A stretch of DNA of 64,000 nucleotides, taken from positions 124,001-188,000 of the forward strand of contig JACPDN010000002.1 of the NCBI GenBank assembly GCA_016183985.1, read 5' to 3'. The position numbers and the translations under genes were made by a program. Below the pieces are notes generated by a model. The model saw only the letters and a list, made by a program, of their open reading frames with translations, was not told where the DNA came from and did not search any database. Source of the stretch: Pseudomonadota bacterium (GTDB taxonomy: Bacteria > Pseudomonadota > Alphaproteobacteria > Dongiales > Dongiaceae). This document shows, piece after piece, positions 1-64,000 of the stretch (within the stretch, counting starts at the first letter, position 1; every line of letters starts with the position of its first letter).

Positions 1-1
1 T

Positions 2-235
2 CTTTATGTGAAGTATTTCTGGTCGTCCCCGACCCATGGCGACATCATGTGGCCCGGTACGCTAGGCGCGCCGCCATCGCCTGACGGACGTCTACGCTTC
101 CGCAATGGCGGCCTAGTACCCGAGCTCGATTTTGATCTGCGGCAACGGATGCGCAAGAATTTTGAAGCGTTATGTCCGGGCCTGGCTGCCAGATATCCCG
201 GCATTCTGGATCTGCCGCCGATGCGGGAAATCTGA
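2..235 (+). CDS. C-terminal part of an unrecognised protein, cut by left edge
   Basis: An open frame runs in from the left edge and stops at 235. The visible 77 or so residues are rich in Pro, Arg and Leu, with no motif I recognise. The last 30 residues look like an amphipathic helix followed by a Pro-rich end. A GTG at 8 could be a start, but the frame is open upstream of it, so a truncated gene end is more likely. It converges on the next gene. Coding status is plausible, not certain. Confidence 0.4.
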   Translation, partial: LYVKYFWSSPTHGDIMWPGTLGAPPSPDGRLRFRNGGLVPELDFDLRQRMRKNFEALCPGLAARYPGILDLPPMREI

Positions 236-306
236 GGCGCATACTTCCTCGGCGCCGCCCAATGCGGCAAAAAGCCACGATTTCCATGTAACGGGTGGCT
301 GCACTG

Positions 307-810
307 CTACTCGCACCAATCGCTGATGGAGAGGTCGACAACTTCGCCGAGATCGTGCGCCTTCCGGCTGCCGCAGGCGCGCAGCAGGGCCTGTGTGTGG
401 TCCACGATCAATCGGAACTCGGCACGCGCCGCCTCGATCTTGCTACCCGATCCGGCATAGCCGACACCCTTCACCGCCTGCGTGAATGCCACCCGGTAGT
501 GAGCAAAGGCATGCTCGCTGCTGGTCAACAAGGCTTGTTGATCAACTGGCTGGCTGCCGCCTTGCTGCGCATCGGCCGTAGCTACAGCCGCAAAGCGACG
601 ATAGCTTGCAAGCACAGCCGCGCTCCATCGGTCGGCGCCCGCGATCTGGCGCTCCAGACAGGTTGCCATCGTGATGGTATCGCCGTCGCAAACATAGGGG
701 TCGAGTGACAAGCGATTGTCATCGCCCTCGGCGACGGAAGGGCACAACAGAAGCAGCGCGGCTGCCAGAATTGGCGAAAGCAAGGCAACGATTACGAATC
801 CGATGCGCAT
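307..810 (-). CDS. small secreted protein, weakly LprI/DUF1311-like
   Basis: This encodes 167 residues. The start at 810 is chosen because it gives a clear Sec signal peptide (Met-Arg-Ile, then a long hydrophobic core ending near residue 28, Ala-Glu-Gly). The frame is open further upstream, but that extension overlaps the TlpA gene and is Arg-rich shadow sequence. The mature part has Cys-X10-Cys, then Ala-Asp-Arg-Trp and a Tyr-Arg-Arg-Phe, and two more cysteines near the C-terminus. This spacing is reminiscent of LprI-type (DUF1311) periplasmic proteins, but the match is weak. It lies 2 bp downstream of the TlpA-like gene on the same strand, so the two are probably cotranscribed and the product acts in the periplasm. 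Confidence 0.6.
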   Translation of the reverse strand: MRIGFVIVALLSPILAAALLLLCPSVAEGDDNRLSLDPYVCDGDTITMATCLERQIAGADRWSAAVLASYRRFAAVATADAQQGGSQPVDQQALLTSSEHAFAHYRVAFTQAVKGVGYAGSGSKIEAARAEFRLIVDHTQALLRACGSRKAHDLGEVVDLSISDWCE

Positions 811-812
811 CC

Positions 813-1376
813 TTACCCAGCCGGCTTGGCGTCGAGATATTTCTTCAGCTCGGCTTTGACCCGGTCCGAGGACCAATCGGTGGCGCCGATATAGACCGAG
901 ACCACCTTGCCGTCGCGGTCGAGGACGTAGGTGGTGGGCAGGGCGGAGCCTTTGAGTTCCTGAAAGAGGTCGCTCATCCGGTCGGTATAGAGTTTCAGGT
1001 TCTTGACGCCGGTGCGGCGAAAGAAGGGTGCCGCCTTCTTGATGCCGTCGCGGTCGAGGCTCACTGCCACGACCTTGAGCCCGGCCTCGCCCAGATCGCC
1101 CTGCAGGGCATCCAGCGTTGGCATTTCGGCGATGCAGGGGGCGCACCAGCTGGCCCAGAAATTGAGGACGACGACCTGGCCCCTGAAATCGGCCAGGGTG
1201 ACCTTGTCGCCCAGCGCGTCCTGGAAGTCCTCATTGGGCGTTGGCAGGGGCGGATCGAACGGGCTAAAGTCGCCGGACTTCGCGGGGGTATCGTCGGCCA
1301 GGGCCGGCGAAAGCGGTGCCACCGCCAGCAAAAATGCCATCAGGGAGCCCCAAAAGGCGGTCTTTTTCAGTACCAT
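813..1376 (-). CDS. tlpA: TlpA-family periplasmic thiol-disulfide oxidoreductase
   Basis: This is a 187-residue thioredoxin-fold protein of the TlpA/ResA type, expected to keep periplasmic cysteines (cytochrome c or Cu-site maturation) reduced. A signal peptide with a Lys-Lys n-region spans residues 1-27 (cleavage after Ala-Leu-Ala). The redox motif is Trp-Cys78-Ala-Pro-Cys81 and the cis-proline is Pro147 in Leu-Pro-Thr-Thr-Tyr. The start codon occupies 1374-1376 and shares bases with the divergent argH start. A shorter start at 1340 would lose the positive n-region, so I keep 1376. In many alphaproteobacteria a TlpA gene is divergent from argH, which supports the call. Confidence 0.9.
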
Positions 1377-2790
1377 GAGTGCCAAGAAACAATCCTCGTC
1401 CGTCACCGATTCCGCTAACGCCATGTGGGGCGGCCGCTTTGCCGCTGGCCCGGCAGCGATCATGCAGCAGATTAATGCCTCCATCGGGGTGGACAAGCGC
1501 CTTTATGCCGAGGACATCCAGGGGTCGCTGGCCCATGCCGCCATGCTGGCGAAACAGGGCATCATCACCGAGACCGACGCCGCGGCGATCGCCAAGGGCC
1601 TGAACCAGGTGAAGGCTGAGATCGAGGCCGGCAATTTCGAATTCAAGGTCGCACTCGAGGACATTCATATGAATGTCGAGCAGCGCCTCAAGGAACTGAT
1701 CGGCGAGCCGGCCGGCCGGCTTCATACCGCGCGTTCGCGGAATGACCAGGTGGCGACCGATTTCAAGCTGTGGGTCCGCCGTGCCTGTGATGAAGTGGCT
1801 GCGGAAGCGCGCAATTTGGTGTCGGCCCTCATCGATCGCGCTGAAGAAGAAGCGGCGACCGTGATGCCGGGCTATACGCATCTGCAGCCGGCACAGCCGG
1901 TGACATTCGGGCATCATCTTCTCGCTTATGTCGAGATGCTGGGCCGCGATATCGGGCGTCTCGCCGATGCCCGCAAGCGTCTCAACGAAAGCCCGCTCGG
2001 CGCCGCGGCGCTCGCTGGCACGACTTTCCCGATCGACCGGCAGATGACGGCCAAGGCCCTGGGCTTCGATCGTCCGACGGCGAACTCGCTCGATTCCGTT
2101 TCCGACCGCGATTTTGCGCTGGAATATCTGTCGGCGCTGTCGATCCTCGCCGTGCATCTCTCGCGCCTCGCGGAAGAGATCGTCATCTGGATGAGTGAGG
2201 GCTTCCGCTTCGTGACTTTGAGTGACGCCTTCACGACCGGCTCCTCGATCATGCCGCAGAAGAAGAATCCGGATGCGGCCGAACTGGTGCGGGCGAAGGC
2301 GGGCGAGGTCATCGGCCTCACCGTGCAGCTTCTCATCATCCTCAAGGGCCTGCCGCTCACCTATGGCAAGGACATGCAGGACGACAAGGCGCCGACTTTT
2401 GCCGCGACCGACACGATCCTGCTGTCGCTGGCGGCGATGACGGGCATGATCCGTGATCTCACGGCGAACCGCGAGCGGATGCGCCAGGCGTGTGAGCGCG
2501 GCTTCCTCACTGCCACCGACCTTGCCGATTGGCTGGTGAAGCAATTGGGCCTGCCGTTCCGCGATGCGCATCACGTCACCGGCACGCTGGTCAAGATGGC
2601 GGAAGACAAGGGCAAGGGCCTCAGCGATTTGAGCCTTGCCGAAATGCAATCGGTCGAGCCGCGGATCGGCGACAGCGTCTATCCCGTGCTCAAAGTGGAG
2701 AATTCGGTGGCCGGCCGCAAAAGCGAAGGCGGGACGACGCCGGACAATGTGCGTGCTGCTGCCAAGGCGGCAAGGGAGCGTTTTCTATGA
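1375..2790 (+). CDS. argH: argininosuccinate lyase
   Basis: ArgH cleaves argininosuccinate to arginine and fumarate, the last step of arginine synthesis. The cytoplasmic protein has 471 residues, the normal length. It begins with a short leader and the family N-terminal motif Met-Trp-Gly-Gly-Arg-Phe. The fumarate-lyase signature Gly289-Ser-Ser-Ile-Met-Pro-Gln-Lys-Lys-Asn298 carries the catalytic serine loop, and the Thr-Ala-Arg-Ser-Arg-Asn-Asp-Gln substrate loop is present near residue 120. No clear Shine-Dalgarno sequence precedes 1375, and this ATG shares two bases with the opposing tlpA start. The gene's TGA overlaps the ATG of lptM, and lysA follows. Confidence 0.97.
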
Positions 2791-2963
2791 GAATGTCGAA
2801 ACTGTCCGTGGCGATGCTCGCCGCTGTGTTGGCACTGACCGCGGCCGTGAGCGCCTGCGGGCGCAACGGCGTGCCGGAACTGCCGAAGGAAGTCCATAAG
2901 GACAAATATCCGCAGCAATATCCGCAGACGCCGAAGGCACAGACCGGTGTCTTCAGCGGTTGA
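2787..2963 (+). CDS. lptM: LptM-type small outer-membrane lipoprotein
   Basis: This 58-residue lipoprotein precursor has a hydrophobic signal and a lipobox Ala-Val-Ser-Ala-Cys, followed directly by Gly-Arg-Asn-Gly-Val-Pro-Glu-Leu-Pro. That matches the LptM/YifL pattern (Cys-Gly-x-x-Gly-Pro-x-x-x-Pro). In enterobacteria LptM helps assemble the LPS translocon LptD/LptE. The rest is a short Lys/Pro/Gln-rich tail. The ATG at 2787 overlaps the argH stop (ATGA), so translation is probably coupled; a second ATG at 2793 is possible. The argH-lptM-lysA order is common in proteobacteria. The family call rests on the N-terminal motif and the gene order; the function here is inferred. Confidence 0.8.
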
Positions 2964-2981
2964 CACGCGTTAGAAAAATAC

Positions 2982-3064
2982 CGTCATGCCCGGGCTTGTG
3001 ACCCGGGCATCCAGTCTCTCCGGAAAAACACTGGATCCCCCCGGGTCAAGCCCCGGGGATGACG
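2982..3064. repeat. intergenic palindromic repeat of alphaproteobacterial REP type
   Basis: An imperfect inverted repeat fills the lptM-lysA gap. The left arm starts CGTCATGCCCGGGCTTGTGA and the right arm ends GTCAAGCCCCGGGGATGACG, each about 34 nt, around a short centre (TCTCTCCGGAAAAAC). The CGTCATGCCCGGG / CCCGGGGATGACG ends are typical of the dispersed palindromes found in many alphaproteobacterial genomes. As RNA it would fold into a long stable hairpin between two cotranscribed genes. I see no second copy in this window. Confidence 0.8.
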
Positions 3065-3092
3065 ATTAGGATAGAGCGATAGAAAGACTTCC

Positions 3093-4352
3093 ATGAGCCA
3101 TTTCCACTACGAGAACGGCGAGTTCCATGCCGAAGGTGTTCCTGTGAGCCGCATCGCGGCCGAAGTCGGCACGCCCTTCTATTGCTATTCAACGGCCAAG
3201 CTCACCGACAATTTCAAGAATTTCGAGGCGGCGTTGGGCGGGCTCAATGCCAAGCTCTATTTTTCGTGCAAGGCGAACTCCAACCAGGCCGTGATCAAGA
3301 CACTGGCCAATCTCGGCGCCGGTGCCGACGTGGTGTCGGTGGGCGAGATGTACCGTGCACTCAAGGCAGGTATTCCCGCAGGCGAGGTCGTGTTCGCGGG
3401 TGTCGGCAAGACCCGTACCGAAATGGCAGAAGCGCTGAAGGCCGGGATCTATCAATTCAATGTCGAATCGCCGGGCGAATTGCGGGCGCTCAACGAAGTG
3501 GCGCTGTCCTTGGGCAAGCGGGCACCTGTGGCCCTGCGCATCAACCCGGATGTCGATGCCAAGACCCATGCCAAGATCTCGACGGGTAAGTCGGAGAACA
3601 AGTTCGGTATCGATATCGATCACGCGCCGGCAATCTATGCGGAGGCCGCTGCGCTGCCGGGGATCGATGTGAAGGGGCTTGCCTGCCATATCGGTTCGCA
3701 GCTGACCGATATCGCGCCTTATCGCCATGCCTTCCAGAAAATGTCGGATCTGGTGAAGGCGCTGCGGGGCAAGGGTCATGCGGTCGAGCGGGTCGATCTT
3801 GGTGGCGGTATCGGCATCACCTACCGGGATGAGCAGACCATCAGTTTCTCCGACTACACCAATGCCGTGGCCGAGAATTTCGGCAATATGGGGCTGAAGC
3901 TCGAAGCCGAGCCCGGCCGAGCCATTGTCGGCAATGCCGGCATCCTGGTCGCGCGCGTGATCAATGTGAAGGAAGGGGTGAGCCGGAACTTCGTCATTGT
4001 CGACGCCGCAATGAACGACCTCATCCGGCCGACGCTTTACGACGCCTATCACCAGATCCAGCCGGTGCGCCAGCCGGCGGACGACGCGCCGGTCACCAAG
4101 GTCGATGTGGTCGGGCCAATCTGCGAAACCGGTGATCAGTTTGCGGAACAGCGGCCGCTGTCGCCGCTTGTCACCGATGACCTCGTCGTGTTCCGCGAGG
4201 CCGGGGCCTATGGTGCCGTCATGTCTTCAACCTACAACACCCGGCCGCTCTTGCCGGAAGTTCTGGTGAAAGGCGATAAATTTGAAGTGGTTAGGCCCCG
4301 TCAAACTTATGACGCAATCATCGGTCAAGACAGGCTGCCCGGCTGGCTGTAA
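3093..4352 (+). CDS. lysA: diaminopimelate decarboxylase
   Basis: LysA decarboxylates meso-diaminopimelate to lysine, using PLP, in the cytoplasm. It has 419 residues, normal for the family. The PLP lysine is Lys60 in Tyr-Phe-Ser-Cys-Lys-Ala-Asn. The fold-III features follow: His-Ile-Gly-Ser-Gln near 205, the Gly-Gly-Gly-Ile-Gly phosphate loop near 237, the Pro-Ile-Cys-Glu-Thr-Gly-Asp substrate/dimer motif near 345 and Glu-Ala-Gly-Ala-Tyr-Gly near 372. It follows argH and lptM after the palindromic repeat and precedes the TIGR02302 gene by 62 bp, probably in one operon. Confidence 0.97.
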   Translation: MSHFHYENGEFHAEGVPVSRIAAEVGTPFYCYSTAKLTDNFKNFEAALGGLNAKLYFSCKANSNQAVIKTLANLGAGADVVSVGEMYRALKAGIPAGEVVFAGVGKTRTEMAEALKAGIYQFNVESPGELRALNEVALSLGKRAPVALRINPDVDAKTHAKISTGKSENKFGIDIDHAPAIYAEAAALPGIDVKGLACHIGSQLTDIAPYRHAFQKMSDLVKALRGKGHAVERVDLGGGIGITYRDEQTISFSDYTNAVAENFGNMGLKLEAEPGRAIVGNAGILVARVINVKEGVSRNFVIVDAAMNDLIRPTLYDAYHQIQPVRQPADDAPVTKVDVVGPICETGDQFAEQRPLSPLVTDDLVVFREAGAYGAVMSSTYNTRPLLPEVLVKGDKFEVVRPRQTYDAIIGQDRLPGWL

Positions 4353-4414
4353 GCTGTAGCGGTTCCGGTTCCCGGCCATTGTTTGGGCCACTGGGGCCTT
4401 CCTGAGGAGGATTG

Positions 4415-6961
4415 ATGGCGCGACGCCCGGTTCTCGGCGATGACAGGCTGTCGGCGGCTTCGACGCTGCCGAGCAGCTTGCCTGCCCGGGTTCGGATCAT
4501 GGCGGTCGTTGCCTGGGGAATCCTCCTTATCGAGCGCCTTTGGGCGGCGCTGACACCCGCCATTTGCGTCCTGCTTCTGGCCCTGGCGCTCGCCTGGTCA
4601 GGCTTGCCTCGCGACCTTGGTGTATGGGTCCATCTGGCGCTTCTGTTCCTTGCCGGAATCGGTTTTCTTTATGGATTGTGGTGGGGCTTTCGTGGTTTTC
4701 GCCTGCCGCAATGGCAGCAGGCGCTGCGGCGCCTGGAACGGGACAGCGATCTCGCGCATCGACCGCTCACCCATATCGATGACGCACAGGTCAGTAATCT
4801 GATCGACCCGGCGGCGGCCAGTCTCTGGGCGCGCCACCGGGCGCGATTGATGGGCTCGATCGGCCGCCTCGATCTCAAATGGCCGGATAACGGCCTTGTG
4901 GCGCGCGATCGCTATGCGCTGCGGCAGCTTACGCTCCTGCTGGCCCTTGCCGCTTTCTTCTGCGCCAATGAGGCGTGGCTGCGCCGGCTTGATCAGGCCC
5001 TGCTGCCCAACTTCTCCGGTATCGAAGACACGGACCAGATCACGGTCGAGGCCTGGATCACGCCGCCGGATTATACGGGCCTGCCGCCGGTCAGCCTTAG
5101 CCTTGCTCAACATGGCAAGGGCGCCGAAACACTCAAGGTGCCGATGGGATCGCGCCTGCTGGTCCAGTCGCAAGGTCTGCCCACCAGCGGGTTGGGCGGC
5201 CCTGCCACCCTTGTCGCCAATGACGAGAAACAGACCTTCGACGTGCTCGACGCCAGCACGCAGCGTTCCGAAACGACGCTGTCCAAGGGCGGATCGATCG
5301 GCGTTCAGTCGGGCCTGTCGACTGTGGTCGAATGGCCAGTCGCGATCGTCCCGGACATGGCGCCCAAGGCCGAGTTCGGCGGCAATCCGGGCGTCACCGA
5401 TCGCGGCGTGCTGCGTCTCGGCTACAGCGCCCGCGACGATTATGGCGTCACCGATCTCCGCCTGGTGATGAGCCGCGGCAAGGAGGATTTCGAGTTCAAG
5501 CTGCCGCTCGGCCAGCCGACCATCGGCAGTGATGGATATCGCGTGGCGCAAGGCGGCAGCTTCCAGGACTTCACGGCCCATCGCTGGGCCGGGCTCGATG
5601 TGGAATTGCGGCTGGTGGCGCGGGATGCCATGGGGCAGATCGGCGCCTCGGCACCGCTCGCCCTTACTTTGCCGGAGCGGAAATTCTATCACCCTGTCGC
5701 CCGGGCCATCATCGAACTCCGGAAGCGGTTGGCCAGCGATTGGCAATTCCACAATTCCGTCTCGCGCGAGCTCGACATCCTGAAGGCTCAGCCGGAGACC
5801 TATGAAGATCGTATCGCCGCCTTCATGGGCATGGACTTTGCCGCCCGTCGCCTCCGTGCCGAGGAATTCGCGCCATCAGATATGCCGCCAGTCCTGCAGC
5901 TGATGTGGGATATTGCGGTCGATCTTGAAGATGGCGGCACGTCCCTGGCATTGAGCGAATTCCGTCGCCTGCAGCAGGCCCTGCAGGACGCGCTCGATCG
6001 CGGTGCTTCGGACGAAGAAGTCGAGCGGCTGATGAACCAACTGCAGGAAGCGATGAACCGCTACATGCAGGATCTGCAACAGCAATTGCAGCGCGCCATG
6101 GAAAGCGGGCAGCAGATGCGTCAGCTTTCGCCCAATGGGCTCAAGCTCTCGCAGAACGATCTCAATCGCATGCTCAATGACGCGCGCAACATGGCGCGGG
6201 CGGGGGCCAAGGATTCCGCCAAGCAGATGCTCGACCAGCTGCAGAAGCTGATGGAGAACCTGCAGGCCGGCGTCCCCTCGACCATGAGCGCCGAAGGTCG
6301 CGCGCAGCAGGAGCTCAACAGCGAACTCGGCCGCTTGATGCAACGCCAGCAGAAGCTGCTTGAGGAAAGCTATAACGCCCAGCGCGGCCAGCAACCCGGC
6401 GAGGAAGGCATGGGTGAGGGCGAAATGGGGCAGGGCCAGCAACAGGGCGAGGGCATGCCCGGCGATGGCGGCAATGGGCAGGCGGCCGGCTCCGGCGCCA
6501 TGGGACAGGAGCAGCTCCGCCGCGATCTCGGCAATCTCATGCAGCGTTTCAGCAACATGCTGGGCGATTTGCCCGGCGGTCTTGGCGAGGCCGAGCAATA
6601 TATGCGCGGTGCCGTCGACAATTTGAAGAACCAGGATTTCCCCAATGCTGCCGAGAACCAGAACAACGCGCTCAACCAGCTGCAGCAGGGTTTGCAGGCT
6701 GCACAGGAGATGATGCAGCGACAGGCAGGCCAGGTTCCCGGTCGCGGCAATCGCGCCAAAATGGATCCATTGGGGCGCCCGACGGATGAGGATGGCCCTG
6801 GCGGCAACCCCATCGACAGTTCGAACATGGATCTTGGCGTCGACAAGGAACCGGCGCAAAAGGCACGCGAGATCTTCGAAGAACTGCGCCAACGCCGCAA
6901 CGACCCCAACCGTCCCAAGCAGGAACGAGACTATCTCGACCGCCTGCTGAAGCAGTTCTGA
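4415..6961 (+). CDS. TIGR02302/DUF4175 alphaproteobacterial membrane protein with low-complexity tail
   Basis: This 848-residue protein is of unknown function and is typical of alphaproteobacteria, usually next to lysA. Two or three membrane segments occupy roughly residues 28-85 and another lies near 175. The middle is a soluble domain with Leu-Arg-Leu-Gly-Tyr-Ser-Ala-Arg-Asp-Asp-Tyr-Gly-Val. Residues 500-780 are a helical region rich in Gln, Met, Glu and Gly, with long Gln-Gln/Met-Gln runs and coiled-coil character. The ATG at 4415 is chosen over the TTG at 4412 because GAGGAGG at 4404-4410 leaves only 1 nt to the TTG. It probably acts at the inner membrane/periplasm; no catalytic motif is visible. 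Confidence 0.88.
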   Translation: MARRPVLGDDRLSAASTLPSSLPARVRIMAVVAWGILLIERLWAALTPAICVLLLALALAWSGLPRDLGVWVHLALLFLAGIGFLYGLWWGFRGFRLPQWQQALRRLERDSDLAHRPLTHIDDAQVSNLIDPAAASLWARHRARLMGSIGRLDLKWPDNGLVARDRYALRQLTLLLALAAFFCANEAWLRRLDQALLPNFSGIEDTDQITVEAWITPPDYTGLPPVSLSLAQHGKGAETLKVPMGSRLLVQSQGLPTSGLGGPATLVANDEKQTFDVLDASTQRSETTLSKGGSIGVQSGLSTVVEWPVAIVPDMAPKAEFGGNPGVTDRGVLRLGYSARDDYGVTDLRLVMSRGKEDFEFKLPLGQPTIGSDGYRVAQGGSFQDFTAHRWAGLDVELRLVARDAMGQIGASAPLALTLPERKFYHPVARAIIELRKRLASDWQFHNSVSRELDILKAQPETYEDRIAAFMGMDFAARRLRAEEFAPSDMPPVLQLMWDIAVDLEDGGTSLALSEFRRLQQALQDALDRGASDEEVERLMNQLQEAMNRYMQDLQQQLQRAMESGQQMRQLSPNGLKLSQNDLNRMLNDARNMARAGAKDSAKQMLDQLQKLMENLQAGVPSTMSAEGRAQQELNSELGRLMQRQQKLLEESYNAQRGQQPGEEGMGEGEMGQGQQQGEGMPGDGGNGQAAGSGAMGQEQLRRDLGNLMQRFSNMLGDLPGGLGEAEQYMRGAVDNLKNQDFPNAAENQNNALNQLQQGLQAAQEMMQRQAGQVPGRGNRAKMDPLGRPTDEDGPGGNPIDSSNMDLGVDKEPAQKAREIFEELRQRRNDPNRPKQERDYLDRLLKQF

Positions 6962-6992
6962 TATCGGCTTGCCGGCCGTTTCTTGAAAAAGG

Positions 6993-7373
6993 TCAGTTGA
7001 CCCGCTGGCCGGAGAGCGCTGCGTCGACGGCGTTGCAGATCTGCTGCAGGCTGAAGGGCTTGGTGATGATGTCGGTGATCGGGCCCTGCTGGCTGCGCAC
7101 GCCATCGGCGCGTTCGCGGGCTTCGGCAAAGCCCGTCATCATCAGCACGGTCATACGCGGGTTGATGCGGGCGGCGGTTTCGGCCAAGGCGAGGCCGTCG
7201 AGCCCGGGCATGACGATATCGGTCAGCATCAGATCGTAGGTCTGGGCCTTCAGCGCATTGATCGCCGCTTCGCCGTCGCCGACCGCAGTTACTTCATGTC
7301 CGCGATGGGTAAGCGCCCGGGTGACGAAAGCGCGGACGGATTCATCATCTTCAGCCAACAGGATAGCGGACAC
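6993..7373 (-). CDS. single-domain response regulator, CpdR-like
   Basis: This is a lone receiver domain of 126 residues with no output domain. It starts Val/Met-Ser-Ala-Ile-Leu-Leu-Ala-Glu-Asp-Asp. The phospho-acceptor lies in Leu-Thr-Asp-Ile-Val-Met-Pro-Gly, the conserved Thr in Met-Met-Thr-Gly-Phe-Ala and the Lys in Thr-Lys-Pro-Phe-Ser-Leu. The Thr-Gly-Phe-Ala and Lys-Pro-Phe motifs match CpdR, the ClpXP adaptor that controls proteolysis in the alphaproteobacterial cell cycle. The GTG at 7373 is preferred: an AGAAGGG sequence lies about 10 nt upstream of it, and CpdR proteins start directly at this strand. ATGs further upstream (for example 7421) would add a non-conserved Arg-rich leader. 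It converges on the TIGR02302 gene. Confidence 0.82.
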   Translation of the reverse strand: MSAILLAEDDESVRAFVTRALTHRGHEVTAVGDGEAAINALKAQTYDLMLTDIVMPGLDGLALAETAARINPRMTVLMMTGFAEARERADGVRSQQGPITDIITKPFSLQQICNAVDAALSGQRVN

Positions 7374-7779
7374 AGTATTTTCAGCCCTTCTGACTCTGTA
7401 CGAAGCCGTGCGTGCAGACATGACCGACATCAACTCACCAATTCTCTCTGACCGCTTTCGGGCATCGCATCGTCGGGGCGTAGGCTGGCGGGGGCCTTTG
7501 GCCGGCCCGGATCCAGTCGCGCTACAACAATGCCTCCCGTCCTTCGTTCCAAAAGGCCGATTCAAGACCGGCGAATCGGACAAAGGAACCAGTGGCGGTC
7601 CAACGATTCCAAGGTAAGCCTAAGCCGAAACCGTTAATTTTTGGTGAGACAGCCGCGGTGCTAAACAATATACCGACAGCAGATCGTGGCGGATTTGTGG
7701 CATTTTTTCAGATAGATAGGCAAGAGAGCCCAGGCGCACGGCAACGTGAAGGGTGGGCGTTTCGCCGCAGGCCCCTTCA
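7374..7779. other. intergenic region of about 400 bp
   Basis: This region lies between the start of the CpdR-like gene and the end of the zinc-ribbon gene, both on the minus strand. The part near 7374-7583 stays open in the frame of the CpdR-like gene but has no conserved residues. The part from 7610 to 7740 is more AT-rich and could hold the promoter of the CpdR-like gene. I see no convincing small gene, hairpin terminator or RNA gene. Confidence 0.5.
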
Positions 7780-8577
7780 CTATTGAGCGATCACCTTGAT
7801 CCACATGGTCTTGGTGCCCTTGGGGAGAGAATCGAAAAATATCCGAAACCGGATGGTTTCGCCCGGTTCGATGCTCTCCTGCTCCAGACGGAAAATCTTC
7901 CAGTCACCGATTTCCTTGCCGTTGCCGTCATAGGTAATGGCGGCGAGCGGCGGTAACTGGACCGGGAATTCGGATTCGTTAAAGAGGTCGGCCTCGACTG
8001 CCCAAACGGCTTTGCCGCCGGCCTCGTTGCGCTTATTTACAACGAGATTGGCGGCCTTGAGATCATCCGCCGGGCTGCTGGTCGAGATGCCCATCAGGCT
8101 GTAGACCATGTCGAGCGCCGGCACGGCCCGGGCAATCTCCGCCCGGAAATAGAAGACGACCCCCAGGCCCAGAACCATGCCGGCCAGCACTATGTAGATG
8201 GGATGCAGCCGGAAACGGCGCTTGGGCATCATCGGCCGCAATTTTGGCGGGACGGTGATGGGCCCGGTCGGCCGCTGCGGCGAGCGCGGCCGGGGCGGCG
8301 CCGAGGGAATCTCGACAGCTGGTGCCTCCGCTTCCCCCGCGGTAGATGCCGGGTCCGCCAGTGGCGGCACTTCGGGGACGGATGGGGCAGTCTCTGGAAC
8401 GGTGGGTTCGGCGGTCAGCGCGATCTCGGCGGGCGTTCCTTCCGGGTTCTCGAGCTTGGGCGGCAGCTGCTTCCACTTATGGCCACATTTTGCGCAACGC
8501 ACATTGCGCCCCGCATCACCGAGGAGTGCTGCATCCAACGAGAACCTGGTAGCGCAAGCCGGGCAGGAAACAATCAC
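7780..8577 (-). CDS. zinc-ribbon (MJ0042-type) single-pass membrane protein
   Basis: This is a 265-residue protein. An N-terminal zinc ribbon (Cys-Pro-Ala-Cys, then Cys-Ala-Lys-Cys-Gly-His about 22 residues later) is typical of the MJ0042/zinc_ribbon_4 family. A Pro/Glu/Ala-rich linker (about 45-125), one membrane segment (about 130-152) and a C-terminal beta-rich domain follow, with Asn-Leu-Val-Val-Asn-Lys and a final Phe-Phe-Asp-Ser-Leu-Pro. The GTG at 8577 places the zinc ribbon right at the N-terminus, as in relatives; an ATG at 8667 would add 30 unconserved residues. Its position divergent from ftsE-ftsX is conserved in many alphaproteobacteria. The function is unknown; a sensor or cell-envelope role is inference. 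Confidence 0.85.
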   Translation of the reverse strand: MIVSCPACATRFSLDAALLGDAGRNVRCAKCGHKWKQLPPKLENPEGTPAEIALTAEPTVPETAPSVPEVPPLADPASTAGEAEAPAVEIPSAPPRPRSPQRPTGPITVPPKLRPMMPKRRFRLHPIYIVLAGMVLGLGVVFYFRAEIARAVPALDMVYSLMGISTSSPADDLKAANLVVNKRNEAGGKAVWAVEADLFNESEFPVQLPPLAAITYDGNGKEIGDWKIFRLEQESIEPGETIRFRIFFDSLPKGTKTMWIKVIAQ

Positions 8578-8845
8578 TGATTCGTCCGCTCGATCGATAT
8601 CCCCTGAAACGTTTATAGGTCGCGACCGCGCGGGGGACAAGTCCGGCACCGCCTGCAACGCTGACAAGGCGCTGAAAAATCATCCTTCTTTGCCCGAGTC
8701 GCACATGCCTCATCAGCTTTACGAAGGCGAAGCCGCTATGCCATCTTAACGCCGCCGGGGCCTTGGCGCGCGGCGCAGATTACCAAGGCGTCCTGCCGGT
8801 AGAAGTCACCGGCGGCGGGTCGCCGGTCAGCTGGGATGTAGGCAC

Positions 8846-9577
8846 GTGGTTTTATTCGATCAGGTCTCGGTGCAGTACGACACCGGGCCGCAGATCCTCA
8901 AGGATATCAGCTTTACCCTGGCGCCAGGCTCGTTCCATTTCCTGGTCGGGCGCTCCGGCGCCGGCAAATCGTCGCTGCTGAAGCTGATGTATCTGGGGCT
9001 GCGTCCCAGTTCCGGCGTGGTCAATCTCTTTGGCCGCGATGTCGCCACGCTGAGCCGTGCCGACTTTCCGGCCATCCGGCGCCGGGTGGGCGTGGTGTTC
9101 CAGGATTTCCGCCTGATCGAGCATTTGTCGGCCCTCGACAATGTCGCCTTGCCCTTGCGTGTCGCCGGCGTGCGCGAAGCCGACATCCGGCGCCATTGCA
9201 GCGAGCTTCTGAGCTGGGTGGGCCTCGCCGATCATCTCAATGCGCTGCCGGCGACTTTGTCGGGCGGGCAGCAGCAGCGCGTTGCCATCGCCCGCGCCGT
9301 CATCGCCCGGCCCAATCTGCTGCTGGCCGACGAACCCACGGGCAATGTCGATGACGTGATTGGCCTCAGGCTCATGTATCTCTTCGAAGAGCTCAACAAG
9401 CTGGGGACCACGGTCGTCGTCGCGACCCATAACGATGCGCTGGTCAGCCGCTTCACGCACCGCCAATTGCGCCTGGAGCAAAGCAGCGTGCGCGTTTTCG
9501 ATCCGGCGGGCGTTGCCATGGGCCAGAATAATGTCGGGGGTAGTGTCGGCGGCAATTTCGGCGCGGGAGTGGCCTGA
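8846..9577 (+). CDS. ftsE: cell division ABC transporter ATPase FtsE
   Basis: FtsE is the cytoplasmic ATPase that, with FtsX, transmits cytokinesis signals to periplasmic peptidoglycan hydrolases. It has 243 residues, with Walker A Gly35-Arg-Ser-Gly-Ala-Gly-Lys41-Ser, the ABC signature Leu-Ser-Gly-Gly-Gln-Gln-Gln-Arg and Walker B Leu-Leu-Leu-Ala-Asp-Glu-Pro-Thr-Gly-Asn. The last 20 residues are Gly/Val/Asn-rich and look unstructured, which is longer than the usual FtsE tail. The GTG at 8846 gives the family N-terminus (Val-Leu-Phe-Asp-Gln-Val-Ser). The TGA overlaps the ATG of ftsX. Confidence 0.95.
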   Translation: MVLFDQVSVQYDTGPQILKDISFTLAPGSFHFLVGRSGAGKSSLLKLMYLGLRPSSGVVNLFGRDVATLSRADFPAIRRRVGVVFQDFRLIEHLSALDNVALPLRVAGVREADIRRHCSELLSWVGLADHLNALPATLSGGQQQRVAIARAVIARPNLLLADEPTGNVDDVIGLRLMYLFEELNKLGTTVVVATHNDALVSRFTHRQLRLEQSSVRVFDPAGVAMGQNNVGGSVGGNFGAGVA

Positions 9578-10494
9578 TGCTGGGCTTGCGCACGGATCTG
9601 CCGCTCGACCGCGACGCTGCGGCAAGGTTTCTGCCCTGGATTCTTGGCTTCATGGTCTATCTGGCGGCACTCGCCGTGGGCAGTGCCTTGGTGGTCGATC
9701 GCCTGTCGGATCACTGGCAGAGCGGCCTGACCGGTAACCTCACCGTCGAGGTGCCGTTCACCGACGATATCGGCGTCACCGAGCGCTCTGAAATCCTCGA
9801 CAAGGTCATCGACCTCCTCAGTGCTACGCCGGGCGTTGCCGGGACAACGTTGCTCGACGACCGGGAGATCGCGCATCTGCTGGAGCCGTGGCTCGGGCCG
9901 GAGGCAAGCGAGCTCGACATTCCGCTCCCCGCCATGATCGCCGTCACCTTGCGCGAGAGTGCGGCTCTTGATCAGGAACAGCTGCAGCGCGACCTCACCG
10001 CCATCCAGCCCGGCGCCAAGGTCGACACGCATGCGGACTGGATCGCCGATGCCCTCGATTTCCTGCGCGGGTTGAAGCTGCTTGCGGCCCTGCTGACCGG
10101 CGTGGTCTTGACGGCGACCGCGCTCACCATCGTCTTCGTGACGCGGACCGGCCTGTCCATTCATCGCAGCGTGATCGAGATCGTGCATTTGATCGGCGCA
10201 CCCGATGCCTATATCGCCGGCCAATTCCAGGCCCAGTCTCTGCGTCTGGGGCTGCTGGGCGGCATCGTCGGTACTCTGCTGGCAGCCGGCACCATCGTCG
10301 GCGCCGATTGGCTGCTGCAATCGGCCGGTTCATTGGGCGGCGAATCCGAGATCGGCATGGCTGACCTTGCCCTCGATCTGCAGCTCTTGCCCTGGCAATG
10401 GGGTATCCTGGCTCTGCTGCCCGTCGCCACGGCAATTATCGCCATGATGACAGCACGCTGGACCGTTTTGCGCTCGCTGGCGCGCTTCATCTGA
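9577..10494 (+). CDS. ftsX: cell division protein FtsX
   Basis: This is a 305-residue permease-like partner of FtsE. The four-segment FtsX topology is visible: TM1 at about 20-40, a periplasmic domain of about 120 residues, TM2 near 168-190, TM3 near 222-245 and TM4 near 275-295. The start overlaps the ftsE stop (TGATG), so translation is likely coupled. A periplasmic stretch with Asp-Asp-Arg-Glu-Ile-Ala and Leu-Glu-Pro-Trp-Leu-Gly fits the alphaproteobacterial FtsX subgroup. It would form an FtsE2X2 complex in the inner membrane. Confidence 0.92.
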   Translation: MLGLRTDLPLDRDAAARFLPWILGFMVYLAALAVGSALVVDRLSDHWQSGLTGNLTVEVPFTDDIGVTERSEILDKVIDLLSATPGVAGTTLLDDREIAHLLEPWLGPEASELDIPLPAMIAVTLRESAALDQEQLQRDLTAIQPGAKVDTHADWIADALDFLRGLKLLAALLTGVVLTATALTIVFVTRTGLSIHRSVIEIVHLIGAPDAYIAGQFQAQSLRLGLLGGIVGTLLAAGTIVGADWLLQSAGSLGGESEIGMADLALDLQLLPWQWGILALLPVATAIIAMMTARWTVLRSLARFI

Positions 10495-10515
10495 ACCTGC
10501 TAGATAAGGCCCGCC

Positions 10516-11325
10516 ATGGGGGTGAACCGCATCAATTTCCGCGATCCGCAAGCACAGCGTGAAGGGCTGGGGCGCAAGCTCATCCACCTTTTACTGCTGG
10601 CGGCGTTTCTGTGGCTGGTCGGTTTCATGGGCTTCATCGGCTTCATCCCGCGCGAGGTGCGCGACGCCACGACCAAGACTGATGCCATCGTCGTCCTCAC
10701 GGGCGGCGGCGATCGTTTGGCGGAAGGCTTCCGGCAGCTCGATGCCGGCCTATCCCCGCGCATGCTGATTACCGGCGTTGCGCAAGGTGTTTCGCTGCAA
10801 CAGGTCATCGACGGCATGAGCAGCGACAAGAGCGTGGTGCCGTCACCCGAAAACCTCGCCTGCTGCGTCACACTGGGTTACGAGGCTGGCAACACGGTCG
10901 GCAACGCAGCCGAAGCGGCGATCTGGGTGCGCGACAACAAGATCGCCTCCATCCGCCTCGTCACCGCCAATTATCACATGAAGCGCAGCCAGCTCGAATT
11001 CCATCGCGCGCTGCCTGGTATCACCATCATCCCGCATCCGGTCTTTCCCCGGGAAGTGCAGGACAATTGGTGGTTCGTGAAGCCGCGCATTCTCATTCTG
11101 CTGGCTGGCGAGTACCACAAGTTTGTCGGTGCCTGGAGCCGCGGTGTGCTGCAGGATTGCAAGCTCTGGCTTGGTGGCGATCACATGACGCCGGATTGGT
11201 GGCCCGATTGGGCGAATTTCGACTGGGTAAACTTCGACTGGGCAAACTTCGACTGGCCGGATATGCATCTGCCGGATTGGAAATGGCCTGACTGGCTGCC
11301 CAGGCCTTGGTCGAGCAATCCATGA
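10516..11325 (+). CDS. YdcF-like (DUF218) membrane protein with a Trp/Asp repeat tail
   Basis: This is a 269-residue protein. TM1 spans about 22-45, followed by the DUF218 domain with Asp56-Ala-Ile-Val-Val-Leu-Thr-Gly-Gly, the Asn-Thr-x-Gly-Asn motif at 126-130 and Thr-Ala-Asn-Tyr-His-Met-Lys-Arg at 150-157. These are the family's conserved residues. DUF218 proteins (YdcF, ElyC, SanA) act in cell-envelope metabolism. The oddity is the C-terminus: residues 227-265 contain ten Trp and eight Asp, including three tandem (Ala/Val)-Asn-Phe-Asp-Trp pentapeptides encoded by a 15-nt repeat at 11212-11256. The stop overlaps the start of the acyltransferase gene (ATGA). The neighbours suggest an envelope role. 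Confidence 0.88.
   Translation: MGVNRINFRDPQAQREGLGRKLIHLLLLAAFLWLVGFMGFIGFIPREVRDATTKTDAIVVLTGGGDRLAEGFRQLDAGLSPRMLITGVAQGVSLQQVIDGMSSDKSVVPSPENLACCVTLGYEAGNTVGNAAEAAIWVRDNKIASIRLVTANYHMKRSQLEFHRALPGITIIPHPVFPREVQDNWWFVKPRILILLAGEYHKFVGAWSRGVLQDCKLWLGGDHMTPDWWPDWANFDWVNFDWANFDWPDMHLPDWKWPDWLPRPWSSNP
11212..11256 (+). repeat. three tandem 15-nt units inside the ydcF-like gene
   Basis: Three in-frame units of GCGAATTTCGACTGG type (second GTAAACTTCGACTGG, third GCAAACTTCGACTGG) encode (Ala/Val)-Asn-Phe-Asp-Trp. They differ at only one to three bases, so the repeat is recent or homogenised. Flanking codons (Pro-Asp-Trp) extend the amino-acid pattern with less DNA identity. Confidence 0.85.
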
Positions 11326-12029
11326 CAGCTTTCCGCGCCCTCGCCTTCAATGTCCTCTATCTGCTGTGGACGACGGCGATGCACATCATCTGCCTGCCGC
11401 TTCTGGCAGCGCCGGCACCCGCGATCCTCGCTGCGGCGCGTTTCTGGATCGGCGGATCGCTCTGGCTGCTGAAGGTCTGCGTCGGCCTCAAGGCGCGTGA
11501 GGTCGGCACCGAGAACCTGCCCCACCAGCCGGTGCTTTTTGCCGTCAAACATCAATCGGCGTGGGAGACGCTCTATCTCTCGAAGCGTCTCAATAACCCC
11601 GCTTTCATCCTGAAGAAGGAATTGCTGCTGATCCCGGTCTTCGGCTGGTTCCTGGCCCGCAGCGGCATGATCGCCATCGATCGCAGCGGCAAGGCGGCGG
11701 CTCTCAAAAAGATGGTGGCCGATGCCAAGGCGACCTTCGCCAAGGGGCGCCCGGTCGTGATCTTCCCGGAAGGCACGCGCGTTGCCCCCGGCGCCAGCAA
11801 ACCCTATCAACCCGGCATCGCGGCGCTCTACGCGCAGCTCGGTGTGCCGGTCGTCCCGGTGGCGCTCAATTCCGGCATCTTCTGGGGCCGCAAGGCTGTG
11901 CTGAAGAAGCCGGGCACGATCACCATCGAATATCTCCCCGCCATCCAGCCGGGCCTCGACCGCAAGACCTTCATGCGCGAGCTGGAAGCGCGGATCGAAA
12001 CCGCGTCGAAGCGGCTCGCCCAAGGCTAA
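11322..12029 (+). CDS. plsC: 1-acyl-sn-glycerol-3-phosphate acyltransferase (PlsC family)
   Basis: This 235-residue membrane acyltransferase probably converts lysophosphatidate to phosphatidate. An N-terminal hydrophobic stretch (about 7-55) is followed by the PlsC domain with the donor motif at His77-Gln-Ser-Ala-Trp-Glu82 and the phosphate-binding motif Phe-Pro148-Glu-Gly-Thr-Arg152. The classical motif is His-X4-Asp; here the acidic residue is Glu82, a conservative change that could affect catalysis. The ATG at 11322 overlaps the stop of the ydcF-like gene. It ends the ftsE-ftsX-ydcF-plsC unit and converges on the solute-binding lipoprotein gene. Confidence 0.9.
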   Translation: MTAFRALAFNVLYLLWTTAMHIICLPLLAAPAPAILAAARFWIGGSLWLLKVCVGLKAREVGTENLPHQPVLFAVKHQSAWETLYLSKRLNNPAFILKKELLLIPVFGWFLARSGMIAIDRSGKAAALKKMVADAKATFAKGRPVVIFPEGTRVAPGASKPYQPGIAALYAQLGVPVVPVALNSGIFWGRKAVLKKPGTITIEYLPAIQPGLDRKTFMRELEARIETASKRLAQG

Positions 12030-12125
12030 GCCTTCCTTATCAACTGTCGCGATCAGGCAATATCACTGTGTTCGGCCTCGTCGAGAGGCGTCGAGGCGAC
12101 GGCAAGGTGACGTTTCCAAGGTCGC

Positions 12126-12938
12126 TTACGGAACGATGAGGGATTTGAGCGCGTAGCGATCGGCGATCCGGGCGAAAGTGCCGTCCGATTGAATCTGCTT
12201 GAGGGCGGCGTTCAGTCGATCGACGAGTTGAAGATTGTCTTTCTGCACGGCGATCGCTGCAATCGTGGCAGCATCGTCAGTGGCAATCGGCTTGCCGTAG
12301 GTCGCCAATCCAGTCAGATGCTGCGTGGCCATGGCAGCGATCGGCGCGTCTTCCAGCGCCAGATCGGCCTCTGCCTTCAAAATAGCAACAGCCCAATCTT
12401 CGCCGAGCTCGCGCGTCTGGATGTCGGCATCAGGAAAGGTCTGGCGGGCATAGGCTTCTGCCTTGGTGCCGCTCATTACCAGCAGGCGCTTATTTTTCGC
12501 GGCATCTGATTGTACGGCGCCGTTACCATCGACGGCCAAATCCAATCCCTTGAGGCCAATCAGCTGAAGCGGTGTTCGGTAATACGGATTGGTGAAGGCA
12601 ATATACTGCTTGCGGGATTCTGTCGGCATCATAGACGCGACGATCATGTCGACGTCATGATTCTGGAGTGCTGCAATGAACGTGTCCCAGGGGATCGTCG
12701 AGATATCGCAACGCGCCTGCAACCTTGCGCATAGCTCCTTGGCCATGTCGACGTTAAAGCCGGTCAAGGCGCCACTTCCGTCGAGATAACTGAAGGGCGG
12801 GAAATTTCCTTCCGTTGCCACCCGCAGGACCTTCGGCGTTGCAGGTGTCGCGAATGCAGCGGGCGCGGTGGGTGCCGATTTCTCGCAGGCGATCAAGCTC
12901 AGCGATAGCAGAACAAGGACACAGAAACGTTGCACCAT
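12126..12938 (-). CDS. periplasmic solute-binding lipoprotein (family 3, amino-acid type)
   Basis: This is a 270-residue precursor with a lipobox Leu-Ile-Ala-Cys18, so it should be membrane-anchored. The mature part is a full SBP_bac_3 domain: Arg-Val-Ala-Thr-Glu-Gly-Asn-Phe-Pro-Pro-Phe-Ser-Tyr at the start, Gly-Phe-Asn-Val-Asp-Met-Ala near 60 and a Ser-Met-Met-Pro-Thr-x-x-Arg ligand loop near 105. These features match the polar-amino-acid binders (Lys/Arg/His type). No permease or ATPase gene is adjacent, so it may be a receptor or a partner of a distant transporter. It lies 11 bp downstream of the MotB-like gene and may be cotranscribed with it. Confidence 0.88.
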   Translation of the reverse strand: MVQRFCVLVLLSLSLIACEKSAPTAPAAFATPATPKVLRVATEGNFPPFSYLDGSGALTGFNVDMAKELCARLQARCDISTIPWDTFIAALQNHDVDMIVASMMPTESRKQYIAFTNPYYRTPLQLIGLKGLDLAVDGNGAVQSDAAKNKRLLVMSGTKAEAYARQTFPDADIQTRELGEDWAVAILKAEADLALEDAPIAAMATQHLTGLATYGKPIATDDAATIAAIAVQKDNLQLVDRLNAALKQIQSDGTFARIADRYALKSLIVP

Positions 12939-12949
12939 GCGTTACCCTT

Positions 12950-14101
12950 TCAGCGCTGATCGAGCTTGAATTCGATGCGCCGGTTCTTGTTGTAGGCTTC
13001 GTCATTGTCCGCCGGGTCGAGTGGGCGGAACTCCGCATAGCCGGCCGTCACCATGCGTTCGGCGGGGAGGCCGCGGCTGATGAGGTATTTGGCGACGGCG
13101 ACGGCGCGCGCGGTTGAGAGTTCCCAGTTGGAGGGGAACTGTGCCGTGGCGATCGGGCGCCTGTCGGTATGGCCGTCAATGCGCAGCACCCAGTCGAGAT
13201 CCTTGGGGATGTCCATGGATAGCAGGATGAGTGTCGTGGCGAGATCGTCGAGCTGCGATTTGCCGGCATCGCCCAGCACCGCTGAACCGCTGTCGAACAG
13301 CACTTCCGACTGGAAGACGAAACGGTCGCCGACGATGCGGATGTCCTTGCGATCACCCAGCACTTCGCGCAGGCGGCCGAAGAATTCGGAACGGTAACGC
13401 GCCAACTCCTCGACCTTCGACGCCAGGGCCGCGTTGAGGCGGTTGCCGAGATCGACGATCTGGACTTCCTGGTCCTTGGCTTTCTTCTCCGAGGCGTCGA
13501 GGGCCTGGGTGATGCGCGAGAGTTCCTCGCGCAGCGCCAGCATCTGCTTGTTCAGCAGCTCGACCTGCATCTGCGCTTCGTCGGTGATCTTCTTCTTTTC
13601 GGCATCGTTGCCGAGGATCTTCTGCTGCAGATCGTCCTTGAGGCTTTCCAGGGCCGCGATGTCGGAGAGCAGGGCGGTGATGCGCTGGCGATCGGCATCG
13701 ATCGTCTCAAAGGCGTCTTTGAGCTTCTTTGCCTGGTCCTCGCTGACGGCGGCCTGGCGGTTGGCGGCATCGCGCTCGCCGATAACGACATTGAGTTGGT
13801 TCTTGAGCTCGTCACGTTCGGCGGTGGAACTGGAGAGCTCGATCGACATCTGCGAGAGCTGGCTTTTGAGATCCTCGGCGTTCTTCTTTTCCATCGCCAG
13901 CATATTGGCGATCTCGGAAATCTGCGCGTTGAGCTTGGCGAGGGCATCATCCTTGCCGGAAAGGGCGAGGCTCAGGAACATCTGCGAGGTGACGAACACC
14001 ATGAGGACGAAGACGATGACCATCAGCAAGGTCGACAGCACGTCGACATAGCCTGGCCAGGCCTCCATCGGGCGCTGGCGGCGGCGTCCACCGGCAGCCA
14101 T
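12950..14101 (-). CDS. MotB/OmpA-like peptidoglycan-binding motor subunit with long coiled coil
   Basis: This 383-residue inner-membrane protein has one N-terminal TM (about 18-42) whose Asp20 (Tyr-Val-Asp-Val-Leu-Ser-Thr) sits where MotB and TolR carry the proton-binding aspartate. About 190 residues of charged heptad sequence (50-240) look like a coiled coil. The C-terminal OmpA domain (about 255-383) has Gly-His-Thr-Asp-Arg-Arg and Asn-Arg-Arg-Ile-Glu-Phe. It pairs with the MotA/TolQ-like gene 3 bp upstream. The long coiled coil and the absence of flagellar genes argue against a flagellar stator. It probably forms a proton-driven complex pushing on the cell wall, with unknown output. Confidence 0.88.
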   Translation of the reverse strand: MAAGGRRRQRPMEAWPGYVDVLSTLLMVIVFVLMVFVTSQMFLSLALSGKDDALAKLNAQISEIANMLAMEKKNAEDLKSQLSQMSIELSSSTAERDELKNQLNVVIGERDAANRQAAVSEDQAKKLKDAFETIDADRQRITALLSDIAALESLKDDLQQKILGNDAEKKKITDEAQMQVELLNKQMLALREELSRITQALDASEKKAKDQEVQIVDLGNRLNAALASKVEELARYRSEFFGRLREVLGDRKDIRIVGDRFVFQSEVLFDSGSAVLGDAGKSQLDDLATTLILLSMDIPKDLDWVLRIDGHTDRRPIATAQFPSNWELSTARAVAVAKYLISRGLPAERMVTAGYAEFRPLDPADNDEAYNKNRRIEFKLDQR

Positions 14102-14104
14102 GGA

Positions 14105-15211
14105 TCAGCGCTCCGTGCCGGCGGCGACAGCGATGGTGCGGGCCAGCAGCTTGATCTCGGCGCGCAGTTCCTGGACCGATTGGTTGCGCCCTTGCGCCAG
14201 TTCCTCAGAGAGGCGCGCCAGATGCGCATCGAGGTTGCGCAGATGGTTGCGGCTGTTGGCATCAATGCCGAAGCCGCCGGCTGCTGCAAGCTCGGCCAGG
14301 CGTGCCGTTACCTGCTGCTGGCTGCGCATCTGGTCGTTGAGCACGGCAAGCTGGTCGGCCAACTGCTTGAAGCCGCCGGCCGAGACACCACGGCCTTCTT
14401 CGCCCCGCTGCAGGACTCGCTGCAACTCGCCGATGCTTTCCGCATTCTGCTCGAGCAGGGCCTGGATATAGGCCGGGATCGGCTGGTCGCCCATTTCCGC
14501 AAAACCGCCGACACCGCCGGAGGAAAGGCGGGCATGGCCGGAGAGCCAGTCTTCCAGCTCGTTGAAGAAGCGGTTCTGCGCCTGGCCTGCCTGCAATTCC
14601 AGGAAGCCGATGATGAGCGAGCCGGTGAGGCCGAAAAGCGACGACGAGAACGCAATGCCCATGCCGGCCAACGGCTTGGCGAGGCTTTGCTTCAGCGTGT
14701 CGAACATCACCGTCGGATCTTGGCCACCCGTCACCTGCAAATCGGTGATGGCGTCGGCAACACCCTTCACGGTTCCCAAAAGACCCCAAAAAGTTCCGAG
14801 GAGACCGAGGAAGATGAGGAGCGAGGTGACGTAGCGGCTGATCTCGCGGTTGTCGTCGAGGCGGGACTGCACGCCATCAAGGACCGAGCGCAGGGAGCTT
14901 GCGTTGATATTGAGCCGCCCGGTCTTGTCCTTGAGCATCGCCGCCAAGGGGGCGAGGAGACGCGGTTGGGTGTAGCTTTGGGCAAAGCCGCCGGTGCGGA
15001 AGTCCTCGATCCAGGCGATATCGGCGTAAAGCCGCACCACCTGCCAGATCGTGAACAGGATGCCGAGCAGCAGCACCGCCATGATGCCGGTGTTGAGGAT
15101 CGGGTTGTGGGAATAGGCGACGGAGATCGGATCCCACAGCAAGACCGTGATGCCGATCGCCGCCAGAAGCGCAATCAGCATCCACAGCAATTGCCAGATC
15201 GGGCGGCTCAT
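14105..15211 (-). CDS. MotA/TolQ/ExbB-like proton-channel protein
   Basis: This is a 368-residue membrane protein. TM1 (about 8-28) and TM2 (about 38-60) lie at the N-terminus. The conserved pair Leu-Leu-Ile-Phe-Leu-Gly-Leu-Leu-Gly-Thr-Phe-Trp-Gly-Leu (TM3, about 130-155) and Met-Gly-Ile-Ala-Phe-Ser-Ser-Ser-Leu-Phe-Gly-Leu (TM4, about 187-215) match the MotA/TolQ/ExbB core. A cytoplasmic helical tail of about 140 residues follows, rich in Gln, Leu and Arg. It is encoded just upstream of the MotB-like partner with a 3-bp gap. In several alphaproteobacteria the same pair sits near efp and an inositol monophosphatase; its substrate or force target is not known. Confidence 0.88.
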   Translation of the reverse strand: MSRPIWQLLWMLIALLAAIGITVLLWDPISVAYSHNPILNTGIMAVLLLGILFTIWQVVRLYADIAWIEDFRTGGFAQSYTQPRLLAPLAAMLKDKTGRLNINASSLRSVLDGVQSRLDDNREISRYVTSLLIFLGLLGTFWGLLGTVKGVADAITDLQVTGGQDPTVMFDTLKQSLAKPLAGMGIAFSSSLFGLTGSLIIGFLELQAGQAQNRFFNELEDWLSGHARLSSGGVGGFAEMGDQPIPAYIQALLEQNAESIGELQRVLQRGEEGRGVSAGGFKQLADQLAVLNDQMRSQQQVTARLAELAAAGGFGIDANSRNHLRNLDAHLARLSEELAQGRNQSVQELRAEIKLLARTIAVAAGTER

Positions 15212-15267
15212 AATGGCCCCCTTCTTGTCAATGTTGGCGGCGAAACGGCGGTCTTGCTCACGCGCCT

Positions 15268-16566
15268 TTAGCCGGCGCTGGGAACGATGTCGACACGGTC
15301 GGCCGGGCCGCCTTCGGATTTGGTGCCAAGGGCGCGAACGTCGATGCGGTTCGACCGCACGCCCTTGCCGATCAGGTATTTGCGCACTTCGAGGCCGCGG
15401 GCCAATGCCTTGCGGCGGGCCTGGCTCTCGGCATCGGGTGTGCCGCTGCTATAAGCCAAGACCTGGACCTTGAGATTCGTGTCGTCGGCCATCTTCTGTG
15501 CCAATGCGTCGAGATCGGCGGTCGCCCCCTGCGGCAGGTCATCGCTGCCGGCATCGAAGACGATGCGGGCACCGCCCGCGGGCGCGCCGGTGCCGGCATT
15601 GGTATCAGCCGGTGCTTCGGCGCTGGCAACCTGATCGGCCGGCGCTTCGGCGGCGGACGTCGCTTCCGACGTTGCCTCGGCCGAACTGGTGGCTTCGGCC
15701 GAGCTGGTTGCTTCAGTGGCGGCCGGCGCTGCCGCGGCAACGGCCGAGGCCGGCGCGTTCTCGGCTGGCGACGGCACGCTGGCCGGTACCGCTTCCGGCT
15801 CGGCCGGCGGCGTCGGGGCCGGAACCGGTTCGGCGGCAGCGGGTGCTGGCTCGGCAGCAGGCACCGCAGTGGAGGTCGCAGATTGGGTCGGGGTCGAAGG
15901 GGCGGGCGCCGGTGTCGATTCCAGCACGGCCTCGGCGGCGGCCACCTGAGCGGCGGCGCCTTCTTCATTCGCGGTCGGGGTCGAAGCCGGCGCGGCCGCA
16001 GCCTTCTTTTTCTTGCGCTTCTTCTTCGTCGGTTGGGCGTCGGTCATCTTCTGCGCGCCCGGGACGTTCAGATAGCTCTGCGGATAGCCGTTGGCGGTCG
16101 GCGTGCTGATGGGCAAGCCGGCACCGTTGCCGAGCGCAAAAGCCGGATTGGCGTAGGGTGCCACAAACGGGGTTGTGGTCGGCACGGAGGCGTAACCGTA
16201 AACCGGCTGCGCACCGTAAGCAGGCGCCACCTGGCCGTAAGCCGGCTGCCCGTAGGGTGTGAAAACGGATTTCGGCGCGGCATTGAGGCGCGACGTGGGG
16301 GCCGTATAGCCATAGGGTTGGAAGCCGCCCGGTACGGCGGGGCTGGCCGGTGCCCCGTAAGGGGCGAGGGCGCCATAATTAACGCTAACCGGTGCCGAGG
16401 CCGCTTGCGGCAGGTAATAGGCCTGCTGGGCCTGGGCTGTCGGGCTCAGGTAAAGGCAACCGGCCGTCGCCATGCCGGCCAGGACGAGGCGGGCGAGGGT
16501 GCTGGTGGAAACGAATTTCGTGGGGAGTTCAGTGCCGCAGTTCGATTCTTTTGCCTGCTTGCTCAT
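15268..16566 (-). CDS. OmpA-family protein with Ala/Pro/Tyr low-complexity region
   Basis: This is a 432-residue exported protein. The N-terminus holds a basic leader and a hydrophobic signal (about 24-46, ending Ala-Gln-Ala). Residues 50-150 are rich in Tyr, Gly, Pro and Ala (repeated Tyr-Gly and Ala-Pro-Tyr), followed by a Lys cluster (Lys-Lys-Lys-Arg-Lys-Lys-Lys-Lys). About 150 residues of Ala/Glu/Pro/Ser linker follow, including Ser-Ser-Ala-Glu-Ala-Thr repeats. The C-terminal 100 residues resemble a divergent OmpA/peptidoglycan-associated fold (Val-Phe-Asp-Ala-Gly-Ser...Gln-Ala-Arg-Arg-Lys-Ala-Leu-Ala...Arg-Ala-Leu-Gly). It lies upstream of the MotA/MotB-like pair on the same strand and probably belongs to the same envelope system. 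Confidence 0.82.
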   Translation of the reverse strand: MSKQAKESNCGTELPTKFVSTSTLARLVLAGMATAGCLYLSPTAQAQQAYYLPQAASAPVSVNYGALAPYGAPASPAVPGGFQPYGYTAPTSRLNAAPKSVFTPYGQPAYGQVAPAYGAQPVYGYASVPTTTPFVAPYANPAFALGNGAGLPISTPTANGYPQSYLNVPGAQKMTDAQPTKKKRKKKKAAAAPASTPTANEEGAAAQVAAAEAVLESTPAPAPSTPTQSATSTAVPAAEPAPAAAEPVPAPTPPAEPEAVPASVPSPAENAPASAVAAAAPAATEATSSAEATSSAEATSEATSAAEAPADQVASAEAPADTNAGTGAPAGGARIVFDAGSDDLPQGATADLDALAQKMADDTNLKVQVLAYSSGTPDAESQARRKALARGLEVRKYLIGKGVRSNRIDVRALGTKSEGGPADRVDIVPSAG

Positions 16567-16686
16567 TTCCGCCTGCCGCTCTCAAAAAAGGATGCAATTT
16601 GGCCAGGACTATAACCGATCCGATTTTGTCCCTACAACCGGCACTTTGCATAAGCAGGATAAGTATTTAGCGGATAAATGACGCCC

Positions 16687-16707
16687 CGCCCCGCCCATGG
16701 CGGGGCG
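16687..16707 (-). terminator. GC-rich hairpin after the inositol monophosphatase gene
   Basis: A perfect 9-bp stem (CGCCCCGCC / GGCGGGGCG) with a 3-nt loop begins 13 bp past the stop of the minus-strand phosphatase gene. On the minus strand it is followed by a short T-containing stretch, so it could end the efp-phosphatase transcript before the OmpA-like gene. The T-run is weak. Confidence 0.5.
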
Positions 16708-16719
16708 AAGTGGCCCGAC

Positions 16720-17508
16720 TCAGTGGCCGACGAGGTTCTGAATCGGGGCGTGCAGCGTGTTGTTGGTGGCAAGGATTTCGCCCAAGGCGAGGTCGACGGG
16801 TTTGCCCTTCAAATCGCTGATATAGCCGCCGGCTTCCTTGACCAGCAGCAGGCCTGCCGCGATGTCCCAAGGGGAGAGGAATTCCTCCCAGAAGCCCTCA
16901 TAGCGACCGCAGGCCACATAAGCGAGATCGAGGGCCGCGGCGCCAAAGCGGCGGATGCCGGCCGTCTCGCGCATCGCCTTTTCGATCTGGCGCTGGAAGC
17001 GATCGATATGACCATGGCCCCGGAACGGGATGCCGGTCGAGAGCAGGCTCTCATTGAGGTTCTTGCGGCCGGAAACGCGGATGCGGCGGTCATTGAGGAA
17101 CGCGCCGGCACCCTTCTCGGCGTAGAAGAGCTCGTCCTTGATCGGGTCGAAGACGACGCCTGCGGTGATCTCGCCCTTCACCTCGAGCGCGATCGAGATG
17201 CAGAAATGCGGGATGCCGTGCAGGAAGTTCGAGGTGCCGTCGAGCGGATCGACGATCCAGCGGCTCTCAGCATCGGCCCCGGCTTCTTCGCCGCTCTCTT
17301 CCATCAGGAAACCAAAATTGGGACGGCCCTTCTTCAGTTCTTCCTTGATCAGCTTTTCCGCCTTGTGATCGGCCGTGCTGACGAAATCCGCCGGGCCCTT
17401 CTGCGACACCTGCAGCTGTTCGACCTCGCCGAAATCGCGGCGCAAGGACCTTGCGGCCTTATCGGCCGCCTTGCACATGACATTGATGAGGGCAGAGCGG
17501 ATGGCCAT
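16720..17508 (-). CDS. suhB: inositol monophosphatase family protein (SuhB type)
   Basis: This 262-residue cytoplasmic Mg2+-dependent sugar/inositol phosphatase carries the metal sites Met-Glu-Glu-Ser-Gly-Glu near 68, motif A Trp-Ile-Val-Asp-Pro-Leu-Asp-Gly-Thr-Ser-Asn near 84-94 and motif B Trp-Asp-Ile-Ala-Ala-Gly near 213. The length matches SuhB. Substrates in bacteria range from inositol-1-phosphate to fructose-1,6-bisphosphate, and SuhB also has a role in rRNA transcription; which applies here cannot be told. It lies 8 bp downstream of efp on the same strand, a common alphaproteobacterial arrangement. Confidence 0.93.
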   Translation of the reverse strand: MAIRSALINVMCKAADKAARSLRRDFGEVEQLQVSQKGPADFVSTADHKAEKLIKEELKKGRPNFGFLMEESGEEAGADAESRWIVDPLDGTSNFLHGIPHFCISIALEVKGEITAGVVFDPIKDELFYAEKGAGAFLNDRRIRVSGRKNLNESLLSTGIPFRGHGHIDRFQRQIEKAMRETAGIRRFGAAALDLAYVACGRYEGFWEEFLSPWDIAAGLLLVKEAGGYISDLKGKPVDLALGEILATNNTLHAPIQNLVGH

Positions 17509-17516
17509 GTGTCAGA

Positions 17517-18083
17517 TCAGTCCTTCGCCCGTTCCATGTATTCGGAATCGGCGGTGCGGACCACGATCTTGGTCCCCGAGCCGACATGCGGCGGAACCAT
17601 CACGCGGACACCGTTCTCGAGCACAGCCGGCTTGTAGGAGGATGAGGCCGTCTGGCCCTTCACCACGGCATCCGCCTCGACGATGAGGCAGACGACAGTT
17701 TCGGGGAGGGTCACGGAGATCGGCGAGCCTTCATAGCTTTCGACCGTCACCACCATGCCTTCGGTGAGATACACCGCCGGCTCGCCGATCATGTCGGCAT
17801 TCAGCGTCAGCTGCTCGAAGGTGTTGCTGTCCATGAAGGTGTAGTCGTCGCCTGCGGAGAACAGGAACTGGTACTCATGCTCGTCGAGGCGGACGCGGTC
17901 GACGATATCGGCCGAGCGGAAGCGCTCGTTGAGCTTCGTGCCGTCGCGGATGTCCTTCAACTCGACCTGCAGGAAGGCGCCGCCCTTGCCCGGCTTCACA
18001 TGCTGGGTCTTCACGGCGCGCCAGAGGCGGCCCTGGTGTTCGATGATGTTGCCCGGGCGAATGGCATTGCCGTTGATCTTCAT
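17517..18083 (-). CDS. efp: translation elongation factor P
   Basis: EF-P binds ribosomes stalled on proline stretches and promotes peptide-bond formation. It has 188 residues, the normal length, with KOW, OB1 and OB2 domains. The loop that reaches the peptidyl-transferase centre reads His-Val-Lys-Pro-Gly-Lys33-Gly-Gly-Ala; Lys33 corresponds to the residue that is beta-lysylated in enterobacteria. The EF-P signature is present near 150-170 (Ala-Asp-Ala-Val-Val-Lys-Gly-Gln-Thr). I saw no epmA or epmB gene in the window. The ATG at 18083 fits the family N-terminus (Met-Lys-Ile-Asn-Gly). Confidence 0.97.
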
Positions 18084-18205
18084 GGCGTCAACCTGATCAG
18101 TCTTTTGAAATGTTTGTCTGGGAAAGCGCGCGGTTTCTAGCAGGAAGCCTTGGGATAGTAAACCAGGCGCGGCGGTGGCCTCTATCTGGCTGATCGATAA
18201 CGGTT

Positions 18206-18445
18206 TTACGCCTTGCCAAGATTCTGGAGCCGTTCGATCCACTCCTCGATCGAGGGATGGTCGGCAAAGGGAGCGTTGGGTTTGCTGGCAAATTCCTTCA
18301 CCGGATTGACGATGAAGATGTGCTGGATGGCGCGGTTGCCGATCTCCGGGCCCATGGCATGGCCGGCGAGGGCGCTCCGGGCGCCCGCCAGGAACGCGCG
18401 CTGCCGGGAGGCGGCAAAACCCGCTTTAGCGGCAATTAGGGGCAA
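18206..18445 (-). pseudogene. C-terminal remnant of an M48 (HtpX-type) metalloprotease
   Basis: The frame encodes about 79 residues. The last 45 ([13 protein letters not shown], then [14 protein letters not shown]) resemble the C-terminus of HtpX/M48 peptidases, where a Met-Phe-Ile-Val-Asn-Pro-Leu and Phe-Ser-Thr-His-Pro-Pro-x-Glu-x-Arg-Ile-x-x-Leu pattern ends the protein. The zinc motif His-Glu-x-x-His and the membrane segments are absent. No matching sequence continues upstream before recA. I read it as a decayed fragment; a small expressed protein is an alternative. Confidence 0.45.
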
Positions 18446-18573
18446 TCAGTGATCATATACCGATTCGTGGCCTCGGCATTGCTGGTGGTTGCGCGTATGG
18501 GGCGGGTGGGTTGTGTCAGGTAAGATGCCTCGCACACTATATCTAGCTGAAAAATAACAAAATTCCGGCAATC

Positions 18574-18620
18574 GTTCTCTTTTCGATCTAAATCCTTTAC
18601 AGTTGGAACAAAGGATGTAC
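18574..18620. promoter_or_regulatory. candidate LexA-type sites upstream of recA
   Basis: Alphaproteobacterial LexA binds GTTC-N7-GTTC (or its complement GAAC-N7-GAAC). Two near matches precede recA: GTTC-N7-GATC at 18574-18588 and GAAC-N7-GTAC at 18606-18620, each with one mismatch. They lie 70-115 bp before the ATG, where recA SOS boxes are usually found. SOS control of recA is expected; which site is used is uncertain. Confidence 0.35.
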
Positions 18621-18687
18621 ATATAGCCTCATTCGGCGCCGAATTGTCACTGCTCCGGTGCTGTGATCTAAGGTGGGAGAGACGCTT

Positions 18688-19770
18688 ATGTCGCAGAACG
18701 TTGTGCGGATTACGGACAGGGACGGCAAGGACAATATGGATAAGAACAAGGCATTGGATGCGGCGCTGTCGCAGATCGAGCGCGCCTTCGGCAAGGGCTC
18801 GATCATGCGCCTGGGCTCCAACGAGCAGGCGGTTGAAACCGAAGTCGTTTCAACAGGTTCGCTGGGTCTGGATATCGCGCTTGGCATCGGCGGCCTGCCG
18901 CGCGGCCGTATCGTCGAGATCTATGGGCCGGAAAGCTCTGGTAAGACGACTCTCGCCCTTCAGGTTTGCGCCGAAGCCCAGAAGGCTGGCGGCACCTGCG
19001 CTTATGTCGATGCCGAACACGCGCTCGACCCCTCTTATGCGACCAAGCTCGGCGTCAATGTCGGCGACCTCCTGGTGTCGCAGCCCGATGCCGGTGAACA
19101 AGCCCTCGAAATCGCCGATACGCTGGTGCGCTCCGGCGCCATCGACATCCTGGTCATCGATTCTGTGGCGGCCCTGGTGCCGCGCGCCGAACTTGAAGGC
19201 GAAATGGGCGACAGCCATGTCGGTCTCCATGCCCGTTTGATGAGCCAGGCGTTGCGCAAGCTCACCGGCTCGATCAGCCGCTCCAAGACGATGGTCATCT
19301 TCATCAACCAGATCCGCATGAAGATCGGCGTCATGTTCGGCAATCCGGAAACGACCACCGGCGGCAATGCACTCAAATTCTATGCGTCGGTCCGCCTGGA
19401 TATCCGCCGCATCGGCGCGATCAAGGACAAGGAAACCGTGGTCGGAAACCAGACCAAGGTGAAGGTGGTCAAGAACAAGCTGGCGCCGCCGTTCCGTGTC
19501 GTCGAATTCGACATCATGTATGGCGAAGGCATCTCCAAGATGGGCGAACTCATCGATCTCGGCGTCGCCGCCGGGGTGGTGGAAAAATCCGGTGCCTGGT
19601 TCTCCTATAGCGGCCAACGCATCGGCCAGGGCCGCGAGAATGCCAAGACCTTCCTGCGCGAGAATGGCGCGATGGCCAAGGAAATCGAGCAGAAGATCCG
19701 CGCCAATGCGGGTCTCGTTGCTGGCGCCATGATGGATGCCGGTGGCGAAAAGGACACTTCCGAGGATTAA
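18688..19770 (+). CDS. recA: recombinase RecA
   Basis: RecA forms filaments on single-stranded DNA, catalyses strand exchange and stimulates LexA self-cleavage. It has 360 residues. Walker A is Gly-Pro-Glu-Ser-Ser-Gly-Lys-Thr-Thr near 75-83, Walker B is Ile-Leu-Val-Ile-Asp-Ser near 152-157, and the L2 loop includes [14 protein letters not shown]. The C-terminal tail is acidic (Lys-Asp-Thr-Ser-Glu-Asp). The ATG at 18688 has GGGAGAG 6 nt upstream; a GTG at 18673 is less likely. A strong terminator follows, so it is probably monocistronic. Confidence 0.98.
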
Positions 19771-19816
19771 GACTTTCGCACCGCGTTAGATCGCGGTGCT
19801 CATGCTTCTCTCCGGC

Positions 19817-19867
19817 AAACGCGCCGATCCGGGTTCACGCCCAGGTCCGGCGCGTTTCGTCGTTTTG
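19817..19867 (+). terminator. Rho-independent terminator of recA
   Basis: A perfect 10-bp stem, AAACGCGCCG / CGGCGCGTTT (19817-19826 and 19848-19857), with a 21-nt loop, is followed by CGTCGTTTT. A second hairpin (CACCGCG / CGCGGTG, 19779-19798) sits just before it, after the recA stop. Confidence 0.75.
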
Positions 19868-20093
19868 AGAGATCGCTACAGAAAATGTAGCGGGCTATCA
19901 TTTCATCGATTTCCTCTTACCTGCACAACAATGTCCAAGTTCGATGCAGCCGATCTCCGAAAGCGAGGTGGGTCGCGTGATCCTGCGCACAAATCGGCAG
20001 TGGCAGCGGTTCGACGCTCTTGCCGCAAGCCGCTGCCATCCCACGTCACCAGCGCTCGTCAATCCTGACGGTACACCTTCACAGGAGGTTTCC

Positions 20094-21041
20094 ATGGATT
20101 CGATCGCTCCCCGTCTCAAGAAGATTGCCAAGTCCCGCGCCGATCATCAGATCACCCAACAGCGTTTTGCCGGGCCGTCCGTGCGCACCACGCAGAAGGC
20201 CACGGCCAAATTACTGACCAAAGCCATCCCCGATCTTGGCAACCAGGCAAAATCCTTCGAAAACATCCTCAACAAGCACAAGGCCCAGAGCAATGTGGCG
20301 CTGAAAAAGGCGCGGCAAGCGGCGATCAAGGATTCGCGCGGGCAGAAGGCCGCGCTGGCAGCCCTCATCGCCCGCAAGGCGAAGGCCTTTGAACTTCTGG
20401 CTCAGCCGGTCGTCAACGTGCCGTCGACACAGTATCATCTGCTCAACACGCCGTTCGAAATCAGCAGTTCCGCCGGCATGCCGCTGAGCAGTTCCTCCAT
20501 CGTACCGTCCAGCAGCTTTGCCAAGTTCACATTGCATGTTTCCGACGGATATGATGGCTTGAACACTGCAAGCTTCAAATATGTCTGGGTCAATCCGTTC
20601 GATAGATATGTGGTCGTCAATGTGCACGGCTATATCGTGTTCCGCGGCCATTGCTATTGGGGTGCTGACGGTGGCTTCTTCGGCGGGGATCGCTATGTGC
20701 GTCTCCAGATCGACGGCAAGCTGGAGTTGTTCGACTGGTCCAACCCCGATCCGATCAGCATACCTGTAGCAGCGAGCTATCAATCGGCCAATGTGCTGAC
20801 GGCCGAGGAGGATCAGGGCGGGTGGTGGGATGTTGGCGCCGTCGGTGCGCAGGATATCTTCCGCGGCTACGACCTCTCTCACGAACTGCTGGTCGTGCCG
20901 CCACGCGCGACCATGGGTTTCGTGATGACGGCGGCCATCGATTGCAAGACTGGCGACGATAGCGGCCTTGTCGATATCGACTTTGCCAGCGGCAATTTCC
21001 AGGTATCGAGCCCGGCCGTGCTGTTGGCGATCGTGAGCTAA
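20094..21041 (+). CDS. unrecognised 315-residue protein
   Basis: I do not recognise this protein. The ATG at 20094 is chosen for its strong AGGAGG (20083-20088), although the frame stays open 150 nt upstream. Residues 1-110 are basic and helical, rich in Lys, Ala and Gln. A Ser-rich segment follows near 125-145 (Ser-Ser-Ala-Gly-Met-Pro-Leu-Ser-Ser-Ser-Ser). Residues 145-315 look beta-rich with many aromatics (Tyr-Val-Trp-Val-Asn-Pro, Gly-Tyr-Ile-Val-Phe-Arg-Gly-His-Cys-Tyr-Trp-Gly, Gln-Gly-Gly-Trp-Trp-Asp-Val). No signal peptide or TM is visible. A carbohydrate-binding or structural role is only a guess. It stands alone between the recA terminator and mobA. Confidence 0.8.
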   Translation: MDSIAPRLKKIAKSRADHQITQQRFAGPSVRTTQKATAKLLTKAIPDLGNQAKSFENILNKHKAQSNVALKKARQAAIKDSRGQKAALAALIARKAKAFELLAQPVVNVPSTQYHLLNTPFEISSSAGMPLSSSSIVPSSSFAKFTLHVSDGYDGLNTASFKYVWVNPFDRYVVVNVHGYIVFRGHCYWGADGGFFGGDRYVRLQIDGKLELFDWSNPDPISIPVAASYQSANVLTAEEDQGGWWDVGAVGAQDIFRGYDLSHELLVVPPRATMGFVMTAAIDCKTGDDSGLVDIDFASGNFQVSSPAVLLAIVS

Positions 21042-21108
21042 AGGGCCCGGTTACAGAAACGCCTGCGGAGAATCCCAGTCGGCGCGGCGGCATGCTAAGG
21101 TGCCCGGC

Positions 21109-21765
21109 ATGACAGCCGCGCCGACCGAACCATTGCAGATTCCGGCCATCCTTCTCGCTGGCGGAAAGGCCTCCCGTATGGGCGGCGGCGACAAATGCCT
21201 GCGCCTGCTGGCGGGCCGGCCGCTTCTCAATCACGTCATTCAGCGCCTGAAACCCCAGGTGCGCGAGATGGTGATCAATGCCAATGGCGATTTCAGCCGA
21301 TTTGCCAAATTCGGCCTCGCCGTCGTGCCGGACGAAGTCGGCGGTCAGCCCGGCCCGCTCGCCGGCATTCTCGCCGGCCTCGATTGGGCGGCGGTCCAAA
21401 GGCCGGGGCTTGAATGCATCTTAAGCGTTTCGACGGACTGCCCCTTCTTGCCGCTCGATCTCGTGGCACGGCTGAAAGAGGCATTGCAAGGTGGCGCCCA
21501 GATCGCCATCGCCGCCAGCAATGGCCGGCCCCATCCCGTGATCGGCTTGTGGCGGGTTGCCCTGCGCAAGGATCTGCGCCGGGCGCTGGGCCTGGAAAAT
21601 CTGCGCAAAGTCGAGGCCTTCTGTGACCGCCATCGCACCAAGACGGTAAACTTCCCTGGCGTCGTGAACCTTCCAGGCGGCGCCGCCGACCCTTTCTTCA
21701 ATGCCAACACACCCGAAGATATGGCGCTGGCCGAGAGCCTCCTTAAAGCGCCGATCGGCGGGTGA
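21109..21765 (+). CDS. mobA: molybdenum cofactor guanylyltransferase
   Basis: MobA transfers GMP from GTP to molybdopterin to make the guanine dinucleotide cofactor. It has 218 residues. The nucleotide-binding motif Leu-Ala-Gly-Gly-Lys-Ala-Ser-Arg-Met-Gly-Gly-Gly-Asp-Lys near 18-31 is complete, and the second motif Val-Ser-Thr-Asp-Cys-Pro-Phe-Leu-Pro near 105-113 carries the metal-binding aspartate. The ATG at 21109 has AGG 8 nt upstream; a GTG at 21100 is less likely. No other molybdenum-cofactor gene is in the window. Confidence 0.93.
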   Translation: MTAAPTEPLQIPAILLAGGKASRMGGGDKCLRLLAGRPLLNHVIQRLKPQVREMVINANGDFSRFAKFGLAVVPDEVGGQPGPLAGILAGLDWAAVQRPGLECILSVSTDCPFLPLDLVARLKEALQGGAQIAIAASNGRPHPVIGLWRVALRKDLRRALGLENLRKVEAFCDRHRTKTVNFPGVVNLPGGAADPFFNANTPEDMALAESLLKAPIGG

Positions 21766-21776
21766 CTTTCGTCATC

Positions 21777-21846
21777 GCCCCAGGGAAATTGCCACAGGGA
21801 AATCGCCCCAGGGAAATCGCCTCGGGGAAATCGCCACAGGGAAGAC
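21777..21846 (+). repeat. five tandem 14-nt units before a secreted-protein gene
   Basis: Five consecutive 14-nt units of the form GCCACAGGGAAATC (variants GCCCC, GCCTCG; the last ends GAAGAC) run from just after mobA to 6 nt before the GTG start at 21853. Each unit contains AGGGA or GGGGA, a Shine-Dalgarno-like core. The last copy is positioned to act as the ribosome-binding site. Copy-number change would alter the leader and the number of potential ribosome-binding sites. Confidence 0.85.
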
Positions 21847-21852
21847 GCCATC

Positions 21853-23238
21853 GTGATCCATATCCTCGCCATCTCCGCTCATCGCCCGCGCCAGCTTCTT
21901 GCCGGTACGACCTTCGCTCTCATCGCGCTGGCCGCGCCACACCTGGCGCGTGCCGAGGAACTGACAGCGGCGGAAAAGAAGATCATCTGCGCCGACCGGC
22001 CGACCTGCCAGGTGACGCAGGTGACTGCCGCCGGCAAAGGCGCCAAGGGCGAGAAGCTTCGCGTCGCCGATCTGGTTTTCGGCCTTGCCGACATCCCGGA
22101 CTATTTCCCGCAGGAAGGCTGCCACTCCACCGAGGAATCGCTCGAGAATATGGACAAGGTGGATGGCGGGCGCGAGATATGGCTGCTGGCAGATGATGCA
22201 AGACCTGTGAAGCTGCTGCCGCTCTGCAATGACGGCTATGGCTCGGCGATGATGGGTTATGACGACATCGAGATCGGCGACAACCGTCTCACGCATACGC
22301 AGTCGGGCGGATCGGCCTGGCGCTGGGACACGGCAACAACCTTTCAACTATCGCCACTCGCCCTCGTCGGTGAAAGCAATTGCTCCTATCACAACGCGGC
22401 ACCTGAGACCGGTGAGTTGACGGTGGTCGACCGCCGCACACTGGAAGCGCGCGCCTATGCGCCGGCGCCGCGCAAGGATTGGTCGGAAGCGGAGATCGGC
22501 TGCCCGGTCGTGACCCCCGATTTCGCCAAGCCGCTCGACCCGCAGCCCGAGGCCGATGTCGTGGCGGGCTATGCCGTGCCGATGCCTTTCGATGTCGATC
22601 CGTCGCCGCTTCCGGAAGGAACGACGCTCGGTACTTGCGGCCTGGTCGTGAGAAGCGATGGCAGCAAAGGTTTCCTGATCTATGGCAAAGCTGCGGCCAC
22701 AAGCGACGCCGCCGAAATGCGGGTCATCGCCGAGACCGGCAAGTCGCTTCTCATTCAGGTCCGCGATCCGCTGGCGGTAGCCGCGATGAAGGCCGGCGCT
22801 GGTGCTTCCTGGATCAAGCAGCCCCATGTCGAAATCTGGACGGCTGCCGAAGGCGCGCTACCGGAGAGTGATTCCGAACAGGTGCCGGAGAAGCAGTATT
22901 TCCAGCACGGCATCGGCCTTGATGGCAGTGTCAATGTCGGCGCTGGCAAGCCTGCGGCCCTGCCCAAGGTCGTGAGCTGGCAGGCCAAGGACGAAGAAGG
23001 CCGCGATATCACCGTCCTGCGCGTCTCGTGGGAAGACGAAGCGGCCCTGATCTACGGCCTCGGCGTGGTCTATTCGCAGGCTGAAGGCGGCAAGCAGGTG
23101 CGTCTCGTTGCCACGGCGCCTATCAAAAAGAACAAGCCCCTGTACTTGCCCGGCATCTGGCACAACAGCCAGGATGAATCCGGCGCGCCCGGCGGTGCCT
23201 GCGAGTTCTCAGGCGACAGCCATCAGCTCGATCTCTAA
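21853..23238 (+). CDS. unrecognised secreted protein, 461 residues
   Basis: I do not recognise the family. The GTG at 21853 gives a long signal peptide (about 1-34, hydrophobic core Leu-Ala-Gly-Thr-Thr-Phe-Ala-Leu-Ile-Ala-Leu-Ala, ending Ala-Arg-Ala). The mature protein is acidic and beta-rich, with scattered cysteines (two near 46-52, others near 91, 126, 181, 220, 258 and 448) that could form disulfides. It repeatedly has the look of a periplasmic beta-sandwich (Trp-Arg-Trp-Asp-Thr-Ala-Thr, Val-Val-Ser-Trp-Gln-Ala-Lys). There is no catalytic motif. The 14-nt tandem repeat forms its leader. It could be cotranscribed with mobA (87-bp gap), but the two need not be related in function. Confidence 0.82.
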   Translation: MIHILAISAHRPRQLLAGTTFALIALAAPHLARAEELTAAEKKIICADRPTCQVTQVTAAGKGAKGEKLRVADLVFGLADIPDYFPQEGCHSTEESLENMDKVDGGREIWLLADDARPVKLLPLCNDGYGSAMMGYDDIEIGDNRLTHTQSGGSAWRWDTATTFQLSPLALVGESNCSYHNAAPETGELTVVDRRTLEARAYAPAPRKDWSEAEIGCPVVTPDFAKPLDPQPEADVVAGYAVPMPFDVDPSPLPEGTTLGTCGLVVRSDGSKGFLIYGKAAATSDAAEMRVIAETGKSLLIQVRDPLAVAAMKAGAGASWIKQPHVEIWTAAEGALPESDSEQVPEKQYFQHGIGLDGSVNVGAGKPAALPKVVSWQAKDEEGRDITVLRVSWEDEAALIYGLGVVYSQAEGGKQVRLVATAPIKKNKPLYLPGIWHNSQDESGAPGGACEFSGDSHQLDL

Positions 23239-23381
23239 CACCCGGCTGCCAAAGGCCTATTGCCAGCCCTATCGTTATGTGGACGGCCCGGCCCAGCGCA
23301 GCACGAAGACGCCGCCGCGGAACGGCCGCGAGCCTACGGTGCGGAGACGCACAAGCCAGCCGCTTCAAACCATTGATCCTA

Positions 23382-23396
23382 TTAACTGAGCATTAA
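23382..23396. promoter_or_regulatory. candidate CtrA site upstream of the chemoreceptor gene
   Basis: TTAA-CTGAGCA-TTAA is an exact TTAA-N7-TTAA match to the alphaproteobacterial CtrA consensus, in an AT-rich stretch 46 bp before the chemoreceptor ATG. CtrA often controls motility and chemotaxis genes in this class. Confidence 0.5.
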
Positions 23397-23441
23397 GTAT
23401 CTCGGCGCATGGTTCCCGTTAGCGGACAACGGGGAGAGATC

Positions 23442-25616
23442 ATGTCTGGAGCTTCAAAATCGGGTCGTCTTGGCCTGCGCGCGCGCGTCATGCTGTCGGG
23501 CATCGCCGTGCTGCTGGTGGGCATCCTGGGTGCTGGCGGCGTTGCCGCTTGGATGGCCTATGACCAGGCCAAGAGCGACGCTGCTGCCAACCTGAAGGCC
23601 ATCGCGACCGGCACTGGCCGACAGGTAACCAGCTTCATCCAGTCCGCCGTTGACGTCGCGGAAACCGAAGCGCGATTGATGGAGGGCGCCAAGGCAGGCC
23701 AGATGCCGCGCAGCTTCATCAGATCGCTGGCCGTCTCGGTCATTGGCGCGCATCCGGAATTCGTCGGTACCACCGTCGCATTCGAGCCCAACGGCTATGA
23801 CGACGACGCGCCCTTTGCCGGCAAGAAGCCGGCGACGGATGCCGATGGTAATTATGTTCCTGTCTACGTCGACAGCATGACTAGCGAGGCACCTGAGCAG
23901 GATGAAACTGGGCGTTTCGTACCCTATTACTATAACACCTCCGACAAGGGCGTTGCGATCGTTCCGCTCATTATGACGCTCGAGGCAAGCATCCAGGGTT
24001 GGTATATCGACCCTCTACAGGCCAAGCGCACCATGCTGACACCGCCCTATATCTATCCGGTCGAGAATGTCGATGTCCTGATGTCGACTATCAGCGTACC
24101 GATGATGCATGAGGGCAAGGCTTTCGGCATTGCAACGATCGATATGCCGCTCACCAAGGTGACCGAAACATTGGCAGCAATCAAACCGATGGGCGACGGC
24201 CAGGTTCTATTGCTGAGCCATGACGGCCTCTGGGCGGCCAATCCCGATGCGGAGCGTATCGGCCAGCCGATCGGCAAGACCAAAGATGGTGATTTTGCGG
24301 GCGAGGCGGATCTGAAGTCGATGTATGAATCCTACCTTGCCGGCAAATCGACCGAGCCGGTGATGCAGATGGATGCCAGCGGTGAGCATTTCGTGGTCTT
24401 CGCTCCGATCAGCTTCCGTGGACCCACTGAGGTTTGGACGCTCGTGCTGCAGGTACCGGTGGCGACAGTTCTGAAGGACGCCAATGAACTCATATACACG
24501 CTGCTCGTCATTGTAGCGGCGGCCTTAATTCTCGGCGCGCTGATGTTCGCCTGGGTTGGCAACCGCATCGCCAAGCCGATCGTGGCGTTGGCCAAAGTTA
24601 CCAGCGACGTCGCGCAAGGCAATTTCACCGCCGAGGTGAAGGGCGTCGAGCGTGGTGACGAGATCGGTGAGCTTGCCCGCTCGGTCGAGGTCTTGAAACA
24701 TGGCCAGCAAGACAAGATGCGGCTCGAGGAAGAGCAGAAACTCGCTGCCGAACGTGCCGAGGTCGAAAAACGCACGGCCATGAAGGCGCTGGCCGATGGC
24801 TTCGAGCGGTCCGTGAAGAGCGTCGTCGATAGTGTGACGAGCTCCGCCCAGCAGTTGCAGAAGCATGCGCAGTCGATGTCCGAGGTCGCGGAAGGGGCGA
24901 CACATCGGATCGGCGAGGCATCGGGTGCTACCGACAATGCCTCCGGCAGCGTCGATGCCGTGGCGGCGGCGGCGGAACAGCTTTCCGCTTCGATCAGCGA
25001 GATCAGTCGCCAGGTCGCGAGCTCATCCGACGTTGCCCGTGCCGCGGTGGGCGAAATCGGGCGCGCCAACGATACGATGAAGAATCTGGTCGTCGTCTCG
25101 GAACGCATCGGCGAGGTGGTGAAGCTCATCACCGCCATTGCCGAGCAGACCAATCTTCTTGCTCTCAACGCCACCATCGAAGCGGCGCGGGCGGGTGAAG
25201 CCGGCAAGGGCTTTGCCGTCGTCGCCAATGAGGTGAAGGCGCTGGCCAGCCAGACCACCAAGGCGACGGAAGGAATCTCGGTCGAAATCCAGGCGATCCA
25301 GAGCTCGACGGACAATGTGGCCAAAGCCATGGCCACCGTGACCAGCACGATCGAGCGTATCGACGAAATCTCCAGCTCGATCGCCGCAGCCGTTGAAGAA
25401 CAATCGGCTGCCACGCGCGAAATCTCGACCAATGCCCAGCAGGCATCGACCGGTACGCAATCGGTGCGTCAGAACATCGATGGTGTGGAGACAGCCGTGC
25501 GCTCGGCCAGTGATACCGCCGCAGGGGTATTGAACGCAGCCGAGATGATGGCCGAACAGGCGAAGTCCCTCAACCGCGAGGTCGAAAGCTTCATCGCCGA
25601 GGTACGTGCCAGCTAA
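23442..25616 (+). CDS. methyl-accepting chemotaxis protein with dCache sensor
   Basis: This 724-residue transmembrane chemoreceptor has TM1 at about 12-36, a periplasmic double-Cache domain (about 40-345, with Phe-Glu-Pro-Asn-Gly-Tyr-Asp-Asp-Asp and Gly-Ile-Ala-Thr-Ile-Asp), TM2 at about 351-374, HAMP at about 375-428 and the signalling domain at about 460-724. The hairpin tip motif is intact ([12 protein letters not shown] with Glu-Ala-Gly-Lys-Gly-Phe-Ala-Val-Val). There is no C-terminal CheR-binding pentapeptide. The ATG at 23442 follows GGGGAGAG. No che genes are adjacent, so it is an orphan receptor. A candidate CtrA site precedes it and a lipoprotein with a similar sensor domain follows. 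Confidence 0.95.
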
Positions 25617-25626
25617 TATGCTGCAT

Positions 25627-25658
25627 CTGCTGCCGAGTAGTCGATCGCTCGGCAGCAG
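25627..25658 (+). terminator. hairpin after the chemoreceptor gene
   Basis: A perfect 11-bp stem, CTGCTGCCGAG / CTCGGCAGCAG, with a 10-nt loop begins 10 bp past the chemoreceptor stop. The T-run downstream is weak (TTATCATTTTC about 10 nt later), so it may be a partial terminator or an RNA-stabilising hairpin before the lipoprotein gene. Confidence 0.55.
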
Positions 25659-25696
25659 ATCGTCGCCAATTATCATTTTCACGATATGGAATCCCC

Positions 25697-26614
25697 ATGC
25701 TGACCGCCGGTCGATTGGCAGCCGTTCTGTTCGCGGCGATTATCGCGGGTTGTGCCCATTCCCCGGGCTCGGCCGACGCCTCATCCAACGTTGCCGTTAA
25801 AGCTCGCTCTCGCATTCAAGAATCGTTTGAGGCTCGTCTTGCGGTCGTCCAGGGAATTGCCGACAAGGTAGGCCAGTTACGACTTGAGCAGGGCCAGCGA
25901 GACGAAATCAGGCCGATTCTGGAGCACGCGCTGCGGCAGAACCGGGACATCGACATCGGCCTGTCTTTGGCACTGGAACCGGATGGATTCGGCGACAAGG
26001 ACTCTAACTATGTCGGCGACGATCCGGAGAATGATCGCAATGGACGATATGCAGCTTATTTCTTCAGAGAGCCGCAGGACGTGGGAGTGCAAAGCGAAGA
26101 CATGAGCGCAGCCGGCAGCGGCGATCTTTGGTATTCGCCCACCATGGCGACAAGGACCGCACATTTGCTGTCACCGGGCCTTTACCCCCTTTATGGCAAG
26201 GACACCCCGACACTCACCGCAACGGCCCCTTTGATCTATGCTGGGCAGGCGTTCGGCGTCGTTGGGATAGATTTTCGATATGACGACTTGATCGCCGATT
26301 TGAACCAGCCCGCACTAAACGATGGCGGCCAAATCTATTTGATCTCGGATAACGACACTTGGGTTATCGCCCCGTTCGGCAGCGATATCGGCTTCGCCAT
26401 TTCGGATCGTCGCACGGGAAGTGTCGATAGCGATCTGGCGGCAGCCTATGAAGCCTATCGCAAGAGCGACAAATTCGGTGACGGTCCCTGGCGGTCCAAA
26501 ATCGGCACCGTGAGCAACAAGAACTTGAGCGCTTACTTTGAGCCGCTTCATTTTGCCGGCCAAATCGAAACCTGGACTCTTGTTGTCGTGACCTCGGAAA
26601 CGGCCCAACCCTGA
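25697..26614 (+). CDS. stand-alone dCache-domain lipoprotein
   Basis: This 305-residue precursor has a lipobox Ile-Ala-Gly-Cys19, so the mature protein is lipid-anchored and periplasmic. The body reads as a Cache sensor domain and parallels the sensor of the chemoreceptor just upstream: Leu-Glu-Pro-Asp-Gly-Phe-Gly-Asp-Lys-Asp matches its Phe-Glu-Pro-Asn-Gly-Tyr-Asp-Asp-Asp, an Asn-Gly-Arg-Tyr follows in both, then Pro-Leu-Tyr-Gly and Phe-Gly-Val-Val-Gly-Ile-Asp, and an Asp-Thr-Trp-Val-Ile-Ala-Pro signal-like strand. There is no TM segment, HAMP or output domain. It may be a ligand-binding partner of the receptor; this is inference from similarity and position (80-bp gap). Confidence 0.82.
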   Translation: MLTAGRLAAVLFAAIIAGCAHSPGSADASSNVAVKARSRIQESFEARLAVVQGIADKVGQLRLEQGQRDEIRPILEHALRQNRDIDIGLSLALEPDGFGDKDSNYVGDDPENDRNGRYAAYFFREPQDVGVQSEDMSAAGSGDLWYSPTMATRTAHLLSPGLYPLYGKDTPTLTATAPLIYAGQAFGVVGIDFRYDDLIADLNQPALNDGGQIYLISDNDTWVIAPFGSDIGFAISDRRTGSVDSDLAAAYEAYRKSDKFGDGPWRSKIGTVSNKNLSAYFEPLHFAGQIETWTLVVVTSETAQP

Positions 26615-26710
26615 CCAGGCAATCGGTGTCCTGCTCAAAAATCCGCTCGACCGATCCGGGCACCTATCCTAGCCTCCTGCACAATTGTTCAAAATGAGCA
26701 GGAGGCGGGA

Positions 26711-27631
26711 ATGGGGGCGGAGCGGATTGCCGTGATCGGCAATGGCATCATCGGGCATGGCGTGACGCAGGTCTTCGCCGCGGCCGGGCATCCGGTGCAG
26801 ATGATCGGCCGCAACCAGGCGAGCCTTGATGCGGCCTTGGCAAAGATCAAGGCCAGCCTCGATGAGTTCGCGGCCAACGATCTCCTCACCAAAGCGGAAG
26901 CGGCAGCCGCGATCGGGCGCATCGCGACCGGCACCAGGCTCGAGGCGGCACGCGATTGCGCCATGGTCATTGAAGCCGTCACCGAGGATATTCCGCTGAA
27001 GCTGAAGATCTTCGGTGAACTCGACGCCTTGTGTGGGCCAGGGACGATCCTCGCCTCTTCCAGCGGCCAGCCGGCCAGCGCCCTCATCGCCAATGTCCGG
27101 CATCGCGAGCGGGTGATTGCCACCCATTTCTGGTACCCGCCGCAGCTCATCCCTCTGGTCGAAATCTGTGGCGGCCTTTACTGCGCGCCGGAAATCGTCG
27201 CGCGCACCGTGGCGCTGGTGCGCGGCACCGGCAAGGAGCCGGTGGTGATCGAGAAGGAAGTCAAAGGCTTCATCGGCAACCGGCTGCAATTTGCACTGCT
27301 GCGCGAAGCCTGGGCTCTCTGGGCTGATGGTATCGCCTCGGCAGAGGCGATCGATGCCGTGGTGAAGGCGTCGTTCGGTCGCCGCATCGGCATCACCGGC
27401 CCTATTGAATCGGCCGATATCGGCGGGCTCGCCACCATGGTGAGCTTCGGCAATTCGCTCATTCCCGATCTCTCGACCGCCCCTCAGGCGCCCGAGAAGG
27501 TTGCCGCATTGGTCAAGAACGACGGTATGCCGGGGATCTATGACTGGCAGAAGCGCGATGCCGCGGCCTTGCGCGCCCAACGCATGGCGGAGCTGTTCCG
27601 CTGGTTGAAAGCTGACCGGGTTGCCAAATGA
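26711..27631 (+). CDS. 3-hydroxyacyl-CoA dehydrogenase-family protein
   Basis: This is a 306-residue NAD-dependent dehydrogenase. The Rossmann motif Gly-Asn-Gly-Ile-Ile-Gly-His-Gly-Val-Thr-Gln lies near 10-20, with Ser-Ser-Gly-Gln near 116 and the catalytic His in Ile-Ala-Thr-His-Phe-Trp near 140. The C-terminal helical domain has Glu-Val-Lys-Gly-Phe-Ile-Gly-Asn-Arg. The Thr-His-Phe-Trp-Tyr-Pro-Pro sequence in place of the usual His-Phe-Phe-Asn-Pro resembles carnitine-dehydrogenase-like members more than beta-oxidation enzymes. AGGAGG lies 6 nt before the ATG. The stop overlaps the start of the FAD oxidoreductase gene, so the two probably work on one substrate, perhaps a quaternary amine or amino acid. 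Confidence 0.88.
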   Translation: MGAERIAVIGNGIIGHGVTQVFAAAGHPVQMIGRNQASLDAALAKIKASLDEFAANDLLTKAEAAAAIGRIATGTRLEAARDCAMVIEAVTEDIPLKLKIFGELDALCGPGTILASSSGQPASALIANVRHRERVIATHFWYPPQLIPLVEICGGLYCAPEIVARTVALVRGTGKEPVVIEKEVKGFIGNRLQFALLREAWALWADGIASAEAIDAVVKASFGRRIGITGPIESADIGGLATMVSFGNSLIPDLSTAPQAPEKVAALVKNDGMPGIYDWQKRDAAALRAQRMAELFRWLKADRVAK

Positions 27632-28914
27632 GCGCCGCGATGAAGACCGATCCCTATTGGTGGGAAGCAGCGCCTCGGCCGGAGATCGCGACAGCGGAAC
27701 TCCCGAAGAAGGTTGATGTCGCCATTGTCGGTTCTGGCTATACGGGCCTGATCGCAGCGCTCAAACTGGTGGAGGCCGGGCGTTCCGTCGCGGTTTTCGA
27801 CAGCGGGGCTATCGGTTCCGGTGCCTCCAGCCGCAACTCCGGCTTTGTCGGACGCACGCTCAAATACTCCTTCGGCGACCTGGTGAAGAGCAAGGGCCCG
27901 GACCACGCAATTGCCACCTATCGCGAGATGCAGACTGCTTTCCAGGCTGTTGCCGACACGGTTGCCGAATACGCCATCGACTGCGCCTTCCAGGTTCGTG
28001 GCCGGCTCGTTTTGGCAGAGACGGCCGGGCAGTTCGAAGACATCAAGCGCGAATACGATCTGCGCTATCGGCATCTCGGCTCACCCTTCGAGATTCTGGA
28101 GAAGGGCGGCCTGCCGCGAGAGATCGGCAGCCCGCGTTATGTCGGCGGCGTCATCCTCCCGGATCTCGCCTCGATCCATCCGGGCCTTTATCACGCCGGA
28201 TTGGTGCGCGCTGTGATGGCCCGCGGCATTCCACTCCATCCCTTCACGCGTGTCAGTGCTCTTGGGCGCGACAATGATGGCTTTAATGTTGCGACGGATC
28301 GCGGCCAGTTGCGGGCAGGGGACGTCATCCTTGCCACCAATGGCTACACCGATGGGTTGCTGCCCTGGCTGCAACGGCGGCTCATTCCCTTCGACGCCTG
28401 GCAGATGGCGACGGAGGCCTTGCCGCAAGCGTTGATCGACCAATTGCTGCCCAATGACCGGACGTATATCGACAGCTTCATGAATGTCGACGCGATCCGC
28501 CGCGCACCCGATGGCAGTCGCATTCTTTATACCGGCAAGACCGGCACCCGCAGCGATCAGGTGACGATGGCCCGTCGCCTGATGGAGGAGCTGAAGGTGA
28601 CCTTCCCCGATCTCAAAGACGTTGGTGTCTCGCATAGCTGGACCGGGCGATGTGCCGCGACCTTCGATCTGTTGCCGCATCTCGGCACGCATGAGGGCAT
28701 TCACTATGCCGTCGGCTATTGTTTCGCCGGCCTGCCAATGGGCTCGCATTTCGGGCGGTTGCTGGCGCAGCGCATTCTGCAGCCGGGCTCGGTCAAGTCG
28801 GTCTTTGCCGACCAGCCCTTCCGTACCGTGCCGCTCTATCAGGGCAACAACTGGTTCGTGCCCTGGATGATGCGCTATTACGATTTGAAGGAAGGCAAGC
28901 GCCACGCCGCCTGA
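27628..28914 (+). CDS. FAD-dependent amine/amino-acid oxidoreductase (DAO family)
   Basis: This 428-residue flavoprotein of the DadA/PuuB/OrdL group has the FAD-binding motif Val-Gly-Ser-Gly-Tyr-Thr-Gly-Leu near 35-42, then Ala-Ser-Ser-Arg-Asn-Ser-Gly-Phe-Val-Gly near 67-76, the typical DAO second FAD contact. The C-terminus has Gly-Tyr-Cys-Phe-Ala-Gly-Leu-Pro-Met-Gly near 370. It would oxidise the C-N bond of an amine or N-methyl amino acid, releasing ammonia or an aldehyde and passing electrons to oxygen or quinone. The ATGA overlap with the hydroxyacyl-CoA dehydrogenase-like gene indicates coupled translation. The substrate is not determinable from sequence. Confidence 0.9.
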   Translation: MSAAMKTDPYWWEAAPRPEIATAELPKKVDVAIVGSGYTGLIAALKLVEAGRSVAVFDSGAIGSGASSRNSGFVGRTLKYSFGDLVKSKGPDHAIATYREMQTAFQAVADTVAEYAIDCAFQVRGRLVLAETAGQFEDIKREYDLRYRHLGSPFEILEKGGLPREIGSPRYVGGVILPDLASIHPGLYHAGLVRAVMARGIPLHPFTRVSALGRDNDGFNVATDRGQLRAGDVILATNGYTDGLLPWLQRRLIPFDAWQMATEALPQALIDQLLPNDRTYIDSFMNVDAIRRAPDGSRILYTGKTGTRSDQVTMARRLMEELKVTFPDLKDVGVSHSWTGRCAATFDLLPHLGTHEGIHYAVGYCFAGLPMGSHFGRLLAQRILQPGSVKSVFADQPFRTVPLYQGNNWFVPWMMRYYDLKEGKRHAA

Positions 28915-28922
28915 GGATTATG

Positions 28923-28937
28923 GCCTGAAAGTCAGGC
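28923..28937. terminator. short hairpin between convergent genes
   Basis: GCCTGA-AAG-TCAGGC forms a 6-bp stem with a 3-nt loop in the 17-bp gap between the FAD oxidoreductase stop and the acyltransferase stop, partly overlapping the latter. It could serve both converging transcripts; it lacks a long T-run. Confidence 0.35.
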
Positions 28938-29780
28938 GATAATCCCGCCGGCACCGGGCCGGCTCGCCGGATAGCCGAGCCATTCCGTGCGTTGGCGCAG
29001 ATCGCGGCAGAGCTCGTGCGGATCGCGCAGCGAAGCCAGTTCCGCATAGGGAATGACCTCGCCGATGGTGACGCGGAACGCGCCGCCGATCTTGTTCGCC
29101 ACCTCATGCAGCAGCAAGGCAAGGCGGGCGGTCATGCTGATATGGCTGGCGATCTGGAACAGGCGGCTGTTCTGGCCGTGGAAGAACATCGGCACGACGG
29201 TGGCCCGGGCGGCATGAATAAGCCGCGCGGTAAAGGGCTTCCAATCGAGATCGACGGCTTGGCGCGCAAATGGCGTCGGTGTCGTGGCGACGCCGCCTGC
29301 GGGAAACACGATCAGGCAGCCACCCGCCGCCAAATGCTGGCGTGCAATGGAACGGGTCTTCAGTGTCGTCGCCTGCGCTTCAGGACCAGGGTCGAAATCG
29401 ATCGGCAGGATATAGCGTTGAATGTCCGCGTCCGGCGGGTAGAGCCGGGCATTGGTGAGAACCTTGAAGTCGTTGCGGACGCGGTTGGCGAGATGCCCGA
29501 TCAGCAACCCGTCGACCAGGCCGAAGGGATGATTGGCGACGATAACCAGCGGCCCAGTCGTGGGGAGCTGCGCCAGTTTGCCGGCATCGTAATCCAGCTG
29601 CAGCTGCAGGAGGCGCATCGCGGCCTCCCAGAAATCGGTCGAGCCGCCCATCTCGGCCTGGTAGAGGTCATAGAGGCGTTTCAGCCGCAGCTGACCGCTC
29701 AAGATTTCGATAGCCCGGATCGACAGGCGCGACAGCGGCGAGTCATAGGCGCTGGCATAGGTGAGTGAGAGGCTGCTCAT
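28932..29780 (-). CDS. lysophospholipid acyltransferase-like protein (NHPFG type)
   Basis: This is a 282-residue acyltransferase-fold protein with Ile-Val-Ala-Asn-His84-Pro-Phe-Gly-Leu-Val-Asp-Gly, the Asn-His-Pro-x-Gly-x-x-Asp-Gly motif of the OlsA/haemolysin-associated subgroup, and a later Phe-Pro-Ala-Gly-Gly substrate motif. This group acylates lyso-ornithine lipids or lysophosphatidate. The ATG at 29780 is chosen over an upstream start at 29843 because the added 21 residues look unconserved. It is divergent from the NtrC-family regulator gene. Confidence 0.88.
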   Translation of the reverse strand: MSSLSLTYASAYDSPLSRLSIRAIEILSGQLRLKRLYDLYQAEMGGSTDFWEAAMRLLQLQLDYDAGKLAQLPTTGPLVIVANHPFGLVDGLLIGHLANRVRNDFKVLTNARLYPPDADIQRYILPIDFDPGPEAQATTLKTRSIARQHLAAGGCLIVFPAGGVATTPTPFARQAVDLDWKPFTARLIHAARATVVPMFFHGQNSRLFQIASHISMTARLALLLHEVANKIGGAFRVTIGEVIPYAELASLRDPHELCRDLRQRTEWLGYPASRPGAGGIIA

Positions 29781-29990
29781 TTGGCGATCTCTAGCCCCAA
29801 CCCATTGCCGCCATGTCGCAATCGGGTGAATTTGGCATGACATCGCGATGCCTGGCCAACCGTAGCTATCGCCTAAGTATCTGTAAAAGCGCGATAGTCC
29901 GCCTATCCTTTGGTCGTCTTGCGTTCTCCCGCCCGTCGTTTATTCATGAAGGCATAAGAATGAGAAACGTCATGGGGCGGAAACGAAGCG

Positions 29991-31385
29991 ATGGGTGAGG
30001 CCACGCGCAAGCAGACTGATTTGTCCAATCCCGAGCCCGGTCCGGAATTCGGACCCTGGCTGGCGCAGGCATCGATTCTGATCGTCGATGACGAACCCGG
30101 CATGCGCAACTTTCTGGTCCGCACGCTGGGGCCGCGCTGCAAGCGCATTGAGGAAGCTGGCGATGCCGAGGAGGCGAGCCGCAAGCTCGACGCGCAACAT
30201 TTCGATGTCGTCATCCTCGACAACATCATGCCAGGAAAAAACGGCGTCGAATGGCTGGCCGAGCAACGCGCGATCGGCTTTTTCGCCAGCGCCATCCTGA
30301 TGACCGCTTATGCCGACCTCGATACCGCGATCCAGGCACTTCGCGCTGGTGCGGTCGATTTCGTCCTGAAACCGTTCCGGTCCAACCAGATTCTCAATGC
30401 CGTCTCGCGTTGTCTCGATCGCAGCCGCCTGCAGCGCGAGAATTATGTATTGCGTTATGAGCTGGGTGCCACATCCGACCACATCCTGCTGCGCGACCGC
30501 CTGATCGGGCATTCGCAATCGATCGAGCGCGTACGGGAAAAGATCGCCCGCGTGGCACCCCTGCCGACGACCGTGTTGCTTACCGGTCAATCCGGCACCG
30601 GCAAGGAAGTGGCCGCCCGCTCGCTGCATGCGCTTTCCGAGCGCGCGGATAAGCCGTTCGTGCCGGTCAATTGTGCCGCGATCCCGCCGGAGATGATCGA
30701 AAGCGAGCTTTTCGGACACCTCAAAGGGGCCTTTACCGGTGCCTCCGGCGCGCGCGAGGGGCTGTTTCTCCACGCGCAGGGCGGCACCCTGTTCATGGAC
30801 GAAATCGGCGAGTTGCCGCTCAACTTGCAGAGCAAGCTGCTGCGCGTCATCGAGGACCGGCGCGTGCGTCCCTTGGGGTCGGAGCGCGAATTGCCGGTCG
30901 ATCTCAGGCTCGTCTTTGCGACCAATGTCGATCTCGCCGCGGAGGTCGACAAGGGCCGGTTTCGCGCGGATCTCTTCTACCGGCTCAACGTCATGCAGAT
31001 TCACCTGCCGCCGCTCAAAGAGCGCGGCGAGGACGTCCAGGAGCTGGCGACCCTGTTCATGGTAAAGCTCTCGCAGCAGCTTGGCATGCCGCCTGTGCCG
31101 ATCGATGCCGCGACGCGCGCCGCCTTCGCGCGTTATGAATGGCCCGGCAACGTGCGTGAGCTGCGCAACCTCATCGAGCGCTCGTTGATATTGGGCGAGA
31201 TTCCCGACGAATTCCGACCGCATCGGCCCGATCCGCAACCGGCCGGGGAAAGCCTGCAGGAACTGGAGCGGCGGCATATCATGGCGGTACTCCAGGAGGT
31301 CGGCGGCAATCGAAACGAAGCGGCCCGCCGCCTCGGCATATCGCGCAAGACCATCGACCGCAAATGCGCGATGTGGAATGTCTGA
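29991..31385 (+). CDS. NtrC-family sigma-54 response regulator
   Basis: This 464-residue regulator has a receiver domain (about 28-140, phospho-acceptor Asp77 in Ile-Leu-Asp-Asn-Ile-Met-Pro-Gly), an AAA+ domain (Walker A Gly-Gln-Ser-Gly-Thr-Gly-Lys-Glu near 199) with an intact Gly-Ala-Phe-Thr-Gly-Ala loop that contacts sigma-54, and a C-terminal Fis-type helix-turn-helix (Asn-Arg-Asn-Glu-Ala-Ala-Arg-Arg-Leu-Gly-Ile-Ser-Arg-Lys-Thr). The intact loop means it should activate sigma-54 promoters. Its last codons overlap the start of the histidine kinase gene by 8 bp. The sigma-54 promoter with a paired dyad just downstream of the kinase is the obvious target. Confidence 0.95.
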   Translation: MGEATRKQTDLSNPEPGPEFGPWLAQASILIVDDEPGMRNFLVRTLGPRCKRIEEAGDAEEASRKLDAQHFDVVILDNIMPGKNGVEWLAEQRAIGFFASAILMTAYADLDTAIQALRAGAVDFVLKPFRSNQILNAVSRCLDRSRLQRENYVLRYELGATSDHILLRDRLIGHSQSIERVREKIARVAPLPTTVLLTGQSGTGKEVAARSLHALSERADKPFVPVNCAAIPPEMIESELFGHLKGAFTGASGAREGLFLHAQGGTLFMDEIGELPLNLQSKLLRVIEDRRVRPLGSERELPVDLRLVFATNVDLAAEVDKGRFRADLFYRLNVMQIHLPPLKERGEDVQELATLFMVKLSQQLGMPPVPIDAATRAAFARYEWPGNVRELRNLIERSLILGEIPDEFRPHRPDPQPAGESLQELERRHIMAVLQEVGGNRNEAARRLGISRKTIDRKCAMWNV

Positions 31386-33396
31386 AGAAAGAACGCTCGT
31401 AGCGAATTTGTCGCCCACGCGCTCGGTCCGCTATCGCATCCTCGCGATCGCTTTATTGCCGACTTTGGTCATCTTGCCATTGCTGTTGGGCGTCACCATG
31501 ACGCGGTGGAACACCAAATTCGATACCCTGCTGATCTCAAAGGTGAATGGCGACCTCACCATCGCGCACCAATACCTGGCGCGAATTCTGGAGAATACCG
31601 GCGAACATATCGTCGCTTTGGGGAGTTCGGCCCAATTCCGCGACAATACGACTGCCGATGCCAAACAGCTCGCACATTTCCTGGACACGAGCCGGCACCG
31701 GCTGGGGCTCGACTTCCTGTTCATCCTCGATGCAAAGGGCCAGATCATCGCCGCCGCGCCAGGTGCCAAGCCTGAGGGATTGCGCGTCGACTGGCCGGTC
31801 GTCGCCAAGGCGCAAGCCGGTGCGCCGGCCAGTGCCATCGATATCTTCTCGCAAGGTGAGCTGGCCAATCTGGCGCCCGACCTTTCGGAGCGCGCCAAGA
31901 TCGATCTGGTGCCGACCGCCAACGCAACACCCACCGATCGAACGACCGAGACGCAAGGGATGGTCGTGCAGGCGGCAAGCCCGGTGCGCCTCGGTGATGG
32001 AAACGGTGTCCTGGTCGGGGGCATTCTTCTCAATCAGAATCTCGTCTTCATCGATACGATCAATGACCTGGTCTATCGCGAGGCAAGCCTGCCGGAAGGC
32101 AGCCAGGGTACTGCAACCCTGTTCCTCGATGACGTGCGAATCAGCACGAATGTCCGGCTGTTTGAAGGGCGCCGCGCCTTGGGCACGCGTGTCTCGCGCG
32201 TCGTGCGGGACACGGTGCTGGGTGAAGGGCGTACTTGGCTCGACAGCGCCTTCGTGGTCAATGATTGGTATGTCTCCGCCTACGAGCCGATCGTCGACAG
32301 CTACGGCAAGCGCGTCGGCATGCTTTATGTCGGCTTCCTCGAAGCGCCGTTCACGCGGACGAAATATGTGACGCTGGGGACGATCATCGCTGCTTTCCTC
32401 ATCGTGACGACATTGACGGTGCCGATCTTCCTGCGCTGGGCGCGCGGCATCTTCAAGCCGCTGGAGCGCATGACGGATACGATCGGGGAGGTCGAAAGCG
32501 GCGATCTCGGTGCCAGGACCGGTATCAAGCTGGTCAAGGACGAGATCGGTCTCGTTGCCGTTCATCTCGACGATCTTCTCGACCGGTTGCAGGCCCGGGA
32601 TCGGGAATTGCGCGACTGGAACGAGGAACTCAATCGCCGTGTCGACGCACGTACCAGCGAATTGCAGCTTGCCAACCGTCAATTAGAGGCGACGACCAAG
32701 CAGCTCATCATGTCGGAGAAGCTGGCGGCGATTGGCGAGATCACCGCGGGTGTTGCCCATGAGATCAACAATCCGATCGCCGTCATGCAGGGTAATCTCG
32801 AAGTTGCGCGCAACCTTATCGGTCCGGCGGCGGATGTTGCCAAGACCGAGTTTCGCCTGCTCGATGAGCAGATTCACCGTATCAGCCAGATCGTCACCAA
32901 GCTGCTGCAATTCGCCAAGCCCGAAGAATATGCGGGCTATGTCGAGCGGCATGTGCCCGCCGATGTCTTTGCCGATTGTTTGCCGCTGGTCCAGCACCTC
33001 CTCAATAAGGCGGCCATCATCATCGAACGCGATCACCAGACGCATCGCCGGGTGTTGATGAATCGCACCGAGCTGCAGCAGGTTCTGGTCAATCTCATCG
33101 TCAATGCCATTCACGCCATGCCGGAGGGCGGTACGCTGGGTCTGCGGGACCGTGACGAAGATCGCGCGGGGAATCGCGGCCTGGTGATCGAGGTCAGCGA
33201 TACCGGGATCGGCATGTCGCCGGAGACGCTTGCCAAGGCCTTTGATCCGTTCTTCACGACCAAGCGGCGCGGTGGCACGGGGCTCGGCCTTGCCATCAGC
33301 CAGACCCTGATCACGCGTCAAGGCGGCACGATCGGCGTCGAATCATTCCCGGGCCGCGGCACCACTTTCACCATCTGGTTGCCGGAAGCCGCCTAA
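31378..33396 (+). CDS. sensor histidine kinase with periplasmic Cache domain
   Basis: This 672-residue membrane kinase has TM1 (about 20-40), a large periplasmic sensor (about 41-330, Cache-like, with Phe-Ile-Leu-Asp-Ala-Lys-Gly-Gln-Ile-Ile and Val-Gly-Met-Leu-Tyr-Val-Gly-Phe), TM2 (about 335-353), HAMP (about 354-406) and a coiled coil. The HisKA domain has the phospho-accepting His461 (Gly-Val-Ala-His-Glu-Ile-Asn-Asn-Pro), and the HATPase_c domain has intact N, G1 and G2 boxes. It is the cognate partner of the NtrC-type regulator by overlap. The likely ligand is a small organic acid related to the cargo of the OFA transporter that follows; this is inference. Confidence 0.94.
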   Translation: MSEERTLVANLSPTRSVRYRILAIALLPTLVILPLLLGVTMTRWNTKFDTLLISKVNGDLTIAHQYLARILENTGEHIVALGSSAQFRDNTTADAKQLAHFLDTSRHRLGLDFLFILDAKGQIIAAAPGAKPEGLRVDWPVVAKAQAGAPASAIDIFSQGELANLAPDLSERAKIDLVPTANATPTDRTTETQGMVVQAASPVRLGDGNGVLVGGILLNQNLVFIDTINDLVYREASLPEGSQGTATLFLDDVRISTNVRLFEGRRALGTRVSRVVRDTVLGEGRTWLDSAFVVNDWYVSAYEPIVDSYGKRVGMLYVGFLEAPFTRTKYVTLGTIIAAFLIVTTLTVPIFLRWARGIFKPLERMTDTIGEVESGDLGARTGIKLVKDEIGLVAVHLDDLLDRLQARDRELRDWNEELNRRVDARTSELQLANRQLEATTKQLIMSEKLAAIGEITAGVAHEINNPIAVMQGNLEVARNLIGPAADVAKTEFRLLDEQIHRISQIVTKLLQFAKPEEYAGYVERHVPADVFADCLPLVQHLLNKAAIIIERDHQTHRRVLMNRTELQQVLVNLIVNAIHAMPEGGTLGLRDRDEDRAGNRGLVIEVSDTGIGMSPETLAKAFDPFFTTKRRGGTGLGLAISQTLITRQGGTIGVESFPGRGTTFTIWLPEAA

Positions 33397-33407
33397 GCGG
33401 CATGTGC

Positions 33408-33442
33408 GGACAAACTGTCCACGCGTCTTGGACAGTTTGTCC
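33408..33442. promoter_or_regulatory. paired dyad, candidate upstream activator site
   Basis: GGACAAACTGTCC (33408-33420) and its exact reverse complement GGACAGTTTGTCC (33430-33442) are separated by 9 bp, centre to centre 22 bp, about two helical turns. Each half is itself nearly palindromic (GGACA...TGTCC). The pair lies 55-90 bp upstream of the sigma-54 -24 element, the usual place for NtrC-type enhancer sites. It could also fold as a hairpin at the end of the kinase mRNA. Confidence 0.7.
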
Positions 33443-33495
33443 ATTCATTGCGGCTATCAACTCATAAGTCCTTGAAATCACGTGCTACGACAAAA

Positions 33496-33511
33496 TGGCA
33501 CGACCCTTGCG
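33496..33511 (+). promoter_or_regulatory. sigma-54 promoter of the OFA transporter gene
   Basis: TGGCACGACCCTTGCG matches the sigma-54 consensus TGGCACG-N4-TTGC exactly, with GG at 33497-33498 and GC at 33509-33510, the required 10-bp spacing. Transcription would start near 33522, giving a leader of about 120 nt before the ATG at 33641. Confidence 0.8.
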
Positions 33512-33640
33512 CCTGCTCTCCCAAAAGAACGGGGGGAGAGACAGAGCGCCGCGCGCCAAGCGGCATTGCAGCGATATTTCCGGCACATCCAAAACAACAA
33601 CAAAACCGCCGACGGAACCCGGCGGAATGGGAGAAACAGC

Positions 33641-35293
33641 ATGTCCACTGCGAGCGAAACATTTGCTGGCGGAATCGGGGGAACGGGTCTTCTCGACCGC
33701 GAGCGCATCATTGCCAAACCAGGCTTCAATCGATGGCTGGTGCCGCCAGCCGCCCTGGCCATCCATCTTTGCATCGGCATGGCCTATGGCTTCAGCGTCT
33801 TCTGGCTGCCGCTTTCGAAAGCAATCGGTGTCACGCAGCCGGCGGCCTGTGCCGATCTCACCCTGATGTCCGCGCTCTTTACGACGAGCTGCGATTGGCG
33901 CGTCGCCGATCTGGGCTGGATCTACACGCTGTTCTTCGTCCTCCTTGGTTCGTCGGCCGCAATCTGGGGTGGCTGGCTGGAGCGCGCCGGTCCCAGGAAG
34001 GCGGGCGTCGTGTCGGCCTTCTGCTGGTGCGGCGGGACCACGCTGGCGGCTGTCGGTGTCATCACGCATCAGCTGTGGCTGATGTGGGTGGGTGCCGGCG
34101 TCATCGGCGGTATCGGTTTGGGGCTCGGCTATATTTCGCCCGTCTCGACCCTGATCAAGTGGTTTCCGGATCGTCGCGGCATGGCGACCGGCATGGCTAT
34201 CATGGGCTTTGGCGGCGGTGCCATGATTGGTGCACCGCTGGCAGACAAGCTGATGACGCATTTCAAGACGGCTGAGTCGGTTGGTGTCTGGCAGACCTTC
34301 CTGGTGATGGCGGCCATCTACATCGTCTTCATGCTGGGCGGCGCCTTCAGCTATCGCCTGCCGCCGGCTGGTTGGCGTCCTGAAGGCTGGGCTGCGCCAG
34401 CAACCCAGAAGACGATGATCACCCAGCATCATGTGCATCTTCGCGATGCCCATAAGACCAAGCAATTCTGGCTGATCTGGGCGGTGCTCTGCCTCAACGT
34501 TTCGGCCGGCATCGGCGTCATCGGCATGGCATCGCCGATGCTGCAGGAGATCTTCGGCGGACGCCTGCTGGGGCAGTCCGAACTTACCTTCACGCAACTC
34601 GATGACGGCCAGAAGACCGCCATCGCGGCGATTGCCGCCGGTTTTGCCGGTCTGCTATCGCTCTTCAACATCGGCGGCCGCTTCTTCTGGGCCTCGCTCT
34701 CGGACAAGATCGGGCGCAAGAACACTTACTTCGCCTTCTTCATCCTAGGCATCATTCTCTATGCGTCAGCGCCGACTGCTGCGCATATGGGCAGCCAGGT
34801 GCTGTTCGTCGCCATCTTCTGCATCATCCTCTCCATGTATGGCGGCGGCTTTGCGACCATCCCGGCTTATCTTGCGGATATCTTCGGTACCCAGTTCGTG
34901 GGTGCCATCCACGGCCGCTTGCTGACGGCCTGGGCGACAGCGGGCATCATTGGCCCGGTGGTGGTCAATTATATCCGCGAATTCCAGATCAATGCGGGCG
35001 TGCCGCGCGAGCAGGTCTATGACTTCACCATGTATATCCTGGTGGGCATGCTGGTCCTGGGGCTCATTGCCAACGCTTTCGTGAAACCGTTGCCGCAGAA
35101 GTGGTTCATGTCGGAGGCCGAGGTCGTGGCCTTGCAGGCCAAGACTGCCCAGCAATCGAGCGCTGGCGGATCGTTCGGGATCGGCAAAGGCGGCTTCGAC
35201 GGCAAGGCACTGCTTGCCTGGGCCGTCGTCGGCATCCCCATCCTGTGGGGCGTCTGGGTCACCATGCAGAAGACGGCAGCACTCTTCAACTAA
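33641..35293 (+). CDS. OFA-family major facilitator transporter (oxalate/formate antiporter-like)
   Basis: This 550-residue transporter of the OFA subfamily (OxlT relatives) has about 12-13 TM segments. Typical features are Ile-Gly-Leu-Gly-Leu-Gly-Tyr-Ile-Ser-Pro in the first half, Trp-Phe-Pro-Asp-Arg-Arg-Gly-Met-Ala-Thr-Gly and, in the second half, Gly-Arg-Phe-Phe-Trp-Ala-Ser-Leu-Ser-Asp-Lys-Ile-Gly-Arg. OFA members exchange or import small carboxylates such as oxalate, formate, pyruvate or lactate. The ATG at 33641 has GGGAG upstream; the frame is open further 5' but that part lies inside the promoter region. It is controlled by the sigma-54 promoter just upstream. Its stop overlaps the kdgK stop by 8 bp in convergent orientation. 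No oxalate-degrading genes are present. Confidence 0.93.
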   Translation: MSTASETFAGGIGGTGLLDRERIIAKPGFNRWLVPPAALAIHLCIGMAYGFSVFWLPLSKAIGVTQPAACADLTLMSALFTTSCDWRVADLGWIYTLFFVLLGSSAAIWGGWLERAGPRKAGVVSAFCWCGGTTLAAVGVITHQLWLMWVGAGVIGGIGLGLGYISPVSTLIKWFPDRRGMATGMAIMGFGGGAMIGAPLADKLMTHFKTAESVGVWQTFLVMAAIYIVFMLGGAFSYRLPPAGWRPEGWAAPATQKTMITQHHVHLRDAHKTKQFWLIWAVLCLNVSAGIGVIGMASPMLQEIFGGRLLGQSELTFTQLDDGQKTAIAAIAAGFAGLLSLFNIGGRFFWASLSDKIGRKNTYFAFFILGIILYASAPTAAHMGSQVLFVAIFCIILSMYGGGFATIPAYLADIFGTQFVGAIHGRLLTAWATAGIIGPVVVNYIREFQINAGVPREQVYDFTMYILVGMLVLGLIANAFVKPLPQKWFMSEAEVVALQAKTAQQSSAGGSFGIGKGGFDGKALLAWAVVGIPILWGVWVTMQKTAALFN

Positions 35294-36200
35294 GCGCCGT
35301 CTTCAGCACCTCGAAGGGGGTGAGCGCACCGCGGACGCCGATCGCCAGAGCGGCCACGCGGTGCGCAAACCGCACGGCGTCGGATGGTGTGCTGCCTTGC
35401 AGCCGTGCGGCGAGATAAGCGCCGTTGAAAGCATCGCCAGCGCCGGACGTATCAACGGCCTTGGCGCCGCTCTCGGCTGCAATTTCGAACGTCTTGCCAC
35501 CGACACACAGGACAGCCGGTTGTCCGCCGTTCTTGATGACGCATTCCGGCACGTCGAGACCGGCCAGCCGGCGCACGGTCGCCGGTAGGTCCGTATCATC
35601 GAAGAGGCTGCGTTCGTCGTCGAATGTGGGCAGCACGATATCGGCAATGCGTTCTGCCTCCGTGATGGCTGCAACTGCCGTTGCGCGGTCCGGCCAAAGG
35701 CGCGGGCGATAGTTCGGATCGAAGGCGACCAGGCTGCCTTGCGCGCGGGCCGCACCGACCGCTGCAAGCAGATCGCGCCGCGCCGCGGGCGTCAGGATCG
35801 CCAGCGTTATCCCTGAGAAATAGACAAGCGCGCGTTCCTGAAGACTGCGCGCCAGAGCGTCCCGATCCTCGGCAAGGCGGCATGCCACGGAATCGCTGCG
35901 CCAATAGGTGAAGCTGCGCTCGGCGCCGTCGAGCGTGATGGCGTAAAGTCCGGGCCGCCCGCCGGCAAAGCGTGGGCTGTTTGCCGTTCCGATACCGTTC
36001 TGCGCAAAGAAGGCGAGCTGTCGGCGCGAGAACTCGTCATCGCCGAAGGCCGAGACGTAATCCGTGCTCACGTCGCCGGGCAGCAGGCCGCGCAGGGTCC
36101 ACAGCGTATTGAAAGTGTCGCCGGCAAAGCCCATCTGCCAGCCATCCTGGCCGTCAGGCGCGAACTCCACCATGCATTCGCCGATCGCGGCGATCCTCAT
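35286..36200 (-). CDS. kdgK: 2-keto-3-deoxygluconate kinase (PfkB family)
   Basis: This is a 304-residue ribokinase-family sugar kinase. It begins Met-Arg-Ile-Ala-Ala-Ile-Gly-Glu-Cys-Met-Val-Glu with Gly-Phe-Ala-Gly-Asp-Thr-Phe-Asn-Thr near 27, the KdgK substrate signature, and ends with the catalytic motif Asp-Thr-Ser-Gly-Ala-Gly-Asp-Ala-Phe-Asn-Gly. The product, KDPG, is cleaved by the aldolase Eda encoded at 41.5 kb. The ATG at 36200 is preferred; an ATG at 36209 is possible. A palindrome lies 22 bp upstream of the start. The orientation is convergent with the OFA transporter. Confidence 0.92.
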   Translation of the reverse strand: MRIAAIGECMVEFAPDGQDGWQMGFAGDTFNTLWTLRGLLPGDVSTDYVSAFGDDEFSRRQLAFFAQNGIGTANSPRFAGGRPGLYAITLDGAERSFTYWRSDSVACRLAEDRDALARSLQERALVYFSGITLAILTPAARRDLLAAVGAARAQGSLVAFDPNYRPRLWPDRATAVAAITEAERIADIVLPTFDDERSLFDDTDLPATVRRLAGLDVPECVIKNGGQPAVLCVGGKTFEIAAESGAKAVDTSGAGDAFNGAYLAARLQGSTPSDAVRFAHRVAALAIGVRGALTPFEVLKTALS

Positions 36201-36221
36201 GACATGCATCCAACCTACAAA

Positions 36222-36235
36222 GCGTAATATTACGC
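36222..36235. promoter_or_regulatory. palindromic operator upstream of kdgK
   Basis: GCGTAATATTACGC is a perfect 14-bp palindrome 22-35 bp before the kdgK start, in an AT-rich promoter region. Another TATTACG follows at about 36242. It is a good candidate binding site for a sugar-acid repressor; no regulator gene is adjacent. Confidence 0.6.
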
Positions 36236-36407
36236 ATAGTATATTACGTTATTTAAGTATTTGTCAATTACCGAACACAGATGGAACCTTTCGGGATCAT
36301 TGGCATGCTATCGCCTTGTGGAGTGGAATCTGCGTTAATACAATCACTTGATGGTGGACTCTTGAGACATTAGTGTCGTTCCCGGCTTGTGCCGGTTTGT
36401 ACTCTTT

Positions 36408-36440
36408 CGAGTCGCATCCGAGTCGCGCCCGAGTCGCTCC
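36408..36440 (+). repeat. three tandem 11-nt units upstream of the aminotransferase gene
   Basis: Units CGAGTCGCATC, CGAGTCGCGCC and CGAGTCGCTCC are directly repeated 45-78 bp before the ATG at 36486. A further partial copy (CGAGTCGCTCG) lies just inside the coding sequence. Confidence 0.7.
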
Positions 36441-36485
36441 TTGATGTAGCTTGCATTTTTGCCCAGACGGGCCGGGGTTTCGAGA

Positions 36486-37727
36486 ATGAATCAGGATCGC
36501 GTCGAGTCGCTCGCTCAATTCCACCCCTTCACAAGACTCAATAAGCTGCTGGAAGGCATCCAGCCAGGCGGTGGCAATACGCCTTTGCTGTTATCGCTGG
36601 GCGAGCCGCAATTCCAGCCGCCCGCTTTTGCGACTGACGCCATCGCCAACGCAAAAGAGCTGTGGAGCAAATACCCGCCGACAATCGGCAATGCCGAGTT
36701 CCGGGCGGCTGCCAAGGCGTGGCTGGTGCGCCGCTATGGGGTAGAGCCGGGTTTCATCGATGCCGACCGCATGATCGTGCCGGTCTCCGGCACACGCGAG
36801 GCGCTGTTCCATATCGCCCTCTCGGCCGTTGCCGCCGGCTTGCCGAAGGGCAAGGGGAAGGTTTTGATGGCCAATCCCTTCTACCACACCTATGCCGGCG
36901 CGGCGGTTGTGGCGGGCGGCGAGCCGGCCTTCCTGCCGGCAGGGCCCGAAACGGCCTTTTTGCCTGACCCCGATGCTGTCCCCGTTGCACTCCTGAAAGA
37001 AGCGGCGATGGTCTATCTCTGCTCGCCGGCCAACCCGCAGGGTTCGGTGGCCGATGGCGCCTTCTGGCGTCGCTGGATCGAACTCGCGCGTCGGCATGAT
37101 TTCGTGGTCGCGGCCGATGAGTGCTATGCCGAGATCTATACCGATGCGCCGCCCGCCGGTGCCATCGAGGCGGCACAGGCGAGCGGATCGTTCGACAATG
37201 TGCTGATCTTCCATTCCCTCTCGAAGCGCTCAAGCGCCCCAGGTATGCGCTCCGGCTTCGTTGCCGGCGACCCGCGGTTTATCTCGCGCCAGGCGCAACT
37301 CATCAATTATGGCGGCGTTGCGGTCCCGCTGCCGGTCCTCGCTGCCTCGACCTTGCTTTGGTCCGAGGAAGCTCATGTGACCGAGAACCGGGCGCGCTAT
37401 CAGGCCAGCTTCGATCTGGCACAGAAGGCGTTGGGCCCGATCTTCGGCAATGTGAAACCGGGTGGCGGCTTCTTCCTCTGGCTCGATGTCGGCGACGGCG
37501 AGAAGGCCGCAGTGGAGTTGTGGCGCCAGGCGGCGATCAAGGTGCTGCCGGGCGGTTATATGGCTCGGGTCGATGCTCACGGACGCAATCCGGGCGCGCC
37601 TTTCATTCGGGTGGCGCTGGTCTACGAACCGACTCAACTGGCGGGCGCGCTGGAGCGAATGGCGGGCGTCCTCGGCAATTTCATGGCCGAGGGACAAAAG
37701 ATGAAGGCTTCGGGTAGGGGACAGTAA
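36486..37727 (+). CDS. dapC: N-succinyldiaminopimelate aminotransferase-like protein
   Basis: This 413-residue class I/II aminotransferase has Ser-Leu-Gly-Glu-Pro-Gln-Phe near 37, Asn-Pro-Phe-Tyr-His-Thr-Tyr near 130, Cys-Ser-Pro-Ala-Asn-Pro-Gln-Gly near 180, Ala-Asp-Glu-Cys-Tyr near 212 and the PLP lysine Lys247 in Ser-Leu-Ser-Lys-Arg-Ser-Ser. It resembles DapC, the transaminase of the succinylase lysine pathway; other aminotransferase substrates cannot be excluded. The ATG at 36486 is preferred over a GTG-type start at 36459. It is 2 bp upstream of ftsK on the same strand. lysA at 3 kb is in the same pathway but far away. Confidence 0.82.
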
Positions 37728-37729
37728 GC

Positions 37730-40225
37730 ATGGCAGCAAATGGCGGCGCACGAGGCGGCAGCATGACGATGCCATCCGGTTTGGGATTTGGCGGGCCTGG
37801 TGGTTTCACCAGTTTCGTGCTGAGAAGGTTGCTGGAAGGGCTCGGTATCGTTCTGATGCTGGCGGGACTGGGCTATCTGCTCGCCTTGCTGACGGCCAAT
37901 GGCGCCGATCCCTCCTTTAACCGGGCCTCGGATCAGTCGGTCGCCAATGTGCTGGGCGGCCCTGGTGCCGTCTTTGCCGATTTCGTCTTGCAGGGATTGG
38001 GCCTTGCAGCCTTGGTGCCGCCGGCGGCCTTGCTGGCCTGGGGGGTGGCACTGCTGCGCGATCACGCGGTCGACCGCATATGGCTGAAGCTGCTGCTGTT
38101 GCCGGTGACCAGTCTGCTGCTGGCTGCTGCCTTCGCCGCCTTGCCGGGAACGGGGGAATGGCCGTGGATTGCGGGCCTCGGCGGGCTCGCCGGTCACATG
38201 ATCCTCGTGGGTTCCGACGGCACCGGCGGCCTTGGTGGAATCGTTGCACAGCTCGCTGGCGGCATGGACATCGCCCTGCTCAGCCGGCTGCTGGCGATGG
38301 GCTTCCTCACCATCGGGCTCGTGGCTCTTTACTACAGTCTCGGTATCGGTCTTGGCGGCTATGTTCGCTTCGGTCGTGGTGTCGCACGGATGGGGCGCAA
38401 CATGGGCGAGGTCATCGATCGCGGTCGCTCCGGCCTTGGTGGCGGTTTCAAGCTGCGCTTGCCGACACTCGGTCGCGGCCGCGATGACGATGCGCCGCGC
38501 GAGGGCACGCGGCGCGAGCCGCGCTTCGGCGGCGAAAGCAACGAGCGGGGCCGCGTCGCGATCGAAATTCCCAGTCGCGCTGCTGAGCCCGAGGAACGCG
38601 GCCGCGGCGAACGCAATGAACGACTGGTCGTGACGCCGACGGCAAGGGCGAAGGAAAAGGCGAAACCGGCAAAAGCCAAGGATTCGCGGCAAGCCAAACT
38701 CGTGCTGGAAGAAAGCGCCTTCGAGCTTCCGCCGGTCGACATTCTCTCGCGCCCTACCGCCAATCTTGCCGTGCAGCGGATCAATGAGGAGAGCCTGGAA
38801 AAGAACGCGCGGCTGCTGGAGACGGTGTTGGACGATTTCGGCGTCAAAGGCGAGATCGTCAAAGTGCGCCCAGGCCCCGTGGTGACGCTCTATGAATTGG
38901 AACCGGCACCCGGCACCAAGACCAGCCGCGTGGTGAGCCTGGCCGATGACGTGGCGCGCTCGATGAGCGCCGTCTCGGTCCGTATCGCAGTCGTGCCGGG
39001 CCGCAGCGTCATCGGTATCGAACTGCCCAACCGTGAGCGTGAGGTCGTCGCCTTCCGTGAACTGATCGAAGATGAGAGCTATCAGGGCTCACAAAGCCGC
39101 CTGGCGCTCGTTCTCGGCAAGGATATCGGCGGTGCGCCGATTGTCGTCGATCTCGCCCGCATGCCGCATCTCCTCATCGCGGGTACCACGGGCTCGGGCA
39201 AGTCCGTCGCCATCAACACCATGATCCTGTCGCTGCTCTATCGCCTGACGCCGGAGCAGTGCAAGTTCATCATGATCGACCCGAAAATGCTGGAACTCTC
39301 CGTCTATGACGGCATTCCGCATTTGCTGTCCCCGGTCGTGACCGAGCCGAAGAAGGCAATCGTCGCGCTGAAATGGGTCGTGCGCGAAATGGAGACTCGC
39401 TACCGCTCCATGTCGCGCCTCGGCGTGCGCAATATCGATGGCTTCAACCAGCGCCTGGAACAGGCGCGTGCTGCCGGCGAGACGCTGACGCGGCGCGTGC
39501 AGACGGGCTTCGATCCCGAGAGCGGCCAGCCGATCTATGAGGAAGAGCCGTTCGATCTCACGGCGCTGCCGTTCATCGTCGTTGTGGTCGATGAAATGGC
39601 TGACCTCATGCTGGTCGCCGGCAAGGAGATCGAGGCCGCCATCCAGCGTCTGGCTCAGATGGCGCGTGCCGCGGGCATTCACATCATCATGGCAACGCAA
39701 AGGCCGTCGGTCGACGTCATCACCGGCACGATCAAGGCCAATTTCCCGACCCGCATCAGCTTCCATGTGACGACCAAGATCGACAGTCGAACAATTCTTG
39801 GTGAAATGGGGGCCGAACAGCTGTTGGGCCAGGGCGACATGCTCTATATGGCCAATGGCGGTCGCATCACCCGCGTTCACGGCCCGTTCGTTTCGGACCG
39901 CGAGGTGGAATCGATCGTGCGGTTCCTCAAGGAGCAGGGCGAACCTTCCTATATCGAGGAAGTCACCCAGGATGATGAAGAAGGCGACGGATTTGAGAAT
40001 CTGGACGGTGAACCCGGCGGCGGCTCAGGCGACGAACTCTACGATCGCGCCGTCGCCATCGTCACGCGCGAGAAGAAGGCGTCGGTCAGCTTCGTCCAGC
40101 GTCACCTTCAGATCGGCTACAACCGTGCCGCCCGCATCGTCGAGCGGATGGAGAAGGAAGGCGTCGTGTCCCAGGCCAATCATGTCGGCAAGCGCGAAGT
40201 TCTGGCGCGCGGCATGGATGATTGA
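37730..40225 (+). CDS. ftsK: DNA translocase FtsK
   Basis: FtsK is the septal DNA pump that clears chromosome dimers and activates XerCD. It has 831 residues. Four N-terminal TM segments lie at about 25-220, followed by an Arg/Lys/Glu-rich linker (about 230-330) and the alpha/beta motor domain (about 340-745) with Walker A Gly485-Thr-Thr-Gly-Ser-Gly-Lys-Ser492 and Walker B Val-Val-Val-Val-Asp-Glu-Met. A C-terminal winged-helix gamma domain (about 770-831) should read KOPS-type motifs. The length is normal for an alphaproteobacterial FtsK. It is followed by lolA, a conserved order. Confidence 0.96.
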
Positions 40226-40257
40226 GGCCACTCTTTTTGAACGAGAGGTTTCCCACC

Positions 40258-40905
40258 GTGACTGATTTCATCTTTTCACGCCGCCAGCTGCTGACGGCGG
40301 CGGGCGCCCTTGCGCTGCTGAGTGCCGCGGGACCGCTCGCCCGGCCGGCCTTTGCCCGCGCGGTGCCTGCCAATCTGACGCCCCAGGACGAGGCGGATCT
40401 GAAGCGCATTCAGGACTACCTCAACGGCATCACGACGATGCGCGCCAAGTTCCAGCAATACTCCGAGAAGGGCGGCATAGCGTTCGGTTCGATCTATCTG
40501 AAGCGGCCTGGCTTTATCCGCATCGAATACGAGCCGCCGTCACCCATGCTGATCGTCTCCGACAGCGTTTCGCTGCACTATTACGATCCGGAGCTCGACC
40601 AGATCAACCGCGTGCCGGTCTCGTCCTCGCCGCTTTGGTTCCTGCTGCGCGACGATGTCGAGCTGGGCGGCGACGTCACGGTGACGGCGTTTAAGCGCTC
40701 GCCTGCTGCCTTCGAGCTGACCATCCGGCAAACGGACGATGCGGAAGAGGGCAAGGTCATTCTGGAGCTTGGCGACAAGCCGATGGAATTGCGGCAATGG
40801 ACCGTGATCGATCAGAAGAACGAGCAGGTCCGCGTCGGGCTCTTCGAGGCGCAATTCGGCATGGACCTCGACCAGCAGCTCTTCCGCGTGCCGAAGAAGA
40901 AATAG
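40258..40905 (+). CDS. lolA: outer-membrane lipoprotein carrier protein LolA
   Basis: LolA carries lipoproteins across the periplasm. It has 215 residues from the GTG at 40258, which follows GAGAGG and gives the best signal peptide; a TTG at 40222 would add 12 residues. The signal contains Ser-Arg-Arg-Gln-Leu-Leu-Thr before the hydrophobic core, a twin-arginine-like motif. The mature part has Ala-Lys-Phe-Gln-Gln-Tyr-Ser and Gly-x-Ile-Tyr-Leu-Lys-Arg-Pro-Gly-Phe-Ile-Arg-Ile-Glu-Tyr, the LolA core pattern, and ends in Lys-Lys-Lys. It follows ftsK by 32 bp. Confidence 0.93.
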   Translation: MTDFIFSRRQLLTAAGALALLSAAGPLARPAFARAVPANLTPQDEADLKRIQDYLNGITTMRAKFQQYSEKGGIAFGSIYLKRPGFIRIEYEPPSPMLIVSDSVSLHYYDPELDQINRVPVSSSPLWFLLRDDVELGGDVTVTAFKRSPAAFELTIRQTDDAEEGKVILELGDKPMELRQWTVIDQKNEQVRVGLFEAQFGMDLDQQLFRVPKKK

Positions 40906-40908
40906 ACC

Positions 40909-41427
40909 TCAGCTGAGCGTGCGGCGGTAGTCGCAGAAGGCGATCAGCATATTGACCACTTGGTCGTCATTCGAGAGCGGCATGACGACTGAGCCCACTT
41001 CGCACAACCGGGGATTGGGTGCCGCCCAAGGTTCCTGGTCATAGGAAACGACGCCCCTGGTGGCCGCCAGAACATAGGTTTCGAAGCCGAATTCCGGCGT
41101 CACCGCAAAGACATGGTCGCGCACATCCTTGCCGGTCGGATCGTAGCCGCGTGCCTCGACCTCATCCGTGCCCACCAGGCGATAGGTGAGGCGCAACGGG
41201 TCATGCGCCACATCGATCAACAGAATTCCGGGCAACAGGTCGCGGATCTCAGACGGGTCGATATCGGCCCGCGACGGCATGCGTCGTCCGTTCCGTTTGC
41301 TATCCCAATATTCGTAGGCCCGCTTGATGCGTGGCGTACATATGTTCAGGAAGTCCAAACCGATAATGCGCTGATAGTCACCCGTTTTGGCCAAAAGAAA
41401 CCCTCGACATGGCTGGTTTGCTTCCAC
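40909..41427 (-). CDS. PAS-domain protein (PAS_5/DUF1491-like)
   Basis: This 172-residue cytoplasmic protein consists essentially of one PAS-like domain of the PAS_5 type common in Rhodospirillales: Tyr-Trp-Asp-Ser-Lys-Arg-Asn-Gly-Arg-Arg-Met-Pro-Ser-Arg-Ala-Asp-Ile-Asp-Pro near 41-59, then Ile-Leu-Leu-Ile-Asp-Val and Tyr-Arg-Leu-Val-Gly-Thr. It has no output domain and its function is unknown; such proteins are thought to sense or relay signals. A GTG at 41427 is used as the start; a shorter start is possible. It converges on lolA with only 3 bp between the stops. Confidence 0.83.
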   Translation of the reverse strand: MEANQPCRGFLLAKTGDYQRIIGLDFLNICTPRIKRAYEYWDSKRNGRRMPSRADIDPSEIRDLLPGILLIDVAHDPLRLTYRLVGTDEVEARGYDPTGKDVRDHVFAVTPEFGFETYVLAATRGVVSYDQEPWAAPNPRLCEVGSVVMPLSNDDQVVNMLIAFCDYRRTLS

Positions 41428-41449
41428 TCTGCCTGAGGTTACGCCAGCC

Positions 41450-42079
41450 TCAGGCCTGTGTCGACGCGACGAATTGGTGGCTCAGCGCTTTGATTTCTTC
41501 CCATTTCTTCTCCTGCACCATCTTGCGCGGCGCCGGCATGGACGAACCGACGGCAGCGACATGGGCGAGGGCCAGGTAATCCCGGGCATTATCCGGCGAG
41601 ACACCGCCGGTCGGGCAGAAATGATTGTCCGGGAACACATCGCCCCAGGCCTTCAAGGTCGCGGGGCCGCCGAGCGTGGAGGCCGGGAAGAATTTGAAGG
41701 CATCAAGACCGAGTGCGCGGCCGCGCATCACCTCGCCAGGCGTTGCCGCACCCGGCAGGTAGGGCAGCCCCAAATCGAGCGCCAGTTTGACGAGATCGTC
41801 GGAAAAGCCCGGGCTGACCGCAAAATCGGCGCCGGCGGCGTGGGCGCGTCTGAGATCCTCGGCAGAGAGCACGGTGCCGACGCCGACCGACAGCCCTTCC
41901 ACGGCACCGCGCAGGCGCTTGGTCGCCTCAAGCCCGGCCGCGGTCCGCAAGGTGATCTCCATGCTGGAGAGACCACCGGCACGCAGGGCCTGGGCCAGCG
42001 GCAAGGCATCGTCGATGGCATCGATGACGATGACGGGGATGGCACGGGCCTGGCGAATGATCTTGGCGATAGGAGTCAT
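41450..42079 (-). CDS. eda: 2-keto-3-deoxy-6-phosphogluconate aldolase
   Basis: Eda cleaves KDPG to pyruvate and glyceraldehyde-3-phosphate. It has 209 residues. The Schiff-base lysine is Lys129 in Ala-Phe-Lys-Phe-Phe-Pro-Ala and the catalytic glutamate Glu41 lies in Ser-Met-Glu-Ile-Thr-Leu-Arg-Thr. Gly-Gly-Val-Ser-Pro near 163 binds phosphate. The usual Gly-Gly-Ser-Trp segment is Val-Gly-Ser-Ser-Met here. The ATG overlaps the glk stop (ATGA). It is the last gene of the ED operon and would also serve the KDPG made by KdgK. Confidence 0.95.
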   Translation of the reverse strand: MTPIAKIIRQARAIPVIVIDAIDDALPLAQALRAGGLSSMEITLRTAAGLEATKRLRGAVEGLSVGVGTVLSAEDLRRAHAAGADFAVSPGFSDDLVKLALDLGLPYLPGAATPGEVMRGRALGLDAFKFFPASTLGGPATLKAWGDVFPDNHFCPTGGVSPDNARDYLALAHVAAVGSSMPAPRKMVQEKKWEEIKALSHQFVASTQA

Positions 42080-43031
42080 TGGTCACCTTGATTGAGAGTT
42101 GCGGCGGCGCCGAGCAGCGCCAGAGTATTGTCGAGGATGACATAGATCGGCATGTCGACGAGCAGCGACGACAAGCGTCCTTTATTGGCAAAGCGCTCCT
42201 CGAAGCGGCTGTCGAGGAGAATGGGCAGGAGGCGCGGCACGATGCCGCCGCCGATATAGACACCACCCGTGGAGCCTAGAATGAGGGCGAGGTCGCCGGC
42301 CGCTGATCCCAGAATGGCGCAGAAGCGCCGCAGCGCATCGCGTGCAATACGCTCGCCCTGTTCGAGGCCGCGGGCCGTGATTTCGGCGGGGCTGGGGCGT
42401 TCGGCGGGCTTGCCTGCCTGTACGCTCAGAAACTCATAGATGTTGACGAGGCCTTCGCCGGACAACAGCCGTTCGCACGAGACGCGGCCGAACCGCGCCT
42501 GCAGATAGCGCAGCAGCTCGATCTCAAGCTCGTCCTGGGGGGCAAAACCAACATGGCCACCTTCGCCAGCCAAAGCCACCCAGCCGCCATGCTGGTCGCA
42601 GACCAGGCCGGACACGCCAAAGCCGGTGCCCGGACCAAGAACAGCGCGCGGTGCCTTGGGCTCCGATGTTCCGCGCCGGACATTGTGCAGGCCTTCCGGC
42701 CGCACATGCGGGACACCCAGTGCCAGGGCTTCGAAATCGTTGATCGTGGCAAGGCGGGACCAGCCGAAATGCCTGGCCGTGTCGGTCCGCGAGAAATGCC
42801 AGGTCGAATTGGTGAATTCGATCTCATCTTCCCGTGCCGGGCAAGCAACGGCGAAGCAGGCAACCTGCGGCCTGGCCTCGGCCCAATCGAGATAGGCGCT
42901 GATGGCGTTGCCGATATTGGGATAGTCGGCAGCCGACAGCGTCTTCATGCGGTCGAGGCCCGCGCCAGGGTGGGAGAGCGCAAAGCGCGCATTGGTGCCG
43001 CCGATATCGGCAACAAGGGCGAGCGGAGCGC

Positions 43032-43035
<4 letters not shown>
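42076..43035 (-). CDS. glk: glucokinase
   Basis: Glk phosphorylates cytoplasmic glucose with ATP. It has 319 residues of the proteobacterial Glk (ROK-unrelated) type: [12 protein letters not shown] near 8-19, Thr-Ile-Asn-Asp-Phe-Glu-Ala near 97 with the catalytic Asp, and Gly-Pro-Gly-Thr-Gly-Phe-Gly near 128. The ATG at 43035 overlaps the edd stop, and the stop overlaps the eda start. Having a glucokinase suggests that glucose enters unphosphorylated, by the ABC system rather than a PTS. Confidence 0.95.
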
Positions 43036-44846
<1,811 letters not shown>

Positions 44847-44854
44847 GGTTTGCC

Positions 44855-45553
44855 TCATGCGCCTATGAAGATATCGATCGGGGCGCGGTTCTGTCGCAAC
44901 AGGGCGGTGATCGGGTAAGTGTTGGTGTTGATATTGTCGATCGCCCGGTCCAGCACAATCCGTTTTTCCGCACCCGTCACCGCCAGCAGAACATGGCTGC
45001 AGTCGATCAGGGCCTGAAGGGTGAGACCGATGCGGGGATGGCCCTTGGCCGGCTCGGATAAGACCACGATATCGGCGCTGCTATCCAGCTGCAGGGCGGG
45101 TGCTGTTTCCTTGCGACCCGGGAAAAGCGAGGCGAAATGGCCGTCTTCGCCCATGCCGAGAAAGACGCTGGAAAATGGCCGCGGGATGCCGGCAAAGGCC
45201 GTGGCAACCTCTTTCGCGGCGTCGGCCGGCCCCGGGGTCGGCCGGTAAAGGCCGAAGACCCTGGCTCTTGCGGCCTCGTCCTTCAGCAAATGTCGGCGGA
45301 TCAAACCTTCGTTGCTGTCGACATGTTCGACCGGCACCCAACGCTCATCACAGGGAATGATCGTCACCTTTTCCCAGGCGAAGGGTGTGGCTGCCAAATG
45401 CTCGAAGACCGCGACTGGTGTGGTGCCGCCGGGCACGATCAGGCTCGCCGAACCCGTCTTTGCCACGGCTGCGGTGAGATCCTCGAGGATGCGCGCTGCC
45501 ACCGCCGCGGCCAAGGCGGCGCGGTCAGCATATTCGGCCCTCCGCAAGATCAC
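44855..45553 (-). CDS. pgl: 6-phosphogluconolactonase
   Basis: Pgl hydrolyses 6-phosphogluconolactone to 6-phosphogluconate. It has 232 residues of the DevB/SOL family: Val-Pro-Gly-Gly-Thr-Thr-Pro near 40-46, Pro-Cys-Asp-Glu-Arg-Trp-Val-Pro near 67 and [14 protein letters not shown] near 131, the substrate pocket. The GTG at 45553 shares its first base with the last base of the zwf TAG (TAGTG), so translation is coupled. The gene overlaps or abuts edd. Confidence 0.95.
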
Positions 45554-47046
45554 TAAATGTCGTCCTCATGCCAGGTGCGCCCGTCACGCTCGATGAGAGC
45601 AATGGCGGCATTCGGTCCCCAGGAACCGGCGGCATAGGGCTTCGGCGCCAGGGCGGTATCCGACCAGCCCTGCAGAATACCATCGGTCCAGCGCCAGGCC
45701 GCTTCAAGTTCATCAAGGCGCATGAAGAGTGCCGGCCGCCCTCGGATGACATCGAGCAGCAGGCGCTCATAAGCATCCGGAGAGCGGCCACCGAAGGTCT
45801 CGGCGAAGGAGAGATCGAGCGCCGTCTGGCGCAGCTTCAACTCGCCCGGGCCACGTCCCTTGTTGAGCATGATGAGGCGGATGCCTTCGTCGGGCTGCAG
45901 GCGCATCACCAGCTTGTTGGGGTGGATCGTGCCGGCGGAGTCCGGATAGGGCGAATGGGGCGGTGTCTTGAACTGCACCACGATCTCGGAGGAGCGTGAC
46001 GGCAGGCGCTTGCCGGTGCGGATATAGAAGGGGACACCGGCCCAGCGCCAGTTTTCGATACCGACCTTGATCGCGACAAAGGTTTCGGTATCGCTATGCG
46101 GATCGGCATCCGTTTCTTCGAGATAGCCGGGAACCGCCTGGCCGCCGACATTGCCGGCCTTGTATTGCCCGCGCACGGTCGCCAGCGCCACATCCGCCGC
46201 GTGGATCGGTTGTAATGCGCGCAGCACTTTGAGCTTCTCGTCCCGGATCATATCGGCGTCGAGCGTCGACGGAGGCTCCATCGCCGTGAGGCAGATCAAC
46301 TGCAGCAGATGGTTCTGCACCATGTCTCTGAGCGCGCCGGATTCGTTATAGTATTTCCAACGCCCGCCGACGCCGACCGTCTCGGCAACCGAGATCTGGA
46401 CGTGATCGATATGGGTGCGGTTCCACAAGGGCTCGAACAGGGCATTGGCGAAGCGCAGCACCATCAGGTTCTGCACCGTCTCTTTGCCCAGGTAATGGTC
46501 GATACGGTAGGTCTGGGGCTCGGCGAAGGCCTTGGCGACGGCGGCATTGATCTCATGTGCCGAGGCGAGATCCTTGCCGAGGGGCTTTTCCAGCACCAGG
46601 CGGGAGGCTGGCGTTACCAGGTTCAACGCCTTCAGATTCGCAGCGATGGGGCCGAAAATGTCCGGCGCGGTCGCCAGGTAAAAGGCGCGAACGACCTCCT
46701 CGCGCCCCTTCAGCAGCTTGGCAAGGCTCTCATAGCTTTTGGCATCCGTGGCATCGAGGCCGAGATAGGTGAGGCGCGTCGAGAAACGGCCCCAGGATTC
46801 CTCGTCGAACTGGCCATCCTTCGTTCCGTCACCGGAATGCGTGATGCAATCGTCATGCATCATCTTCACGAAATCTTCGTTGGCCATGGCGCCGCGCGAG
46901 ACACAGATGATGCGGCCGTCATCCGGCAGGCGCTGTTCACGGGCCAGATGGTAAAGGGCGGGAATCAATTTGCGTCGGGCGAGGTCGCCGCGCCCGCCGA
47001 AAACGATCATGTCGAATGGCTGAGAAATCAGGGTGTTACGCTGCAT
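45553..47046 (-). CDS. zwf: glucose-6-phosphate 1-dehydrogenase
   Basis: Zwf oxidises glucose-6-phosphate, producing NADPH or NADH. It has 497 residues. The substrate motif Arg-Ile-Asp-His-Tyr-Leu-Gly-Lys-Glu near 181-189 is intact. The nucleotide loop reads Phe-Gly-Gly-Arg-Gly-Asp-Leu-Ala-Arg-Arg-Lys-Leu, where the usual Gly-Ala-(Thr/Ser)-Gly-Asp-Leu is altered to Gly-Gly-Arg-Gly-Asp-Leu. An AGGGA lies 6-8 nt before the ATG. It is the first enzyme gene of the zwf-pgl-edd-glk-eda unit. Confidence 0.96.
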   Translation of the reverse strand: MQRNTLISQPFDMIVFGGRGDLARRKLIPALYHLAREQRLPDDGRIICVSRGAMANEDFVKMMHDDCITHSGDGTKDGQFDEESWGRFSTRLTYLGLDATDAKSYESLAKLLKGREEVVRAFYLATAPDIFGPIAANLKALNLVTPASRLVLEKPLGKDLASAHEINAAVAKAFAEPQTYRIDHYLGKETVQNLMVLRFANALFEPLWNRTHIDHVQISVAETVGVGGRWKYYNESGALRDMVQNHLLQLICLTAMEPPSTLDADMIRDEKLKVLRALQPIHAADVALATVRGQYKAGNVGGQAVPGYLEETDADPHSDTETFVAIKVGIENWRWAGVPFYIRTGKRLPSRSSEIVVQFKTPPHSPYPDSAGTIHPNKLVMRLQPDEGIRLIMLNKGRGPGELKLRQTALDLSFAETFGGRSPDAYERLLLDVIRGRPALFMRLDELEAAWRWTDGILQGWSDTALAPKPYAAGSWGPNAAIALIERDGRTWHEDDI

Positions 47047-47183
47047 TTGGGGTCCCTATCGGGGCGGATCGAATGAATGATTGCGCTGGCATCGAGCGTA
47101 GTTTGCCTCGACAAGCGACCGGGTGCCAACCCTTGATGCACGGCAATCGCCTGATTCTGCTCGATTCTGCCCAAACGTATTAT

Positions 47184-47207
47184 TTCGGCGGCGGGCCCTC
47201 GGCCGAA
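47184..47207 (-). terminator. hairpin just after the sugar ABC ATPase gene
   Basis: TTCGGC / GCCGAA arms around a GC-rich centre start directly at the ATPase stop codon and are followed on the minus strand by AATAATACG. It could partly end transcription between the ATPase gene and zwf, or protect the mRNA end. It lacks a proper T-run. Confidence 0.35.
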
Positions 47208-48329
47208 CTAATTCAGCCGGGCCTGGGTGACCGGATCGAAAAGGCTGCTGCGGCTGAGGTCGAAGGCGAAACGCAAGGTGCCGCCCGCCCCGCCGATATC
47301 CTGCGGCCGGACGCGCGCCACGGTTGTCGTGCCACCCATGGTGAAATAAGCCAGCGTGTCGGCACCGGTGGGTTCGATGACGTCGATCTCGGCTTCCACC
47401 TCGGTGTCGATGCTTTTGCGTTCGACGGCGCCAGCGACCGATATGGCCTCAGGCCGCACGCCAAGAACGATGTCCCGGCCGACCCAGTCCTGAATCTGTG
47501 ATGTTGCCTCCGCAAGCGGCAGGAAGCGCGGGCCTTCGCCGCCATGGGCTTTCACCGCCGCCGTCACGCCAAGCCGGCCGTCCTGCTGGGCGATCTGGCC
47601 GCGCAGGAAGTTCATGGCCGGCGCGCCGATGAATCCTGCCACATACATATTCGCCGGCCGGTCGTAAATTTCTGCCGGTGTCGCGAATTGCTGAACCAGG
47701 CCATCCTTCATGATGGCGATGCGGCTCGCCAGGGTCATCGCCTCGATCTGGTCATGGGTCACATAGACGATCGTGGTGCCGAGGCGCTGATGCAGCTTCT
47801 TGATCTCGGTCCGCATTTCGACGCGCAGCTTGGCGTCGAGATTGGAGAGCGGCTCATCGAACAGGAAGACCTTGGGTTCGCGTACCAGGGCCCGGCCAAT
47901 GGCGACGCGCTGGCGCTGCCCGCCCGAGAGCTCGCCCGGCTTGCGCGCCAGCAGATGCTCGATCTGCAATAACTTTGCCACCTTGGCGACGGCGGCCGCG
48001 CGAGTACCCCGGTCGACACCGCGCATCTCCAGGCCGAATTCCATGTTCTTCGCTACATTCATATTGGGGTAGAGCGCATAGGACTGAAAAACCATGGCGA
48101 TGTCGCGGTCCTTGGGATGCACATCGTTGATCACCCGGTCACCGACGCGAATCTCGCCTGAACTGACATCGGTCAGACCGGCGATGATGTTGAGAAGGGT
48201 CGACTTGCCGCAACCCGATGGCCCCAGAAGCACCAGGAACTCGCCGTCCGCGAGTTCGATATCGATCCCTTTCAGGATGTCGACATGACCGTAATTCTTA
48301 CGGACGTTGCGGATGCTGAGCTGCGCCAT
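47208..48329 (-). CDS. sugar ABC transporter ATP-binding protein (UgpC/MalK/MsmK family)
   Basis: This 373-residue ATPase has Walker A Gly-Pro-Ser-Gly-Cys-Gly-Lys-Ser-Thr near 38-46, signature Leu-Ser-Gly-Gly-Gln-Arg-Gln-Arg-Val-Ala near 135, Walker B Val-Phe-Leu-Phe-Asp-Glu-Pro-Leu-Ser-Asn, and a C-terminal TOBE regulatory region (about 285-370, with Gly-Val-Arg-Pro-Glu-Ala). These match the ATPases that energise CUT1 carbohydrate importers and can serve several permeases. No permease or binding-protein gene is adjacent. Its place upstream of the glucose ED operon suggests a role in glucose or related sugar uptake. The ATG at 48329 gives the family start Met-Ala-Gln-Leu-Ser-Ile-Arg-Asn-Val. 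Confidence 0.93.
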   Translation of the reverse strand: MAQLSIRNVRKNYGHVDILKGIDIELADGEFLVLLGPSGCGKSTLLNIIAGLTDVSSGEIRVGDRVINDVHPKDRDIAMVFQSYALYPNMNVAKNMEFGLEMRGVDRGTRAAAVAKVAKLLQIEHLLARKPGELSGGQRQRVAIGRALVREPKVFLFDEPLSNLDAKLRVEMRTEIKKLHQRLGTTIVYVTHDQIEAMTLASRIAIMKDGLVQQFATPAEIYDRPANMYVAGFIGAPAMNFLRGQIAQQDGRLGVTAAVKAHGGEGPRFLPLAEATSQIQDWVGRDIVLGVRPEAISVAGAVERKSIDTEVEAEIDVIEPTGADTLAYFTMGGTTTVARVRPQDIGGAGGTLRFAFDLSRSSLFDPVTQARLN

Positions 48330-48479
48330 TTCCTCGTTCCCGTCACACGCGTCTGAAAAACCGGTGGATCGGAGCATCCATTGTGACTTTCTGTCAAATG
48401 GCCTCTTTCGGAGAAACCGAACCACCACTTGCCCATTTATGAAAGGGAGTCGGTTTAATCAAAAGATGGAGTTAATCGC

Positions 48480-48734
48480 ATGACCAACTTTTCCACCGCC
48501 CGCGGCAATATGCAGGACAGTGCAGAACGGGCCGCCCATGCGACTGGTGATGTGTTGCGGGATAAGGCCGCGCAGGCCAGCGAGGCTCTCCGGGAAGGCA
48601 CGGAGCGCATCCGTGCCGAGGCAGATACGGTGGCACGGAAAGCCGCCAATCGGGTTTCCGAACGACCGCTGATGGCGCTCACCGCCACGCTCGCAATAGG
48701 CGCCATCGCCGGCTACCTGCTGGGGCGCCGCTAA
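48480..48734 (+). CDS. DUF883/ElaB-YqjD-type small membrane protein
   Basis: This is an 84-residue protein. A long amphipathic, Ala/Glu/Arg-rich helix (about 8-62) is followed by a short C-terminal TM (Leu-Met-Ala-Leu-Thr-Ala-Thr-Leu-Ala-Ile-Gly-Ala-Ile-Ala-Gly-Tyr-Leu-Leu) and Gly-Arg-Arg. This layout matches the YqjD/ElaB family, tail-anchored ribosome-associated stress proteins in enterobacteria. GGAG lies 8 nt before the ATG. It precedes a CsbD gene, another stress-linked family. Confidence 0.85.
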   Translation: MTNFSTARGNMQDSAERAAHATGDVLRDKAAQASEALREGTERIRAEADTVARKAANRVSERPLMALTATLAIGAIAGYLLGRR

Positions 48735-48754
48735 CTGCAGTTATCTCTTGGAAC

Positions 48755-48779
48755 GGAACCGATTCCCGGAATCCGGGTT
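48755..48779 (+). promoter_or_regulatory. candidate EcfG-type general stress promoter before csbD
   Basis: GGAAC (48755-48759), 16 nt, GGTT (48776-48779) resembles the alphaproteobacterial EcfG consensus GGAAC-N16/17-CGTT with one -10 mismatch. It lies 36 bp before the CsbD start, in the short DUF883-csbD gap. CsbD genes are frequent members of the general stress regulon. Confidence 0.5.
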
Positions 48780-48815
48780 TGTTCGGTGTGTGACGCATGT
48801 CAAAAGGAGGCCTAT

Positions 48816-49031
48816 ATGAACCAGGATCAGATCGCTGGTAACTGGAAACAGCTGAAGGGCAAGATGAAAGAGCAGTGGGGTAAGCTCACTGACGATGACA
48901 TCACAAAGCTCGAAGGCCATCAGGACCAATTGGTCGGCAAAATTCAGGAACGTTACGGCCTCGCGCGCGCGGAAGCGCAGAAGCAGATCGATACGTTCCG
49001 CGCCGCTAACAAGGATCTGTGGCCGAACTAA
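48816..49031 (+). CDS. CsbD family stress protein
   Basis: This is a 71-residue hydrophilic protein: Met-Asn-Gln-Asp-Gln-Ile-Ala-Gly-Asn-Trp-Lys-Gln-Leu-Lys-Gly-Lys, then Trp-Gly-Lys-Leu-Thr-Asp-Asp-Asp near 35-42 and a C-terminal Tyr-Gly-Leu-Ala-Arg-Ala-Glu-Ala. This is the complete CsbD pattern. AAAGGAGG lies before the ATG at 48816, which fixes the start over an upstream GTG-type frame. The biochemical role is unknown; expression is typically stress-induced. Confidence 0.92.
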   Translation: MNQDQIAGNWKQLKGKMKEQWGKLTDDDITKLEGHQDQLVGKIQERYGLARAEAQKQIDTFRAANKDLWPN

Positions 49032-49061
49032 TTAATTAAGGATCTTTCCCTGTCGGTGCTG

Positions 49062-49091
49062 CGGCCTGCGCTCCAAGCGCGGGCCGTCTTT
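49062..49091 (+). terminator. Rho-independent terminator after csbD
   Basis: An 11-bp stem with one G-U pair, CGGCCTGCGCT / AGCGCGGGCCG (49062-49072 and 49076-49086), with a 3-nt loop is followed by TCTTTCC. It starts 31 bp past the csbD stop. Confidence 0.7.
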
Positions 49092-49106
49092 CCGTGGGGA
49101 ACCAGT

Positions 49107-49132
49107 GCCGATCGATTTGGCCGATCGATTTG
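49107..49132 (+). repeat. tandem 13-nt duplication
   Basis: GCCGATCGATTTG is directly duplicated and followed by a partial third copy (GCCGGTCGA). It lies in the non-coding stretch between csbD and the DUF1488 gene. Confidence 0.7.
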
Positions 49133-49273
49133 GCCGGTCGACTTGAAGGGCAAGGTCCGCAAGCCTGAGATATCGATCGGCAAAGGGGTGCCCATTCCGC
49201 TGATCGAGCCTGGAGATGCCAAGGGCGTCTCGTGCACTGCCCTGCTCAATTCGATCGTCGGTTCCGCGCGAGA

Positions 49274-49540
49274 CTAGGCGGCCGAGATAAGGATCGAGCC
49301 GTCGGCCTGTTGCAATCCGGTCAGAAACCGCTCGCGCGCCACCTGTTCTACGCGCCGGCGATGCTTTGCGAAGATCGACAGCAATTCGCTGGGCGATGCT
49401 TCCTCGACATTTTCATAAGCAAGAAGCGCCGTCTTGGCGACGCGACAGATGACGTGTCCGGATGAGGCGATACCCACGACCCGGATCGTTTCGCGATTGG
49501 GGTTATAGATGGGAATCTCATTGAGGAAAGTCAGCGCCAT
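49274..49540 (-). CDS. DUF1488 family protein
   Basis: This is an 88-residue protein: Ala-Leu-Thr-Phe-Leu-Asn-Glu-Ile-Pro-Ile-Tyr-Asn-Pro-Asn-Arg-Glu-Thr-Ile-Arg-Val near the start, then a helix ending Phe-Ala-Lys-His-Arg-Arg-Arg-Val-Glu-Gln-Val-Ala. This fits DUF1488, small proteins of unknown function in proteobacteria. It is alone on this strand between csbD and the phosphodiesterase gene. Confidence 0.82.
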   Translation of the reverse strand: MALTFLNEIPIYNPNRETIRVVGIASSGHVICRVAKTALLAYENVEEASPSELLSIFAKHRRRVEQVARERFLTGLQQADGSILISAA

Positions 49541-49683
49541 TGTCGCCTCCCGCTTCCTGTTTGATGACGACTATGACGTGACGGGGTATGGCATTCAACG
49601 CCGGCGCTTTGACAGCTGTACAAGAAGGCATGAAGCGGACGGGCCTTCTGCCTGATTTTATGCTGCAAACGGGGGCTTGTGAT

Positions 49684-50424
49684 TTATTTGTGAATGTCCG
49701 CATCGGACCCCGCCATGGTTTCCATTTCCTGGCGAACTGACACTACCAGGGCTAGGTCGGCGATCACCGGCAGATGGTCCGAGGCTTTTCGTCCCGCGCG
49801 TTCGACCCAGCTTCCCTTGAGCATGCCGGCCGGCCGGCAATAAATGCCATCAATATCAAGGAGCGGGTAACGCGCCGGAAAAGTCTTGTGGCGTGATCGG
49901 TCCGGCAGGGTTGGTAGAAGCGTTCGCCGCACATGCCCGTGCCAATCGTTAAAATCGCCGACGACGACCAGCGGTCCATCCACGGTGCCGATGATCTTGG
50001 ACAATCGTTCGATCTGCTGGCGTCCCTCGCCGGCGCGCAGGCCCAGATGCGCGGCGATGACCGTGAGGCGCCCGCGCGGTGTATCCAGCGCGGCCTCGAT
50101 GGCAAAGCGGGCCTCGCGATGCGGCACCGAAAGGTCGTGAAGGCGCACGTCATGCATCGCCCAGTGGCTCAGCAGGATATGCCCATAATGTCCGTCCGGC
50201 GCCACGATCGTCCGCGCCTCCGCCGAATATTCGCCAAGGGCGCGCGTGAGGGCTTCAAGCGGCAGGTCTTCCATGCGCCCGCGTGAATCGACCTCCTGCA
50301 GCGCGATGATGTCGGGCGCATGGCTACGCAGGATCTCGATGATGCGGGCAAGGTTATAGCGCCGGTCGGATCCGATTCCGGCGTGGATGTTCCAGGTCGC
50401 CAAACGTATGAAATTGTCGTGCAT
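49684..50424 (-). CDS. endonuclease/exonuclease/phosphatase family protein
   Basis: This is a 246-residue metal-dependent phosphodiesterase. The EEP active-site series is present: Thr-Trp-Asn-Ile-His near 10-14, Ala-Leu-Gln-Glu-Val-Asp near 41-46, a Gly-Asp-Phe-Asn-Asp-Trp near 155-160 and a final Ser-Asp-His-Leu-Pro-Val near 215. EEP proteins cut DNA, RNA or phospholipids; the neighbouring PLD-VTT gene 9 bp upstream on the same strand favours a lipid or envelope substrate (inference). No signal peptide is seen. Confidence 0.9.
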   Translation of the reverse strand: MHDNFIRLATWNIHAGIGSDRRYNLARIIEILRSHAPDIIALQEVDSRGRMEDLPLEALTRALGEYSAEARTIVAPDGHYGHILLSHWAMHDVRLHDLSVPHREARFAIEAALDTPRGRLTVIAAHLGLRAGEGRQQIERLSKIIGTVDGPLVVVGDFNDWHGHVRRTLLPTLPDRSRHKTFPARYPLLDIDGIYCRPAGMLKGSWVERAGRKASDHLPVIADLALVVSVRQEMETMAGSDADIHK

Positions 50425-50433
50425 GGAATGTCG

Positions 50434-52596
50434 TCAGGCGTTGCGCTTGCGCCACATATCGATGATCTGCTGCAGACCGAACGATAAGCCGACCGACAGC
50501 AGGAACAAGGCAAAGAGTGCCAGAATGCCAAGCGGAGTCGGCTCGCGAATGACGTCCATCACCTGGCGCCCCAGCAAGGCCATCACAGTAAAGCCCGGTG
50601 CCAGACCCAGCGCCGTCCCGATCACATAATCGACGGGGTGGATGCGCAAGGCACCGGCCGCAAGATTGACCAGCGTGTAGGGGGCGCCGGGGATCAGCCG
50701 GATGACCGTGACCGCCATGACGCCGCGTTCCAGAAAGGCCGCGCTGATGCGGTTGAGGCGCGGCCCGAAAAAGCGCCGCAACGCGCGATTGCCAAGCCAG
50801 CGCCCGATGGCATAGGTCGCCACCGCACTTGCCATGGCACCGGCCGCGGCATAGGCAAGTCCCGGCCACAGGCCGAACATCGCAACCGTCGCGACGATGA
50901 GAACCAGAAGCGGGAATGCCACAAATCCCGCTAGCACGAATGTTGCGACAACAATGAAGCCGGCCCAGGGATTGTCCGCCGCGATCAAGCTATTTTCCAG
51001 AACTGCCACGTCTTCGCTGTCGCCGATGGGTGTGAACCCCCAGGCTGCCGTCAACGCGCAGAAACCGACCAGCATCGCCGTCATCAGCGCCCAGGTGGCC
51101 TTCTGGCCGGTGAGCACGGCGGATATCGGTTCCACGAGATGCTGCAGATCGATCGGACGGTCCGGATCGGCAATCGATTTCAAGATCGGCATGGCGGCCC
51201 GTTCTTCTTCCGCGCTGATGAAATGGGCGCGACCCGTGCGGGTAATGAGCGTATGCATCGCCCGCACGAGCGACCCCTGCCGGCCAATGGTCTCCCGCAG
51301 CCTCTCCACCGTGCAACCGCAATGCTCCGCCATCAGCCGCAGGCGCATTCGACGGATCTGCGCCGAGGCCGAAGCATCGGCGGCCGTGAAAACGATGTCG
51401 CACTCGCTGTCGGTTGCCATGGATCTATTGCAAAGATTGGCGGACCCGATGCGCAGATATCGGTCGTCAACGATCATCACCTTGGAATGCACGGATACAT
51501 CGATCGCCGTATCGCCGGCCGCACGGGGCGCCGCAATCAGCCAGCGATTCGAAGCCTTACTGCCTTCCAGCAGGCGGATAAAATCGCTACGCCCGGGCAG
51601 CATCGCCTGCCGCTCCATCACGCCGTGATAGCTGCGCGGGCAAATGATAACGACCTCCAGGGTTGGATGGCAGGCAAGTTGCCGCGCGATCGCCCCAGCG
51701 ATCGAAGTCAATGTCAGGTACTGGCTTTCGATATAGAGGTGACGTCGCGCGGTGCTGATCATGTCCACGAACAATTCCTCGACCTCACGGATTTCAGGGC
51801 GATCTTCGAAGGCGGGTTCCGTGCGGGCGATACCGGTATCTATGTCCCAAAAATCGGGCAGCACCTCGGCTGGCCAATTGGGCGGTGCCTCGGCGGGCCC
51901 CGCCGGTGTTTCACAGGCGGCTCGTTGCCAGCGGGTGCGGACAAGCTCGGAAAGCGCCGTGGCGGCAGGACCATCGAGCATCGCCTGGACATCATGGAAG
52001 GGCGGATAGGGCTTCCCACCCGGATCGCATCGGCCAGAATTGCCCGCGCGATGACAGGGATCGTCCCAACGTCGGATGGTCAAATCGAGGCCGCCGCAGA
52101 AGGCGATGCCGTCATCGATCACGACGATTTTCTGATGATGAGAGGCGCCGAGCGGCACAGTCGCATCCAGGCACAAATCGATTTGCGGCAGCCGCTTCCA
52201 TCGCAACGCCAACGCCGGCAATGGCTCGCGTTCGTCGGCAAAGAAGACCGAATAATCCCACAGCAGGATGCGGATCTGCAGTTCGGGGCGTTGCCGCGCC
52301 AGGGCATCGAGAAAATCGCCGAGTTCCTCCGGCAAGCCATCGTCGGCAGCGCCGGTTTCGCCGACCAGCCGCATCCGGCTGTCGACATCCCAGCCGACGA
52401 TGTAAATGCTGTGTCGTGCCTGTCGCAACGCCGCCCGAAGCGCACCGTAATAGGCGGCGGCATCGATCAGGATCGTGGCATGCCTTGCTCGTGCCACGCG
52501 CCACGCATTCCGCCCCGGCTGGAGCAGCTGCTTGTGCGCAGTTTCCCCGATTTCATCGACAGGGACACCTATACGCGAGACGGCAAAGCTCTCCAT
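50434..52596 (-). CDS. phospholipase D-like / VTT (DedA-type) fusion protein
   Basis: This is a 720-residue membrane protein. The N-terminal two-thirds is a PLD-superfamily enzyme with two HxK motifs: His154-Gln-Lys156-x4-Asp161 and, near 370, His-Ser-Lys-Val-Met-Ile-Val-Asp, followed by Gly-Ser-Ala-Asn-Leu. A C-terminal VTT/SNARE-associated domain (about 500-710, at least five TM segments, with Gly-Arg-Trp-Leu-Gly-Asn and Arg-Leu-Ile-Pro-Gly-Ala-Pro-Tyr-Thr) resembles DedA-type lipid scramblases. It could make or transfer cardiolipin-like lipids and flip them. Similar fusions exist in alphaproteobacteria. It is transcribed with the EEP gene. Confidence 0.92.
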   Translation of the reverse strand: MESFAVSRIGVPVDEIGETAHKQLLQPGRNAWRVARARHATILIDAAAYYGALRAALRQARHSIYIVGWDVDSRMRLVGETGAADDGLPEELGDFLDALARQRPELQIRILLWDYSVFFADEREPLPALALRWKRLPQIDLCLDATVPLGASHHQKIVVIDDGIAFCGGLDLTIRRWDDPCHRAGNSGRCDPGGKPYPPFHDVQAMLDGPAATALSELVRTRWQRAACETPAGPAEAPPNWPAEVLPDFWDIDTGIARTEPAFEDRPEIREVEELFVDMISTARRHLYIESQYLTLTSIAGAIARQLACHPTLEVVIICPRSYHGVMERQAMLPGRSDFIRLLEGSKASNRWLIAAPRAAGDTAIDVSVHSKVMIVDDRYLRIGSANLCNRSMATDSECDIVFTAADASASAQIRRMRLRLMAEHCGCTVERLRETIGRQGSLVRAMHTLITRTGRAHFISAEEERAAMPILKSIADPDRPIDLQHLVEPISAVLTGQKATWALMTAMLVGFCALTAAWGFTPIGDSEDVAVLENSLIAADNPWAGFIVVATFVLAGFVAFPLLVLIVATVAMFGLWPGLAYAAAGAMASAVATYAIGRWLGNRALRRFFGPRLNRISAAFLERGVMAVTVIRLIPGAPYTLVNLAAGALRIHPVDYVIGTALGLAPGFTVMALLGRQVMDVIREPTPLGILALFALFLLSVGLSFGLQQIIDMWRKRNA

Positions 52597-52809
52597 GCGT
52601 CGATATCCATCCTATGGAAGTCGATGAACCAACGCGTTGATGCGCCGAAGGTGCCACGCGAATTGGCTTTCGCGCGCCATAACCCCGACTTGCGGTGCCG
52701 TTTTCCCCGCGAGCGCAGCTTTCCCTATGAGATGACGGTTGTTTGCAATGGCGACGCGGCTTGTTCTAAACATTCAAGACCGCTCATCGATTTGCAGGGG
52801 AGGCGCGGC

Positions 52810-53214
52810 GTGGACAGATTCACCGGTGGCTGCCTGTGTGGCAGTGTCCGCATTGTGGCATCGGGCCGGCCCTACCGCGTGGGCATTTGCCATTGCCTCG
52901 ATTGCCGCAAGCATCACGGGGCTCTTTTTCACGCCTCCGCGATATTTCCAGAAGGTTCGGTAACGATCGAAGGCGAAACGCAAAGCTATGCCGGGCGGTT
53001 TTTCTGCCCCCGCTGCGGCTCATCCGTCTTCGCGCGCAGCGGCGACGAAGTCGAGGTGAACCTCGGATCGCTGGATGCCCCCGACCAATTGCAGCCGACC
53101 TACGAACTCTGGACCTGCCGCCGCGAATCCTGGCTGCCGCCGTTTCCGATCCAGAAGCGCTACGACCGCGACCGAGACCGAGACAGCTCAGGGCGCCACG
53201 AAGATGAAGATTAG
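52810..53214 (+). CDS. GFA-family (glutathione-dependent formaldehyde-activating-like) zinc protein
   Basis: This 134-residue zinc protein has Gly-Gly-Cys-Leu-Cys-Gly near the N-terminus, Cys-His-Cys-Leu-Asp-Cys-Arg-Lys-His-His-Gly-Ala near 30-41 and Phe-Phe-Cys-Pro-Arg-Cys-Gly-Ser-Ser-Val-Phe near 70-80, the three Cys clusters of the GFA/CENP-V fold. The GTG at 52810 is chosen for its GGGGAGG; an ATG at 52731 is an alternative. The last residues are Arg/Asp-rich. Members act on S-conjugates or are of unknown function. It is divergent from the PLD-VTT gene. Confidence 0.88.
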   Translation: MDRFTGGCLCGSVRIVASGRPYRVGICHCLDCRKHHGALFHASAIFPEGSVTIEGETQSYAGRFFCPRCGSSVFARSGDEVEVNLGSLDAPDQLQPTYELWTCRRESWLPPFPIQKRYDRDRDRDSSGRHEDED

Positions 53215-53297
53215 GCATACATCAAAGGCGCCGCAGCCCGTTTCCGCGTCGGCGGAACGGCACAGCAGAGAAATTTCTATATATTTCAGCCAGATAA

Positions 53298-53372
53298 TGG
53301 TGGGTGCGACAGGGATTGAACCTGTGACCCCTACCGTGTGAAGGTAGTGCTCTCCCGCTGAGCTACGCACCC
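53298..53372 (-). tRNA. tRNA-Val (CAC anticodon)
   Basis: The minus strand folds into a full cloverleaf of 75 nt. The acceptor arm is GGGTGCG / CGCACCC with discriminator A and an encoded CCA (53298-53300). The D arm contains AGCTCAGCGGGAGAGC. The anticodon arm is CTACC-TTCACAC-GGTAG with anticodon CAC, and the T arm is CAGG-TTCAATC-CCTG. CAC reads GTG codons, so the tRNA carries valine. Confidence 0.97.
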
Positions 53373-53581
53373 GCCTTGGCCGTGACGCGGCAGGTCAGGA
53401 GCCTGGCCGCTGGCGTCGAGGCGCGTTGTTTAGCCTCCGCCTCAACCGGTGTCAATTCAAACTGCCGGACGGGCTAGGACTCCGGTCACGCTGGCGTGAG
53501 GTGAGGCTGCGGACCTTGACAGAATGCCGCAAGCAGCCGAGTTGATGATGGCTCCCACATCCTGATCTTGGCGGTGATTCA

Positions 53582-54424
53582 ATGCGTTACTTTTCAAAGC
53601 CGCTTTTGGCCGGTATTGGCGTGCTGAGCTTGACCATAATGGGCCTGACCATAGTGGGACTGACGGCGCTTACGGCTGGGACAGCACCGGCACGGGCGGC
53701 AAGGCCGGTAACGCTCACCTATGCGGGTTACATGGCCGGGTTGCCGGTCTTCTCGCTCAAGACGACGGTGACCTTGCCGACGGGGGCCGTGCCCGGCAAT
53801 GGCGGCTACAGCATCGCGGCCGACGCCCAGACGGCGGGGAATTTCCGCATGCTCTATCCCTATCAGGCGAGCGTCAGCGCCAATGGCGCACTCGCCAATC
53901 AAAAGGCGGCGCCCAGACAGTTCCGCTCCGTCTCGCAGATCATGGGCAAGCAGGAAGCGGTGACGCTGACCTATGGTGCTGCCGGCAAGGTCGGCATCAA
54001 CGCGCAGCCTTTGACGCGTCAGGCGCAGGAAGCGGCGGCCCAGGGTTTTGCCAACGGCACCATGGACCCGGCCAGTGCCATCGTGGCGCTGGTCGCCAGC
54101 TTCGCCAAGACCCATCAGTGCCAGGGCACCTACAAGCTGTTCGACGGCGTGCGGCGCTACGATTTGAAACTGGCGCAGGCGGGCTATGTCGATCTCAACC
54201 CGCTGCAGCAATCCTATTACGATGGGTCGGCGACCGAATGCCGGGCTGAGCCGCAATTGCTGCAGGGCTTTTCGGCCGTCGCCGCGCAATCGCAATTCTA
54301 TCCTCAATCGGCGCGGCTGTGGCTGGCGCCGGCCATCGAGGGCCTGCCGGCCATTCCGGTGCGGATCGAAGCGCAGAACGCGTTGGGGCCAATGGTGCTG
54401 GACCTGATCGCCGTTCAGTTCTAA
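53582..54424 (+). CDS. DUF3108-type periplasmic protein
   Basis: This 280-residue exported protein has a signal peptide of about 1-40 (two hydrophobic stretches, ending Ala-Arg-Ala). The mature sequence Val-Thr-Leu-Thr-Tyr-Ala-Gly-Tyr-Met-Ala-Gly-Leu-Pro-Val-Phe and Phe-Arg-Ser-Val-Ser-Gln follow the DUF3108 pattern (LolA/LolB-like beta fold). Two cysteines near 180 and 220 could pair. The biochemical role is unknown; an envelope or lipid-binding role is typical of the fold. It converges on gph. Confidence 0.82.
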   Translation: MRYFSKPLLAGIGVLSLTIMGLTIVGLTALTAGTAPARAARPVTLTYAGYMAGLPVFSLKTTVTLPTGAVPGNGGYSIAADAQTAGNFRMLYPYQASVSANGALANQKAAPRQFRSVSQIMGKQEAVTLTYGAAGKVGINAQPLTRQAQEAAAQGFANGTMDPASAIVALVASFAKTHQCQGTYKLFDGVRRYDLKLAQAGYVDLNPLQQSYYDGSATECRAEPQLLQGFSAVAAQSQFYPQSARLWLAPAIEGLPAIPVRIEAQNALGPMVLDLIAVQF

Positions 54425-54431
54425 TCGCTGT

Positions 54432-55112
54432 TCAGTTCTGGTCGAGGGTTGCGAGCACGCCCGGCAGATCGGCAAAGCGCGCGATTTCGTGATAAGCACC
54501 TTGTTCGACACGATCGGCCGGGCGGCCATAGCCTGAGGGAATGATCACCCCCGGCACGCCGCCAGCCTTGGCGGTCGCAAGGTCGGTGTGGCTGTCGCCG
54601 ATCATGACAGCGGTGTCAGCGGCGCGGATTGGATCGCCACCTGATTGTGCAATCGCCGCCAGCAAGGGTTCCTTCGCAGGCTTGCGCTCCTTCATGGAAT
54701 CGCCACCGATGACGGCATGAAAGAGCGGCGACAGGCCGAAATGATCGAGCACCAGCCGTGTCGCTGCCGATGGCTTGTTGGTGCAGAGCGACAGATGCCG
54801 CCCCTCGCGCCGAAAGCTCTCCAGCAGCTCGCGCACCTTGGGATAAAGCGCTGTCCGATTGGTCGATGCCGCCTCATAGATGATCTTGAAGCGCGGCATC
54901 AATTCGGCCGCATCATGGCTGAGGTCCGAGGCCTTCAAAGCGCGGGCGAGAAGAACAGGTGCGCCATCCCCGATCATGCTCTTGATGTCGCCAAGCGGCA
55001 GAGCGGGCATGCCGAGTTCCGCCAGCAGCGCGTTCACGGCATCGGCGATATCGGGTGCCGAGTCGATCAGCGTGCCGTCAAGATCGAACACCAGAAATTG
55101 CCGCCACGCCAT
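54432..55112 (-). CDS. gph: phosphoglycolate phosphatase (HAD family)
   Basis: This 226-residue HAD hydrolase probably dephosphorylates 2-phosphoglycolate. Motif I is Phe-Asp-Leu-Asp-Gly-Thr-Leu-Ile-Asp-Ser near 8-17, motif II is Leu-Cys-Thr-Asn-Lys near 108 and motif III/IV is Met-Ile-Gly-Asp-Ser-His-Thr-Asp near 172. The cap domain has Ile-Gly-Asp-Gly-Ala. The ATG at 55112 follows AAGGGCGGA; a start at 55145 is less likely. It is divergent from glmU. Confidence 0.9.
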   Translation of the reverse strand: MAWRQFLVFDLDGTLIDSAPDIADAVNALLAELGMPALPLGDIKSMIGDGAPVLLARALKASDLSHDAAELMPRFKIIYEAASTNRTALYPKVRELLESFRREGRHLSLCTNKPSAATRLVLDHFGLSPLFHAVIGGDSMKERKPAKEPLLAAIAQSGGDPIRAADTAVMIGDSHTDLATAKAGGVPGVIIPSGYGRPADRVEQGAYHEIARFADLPGVLATLDQN

Positions 55113-55280
55113 AATTCCGCCCTTTTCACCAGTATTTTGGGCCACAAGTCAGTTCGAAGACAGGGGATTGGATTGCCGGGGGTGGATATGGCATTTTCCC
55201 CCGCATCGCAAGTGGGGGACCGGCGGCCGGACTCGATCATGGTCCTGGTGCCGGTCGTTTCTTAGGATCGAAATGCTCTC

Positions 55281-56648
55281 ATGACTGCCAACCAGCCATC
55301 GACCGCCGCCATCATCCTTGCCGCCGGCAAGGGCACGCGCATGAAATCCGCCCTGCCCAAGGTCATGCATCGGATCGCCGGACGGACCATGGTGGGGCAT
55401 GTTCTTGATAATCTGGCGCCCCTCGGGGTGGCGCCGCAGGTGGTGGTGGTGGCGCCGGGCATGAACCAGGTGGCAGCCGAAGTGGCGCCGCTGCCAACGG
55501 CCATTCAGGCCGATCAGCTCGGCACGGGCCACGCTGTCGGCTGTGCCCGCACGGCACTTCCCAGCTTCGATGGCACTGTCCTGGTGCTCTATGGCGACAG
55601 CCCCTTTATCTCGACCACGACCTTGCAGGCGCTGGTGGCCCGCAGCGCGGGCGCGGATAAGCCTGCCGTGGTCGTGCTCGGCATGCGTCCGGCCGATCCG
55701 GCGAAATATGGCCGCCTCATCCTCGATGCCACGGGCGGCCTCGATCGCATCGTCGAATGGAAAGAGGCGAGCGAGGAAGAGCGCGCCGTGACATTGTGCA
55801 ATTCCGGTGTCATGGCGATCGACGGCAAGGTACTCTGGTCGCTGATCGACCGCGTCGATAACAAGAACGCCAAGGGCGAATATTACCTCACCGACATCGT
55901 CGAACTAGCGCGCCGCGATGGCCGTGGCTGCGCCGTGGTCGAGGCGCCGGAGGCGGAGCTGATGGGTGTCAACAGCCGCGCCGAGCTGGCCGTGGCCGAG
56001 GCGTTGTTCCAGGACATCCGCCGCGCGCGCGCGATGGAAGAGGGGGCGACGCTGGTCGATCCCAAATCGGTCTTCTTCGCGGCTGATACCAAGCTCGGCC
56101 GTGATGTCGTGATCGGCCCCAATGTCTTCTTCGGCGCCGGTGTCGAGATCGATGACGATGTCGAGATCCGCGCCTTCAGCCATATCGAGGGCGCCCGTAT
56201 TGGCAGGGGCGCCATCATCGGCCCCTTCGCGCGGTTGCGGCCGGGTGCCGAAATCGGCACGCAAGCTCATGTCGGCAATTTCGTCGAGATCAAGAACGCC
56301 GTGTTGGGGGCTGGTGCCAAGGCCAACCACCTCAGCTATCTCGGTGACGCCGATATCGGCGCCAAAGCCAATATCGGCGCCGGCACCATCACCTGCAATT
56401 ACGACGGCTATGTGAAAGCGCGCACGGTGATTGGCGCCGACGCTTTCATCGGCTCGAATTCGGCGCTCGTAGCACCGGTCAAGGTGGGCGACGGCGCCAT
56501 TGTCGGTGCCGGCAGCGTCATCACGCGCGATGTGGATGCGGATGCCATTGCCGTCTCGCGCGCCGAGCAGGTCTCTCGCGCCGGCCGCGCCCGCGATTAC
56601 CGCGCGCTGCGGCAGAAGCTCAAACAGGAAAAGGCTGCGCGCAAGTAA
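55281..56648 (+). CDS. glmU: bifunctional GlmU (N-acetylglucosamine-1-phosphate uridyltransferase / glucosamine-1-phosphate acetyltransferase)
   Basis: GlmU makes UDP-GlcNAc for peptidoglycan and LPS. It has 455 residues. The uridyltransferase half has Leu-Ala-Ala-Gly-Lys-Gly-Thr-Arg-Met-Lys near 13-22 and Gly-Asp-Ser-Pro-Phe near 105. The C-terminal half is a left-handed beta-helix acetyltransferase (repeated Ile-Gly-x-x-x hexapeptides, with Lys-Ala-Asn-His-Leu-Ser-Tyr-Leu-Gly-Asp and Thr-Cys-Asn-Tyr-Asp-Gly). The length is normal. It is followed by glmS after 33 bp. Confidence 0.96.
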   Translation: MTANQPSTAAIILAAGKGTRMKSALPKVMHRIAGRTMVGHVLDNLAPLGVAPQVVVVAPGMNQVAAEVAPLPTAIQADQLGTGHAVGCARTALPSFDGTVLVLYGDSPFISTTTLQALVARSAGADKPAVVVLGMRPADPAKYGRLILDATGGLDRIVEWKEASEEERAVTLCNSGVMAIDGKVLWSLIDRVDNKNAKGEYYLTDIVELARRDGRGCAVVEAPEAELMGVNSRAELAVAEALFQDIRRARAMEEGATLVDPKSVFFAADTKLGRDVVIGPNVFFGAGVEIDDDVEIRAFSHIEGARIGRGAIIGPFARLRPGAEIGTQAHVGNFVEIKNAVLGAGAKANHLSYLGDADIGAKANIGAGTITCNYDGYVKARTVIGADAFIGSNSALVAPVKVGDGAIVGAGSVITRDVDADAIAVSRAEQVSRAGRARDYRALRQKLKQEKAARK

Positions 56649-56681
56649 AGCGCGGGCGGATCAGGCAGGAGTTCAGGATTC

Positions 56682-58502
56682 ATGTGCGGTATCGTCGGTA
56701 TCATCGGCAAGGCCGAGGTTGCACCCTTGCTGTTCGACGGTCTCAAACGCCTCGAATATCGCGGCTATGATTCCGCCGGTATCGCGACGCTGGTGGATGG
56801 CCGCATCGAGCGCCGCCGTGCCGAAGGCAAGCTCGGCAATCTCGGCAATGTCCTCGACAAGCAGCCGTTGACCGGCACCATCGGCATCGGCCATACGCGT
56901 TGGGCGACGCATGGTCGTCCGTCGGAAAACAACGCGCATCCGCATGCGACCGACAAGGTCGCGATCGTCCATAACGGCATCATCGAGAATTTTCAGGAGC
57001 TGCGCGACGAGCTCAGCGCGCTGGGGAAGAAATTCACCACCGACACCGATACCGAAACGGTCGCCCATCTGCTGACGCATTATCTCGAGCACGGCCACAG
57101 TCCGGAACAGGCGATGGAGCGCGCCATGGGGCGCCTGCATGGGGCGTTCTCGCTCGCCATCCTCTTCGCCGACAGGCCGGATATCATCGTCGGCGCGCGT
57201 CGCGGTTCGCCGCTCGCCGTGGGCTATGGCGATGGCGAGATGTTCTTAGGCTCCGACGCCATGGCGCTGGCGCCGTTCACCAACCGCATCTGCTATCTCG
57301 AGGAAGACGATTGGGCGGTCCTCTCGATGGATGGCGCCGTCATCTATAACGATGGTCGCCGCGTCAATCGCGAGGTGAAGCAGACAGCGCTTTCGGGTGC
57401 CCTCATCGGCAAGGGCAATTACCGCCACTTCATGATGAAGGAAATTGCCGAGCAGCCGACGGTGATCGGCGACACGCTGCAGGCCTTCATGAATCCGCTG
57501 GAACGCTCCGTCCGGCTCCCTGATCTGCCGATCGATCTTGCCAAGGTGAGCCGCCTCACCATCGTGGCTTGCGGTACGGCGCATCTTGCCGGCTTCGTCG
57601 CCAAATACTGGCTGGAGAGCATCGCCCGCCTGCCGGTCGATCTCGATGTCGCTTCCGAATTCCGCTATCGCCAGGCGCCGATGGATTCCAACGGCGCCAT
57701 GCTGGTCATCTCGCAATCGGGCGAAACGGCGGACACGCTGGCGGCGCTGCGCTATGCCAAATCGCTGGGCCAGAAGGTGATCTCCGTCCTCAATGTGCCG
57801 GAAAGCACGATCGGGCGCGAAAGCGATCTGGTGCTGCATACCCTGGCCGGCCCCGAGATCGGCGTTGCTTCGACCAAGGCGTTCTCGACCCAGCTTGTCG
57901 TTCTCGCCTGTTTTGCGCTGGCAACCGCCCGTGCGCGCGGCGCCATCGATGCGGCGCGTGAAGGGGCGTTGTCGGCGGCCCTGACCGAAGTGCCGGCGCG
58001 GGTCGCGGAAATCCTCAACCACGATGCGCATCTCAAGGAGATCGCGCTCAAAGTCGCGGAGGCGCGCGACGTGTTGTTCCTCGGTCGCGGCACGTCCTAT
58101 CCGATCGCCCTCGAAGGTGCCTTGAAGCTCAAGGAAATCTCCTACATCCATGCCGAAGGCTATGCGGCGGGTGAGATGAAGCACGGCCCCATCGCCCTCA
58201 TCGATGAGAACGTGCCGGTCATCGTCGTGGCGCCGAGCGATGAACTCTTCGACAAGACTTTCTCGAACCTGCAGGAAGTCATGGCGCGCGGCGGCCGCGT
58301 CGTCTTCCTCTCCGATGCCGATGGCGTGCGCAAGCTGGGGCATCAAGCGATGGCGGTGGTGGAACTCCCAAAAGTCGACGCCTTCGTGGCGCCGATCCTC
58401 TACACCATCCCGGTGCAGCTCCTTGCCTATCACGCGGCAATCGCCAAAGGCACCGATGTCGATCAGCCGCGCAACCTGGCGAAATCCGTGACGGTCGAAT
58501 AG
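56682..58502 (+). CDS. glmS: glutamine-fructose-6-phosphate aminotransferase
   Basis: GlmS makes glucosamine-6-phosphate, the first step of the hexosamine pathway that GlmU completes. It has 606 residues. The catalytic cysteine is Cys2 (Met-Cys-Gly-Ile-Val-Gly). The glutaminase domain has His-Thr-Arg-Trp-Ala-Thr-His-Gly near 72 and the two SIS domains have Ser-Gln-Ser-Gly-Glu-Thr near 345 and a C-terminal Ala-Lys-Ser-Val-Thr-Val-Glu. No glmS ribozyme is expected in this group and none is seen. A hairpin follows the stop. Confidence 0.97.
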   Translation: MCGIVGIIGKAEVAPLLFDGLKRLEYRGYDSAGIATLVDGRIERRRAEGKLGNLGNVLDKQPLTGTIGIGHTRWATHGRPSENNAHPHATDKVAIVHNGIIENFQELRDELSALGKKFTTDTDTETVAHLLTHYLEHGHSPEQAMERAMGRLHGAFSLAILFADRPDIIVGARRGSPLAVGYGDGEMFLGSDAMALAPFTNRICYLEEDDWAVLSMDGAVIYNDGRRVNREVKQTALSGALIGKGNYRHFMMKEIAEQPTVIGDTLQAFMNPLERSVRLPDLPIDLAKVSRLTIVACGTAHLAGFVAKYWLESIARLPVDLDVASEFRYRQAPMDSNGAMLVISQSGETADTLAALRYAKSLGQKVISVLNVPESTIGRESDLVLHTLAGPEIGVASTKAFSTQLVVLACFALATARARGAIDAAREGALSAALTEVPARVAEILNHDAHLKEIALKVAEARDVLFLGRGTSYPIALEGALKLKEISYIHAEGYAAGEMKHGPIALIDENVPVIVVAPSDELFDKTFSNLQEVMARGGRVVFLSDADGVRKLGHQAMAVVELPKVDAFVAPILYTIPVQLLAYHAAIAKGTDVDQPRNLAKSVTVE

Positions 58503-58535
58503 CCGCAGCGCAGATCCCATGGCTTGACCGGGCCG

Positions 58536-58561
58536 GACCGGCGCACCATGCTGCGCCGGTC
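58536..58561 (+). terminator. strong hairpin after glmS
   Basis: A perfect 10-bp stem, GACCGGCGCA / TGCGCCGGTC, with a 6-nt loop sits 33 bp past the glmS stop and 26 bp before the FtsH-like start. No T-run follows, so termination may be partial or Rho-assisted. Confidence 0.5.
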
Positions 58562-58587
58562 GCATGGCTTTGCGTGGGTAATGGGCA

Positions 58588-60402
58588 ATGGACAAGAAGG
58601 CGCAGCTGCACACCTGGTATTTCGCCGTCGCCATGCTGGGCATCTTCGCCCTGCAGTATTTCCTGGCGCAATTCCTCACCGTCGAAATCCTGCCCTATAG
58701 CGAATTCCAGAAACTGCTGCATGAGGGTCGGGTGGCCGAGGTGACGGTCACGGAGAACCACATCCAGGGCAGCTTGAAACCCGATGTGACCGGCAAGGCG
58801 CAGAGCTTCGTCACGACCAGGGTCGATCCTGCTGTCGCCGCCGAGCTGACCGAGCAGGGGGTCAAGGTGACCGGCGCCACCGAGAATACGCTGTTGCGCT
58901 CGATCATCTCCTGGGTGGCGCCGGCACTCATCTTCTTCGCCATCTGGGCCCTGGTCTTTCGCCGCTTTGCCGACAAGGCCGGCTTCGGTGGCGGTTTCAT
59001 GACCATCGGCAAGAGCCGCGCCAAGGTCTTCGTCGAAACCGATACCAAGGTGACATTTGCCGACGTGGCCGGGGTCGACGAGGCCAAGGCCGAGCTGGAG
59101 GAGATCGTCAATTTCCTGAAAGACCCGGCGAAATACGGCCGGCTCGGCGGGCGGATGCCCAAAGGCATTCTGCTGGTGGGTCCGCCCGGCACGGGCAAGA
59201 CATTGCTGGCGCGCGCGGTGGCAGGCGAAGCCGGCGTGCCGTTCTTTTCGATCAGCGGCTCGGAATTCGTCGAGATGTTCGTCGGCGTCGGTGCAGCGCG
59301 CGTGCGCGATCTTTTCGAGCAGGCGCGGGCGAGCGCCCCGGCGATCATCTTCATCGACGAGCTGGACGCGCTGGGGCGCGCCCGTGGCGCCTTTCCCTTT
59401 GGCGGCGGCCATGACGAGAAGGAGCAGACGCTCAACCAATTGCTGGCGGAACTCGATGGTTTCGATCCAAGCCGGGGCCTCGTTCTGCTAGGCGCCACCA
59501 ACCGGCCGGAAATCCTCGACTCCGCCTTGCTGCGCGCCGGTCGTTTCGACCGCCAAGTTCTGGTCGACCGGCCGGACCGGGTTGGGCGCGTGCAGATCCT
59601 CAATGTCCATCTCAGGAAGGCAAAGCTCGATCCCGGCGTGAAGCCCGATGAGATCGCCGCCCTGACGCCCGGCTTCACCGGGGCCGATCTTGCCAATCTT
59701 GTCAACGAGGCGACCCTGCTTGCCACCCGGCGCAGTGGCGACAGCGTGACGATGGCGGATTTCACGGCGGCGATCGAGCGTATCATCGCCGGCCTCGAGA
59801 AACGCAACCGGCTGCTCAATCCGCAAGAACGCCGGATCGTCGCCCATCACGAGATCGGCCATGCGCTGCTCGCTCTGTCGCTTCCCGGCAGCGAGACCGT
59901 GCACAAAGTATCGATCATCCCGCGCGGCATCGGGTCGCTCGGCTACACGATCCAGCGCCCGACGGAAGACCGCTATCTGATGACGCGCGAGGAGCTTGAG
60001 AACCGCATGGCGATCCTCCTCGGCGGTCGCGCGGCGGAGCGCCTCATCTTCGGTGTGTTCTCGACTGGTGCCGCCGATGATCTGGTGAAGGCCACTGATA
60101 TCGCCCGCAGCATGGTGATGCGCTTCGGCATGCATGAAGGGATCGGCCAGGTAGCGCTGGAGCAGGCGCCGCAGAGCTTTCTGGGGGCGGCGCAACAGCC
60201 GTTCGGCACGCCGCGCCAATTCAGCGAGCAGACGGCGCGCGAGATCGATGTCGCGGTGCGCAGCATCGTCGAGGCGGCCTTCCAGCGCGCGAGCGATGTC
60301 CTGGGGCAGAAGCGCGCTTTGCTCGAGAAGTTGGCGCAAAAGCTGCTCGAAACGGAAACGCTGAGCGGGGACGATCTCCGGCGCGAGGTTGCGGCCGGCT
60401 AG
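58588..60402 (+). CDS. FtsH-like AAA+ zinc metalloprotease
   Basis: This 604-residue membrane protease has TM1 (about 9-29), a periplasmic part of about 75 residues, TM2 (about 108-128), and an AAA domain with Walker A Gly198-Pro-Pro-Gly-Thr-Gly-Lys-Thr205, Walker B Ile-Ile-Phe-Ile-Asp-Glu-Leu-Asp-Ala and second region of homology Ala-Thr-Asn-Arg-Pro. The protease motif is His421-Glu-Ile-Gly-His425, fitting HExxH, where most FtsH have HEAGH. The tail is about 40 residues shorter than E. coli FtsH. The usual tilS-ftsH order is absent and glmS precedes it, so this is probably a second FtsH paralogue rather than the housekeeping one. Confidence 0.88.
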
Positions 60403-60415
60403 CGCGTGTTGCCAG

Positions 60416-63394
60416 CTAACGCGTGTTACCTGTGAGGACACGCTCGGGTGGAAAGATCATGATCACGCGCGTGCCGGCACCCGGTGCGCTGGTGATCTCG
60501 AGCCGCCCGCCATGCATGTGCATGAGCCGCCGGCTGATGGCAAGACCCAGGCCCACACCGCCATAGCGGCGCGACAAGCTCGATTCACCTTGCGCGAACG
60601 GCTTGCCGAGCTGCGGCAGCAATTTGGGGTCGATGCCCTTGCCGGTGTCGGAGACGGCGACGAGCAATCCGGCATCCGGATCATTGGTGGCCGTGACGGT
60701 GACGCGGCCGTTTCGCGGGGTGAATTTCAGCGCGTTCGACAGCAGATTGCCCAGCACCTGCTTGAAGGCGCGTTCCTCGCCGAGGAGGTCCGGCAGGGGC
60801 CCGGTCTCATCGATCGACAGCGCGATTCCGTCGCGCTGTGCCTGGGCGGTGAAATGACGCGTGCAATCCTGGATCGCCGCCCCGACATCGAAGGGGAATT
60901 CCTGCAGATAGCGATCGCCGCTTTCGATGCGCGACATTTCCAAGAGGTCGCCGATGATCTCCAGCAGATGCCGCCCGCTGCTCCTGATGGCGTCGATGCT
61001 TTCGGCATAAGTCGCCGGGATCGGCCCCATGATCTGCTGCGCCAGCACGTCGGAAAAGCCGATGACGGCGTTCAAGGGCGTGCGCAATTCGTGGCTCATA
61101 TTGGCGAGGAACTCGGTCTTCGCCCGGTCGGCCATTTCGGCGCGGATGCGCGCCTGGTTGAGTGCCTGTTCGCGCGCCTGGAGATCGGTGATATCGAGGA
61201 TGATGCCCTCGAGGCGCACCAGCTTGCCGTCGCTGTCGAGCTGCGCTTCGCCTTGCTGCCGCACGACCCGGATGCGGCCATCGGCCAGCACGATGCGGTG
61301 CTCGACATGGAAAGGTGCCGGCTTGGCGACGGTCCGCTCCATGTCCTGCAGCAGGCGCAGCCGGTCATCCGGATGGACGAAGCTCAGCATCATATCGACG
61401 GTAAAGGGCGCGCTGCCGGGTTCCACGCCGAAGATGCGATAGACTTCGTCCGAGCAGGCGACTTCGCCGGTTGCAACGACACGGCTCCAATTGCCGACAT
61501 GGGCGATGCGCTGGGCGTTGGCGAGGCTCTGATGGGCGCGCCGCAGGCCGGCTTCGGCATTCTTGCGCTCGCTGATGTCCTGGATGACGCCGAAGGCACC
61601 GACGATGCGACCCTTATCGTCCTTGATGTGTTCGGCAAGCGAGCGCAGCCAGATCTCGCCGTCATCGGGTCGGCGCAGGCGGTAATCGAGATCGTAGCTG
61701 GAGCGGCGGCCGTCGCGCAGTTCGGCAATGGCGCGCATCAGGCGCAGGCGATCGTCGGGATGCGGAAAGCGATGCTCGAACGTGCCGTCCAGCATGGCGC
61801 TCTCGGCACTGTCGCTGTCGATGCCGGTGATGGTGGCTGCTTCTTTCGACCAGATGGCGCTTCTGATGCCGCCCGTCGCCTCGTCGATAAGCCAGGACCA
61901 ATAGCCAAGCCGCGCCAGATGATGGGCCGCTTCCAGCTGGTACTCCTTGTCGCGCAAGGCAAGCTCGCCGCGGCGGATATCGGTGATGTCGAGAATGAGG
62001 CCAGTCGCATGCAGCGCGTTGCCGGCGGTATCGCGTTCGCGCACGGCAACGGAACGCAGGATCCGCTCGCCGCGCGTGGGATGCAGATAGGCGTATTCCA
62101 GCGTGTATTGATCGACGCCGCCGCTGCGGAAGCGCTGCATCGCGGCCATCACGCGCCCGCGGTCGGTTTCATGCACATAGCGCTGGCAGAATTGCTCGGT
62201 GTCGATCGCCTGCATTTCCGCTTCGCTGATGCCGCTCACGGCCTCGGCCTCCGGCGAATAATGATAGCGGCTGGGCGGCAAGTCGGGCGATCGCAACGCG
62301 AAGCCGGATTCATCCCAGAACCAGTAACCGATCCCCGCCAATTTATGGGCGGCGGTCAGGATGGCTTGGACCTGAAGCGCCGCAAGATCGGCGCGGCGCA
62401 GCTCGGTCAAGTCTTGAACGATGCCGGTCAGTTCGGCGATCCGGCCATTCGCATCGCGCAGCTTTTCTGAAATCACGCGAATATGGCGATAGTCGCCATT
62501 GGCGCGGCGGATGCGATAATCCTGCGACAGCTGGTTGCCGGCGCCGCGCAGGAAGTCATGATAGACCTGCATCGAGGCGTCGCGGTCCTCGGGGTGAATC
62601 AAGGCCGCATAGCTGTCGTCATCGCCGCGATTGAGCGTTTCCAGCGGGACTTCGAAAATCTCGGCCGCCTCGGCGCCATAGATATAGTGCCCCTCGCCAT
62701 CGTCGGCGATGTAATGGCCGATCTCACGCCGCGGCAGCCAGCTCCAATGTGCGAGCTTTGCAATGCGATGCGCGCGCTGCAAGGCAAGGGAGGTGCGCTC
62801 CGACCGGGATTCCGACCGATGGAGATCCGTGATGTCGAGACCGGCGGCGACCACCGCCTTCAGCTTGCCGTTTGGATCGCGGATATCTGAACAGGTCCAG
62901 CGCAGCAGGCGCCGCTCGCCGGTCTTGGTGATCCAATGGTTCTGGTTGACCCGCGGGAAGGGCGCGTCGCTATGGGCGTCGATGGCGCGGGCGACCGAGG
63001 CGCGCTCTTCCGCCGGCACGAATTTGCGCCACAGCTGCGGATTGGCAAGCTCTGCCATCGAATAGCCGGAAAGCTCGGCACAGGCGCGGTTATAGCGGAT
63101 GAGGCGGCCATGCGGGTCCGTGACGACCAGCAGCGTCGGCGCCTGATCGATCACGGCGTCGGCGAGGATCCGCGACGTGACGTCGGCGGCACTCGGCCGG
63201 GTCCGGCGCCGCTGCGACAGCGCGGCAACGCCGCCCGCCACGGCGACCGCGGCGATGCCGATGGCGCTCGCCGCATTCAACTCGGCACGCCATTCCAGCC
63301 AGCCCAGGCTAGCGAGCGCAGTGCCGGCCAGCAGAACCAGGCCGGCGGTTGCCGCGATGCCGGAGCCTTGTCCCCTCTCAAGCCCCGGCTCCAT
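60416..63394 (-). CDS. orphan multi-PAS sensor histidine kinase
   Basis: This is a 992-residue kinase. Two TM segments (about 13-35 and 42-60) precede roughly five PAS/PAC units (about 80-200, 215-345, 350-490, 495-620 and 625-745), several with the PAC ending Gly-x-x-x-Asp-Ile-Thr-Asp-Leu/Ile. The HisKA domain has His768 (Asn-Met-Ser-His-Glu-Leu-Arg-Thr-Pro-Leu-Asn-Ala-Val-Ile-Gly-Phe) and the HATPase_c domain has Asp-Thr-Gly-Lys-Gly-Ile-Asp and Gly-Gly-Val-Gly-Leu-Gly-Leu-Ala-Ile. No response regulator is adjacent and there is no receiver domain. The ATG at 63394 is preferred; a TTG at 63430 would start within the tandem repeat that encodes the leader. The PAS series suggests sensing redox, light or small ligands. 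Confidence 0.92.
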   Translation of the reverse strand: MEPGLERGQGSGIAATAGLVLLAGTALASLGWLEWRAELNAASAIGIAAVAVAGGVAALSQRRRTRPSAADVTSRILADAVIDQAPTLLVVTDPHGRLIRYNRACAELSGYSMAELANPQLWRKFVPAEERASVARAIDAHSDAPFPRVNQNHWITKTGERRLLRWTCSDIRDPNGKLKAVVAAGLDITDLHRSESRSERTSLALQRAHRIAKLAHWSWLPRREIGHYIADDGEGHYIYGAEAAEIFEVPLETLNRGDDDSYAALIHPEDRDASMQVYHDFLRGAGNQLSQDYRIRRANGDYRHIRVISEKLRDANGRIAELTGIVQDLTELRRADLAALQVQAILTAAHKLAGIGYWFWDESGFALRSPDLPPSRYHYSPEAEAVSGISEAEMQAIDTEQFCQRYVHETDRGRVMAAMQRFRSGGVDQYTLEYAYLHPTRGERILRSVAVRERDTAGNALHATGLILDITDIRRGELALRDKEYQLEAAHHLARLGYWSWLIDEATGGIRSAIWSKEAATITGIDSDSAESAMLDGTFEHRFPHPDDRLRLMRAIAELRDGRRSSYDLDYRLRRPDDGEIWLRSLAEHIKDDKGRIVGAFGVIQDISERKNAEAGLRRAHQSLANAQRIAHVGNWSRVVATGEVACSDEVYRIFGVEPGSAPFTVDMMLSFVHPDDRLRLLQDMERTVAKPAPFHVEHRIVLADGRIRVVRQQGEAQLDSDGKLVRLEGIILDITDLQAREQALNQARIRAEMADRAKTEFLANMSHELRTPLNAVIGFSDVLAQQIMGPIPATYAESIDAIRSSGRHLLEIIGDLLEMSRIESGDRYLQEFPFDVGAAIQDCTRHFTAQAQRDGIALSIDETGPLPDLLGEERAFKQVLGNLLSNALKFTPRNGRVTVTATNDPDAGLLVAVSDTGKGIDPKLLPQLGKPFAQGESSLSRRYGGVGLGLAISRRLMHMHGGRLEITSAPGAGTRVIMIFPPERVLTGNTR

Positions 63395-63431
63395 CAAAAC
63401 CCCGACTCCGTCAAACCTCGGCTCCGTCAAA
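63383..63431 (-). repeat. three tandem 16-17-nt units at the start of the PAS kinase gene
   Basis: On the minus strand three units of the form TTTGACGGAGCCGAGG repeat: two copies of 16 nt (63400-63415 and 63416-63431) and one of 17 nt (63383-63399, with an extra T). They surround the candidate starts: one unit yields the TTG at 63430 and another the ATG at 63394. A change in copy number would move or create start codons. Confidence 0.75.
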
Positions 63432-63777
63432 CCAATGTCGTGGCAAGGCCGCGCCCCTTAGCAGAACTTCGTCATCGATCCGTTTGAGTGAGGGGCGTGG
63501 TCCGGCAGCCCCCGGTCCACACCCCCCTTAAAGCCCGTGACTCATCCACGGGCTGTAACACCCGTTACGACTCATTACCTAATCCCTAACACGAAAAGTA
63601 TCATCTTAACTTTCTGTTAACCAACACAAACATTCAGCAAGCGCACACTATTTATAAAGAATTCGTGGATTCTATGGATTTGCTGGCGCTGTCATTGGCC
63701 GGAAATAGCCATAAACGGGCAGAAAGCGATCACGCCCTGCATTATGCGATATAATTTATATCAATAGGTTAAGCGCG
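63395..63777. other. AT-rich intergenic region with candidate regulatory elements
   Basis: This 380-bp region lies upstream of the multi-PAS kinase gene and downstream of the gene at the right edge. Apart from the tandem repeat at 63383-63431, it holds a hairpin at 63532-63554 (AGCCCGTG / CACGGGCT, 7-nt loop) and a CtrA-like site at 63606-63620. The part from 63570 to 63770 is distinctly AT-rich for this window, as expected of a promoter. No gene is supported. Confidence 0.6.
63606..63620. promoter_or_regulatory. candidate CtrA site upstream of the PAS kinase
   Basis: TTAA-CTTTCTG-TTAA, followed by CC, matches the CtrA consensus TTAA-N7-TTAA exactly. It lies 212-226 bp before the kinase ATG in an AT-rich stretch. 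Confidence 0.45.
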
Positions 63778-64000
63778 TCAGACGCTGAGGCAGGGGCTGA
63801 CGCCGTTGAGCGGCAGATGGGCGTCATTGCCCGGGGCAGTCCGGGTCGAGGAGGAGGCGAGATAGGGGGCTTTGTCGGCGCCGAAGGCGACAAACTGGAT
63901 GCCGCCATTGGGCCGCACAAACATGACGAAACAGTTCGCCGCCCCATCCCGGTAATTGGGATAGGCGTAGCAGACCTCGCCCTGATCCACCCACCATTTG
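63778..64000 (-). CDS. C-terminal part of an unrecognised protein, cut by right edge
   Basis: An open frame enters from the right edge and stops at 63778. The visible 74 residues start Lys-Trp-Trp-Val-Asp-Gln-Gly-Glu-Val-Cys-Tyr-Ala-Tyr-Pro-Asn-Tyr and continue Ala-Ala-Asn-Cys-Phe-Val-Met-Phe. Paired cysteines after Trp-Trp resemble small periplasmic beta-barrel proteins (DUF995-like), but this is not secure. A GTG at 63990 lies inside the frame; the true start is outside the window. Confidence 0.65.
   Translation of the reverse strand, partial: KWWVDQGEVCYAYPNYRDGAANCFVMFVRPNGGIQFVAFGADKAPYLASSSTRTAPGNDAHLPLNGVSPCLSV

Follow-up and report, generated by a model that had tools for sequence, protein, structure and literature searches.

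Why should a DUF218 protein end in a dense run of tryptophan and aspartate residues? Proteins of the DUF218 family regulate cell-envelope synthesis in ways that are poorly understood, and the one considered here is encoded in a 64,000-nucleotide stretch of DNA (the window) from a 4.65-Mb genome of the genus Dongia (G000). The gene lies on the forward strand (10516 to 11325), as do all the features located below, and starts with an ATG; its product is a protein of 269 amino acids with an N-terminal hydrophobic helix. The match to Pfam family PF02698 scores 42.3 bits against a cut-off of 27.6, placing its DUF218 membership above the curated threshold, and covers residues 56-179 (10681 to 11052). 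The predicted N-terminal helix (residues 11-42; 10546 to 10641) is read as an inner-membrane anchor from the AlphaFold2 model together with the hydrophobic stretch and basic N-terminus seen in the sequence. From these features we infer that the DUF218 domain is anchored by this one membrane helix.

The preliminary description of this DNA had called the protein YdcF-like, a label that fits only loosely as the window protein has an N-terminal hydrophobic helix whereas Escherichia coli YdcF is predicted to be cytosolic (PMC12176290). A Foldseek search ranked E. coli YdcF (3ca8_A), a DUF218 protein of solved structure, second, with an E-value of 4.9e-4, a probability of 1.00 and a TM-score of only 0.42, slightly below argininosuccinate synthase (2nz2), and a PDB sequence search with the window protein found no DUF218 entry. 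PMC12176290 reports that T125, H149 and E182 of SanA are needed for its function. In our alignment, with SanA numbering counted by eye on L195, T125 and H149 pair with T127 and H154 of the window protein, both of which are invariant in ten sequences. E199, which lies in an EYHK motif (codon at 11110 to 11112) and is also invariant in the 10-sequence alignment, is the probable counterpart of SanA E182, a match made by eye in which the automatic alignment does not pair the two residues. If the match is right, the tail comes after the helix bearing this catalytic-site residue.

The tail itself comprises residues 222-269 (11179 to 11322). Ten Trp and eight Asp had been claimed within 39 of its residues (227-265), and a direct count gave the same numbers; of the nucleotide span given for them, 11197-11310, the end is right and the start is one codon late, as these residues correspond to 11194-11310. 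The three units said to come from a 15-nt tandem repeat are likewise present (11212 to 11256), reading ANFDW at 11212-11226, VNFDW at 11227-11241 and ANFDW at 11242-11256, and Tandem Repeats Finder reported a 15-nt period with 3.5 copies and 86% matches over 11205-11256. Further along, the sequence WPDWL (residues 257-261; 11284 to 11298) lies at or near the C-terminus. When the residues of the protein were shuffled 20,000 times, 5 shuffles reached ten Trp in 39 residues, a conservative test because much of the protein's Trp is supplied by the tail itself. The window contains 399 six-frame stop-to-stop frames that are 80 codons or longer, and this one, with 10, has the most Trp per 39 residues; the next has 7.

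The gene is part of a conserved block. An FtsE-like ABC ATPase gene (8846 to 9577; PF00005) comes first and is followed by an FtsX-like permease gene (9577 to 10494), directly upstream of the DUF218 gene, whose PF02687 match of 21.4 bits is below the cut-off of 25.5 and whose position is conserved. On the other side is a plsC-like acyltransferase gene (11322 to 12029; PF01553), the ATG of which overlaps the TGA of the tail in the sequence ATGA. This overlap is found in six of the seven genus members. We also observed that FtsE has a Gly/Asn-rich end (9521-9574; GQNNVGGSVGGNFGAGVA) adjoining the ftsX start. An FtsX relative was found upstream on the same strand at 63 of 64 loci and a PlsC relative downstream at 62 of 64, in a set in which at least four loci are second copies of the same place and G003 is not included. 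The presence of these neighbours at nearly all loci checked indicates that the ftsE-ftsX-DUF218-plsC block (8846-12029) is old in the class. A search for literature naming these genes together found no title on the block, and the block is itself a lead to the function of this DUF218 group.

Our comparison of homologs covered seven Dongia genomes (G000-G006, Dongia mobilis among them), ten other genomes of the family and 123 other relatives from the Alphaproteobacteria, which represent the better-scoring part of the class, were drawn from the best matches of 321 class genomes and include 7 loci that may duplicate genomes already in the set. There were 52 matched genomes, with G024 and G047 left out of the sequences compared. 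The Trp count began 20 residues after the first residue of the EYxK motif, which was found by pattern in 140 of 141 loci; the uncounted locus (L093) ends in EYGKWVVAYMIK, without a tail. The gene was matched in all 17 family genomes at one place each, in G003 split across two contig ends. A Trp-rich tail with 3-10 Trp is present in 7 of 7 genus genomes. By the same count, all ten of the other family genomes have no Trp there, as do 119 of the 123 other relatives, and the remaining 4 have one each. The preliminary description had stated that family members end without such a tail, which is true of the relatives compared outside the genus (none of the 10 and none of the 123 has more than one Trp) and false within it. 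Absence from every close relative, the outcome that it had named as damaging, is accordingly not what the genus presents, and the homolog comparison that it proposed found a Trp-rich tail across the genus with a repeat number that differs between species. The tails of the other six members end in PDWWPDWAKFDWPDMHLPNLHLPDWKWPDWLPRPWSTNP (G006), GDWSLGDWSLGDWSLGDWSWPELSWPDWLPKLP (G002), GDWSLPEMELPDFSWPDWLKLP (G003), SEWSWFDFSDFELPEFSWPDWL (G001), FTGWSLPDWVADWSGWFGTQDE (G005) and RWSSGWSVPWPTW (G004), the last being a short Trp-rich end without acidic residues that may be the same tail. The tail is genus-specific in the genomes sampled, and it was added late to a protein that is itself old.

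Five of the seven genus tails (G000, G006, G002, G003 and G001) have a degenerate pentad in common, [PGF]-[DE]-[WFML]-x-[LW]. The count of acidic and bulky residues at a lag of five was reached in none of 5000 shuffles for G000, G006 and G002, in 6 for G003 and in 2 for G001, the counts in G000 and G002 being inflated by the tandem duplication itself. Pentad periodicity is absent in G005, where 3334 of 5000 shuffles reached the observed count. The five pentad tails, which share ancestry and are not independent samples, were cut by hand into 30 units, 4-8 units per tail; position 2 is D in 25 of these, E in 4 and N in 1, and position 3 is W in 21, F in 4, M in 3 and L in 2. The tandem DNA arrays consist of different units, of the NFDW type in G000 and of the GDWSL type in G002, and GDWSL is found as a single copy in G003 and not at all in G001, with the five-residue rhythm kept in both. 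[SK]WPDWL is present in five genus tails and [WL]P[DT]W in all seven; neither G004 nor G005 has WPDWL in its tail. A tree of FtsX, the body of the DUF218 protein and PlsC unites all genus species except G004 in a clade of six with a support of 100, and the branching of G004 and G012 is poorly resolved (support of 54 and 74). Given this clade, the pentad tail would most simply have arisen in the ancestor of the six species and later been partly lost or remodelled in G005.

We also searched for similar tails and repeats elsewhere. Searching the 17 family genomes with the window tail recovered the tail of this gene in four of them (G000, G006, G001 and G003), and all other matches were weak (best E-value of 0.054, in G005); the search was not sensitive, as it missed the gene's tails in G002, G005 and G004. 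A DNA pattern for DWxxxDWxxxDW was found in 35 of 385 class genomes, including five of the seven genus genomes, and three of the genus matches lie outside the DUF218 gene. That in G000 (C13) is not convincing as a second tail, its frame starting at the repeat and being 85 codons long, and nor is that in G002 (C25), in which a stop falls inside the repeat. In G005 (C3), the repeat is in a 618-codon frame that overlaps a 487-codon frame, read in another frame, that resembles a transporter; this one may be a second tail but is not a convincing one. Among the pattern matches outside the genus, the one examined was in G031 (L200; G031:C6:333500-336500), where a long array of 15-nt GACTGGTCGTCACCC-like units has a DW frame of only 34 codons. 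A plasmid search gave 21 records, each of which covered less than 80% of the query. Other repeats in the window include five 14-nt direct repeats at 21774-21843 (consensus ATCGCCACAGGGAA), just past an ORF at 21100-21765 that is MobA-like by eye and before a 461-aa ORF at 21853-23238; with up to 3 mismatches allowed, the rest of the genome has no match to their two-unit pattern. A 16-nt tandem repeat with 3.4 copies (TCAAACCCCGGCTCCG) is located at 63378-63433.

AlphaFold2 predicted the DUF218 domain confidently in both the window protein and the G002 protein (L031), with pLDDT below 50 at residues 221-269 of the former and at 223-250 and 253-257 of the latter, low values that could partly reflect input alignments of 10 rows, three of them from the genus. 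No strands were predicted in the tail of either model. The tail is predicted to be disordered, and its location is probably periplasmic.

What, then, might such a tail do? The reading that we tentatively put forward as a possibility is that of a genus-specific multivalent docking tail which would keep the DUF218 domain at its site of action. The principal short linear motif would be WPDWL, with the pentads upstream serving as weaker copies of it that add avidity. Placed in the periplasm after the last helix of the membrane-anchored DUF218 domain, WPDWL and the pentads would tether this domain to a partner at the place where it takes part in envelope synthesis; the likeliest such partner would be a periplasmic protein in which basic residues border an apolar groove. 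We prefer docking because the acidic position is near-invariant, position 3 tolerates Met or Leu and the end motif is kept in five of seven tails; as five of the 30 units have M or L at position 3, we infer that an apolar pocket would fit better than sugar stacking. Counting against docking are G005, which is without periodicity, and G004, which is without acidic residues, both of them also without WPDWL. With these two tails deviating, Trp-richness may count for more than any particular motif, and a membrane or a glycan would then be the likelier target.

It would seem distinctly unlikely that the tail is non-adaptive, having grown in 15-nt units by slipped-strand expansion in a permissive C-terminus and having no function of its own. 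Unit number and sequence do vary by species, G004 and G005 do deviate, and beyond the closest pair the constraint on the tail is weaker than that on the body: tail dN/dS is 0.32 on 29 codons for G002-G003 (0.27 for the available part of the body), 0.35 for G000-G001 (body 0.23) and 0.68 on 23 codons for G001-G005 (body 0.17), and pN/pS is 0.51 for the G000-G002 tail, with tail alignment uncertain in the more distant pairs. However, tail dN/dS in the closest pair, G000-G006, is 0.09 on 46 codons (body 0.12), and the three full GDWSL units of G002 have diverged by synonymous changes only (6 synonymous and 0 nonsynonymous; P ~0.00015 against a random synonymous fraction of 0.23), alongside 2 synonymous and 2 nonsynonymous changes in the array of G000 (P ~0.10). 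Also against a lack of function, G001 and G003 keep the pentad rhythm without a tandem of near-identical units, and WPDWL is retained in most of the genus (5 of 7). At least in part, purifying selection acts on the amino acids of the tail, as the closest pair and the array of one species show, and the tail is very probably translated and selected as protein. It presents a tandem array whose protein pattern is apparently kept by selection while its units turn over. Very little probability attaches to an element acting at the level of DNA or RNA, in which the repeats or Trp codons would regulate the overlapping plsC through a Trp-codon attenuator or an RNA structure. The TGA/ATG overlap and the presence of 10 Trp codons just upstream of plsC are consistent with it, but the RNA folding z-score is -0.47, with 60 of 200 shuffles folding at least as well, and no terminator-like or promoter-like site was found in 10900-11700. 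Further, F, M or L replace Trp in relatives, and G000 and G002 keep the protein pattern although their repeat DNA is different.

The two remaining explanations give the tail a target other than a protein. In one, which we regard as somewhat doubtful, the tail is a membrane-interface anchor whose pentad Trp and Leu would enter the inner membrane at its outer face, or the outer membrane at its inner face, with the Asp facing water and either binding cations or protonated, so that the DUF218 domain would be drawn near a lipid-linked substrate. Interfacial sums using Wimley-White values are favourable for G000 (-6.6 kcal/mol), G006 (-3.7), G002 (-4.7), G005 (-6.7), G004 (-5.1) and G001 (-1.9), and five tails from two other family genera sum to +2.2 to +4.3 kcal/mol. 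In addition, the hydrophobic moment at 144 degrees of the five pentad tails was reached by at most 1.4% of 2000 shuffles. However, the G003 tail sums to +1.6 kcal/mol, and a range of -6.6 to +1.6 kcal/mol among pentad tails means that membrane insertion is not favoured in every species. The five pentad tails also carry a net charge of -3 to -6, which anionic lipids would repel, and all but one of the 30 units have D or E at the acidic position. The other explanation, which we consider doubtful, is a glycan-binding tail in which the spaced aromatic and acidic residues would stack on and hydrogen-bond to peptidoglycan or another periplasmic glycan, keeping the domain on the wall polymer. According to PMC10219597, the regularly spaced Trp/acid-rich regions of ESV1 and LESV suffice for starch-granule localisation, and the DUF218 protein SanA acts on periplasmic peptidoglycan synthesis (PMC12176290). 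Yet the ESV1 and LESV regions form a long, confidently predicted beta sheet whereas the Dongia tail is short and predicted to be disordered, and M and L, which occupy position 3 in one sixth of the units (5 of 30), are poor sugar stackers.

We return to the docking tail as the preferred reading, and as selection seems to preserve the amino acids of the units, it is probably a working one. Any binding target of the tail would be a candidate for the partner or the substrate site of the block's DUF218 protein. A bolder proposal, which we consider unlikely as a whole, is that a disordered, fast-evolving acid-aromatic pentad array ending in or near WPDWL constitutes a new kind of periplasmic tethering module, in which growth and shrinkage by 15 nt would tune the regulator's reach and its avidity for a partner or the glycan wall, with a single origin at or near the base of Dongia. 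No Trp/Asp tail on a DUF218 protein was apparent in the titles and abstract openings of the papers listed, and as far as these show the tail has not been described before.

Pentapeptide-repeat proteins have the consensus A(D/N)LXX and a beta-helix fold. The Dongia tail shares their five-residue period, its ANF and VNF resemble their motif and it has D/N before the central hydrophobic residue, but it differs in having only 4-8 units, Trp as the central residue, Pro at the small-residue place and no predicted strand. We rejected this identity for the tail, since two tails had no Pfam match at E-values up to 10, no strands were predicted and pLDDT was mostly below 50; a search of the tail against PDB sequences likewise gave no match at E-values up to 10. 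The plant starch proteins ESV1 and LESV are like the Dongia tail in their dense and regular aromatic and acidic residues (PMC10219597), but they are plastid proteins with a large 16-strand beta sheet, and a region of their type, an antiparallel beta sheet with aromatic strips, was rejected for the tail as no strands were predicted in it. The E. coli proteins SanA and ElyC have the same Pfam domain, PF02698, as the window protein, and SanA, ElyC and YgjQ, which are predicted to be anchored in the inner membrane, have an N-terminal hydrophobic helix as the window protein does. SanA is only 16% identical to the window protein in the alignment and, like the relatives compared outside the genus, has no Trp-rich tail. 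Unlike SanA and ElyC, the window protein is encoded by a gene that sits between ftsX and plsC.
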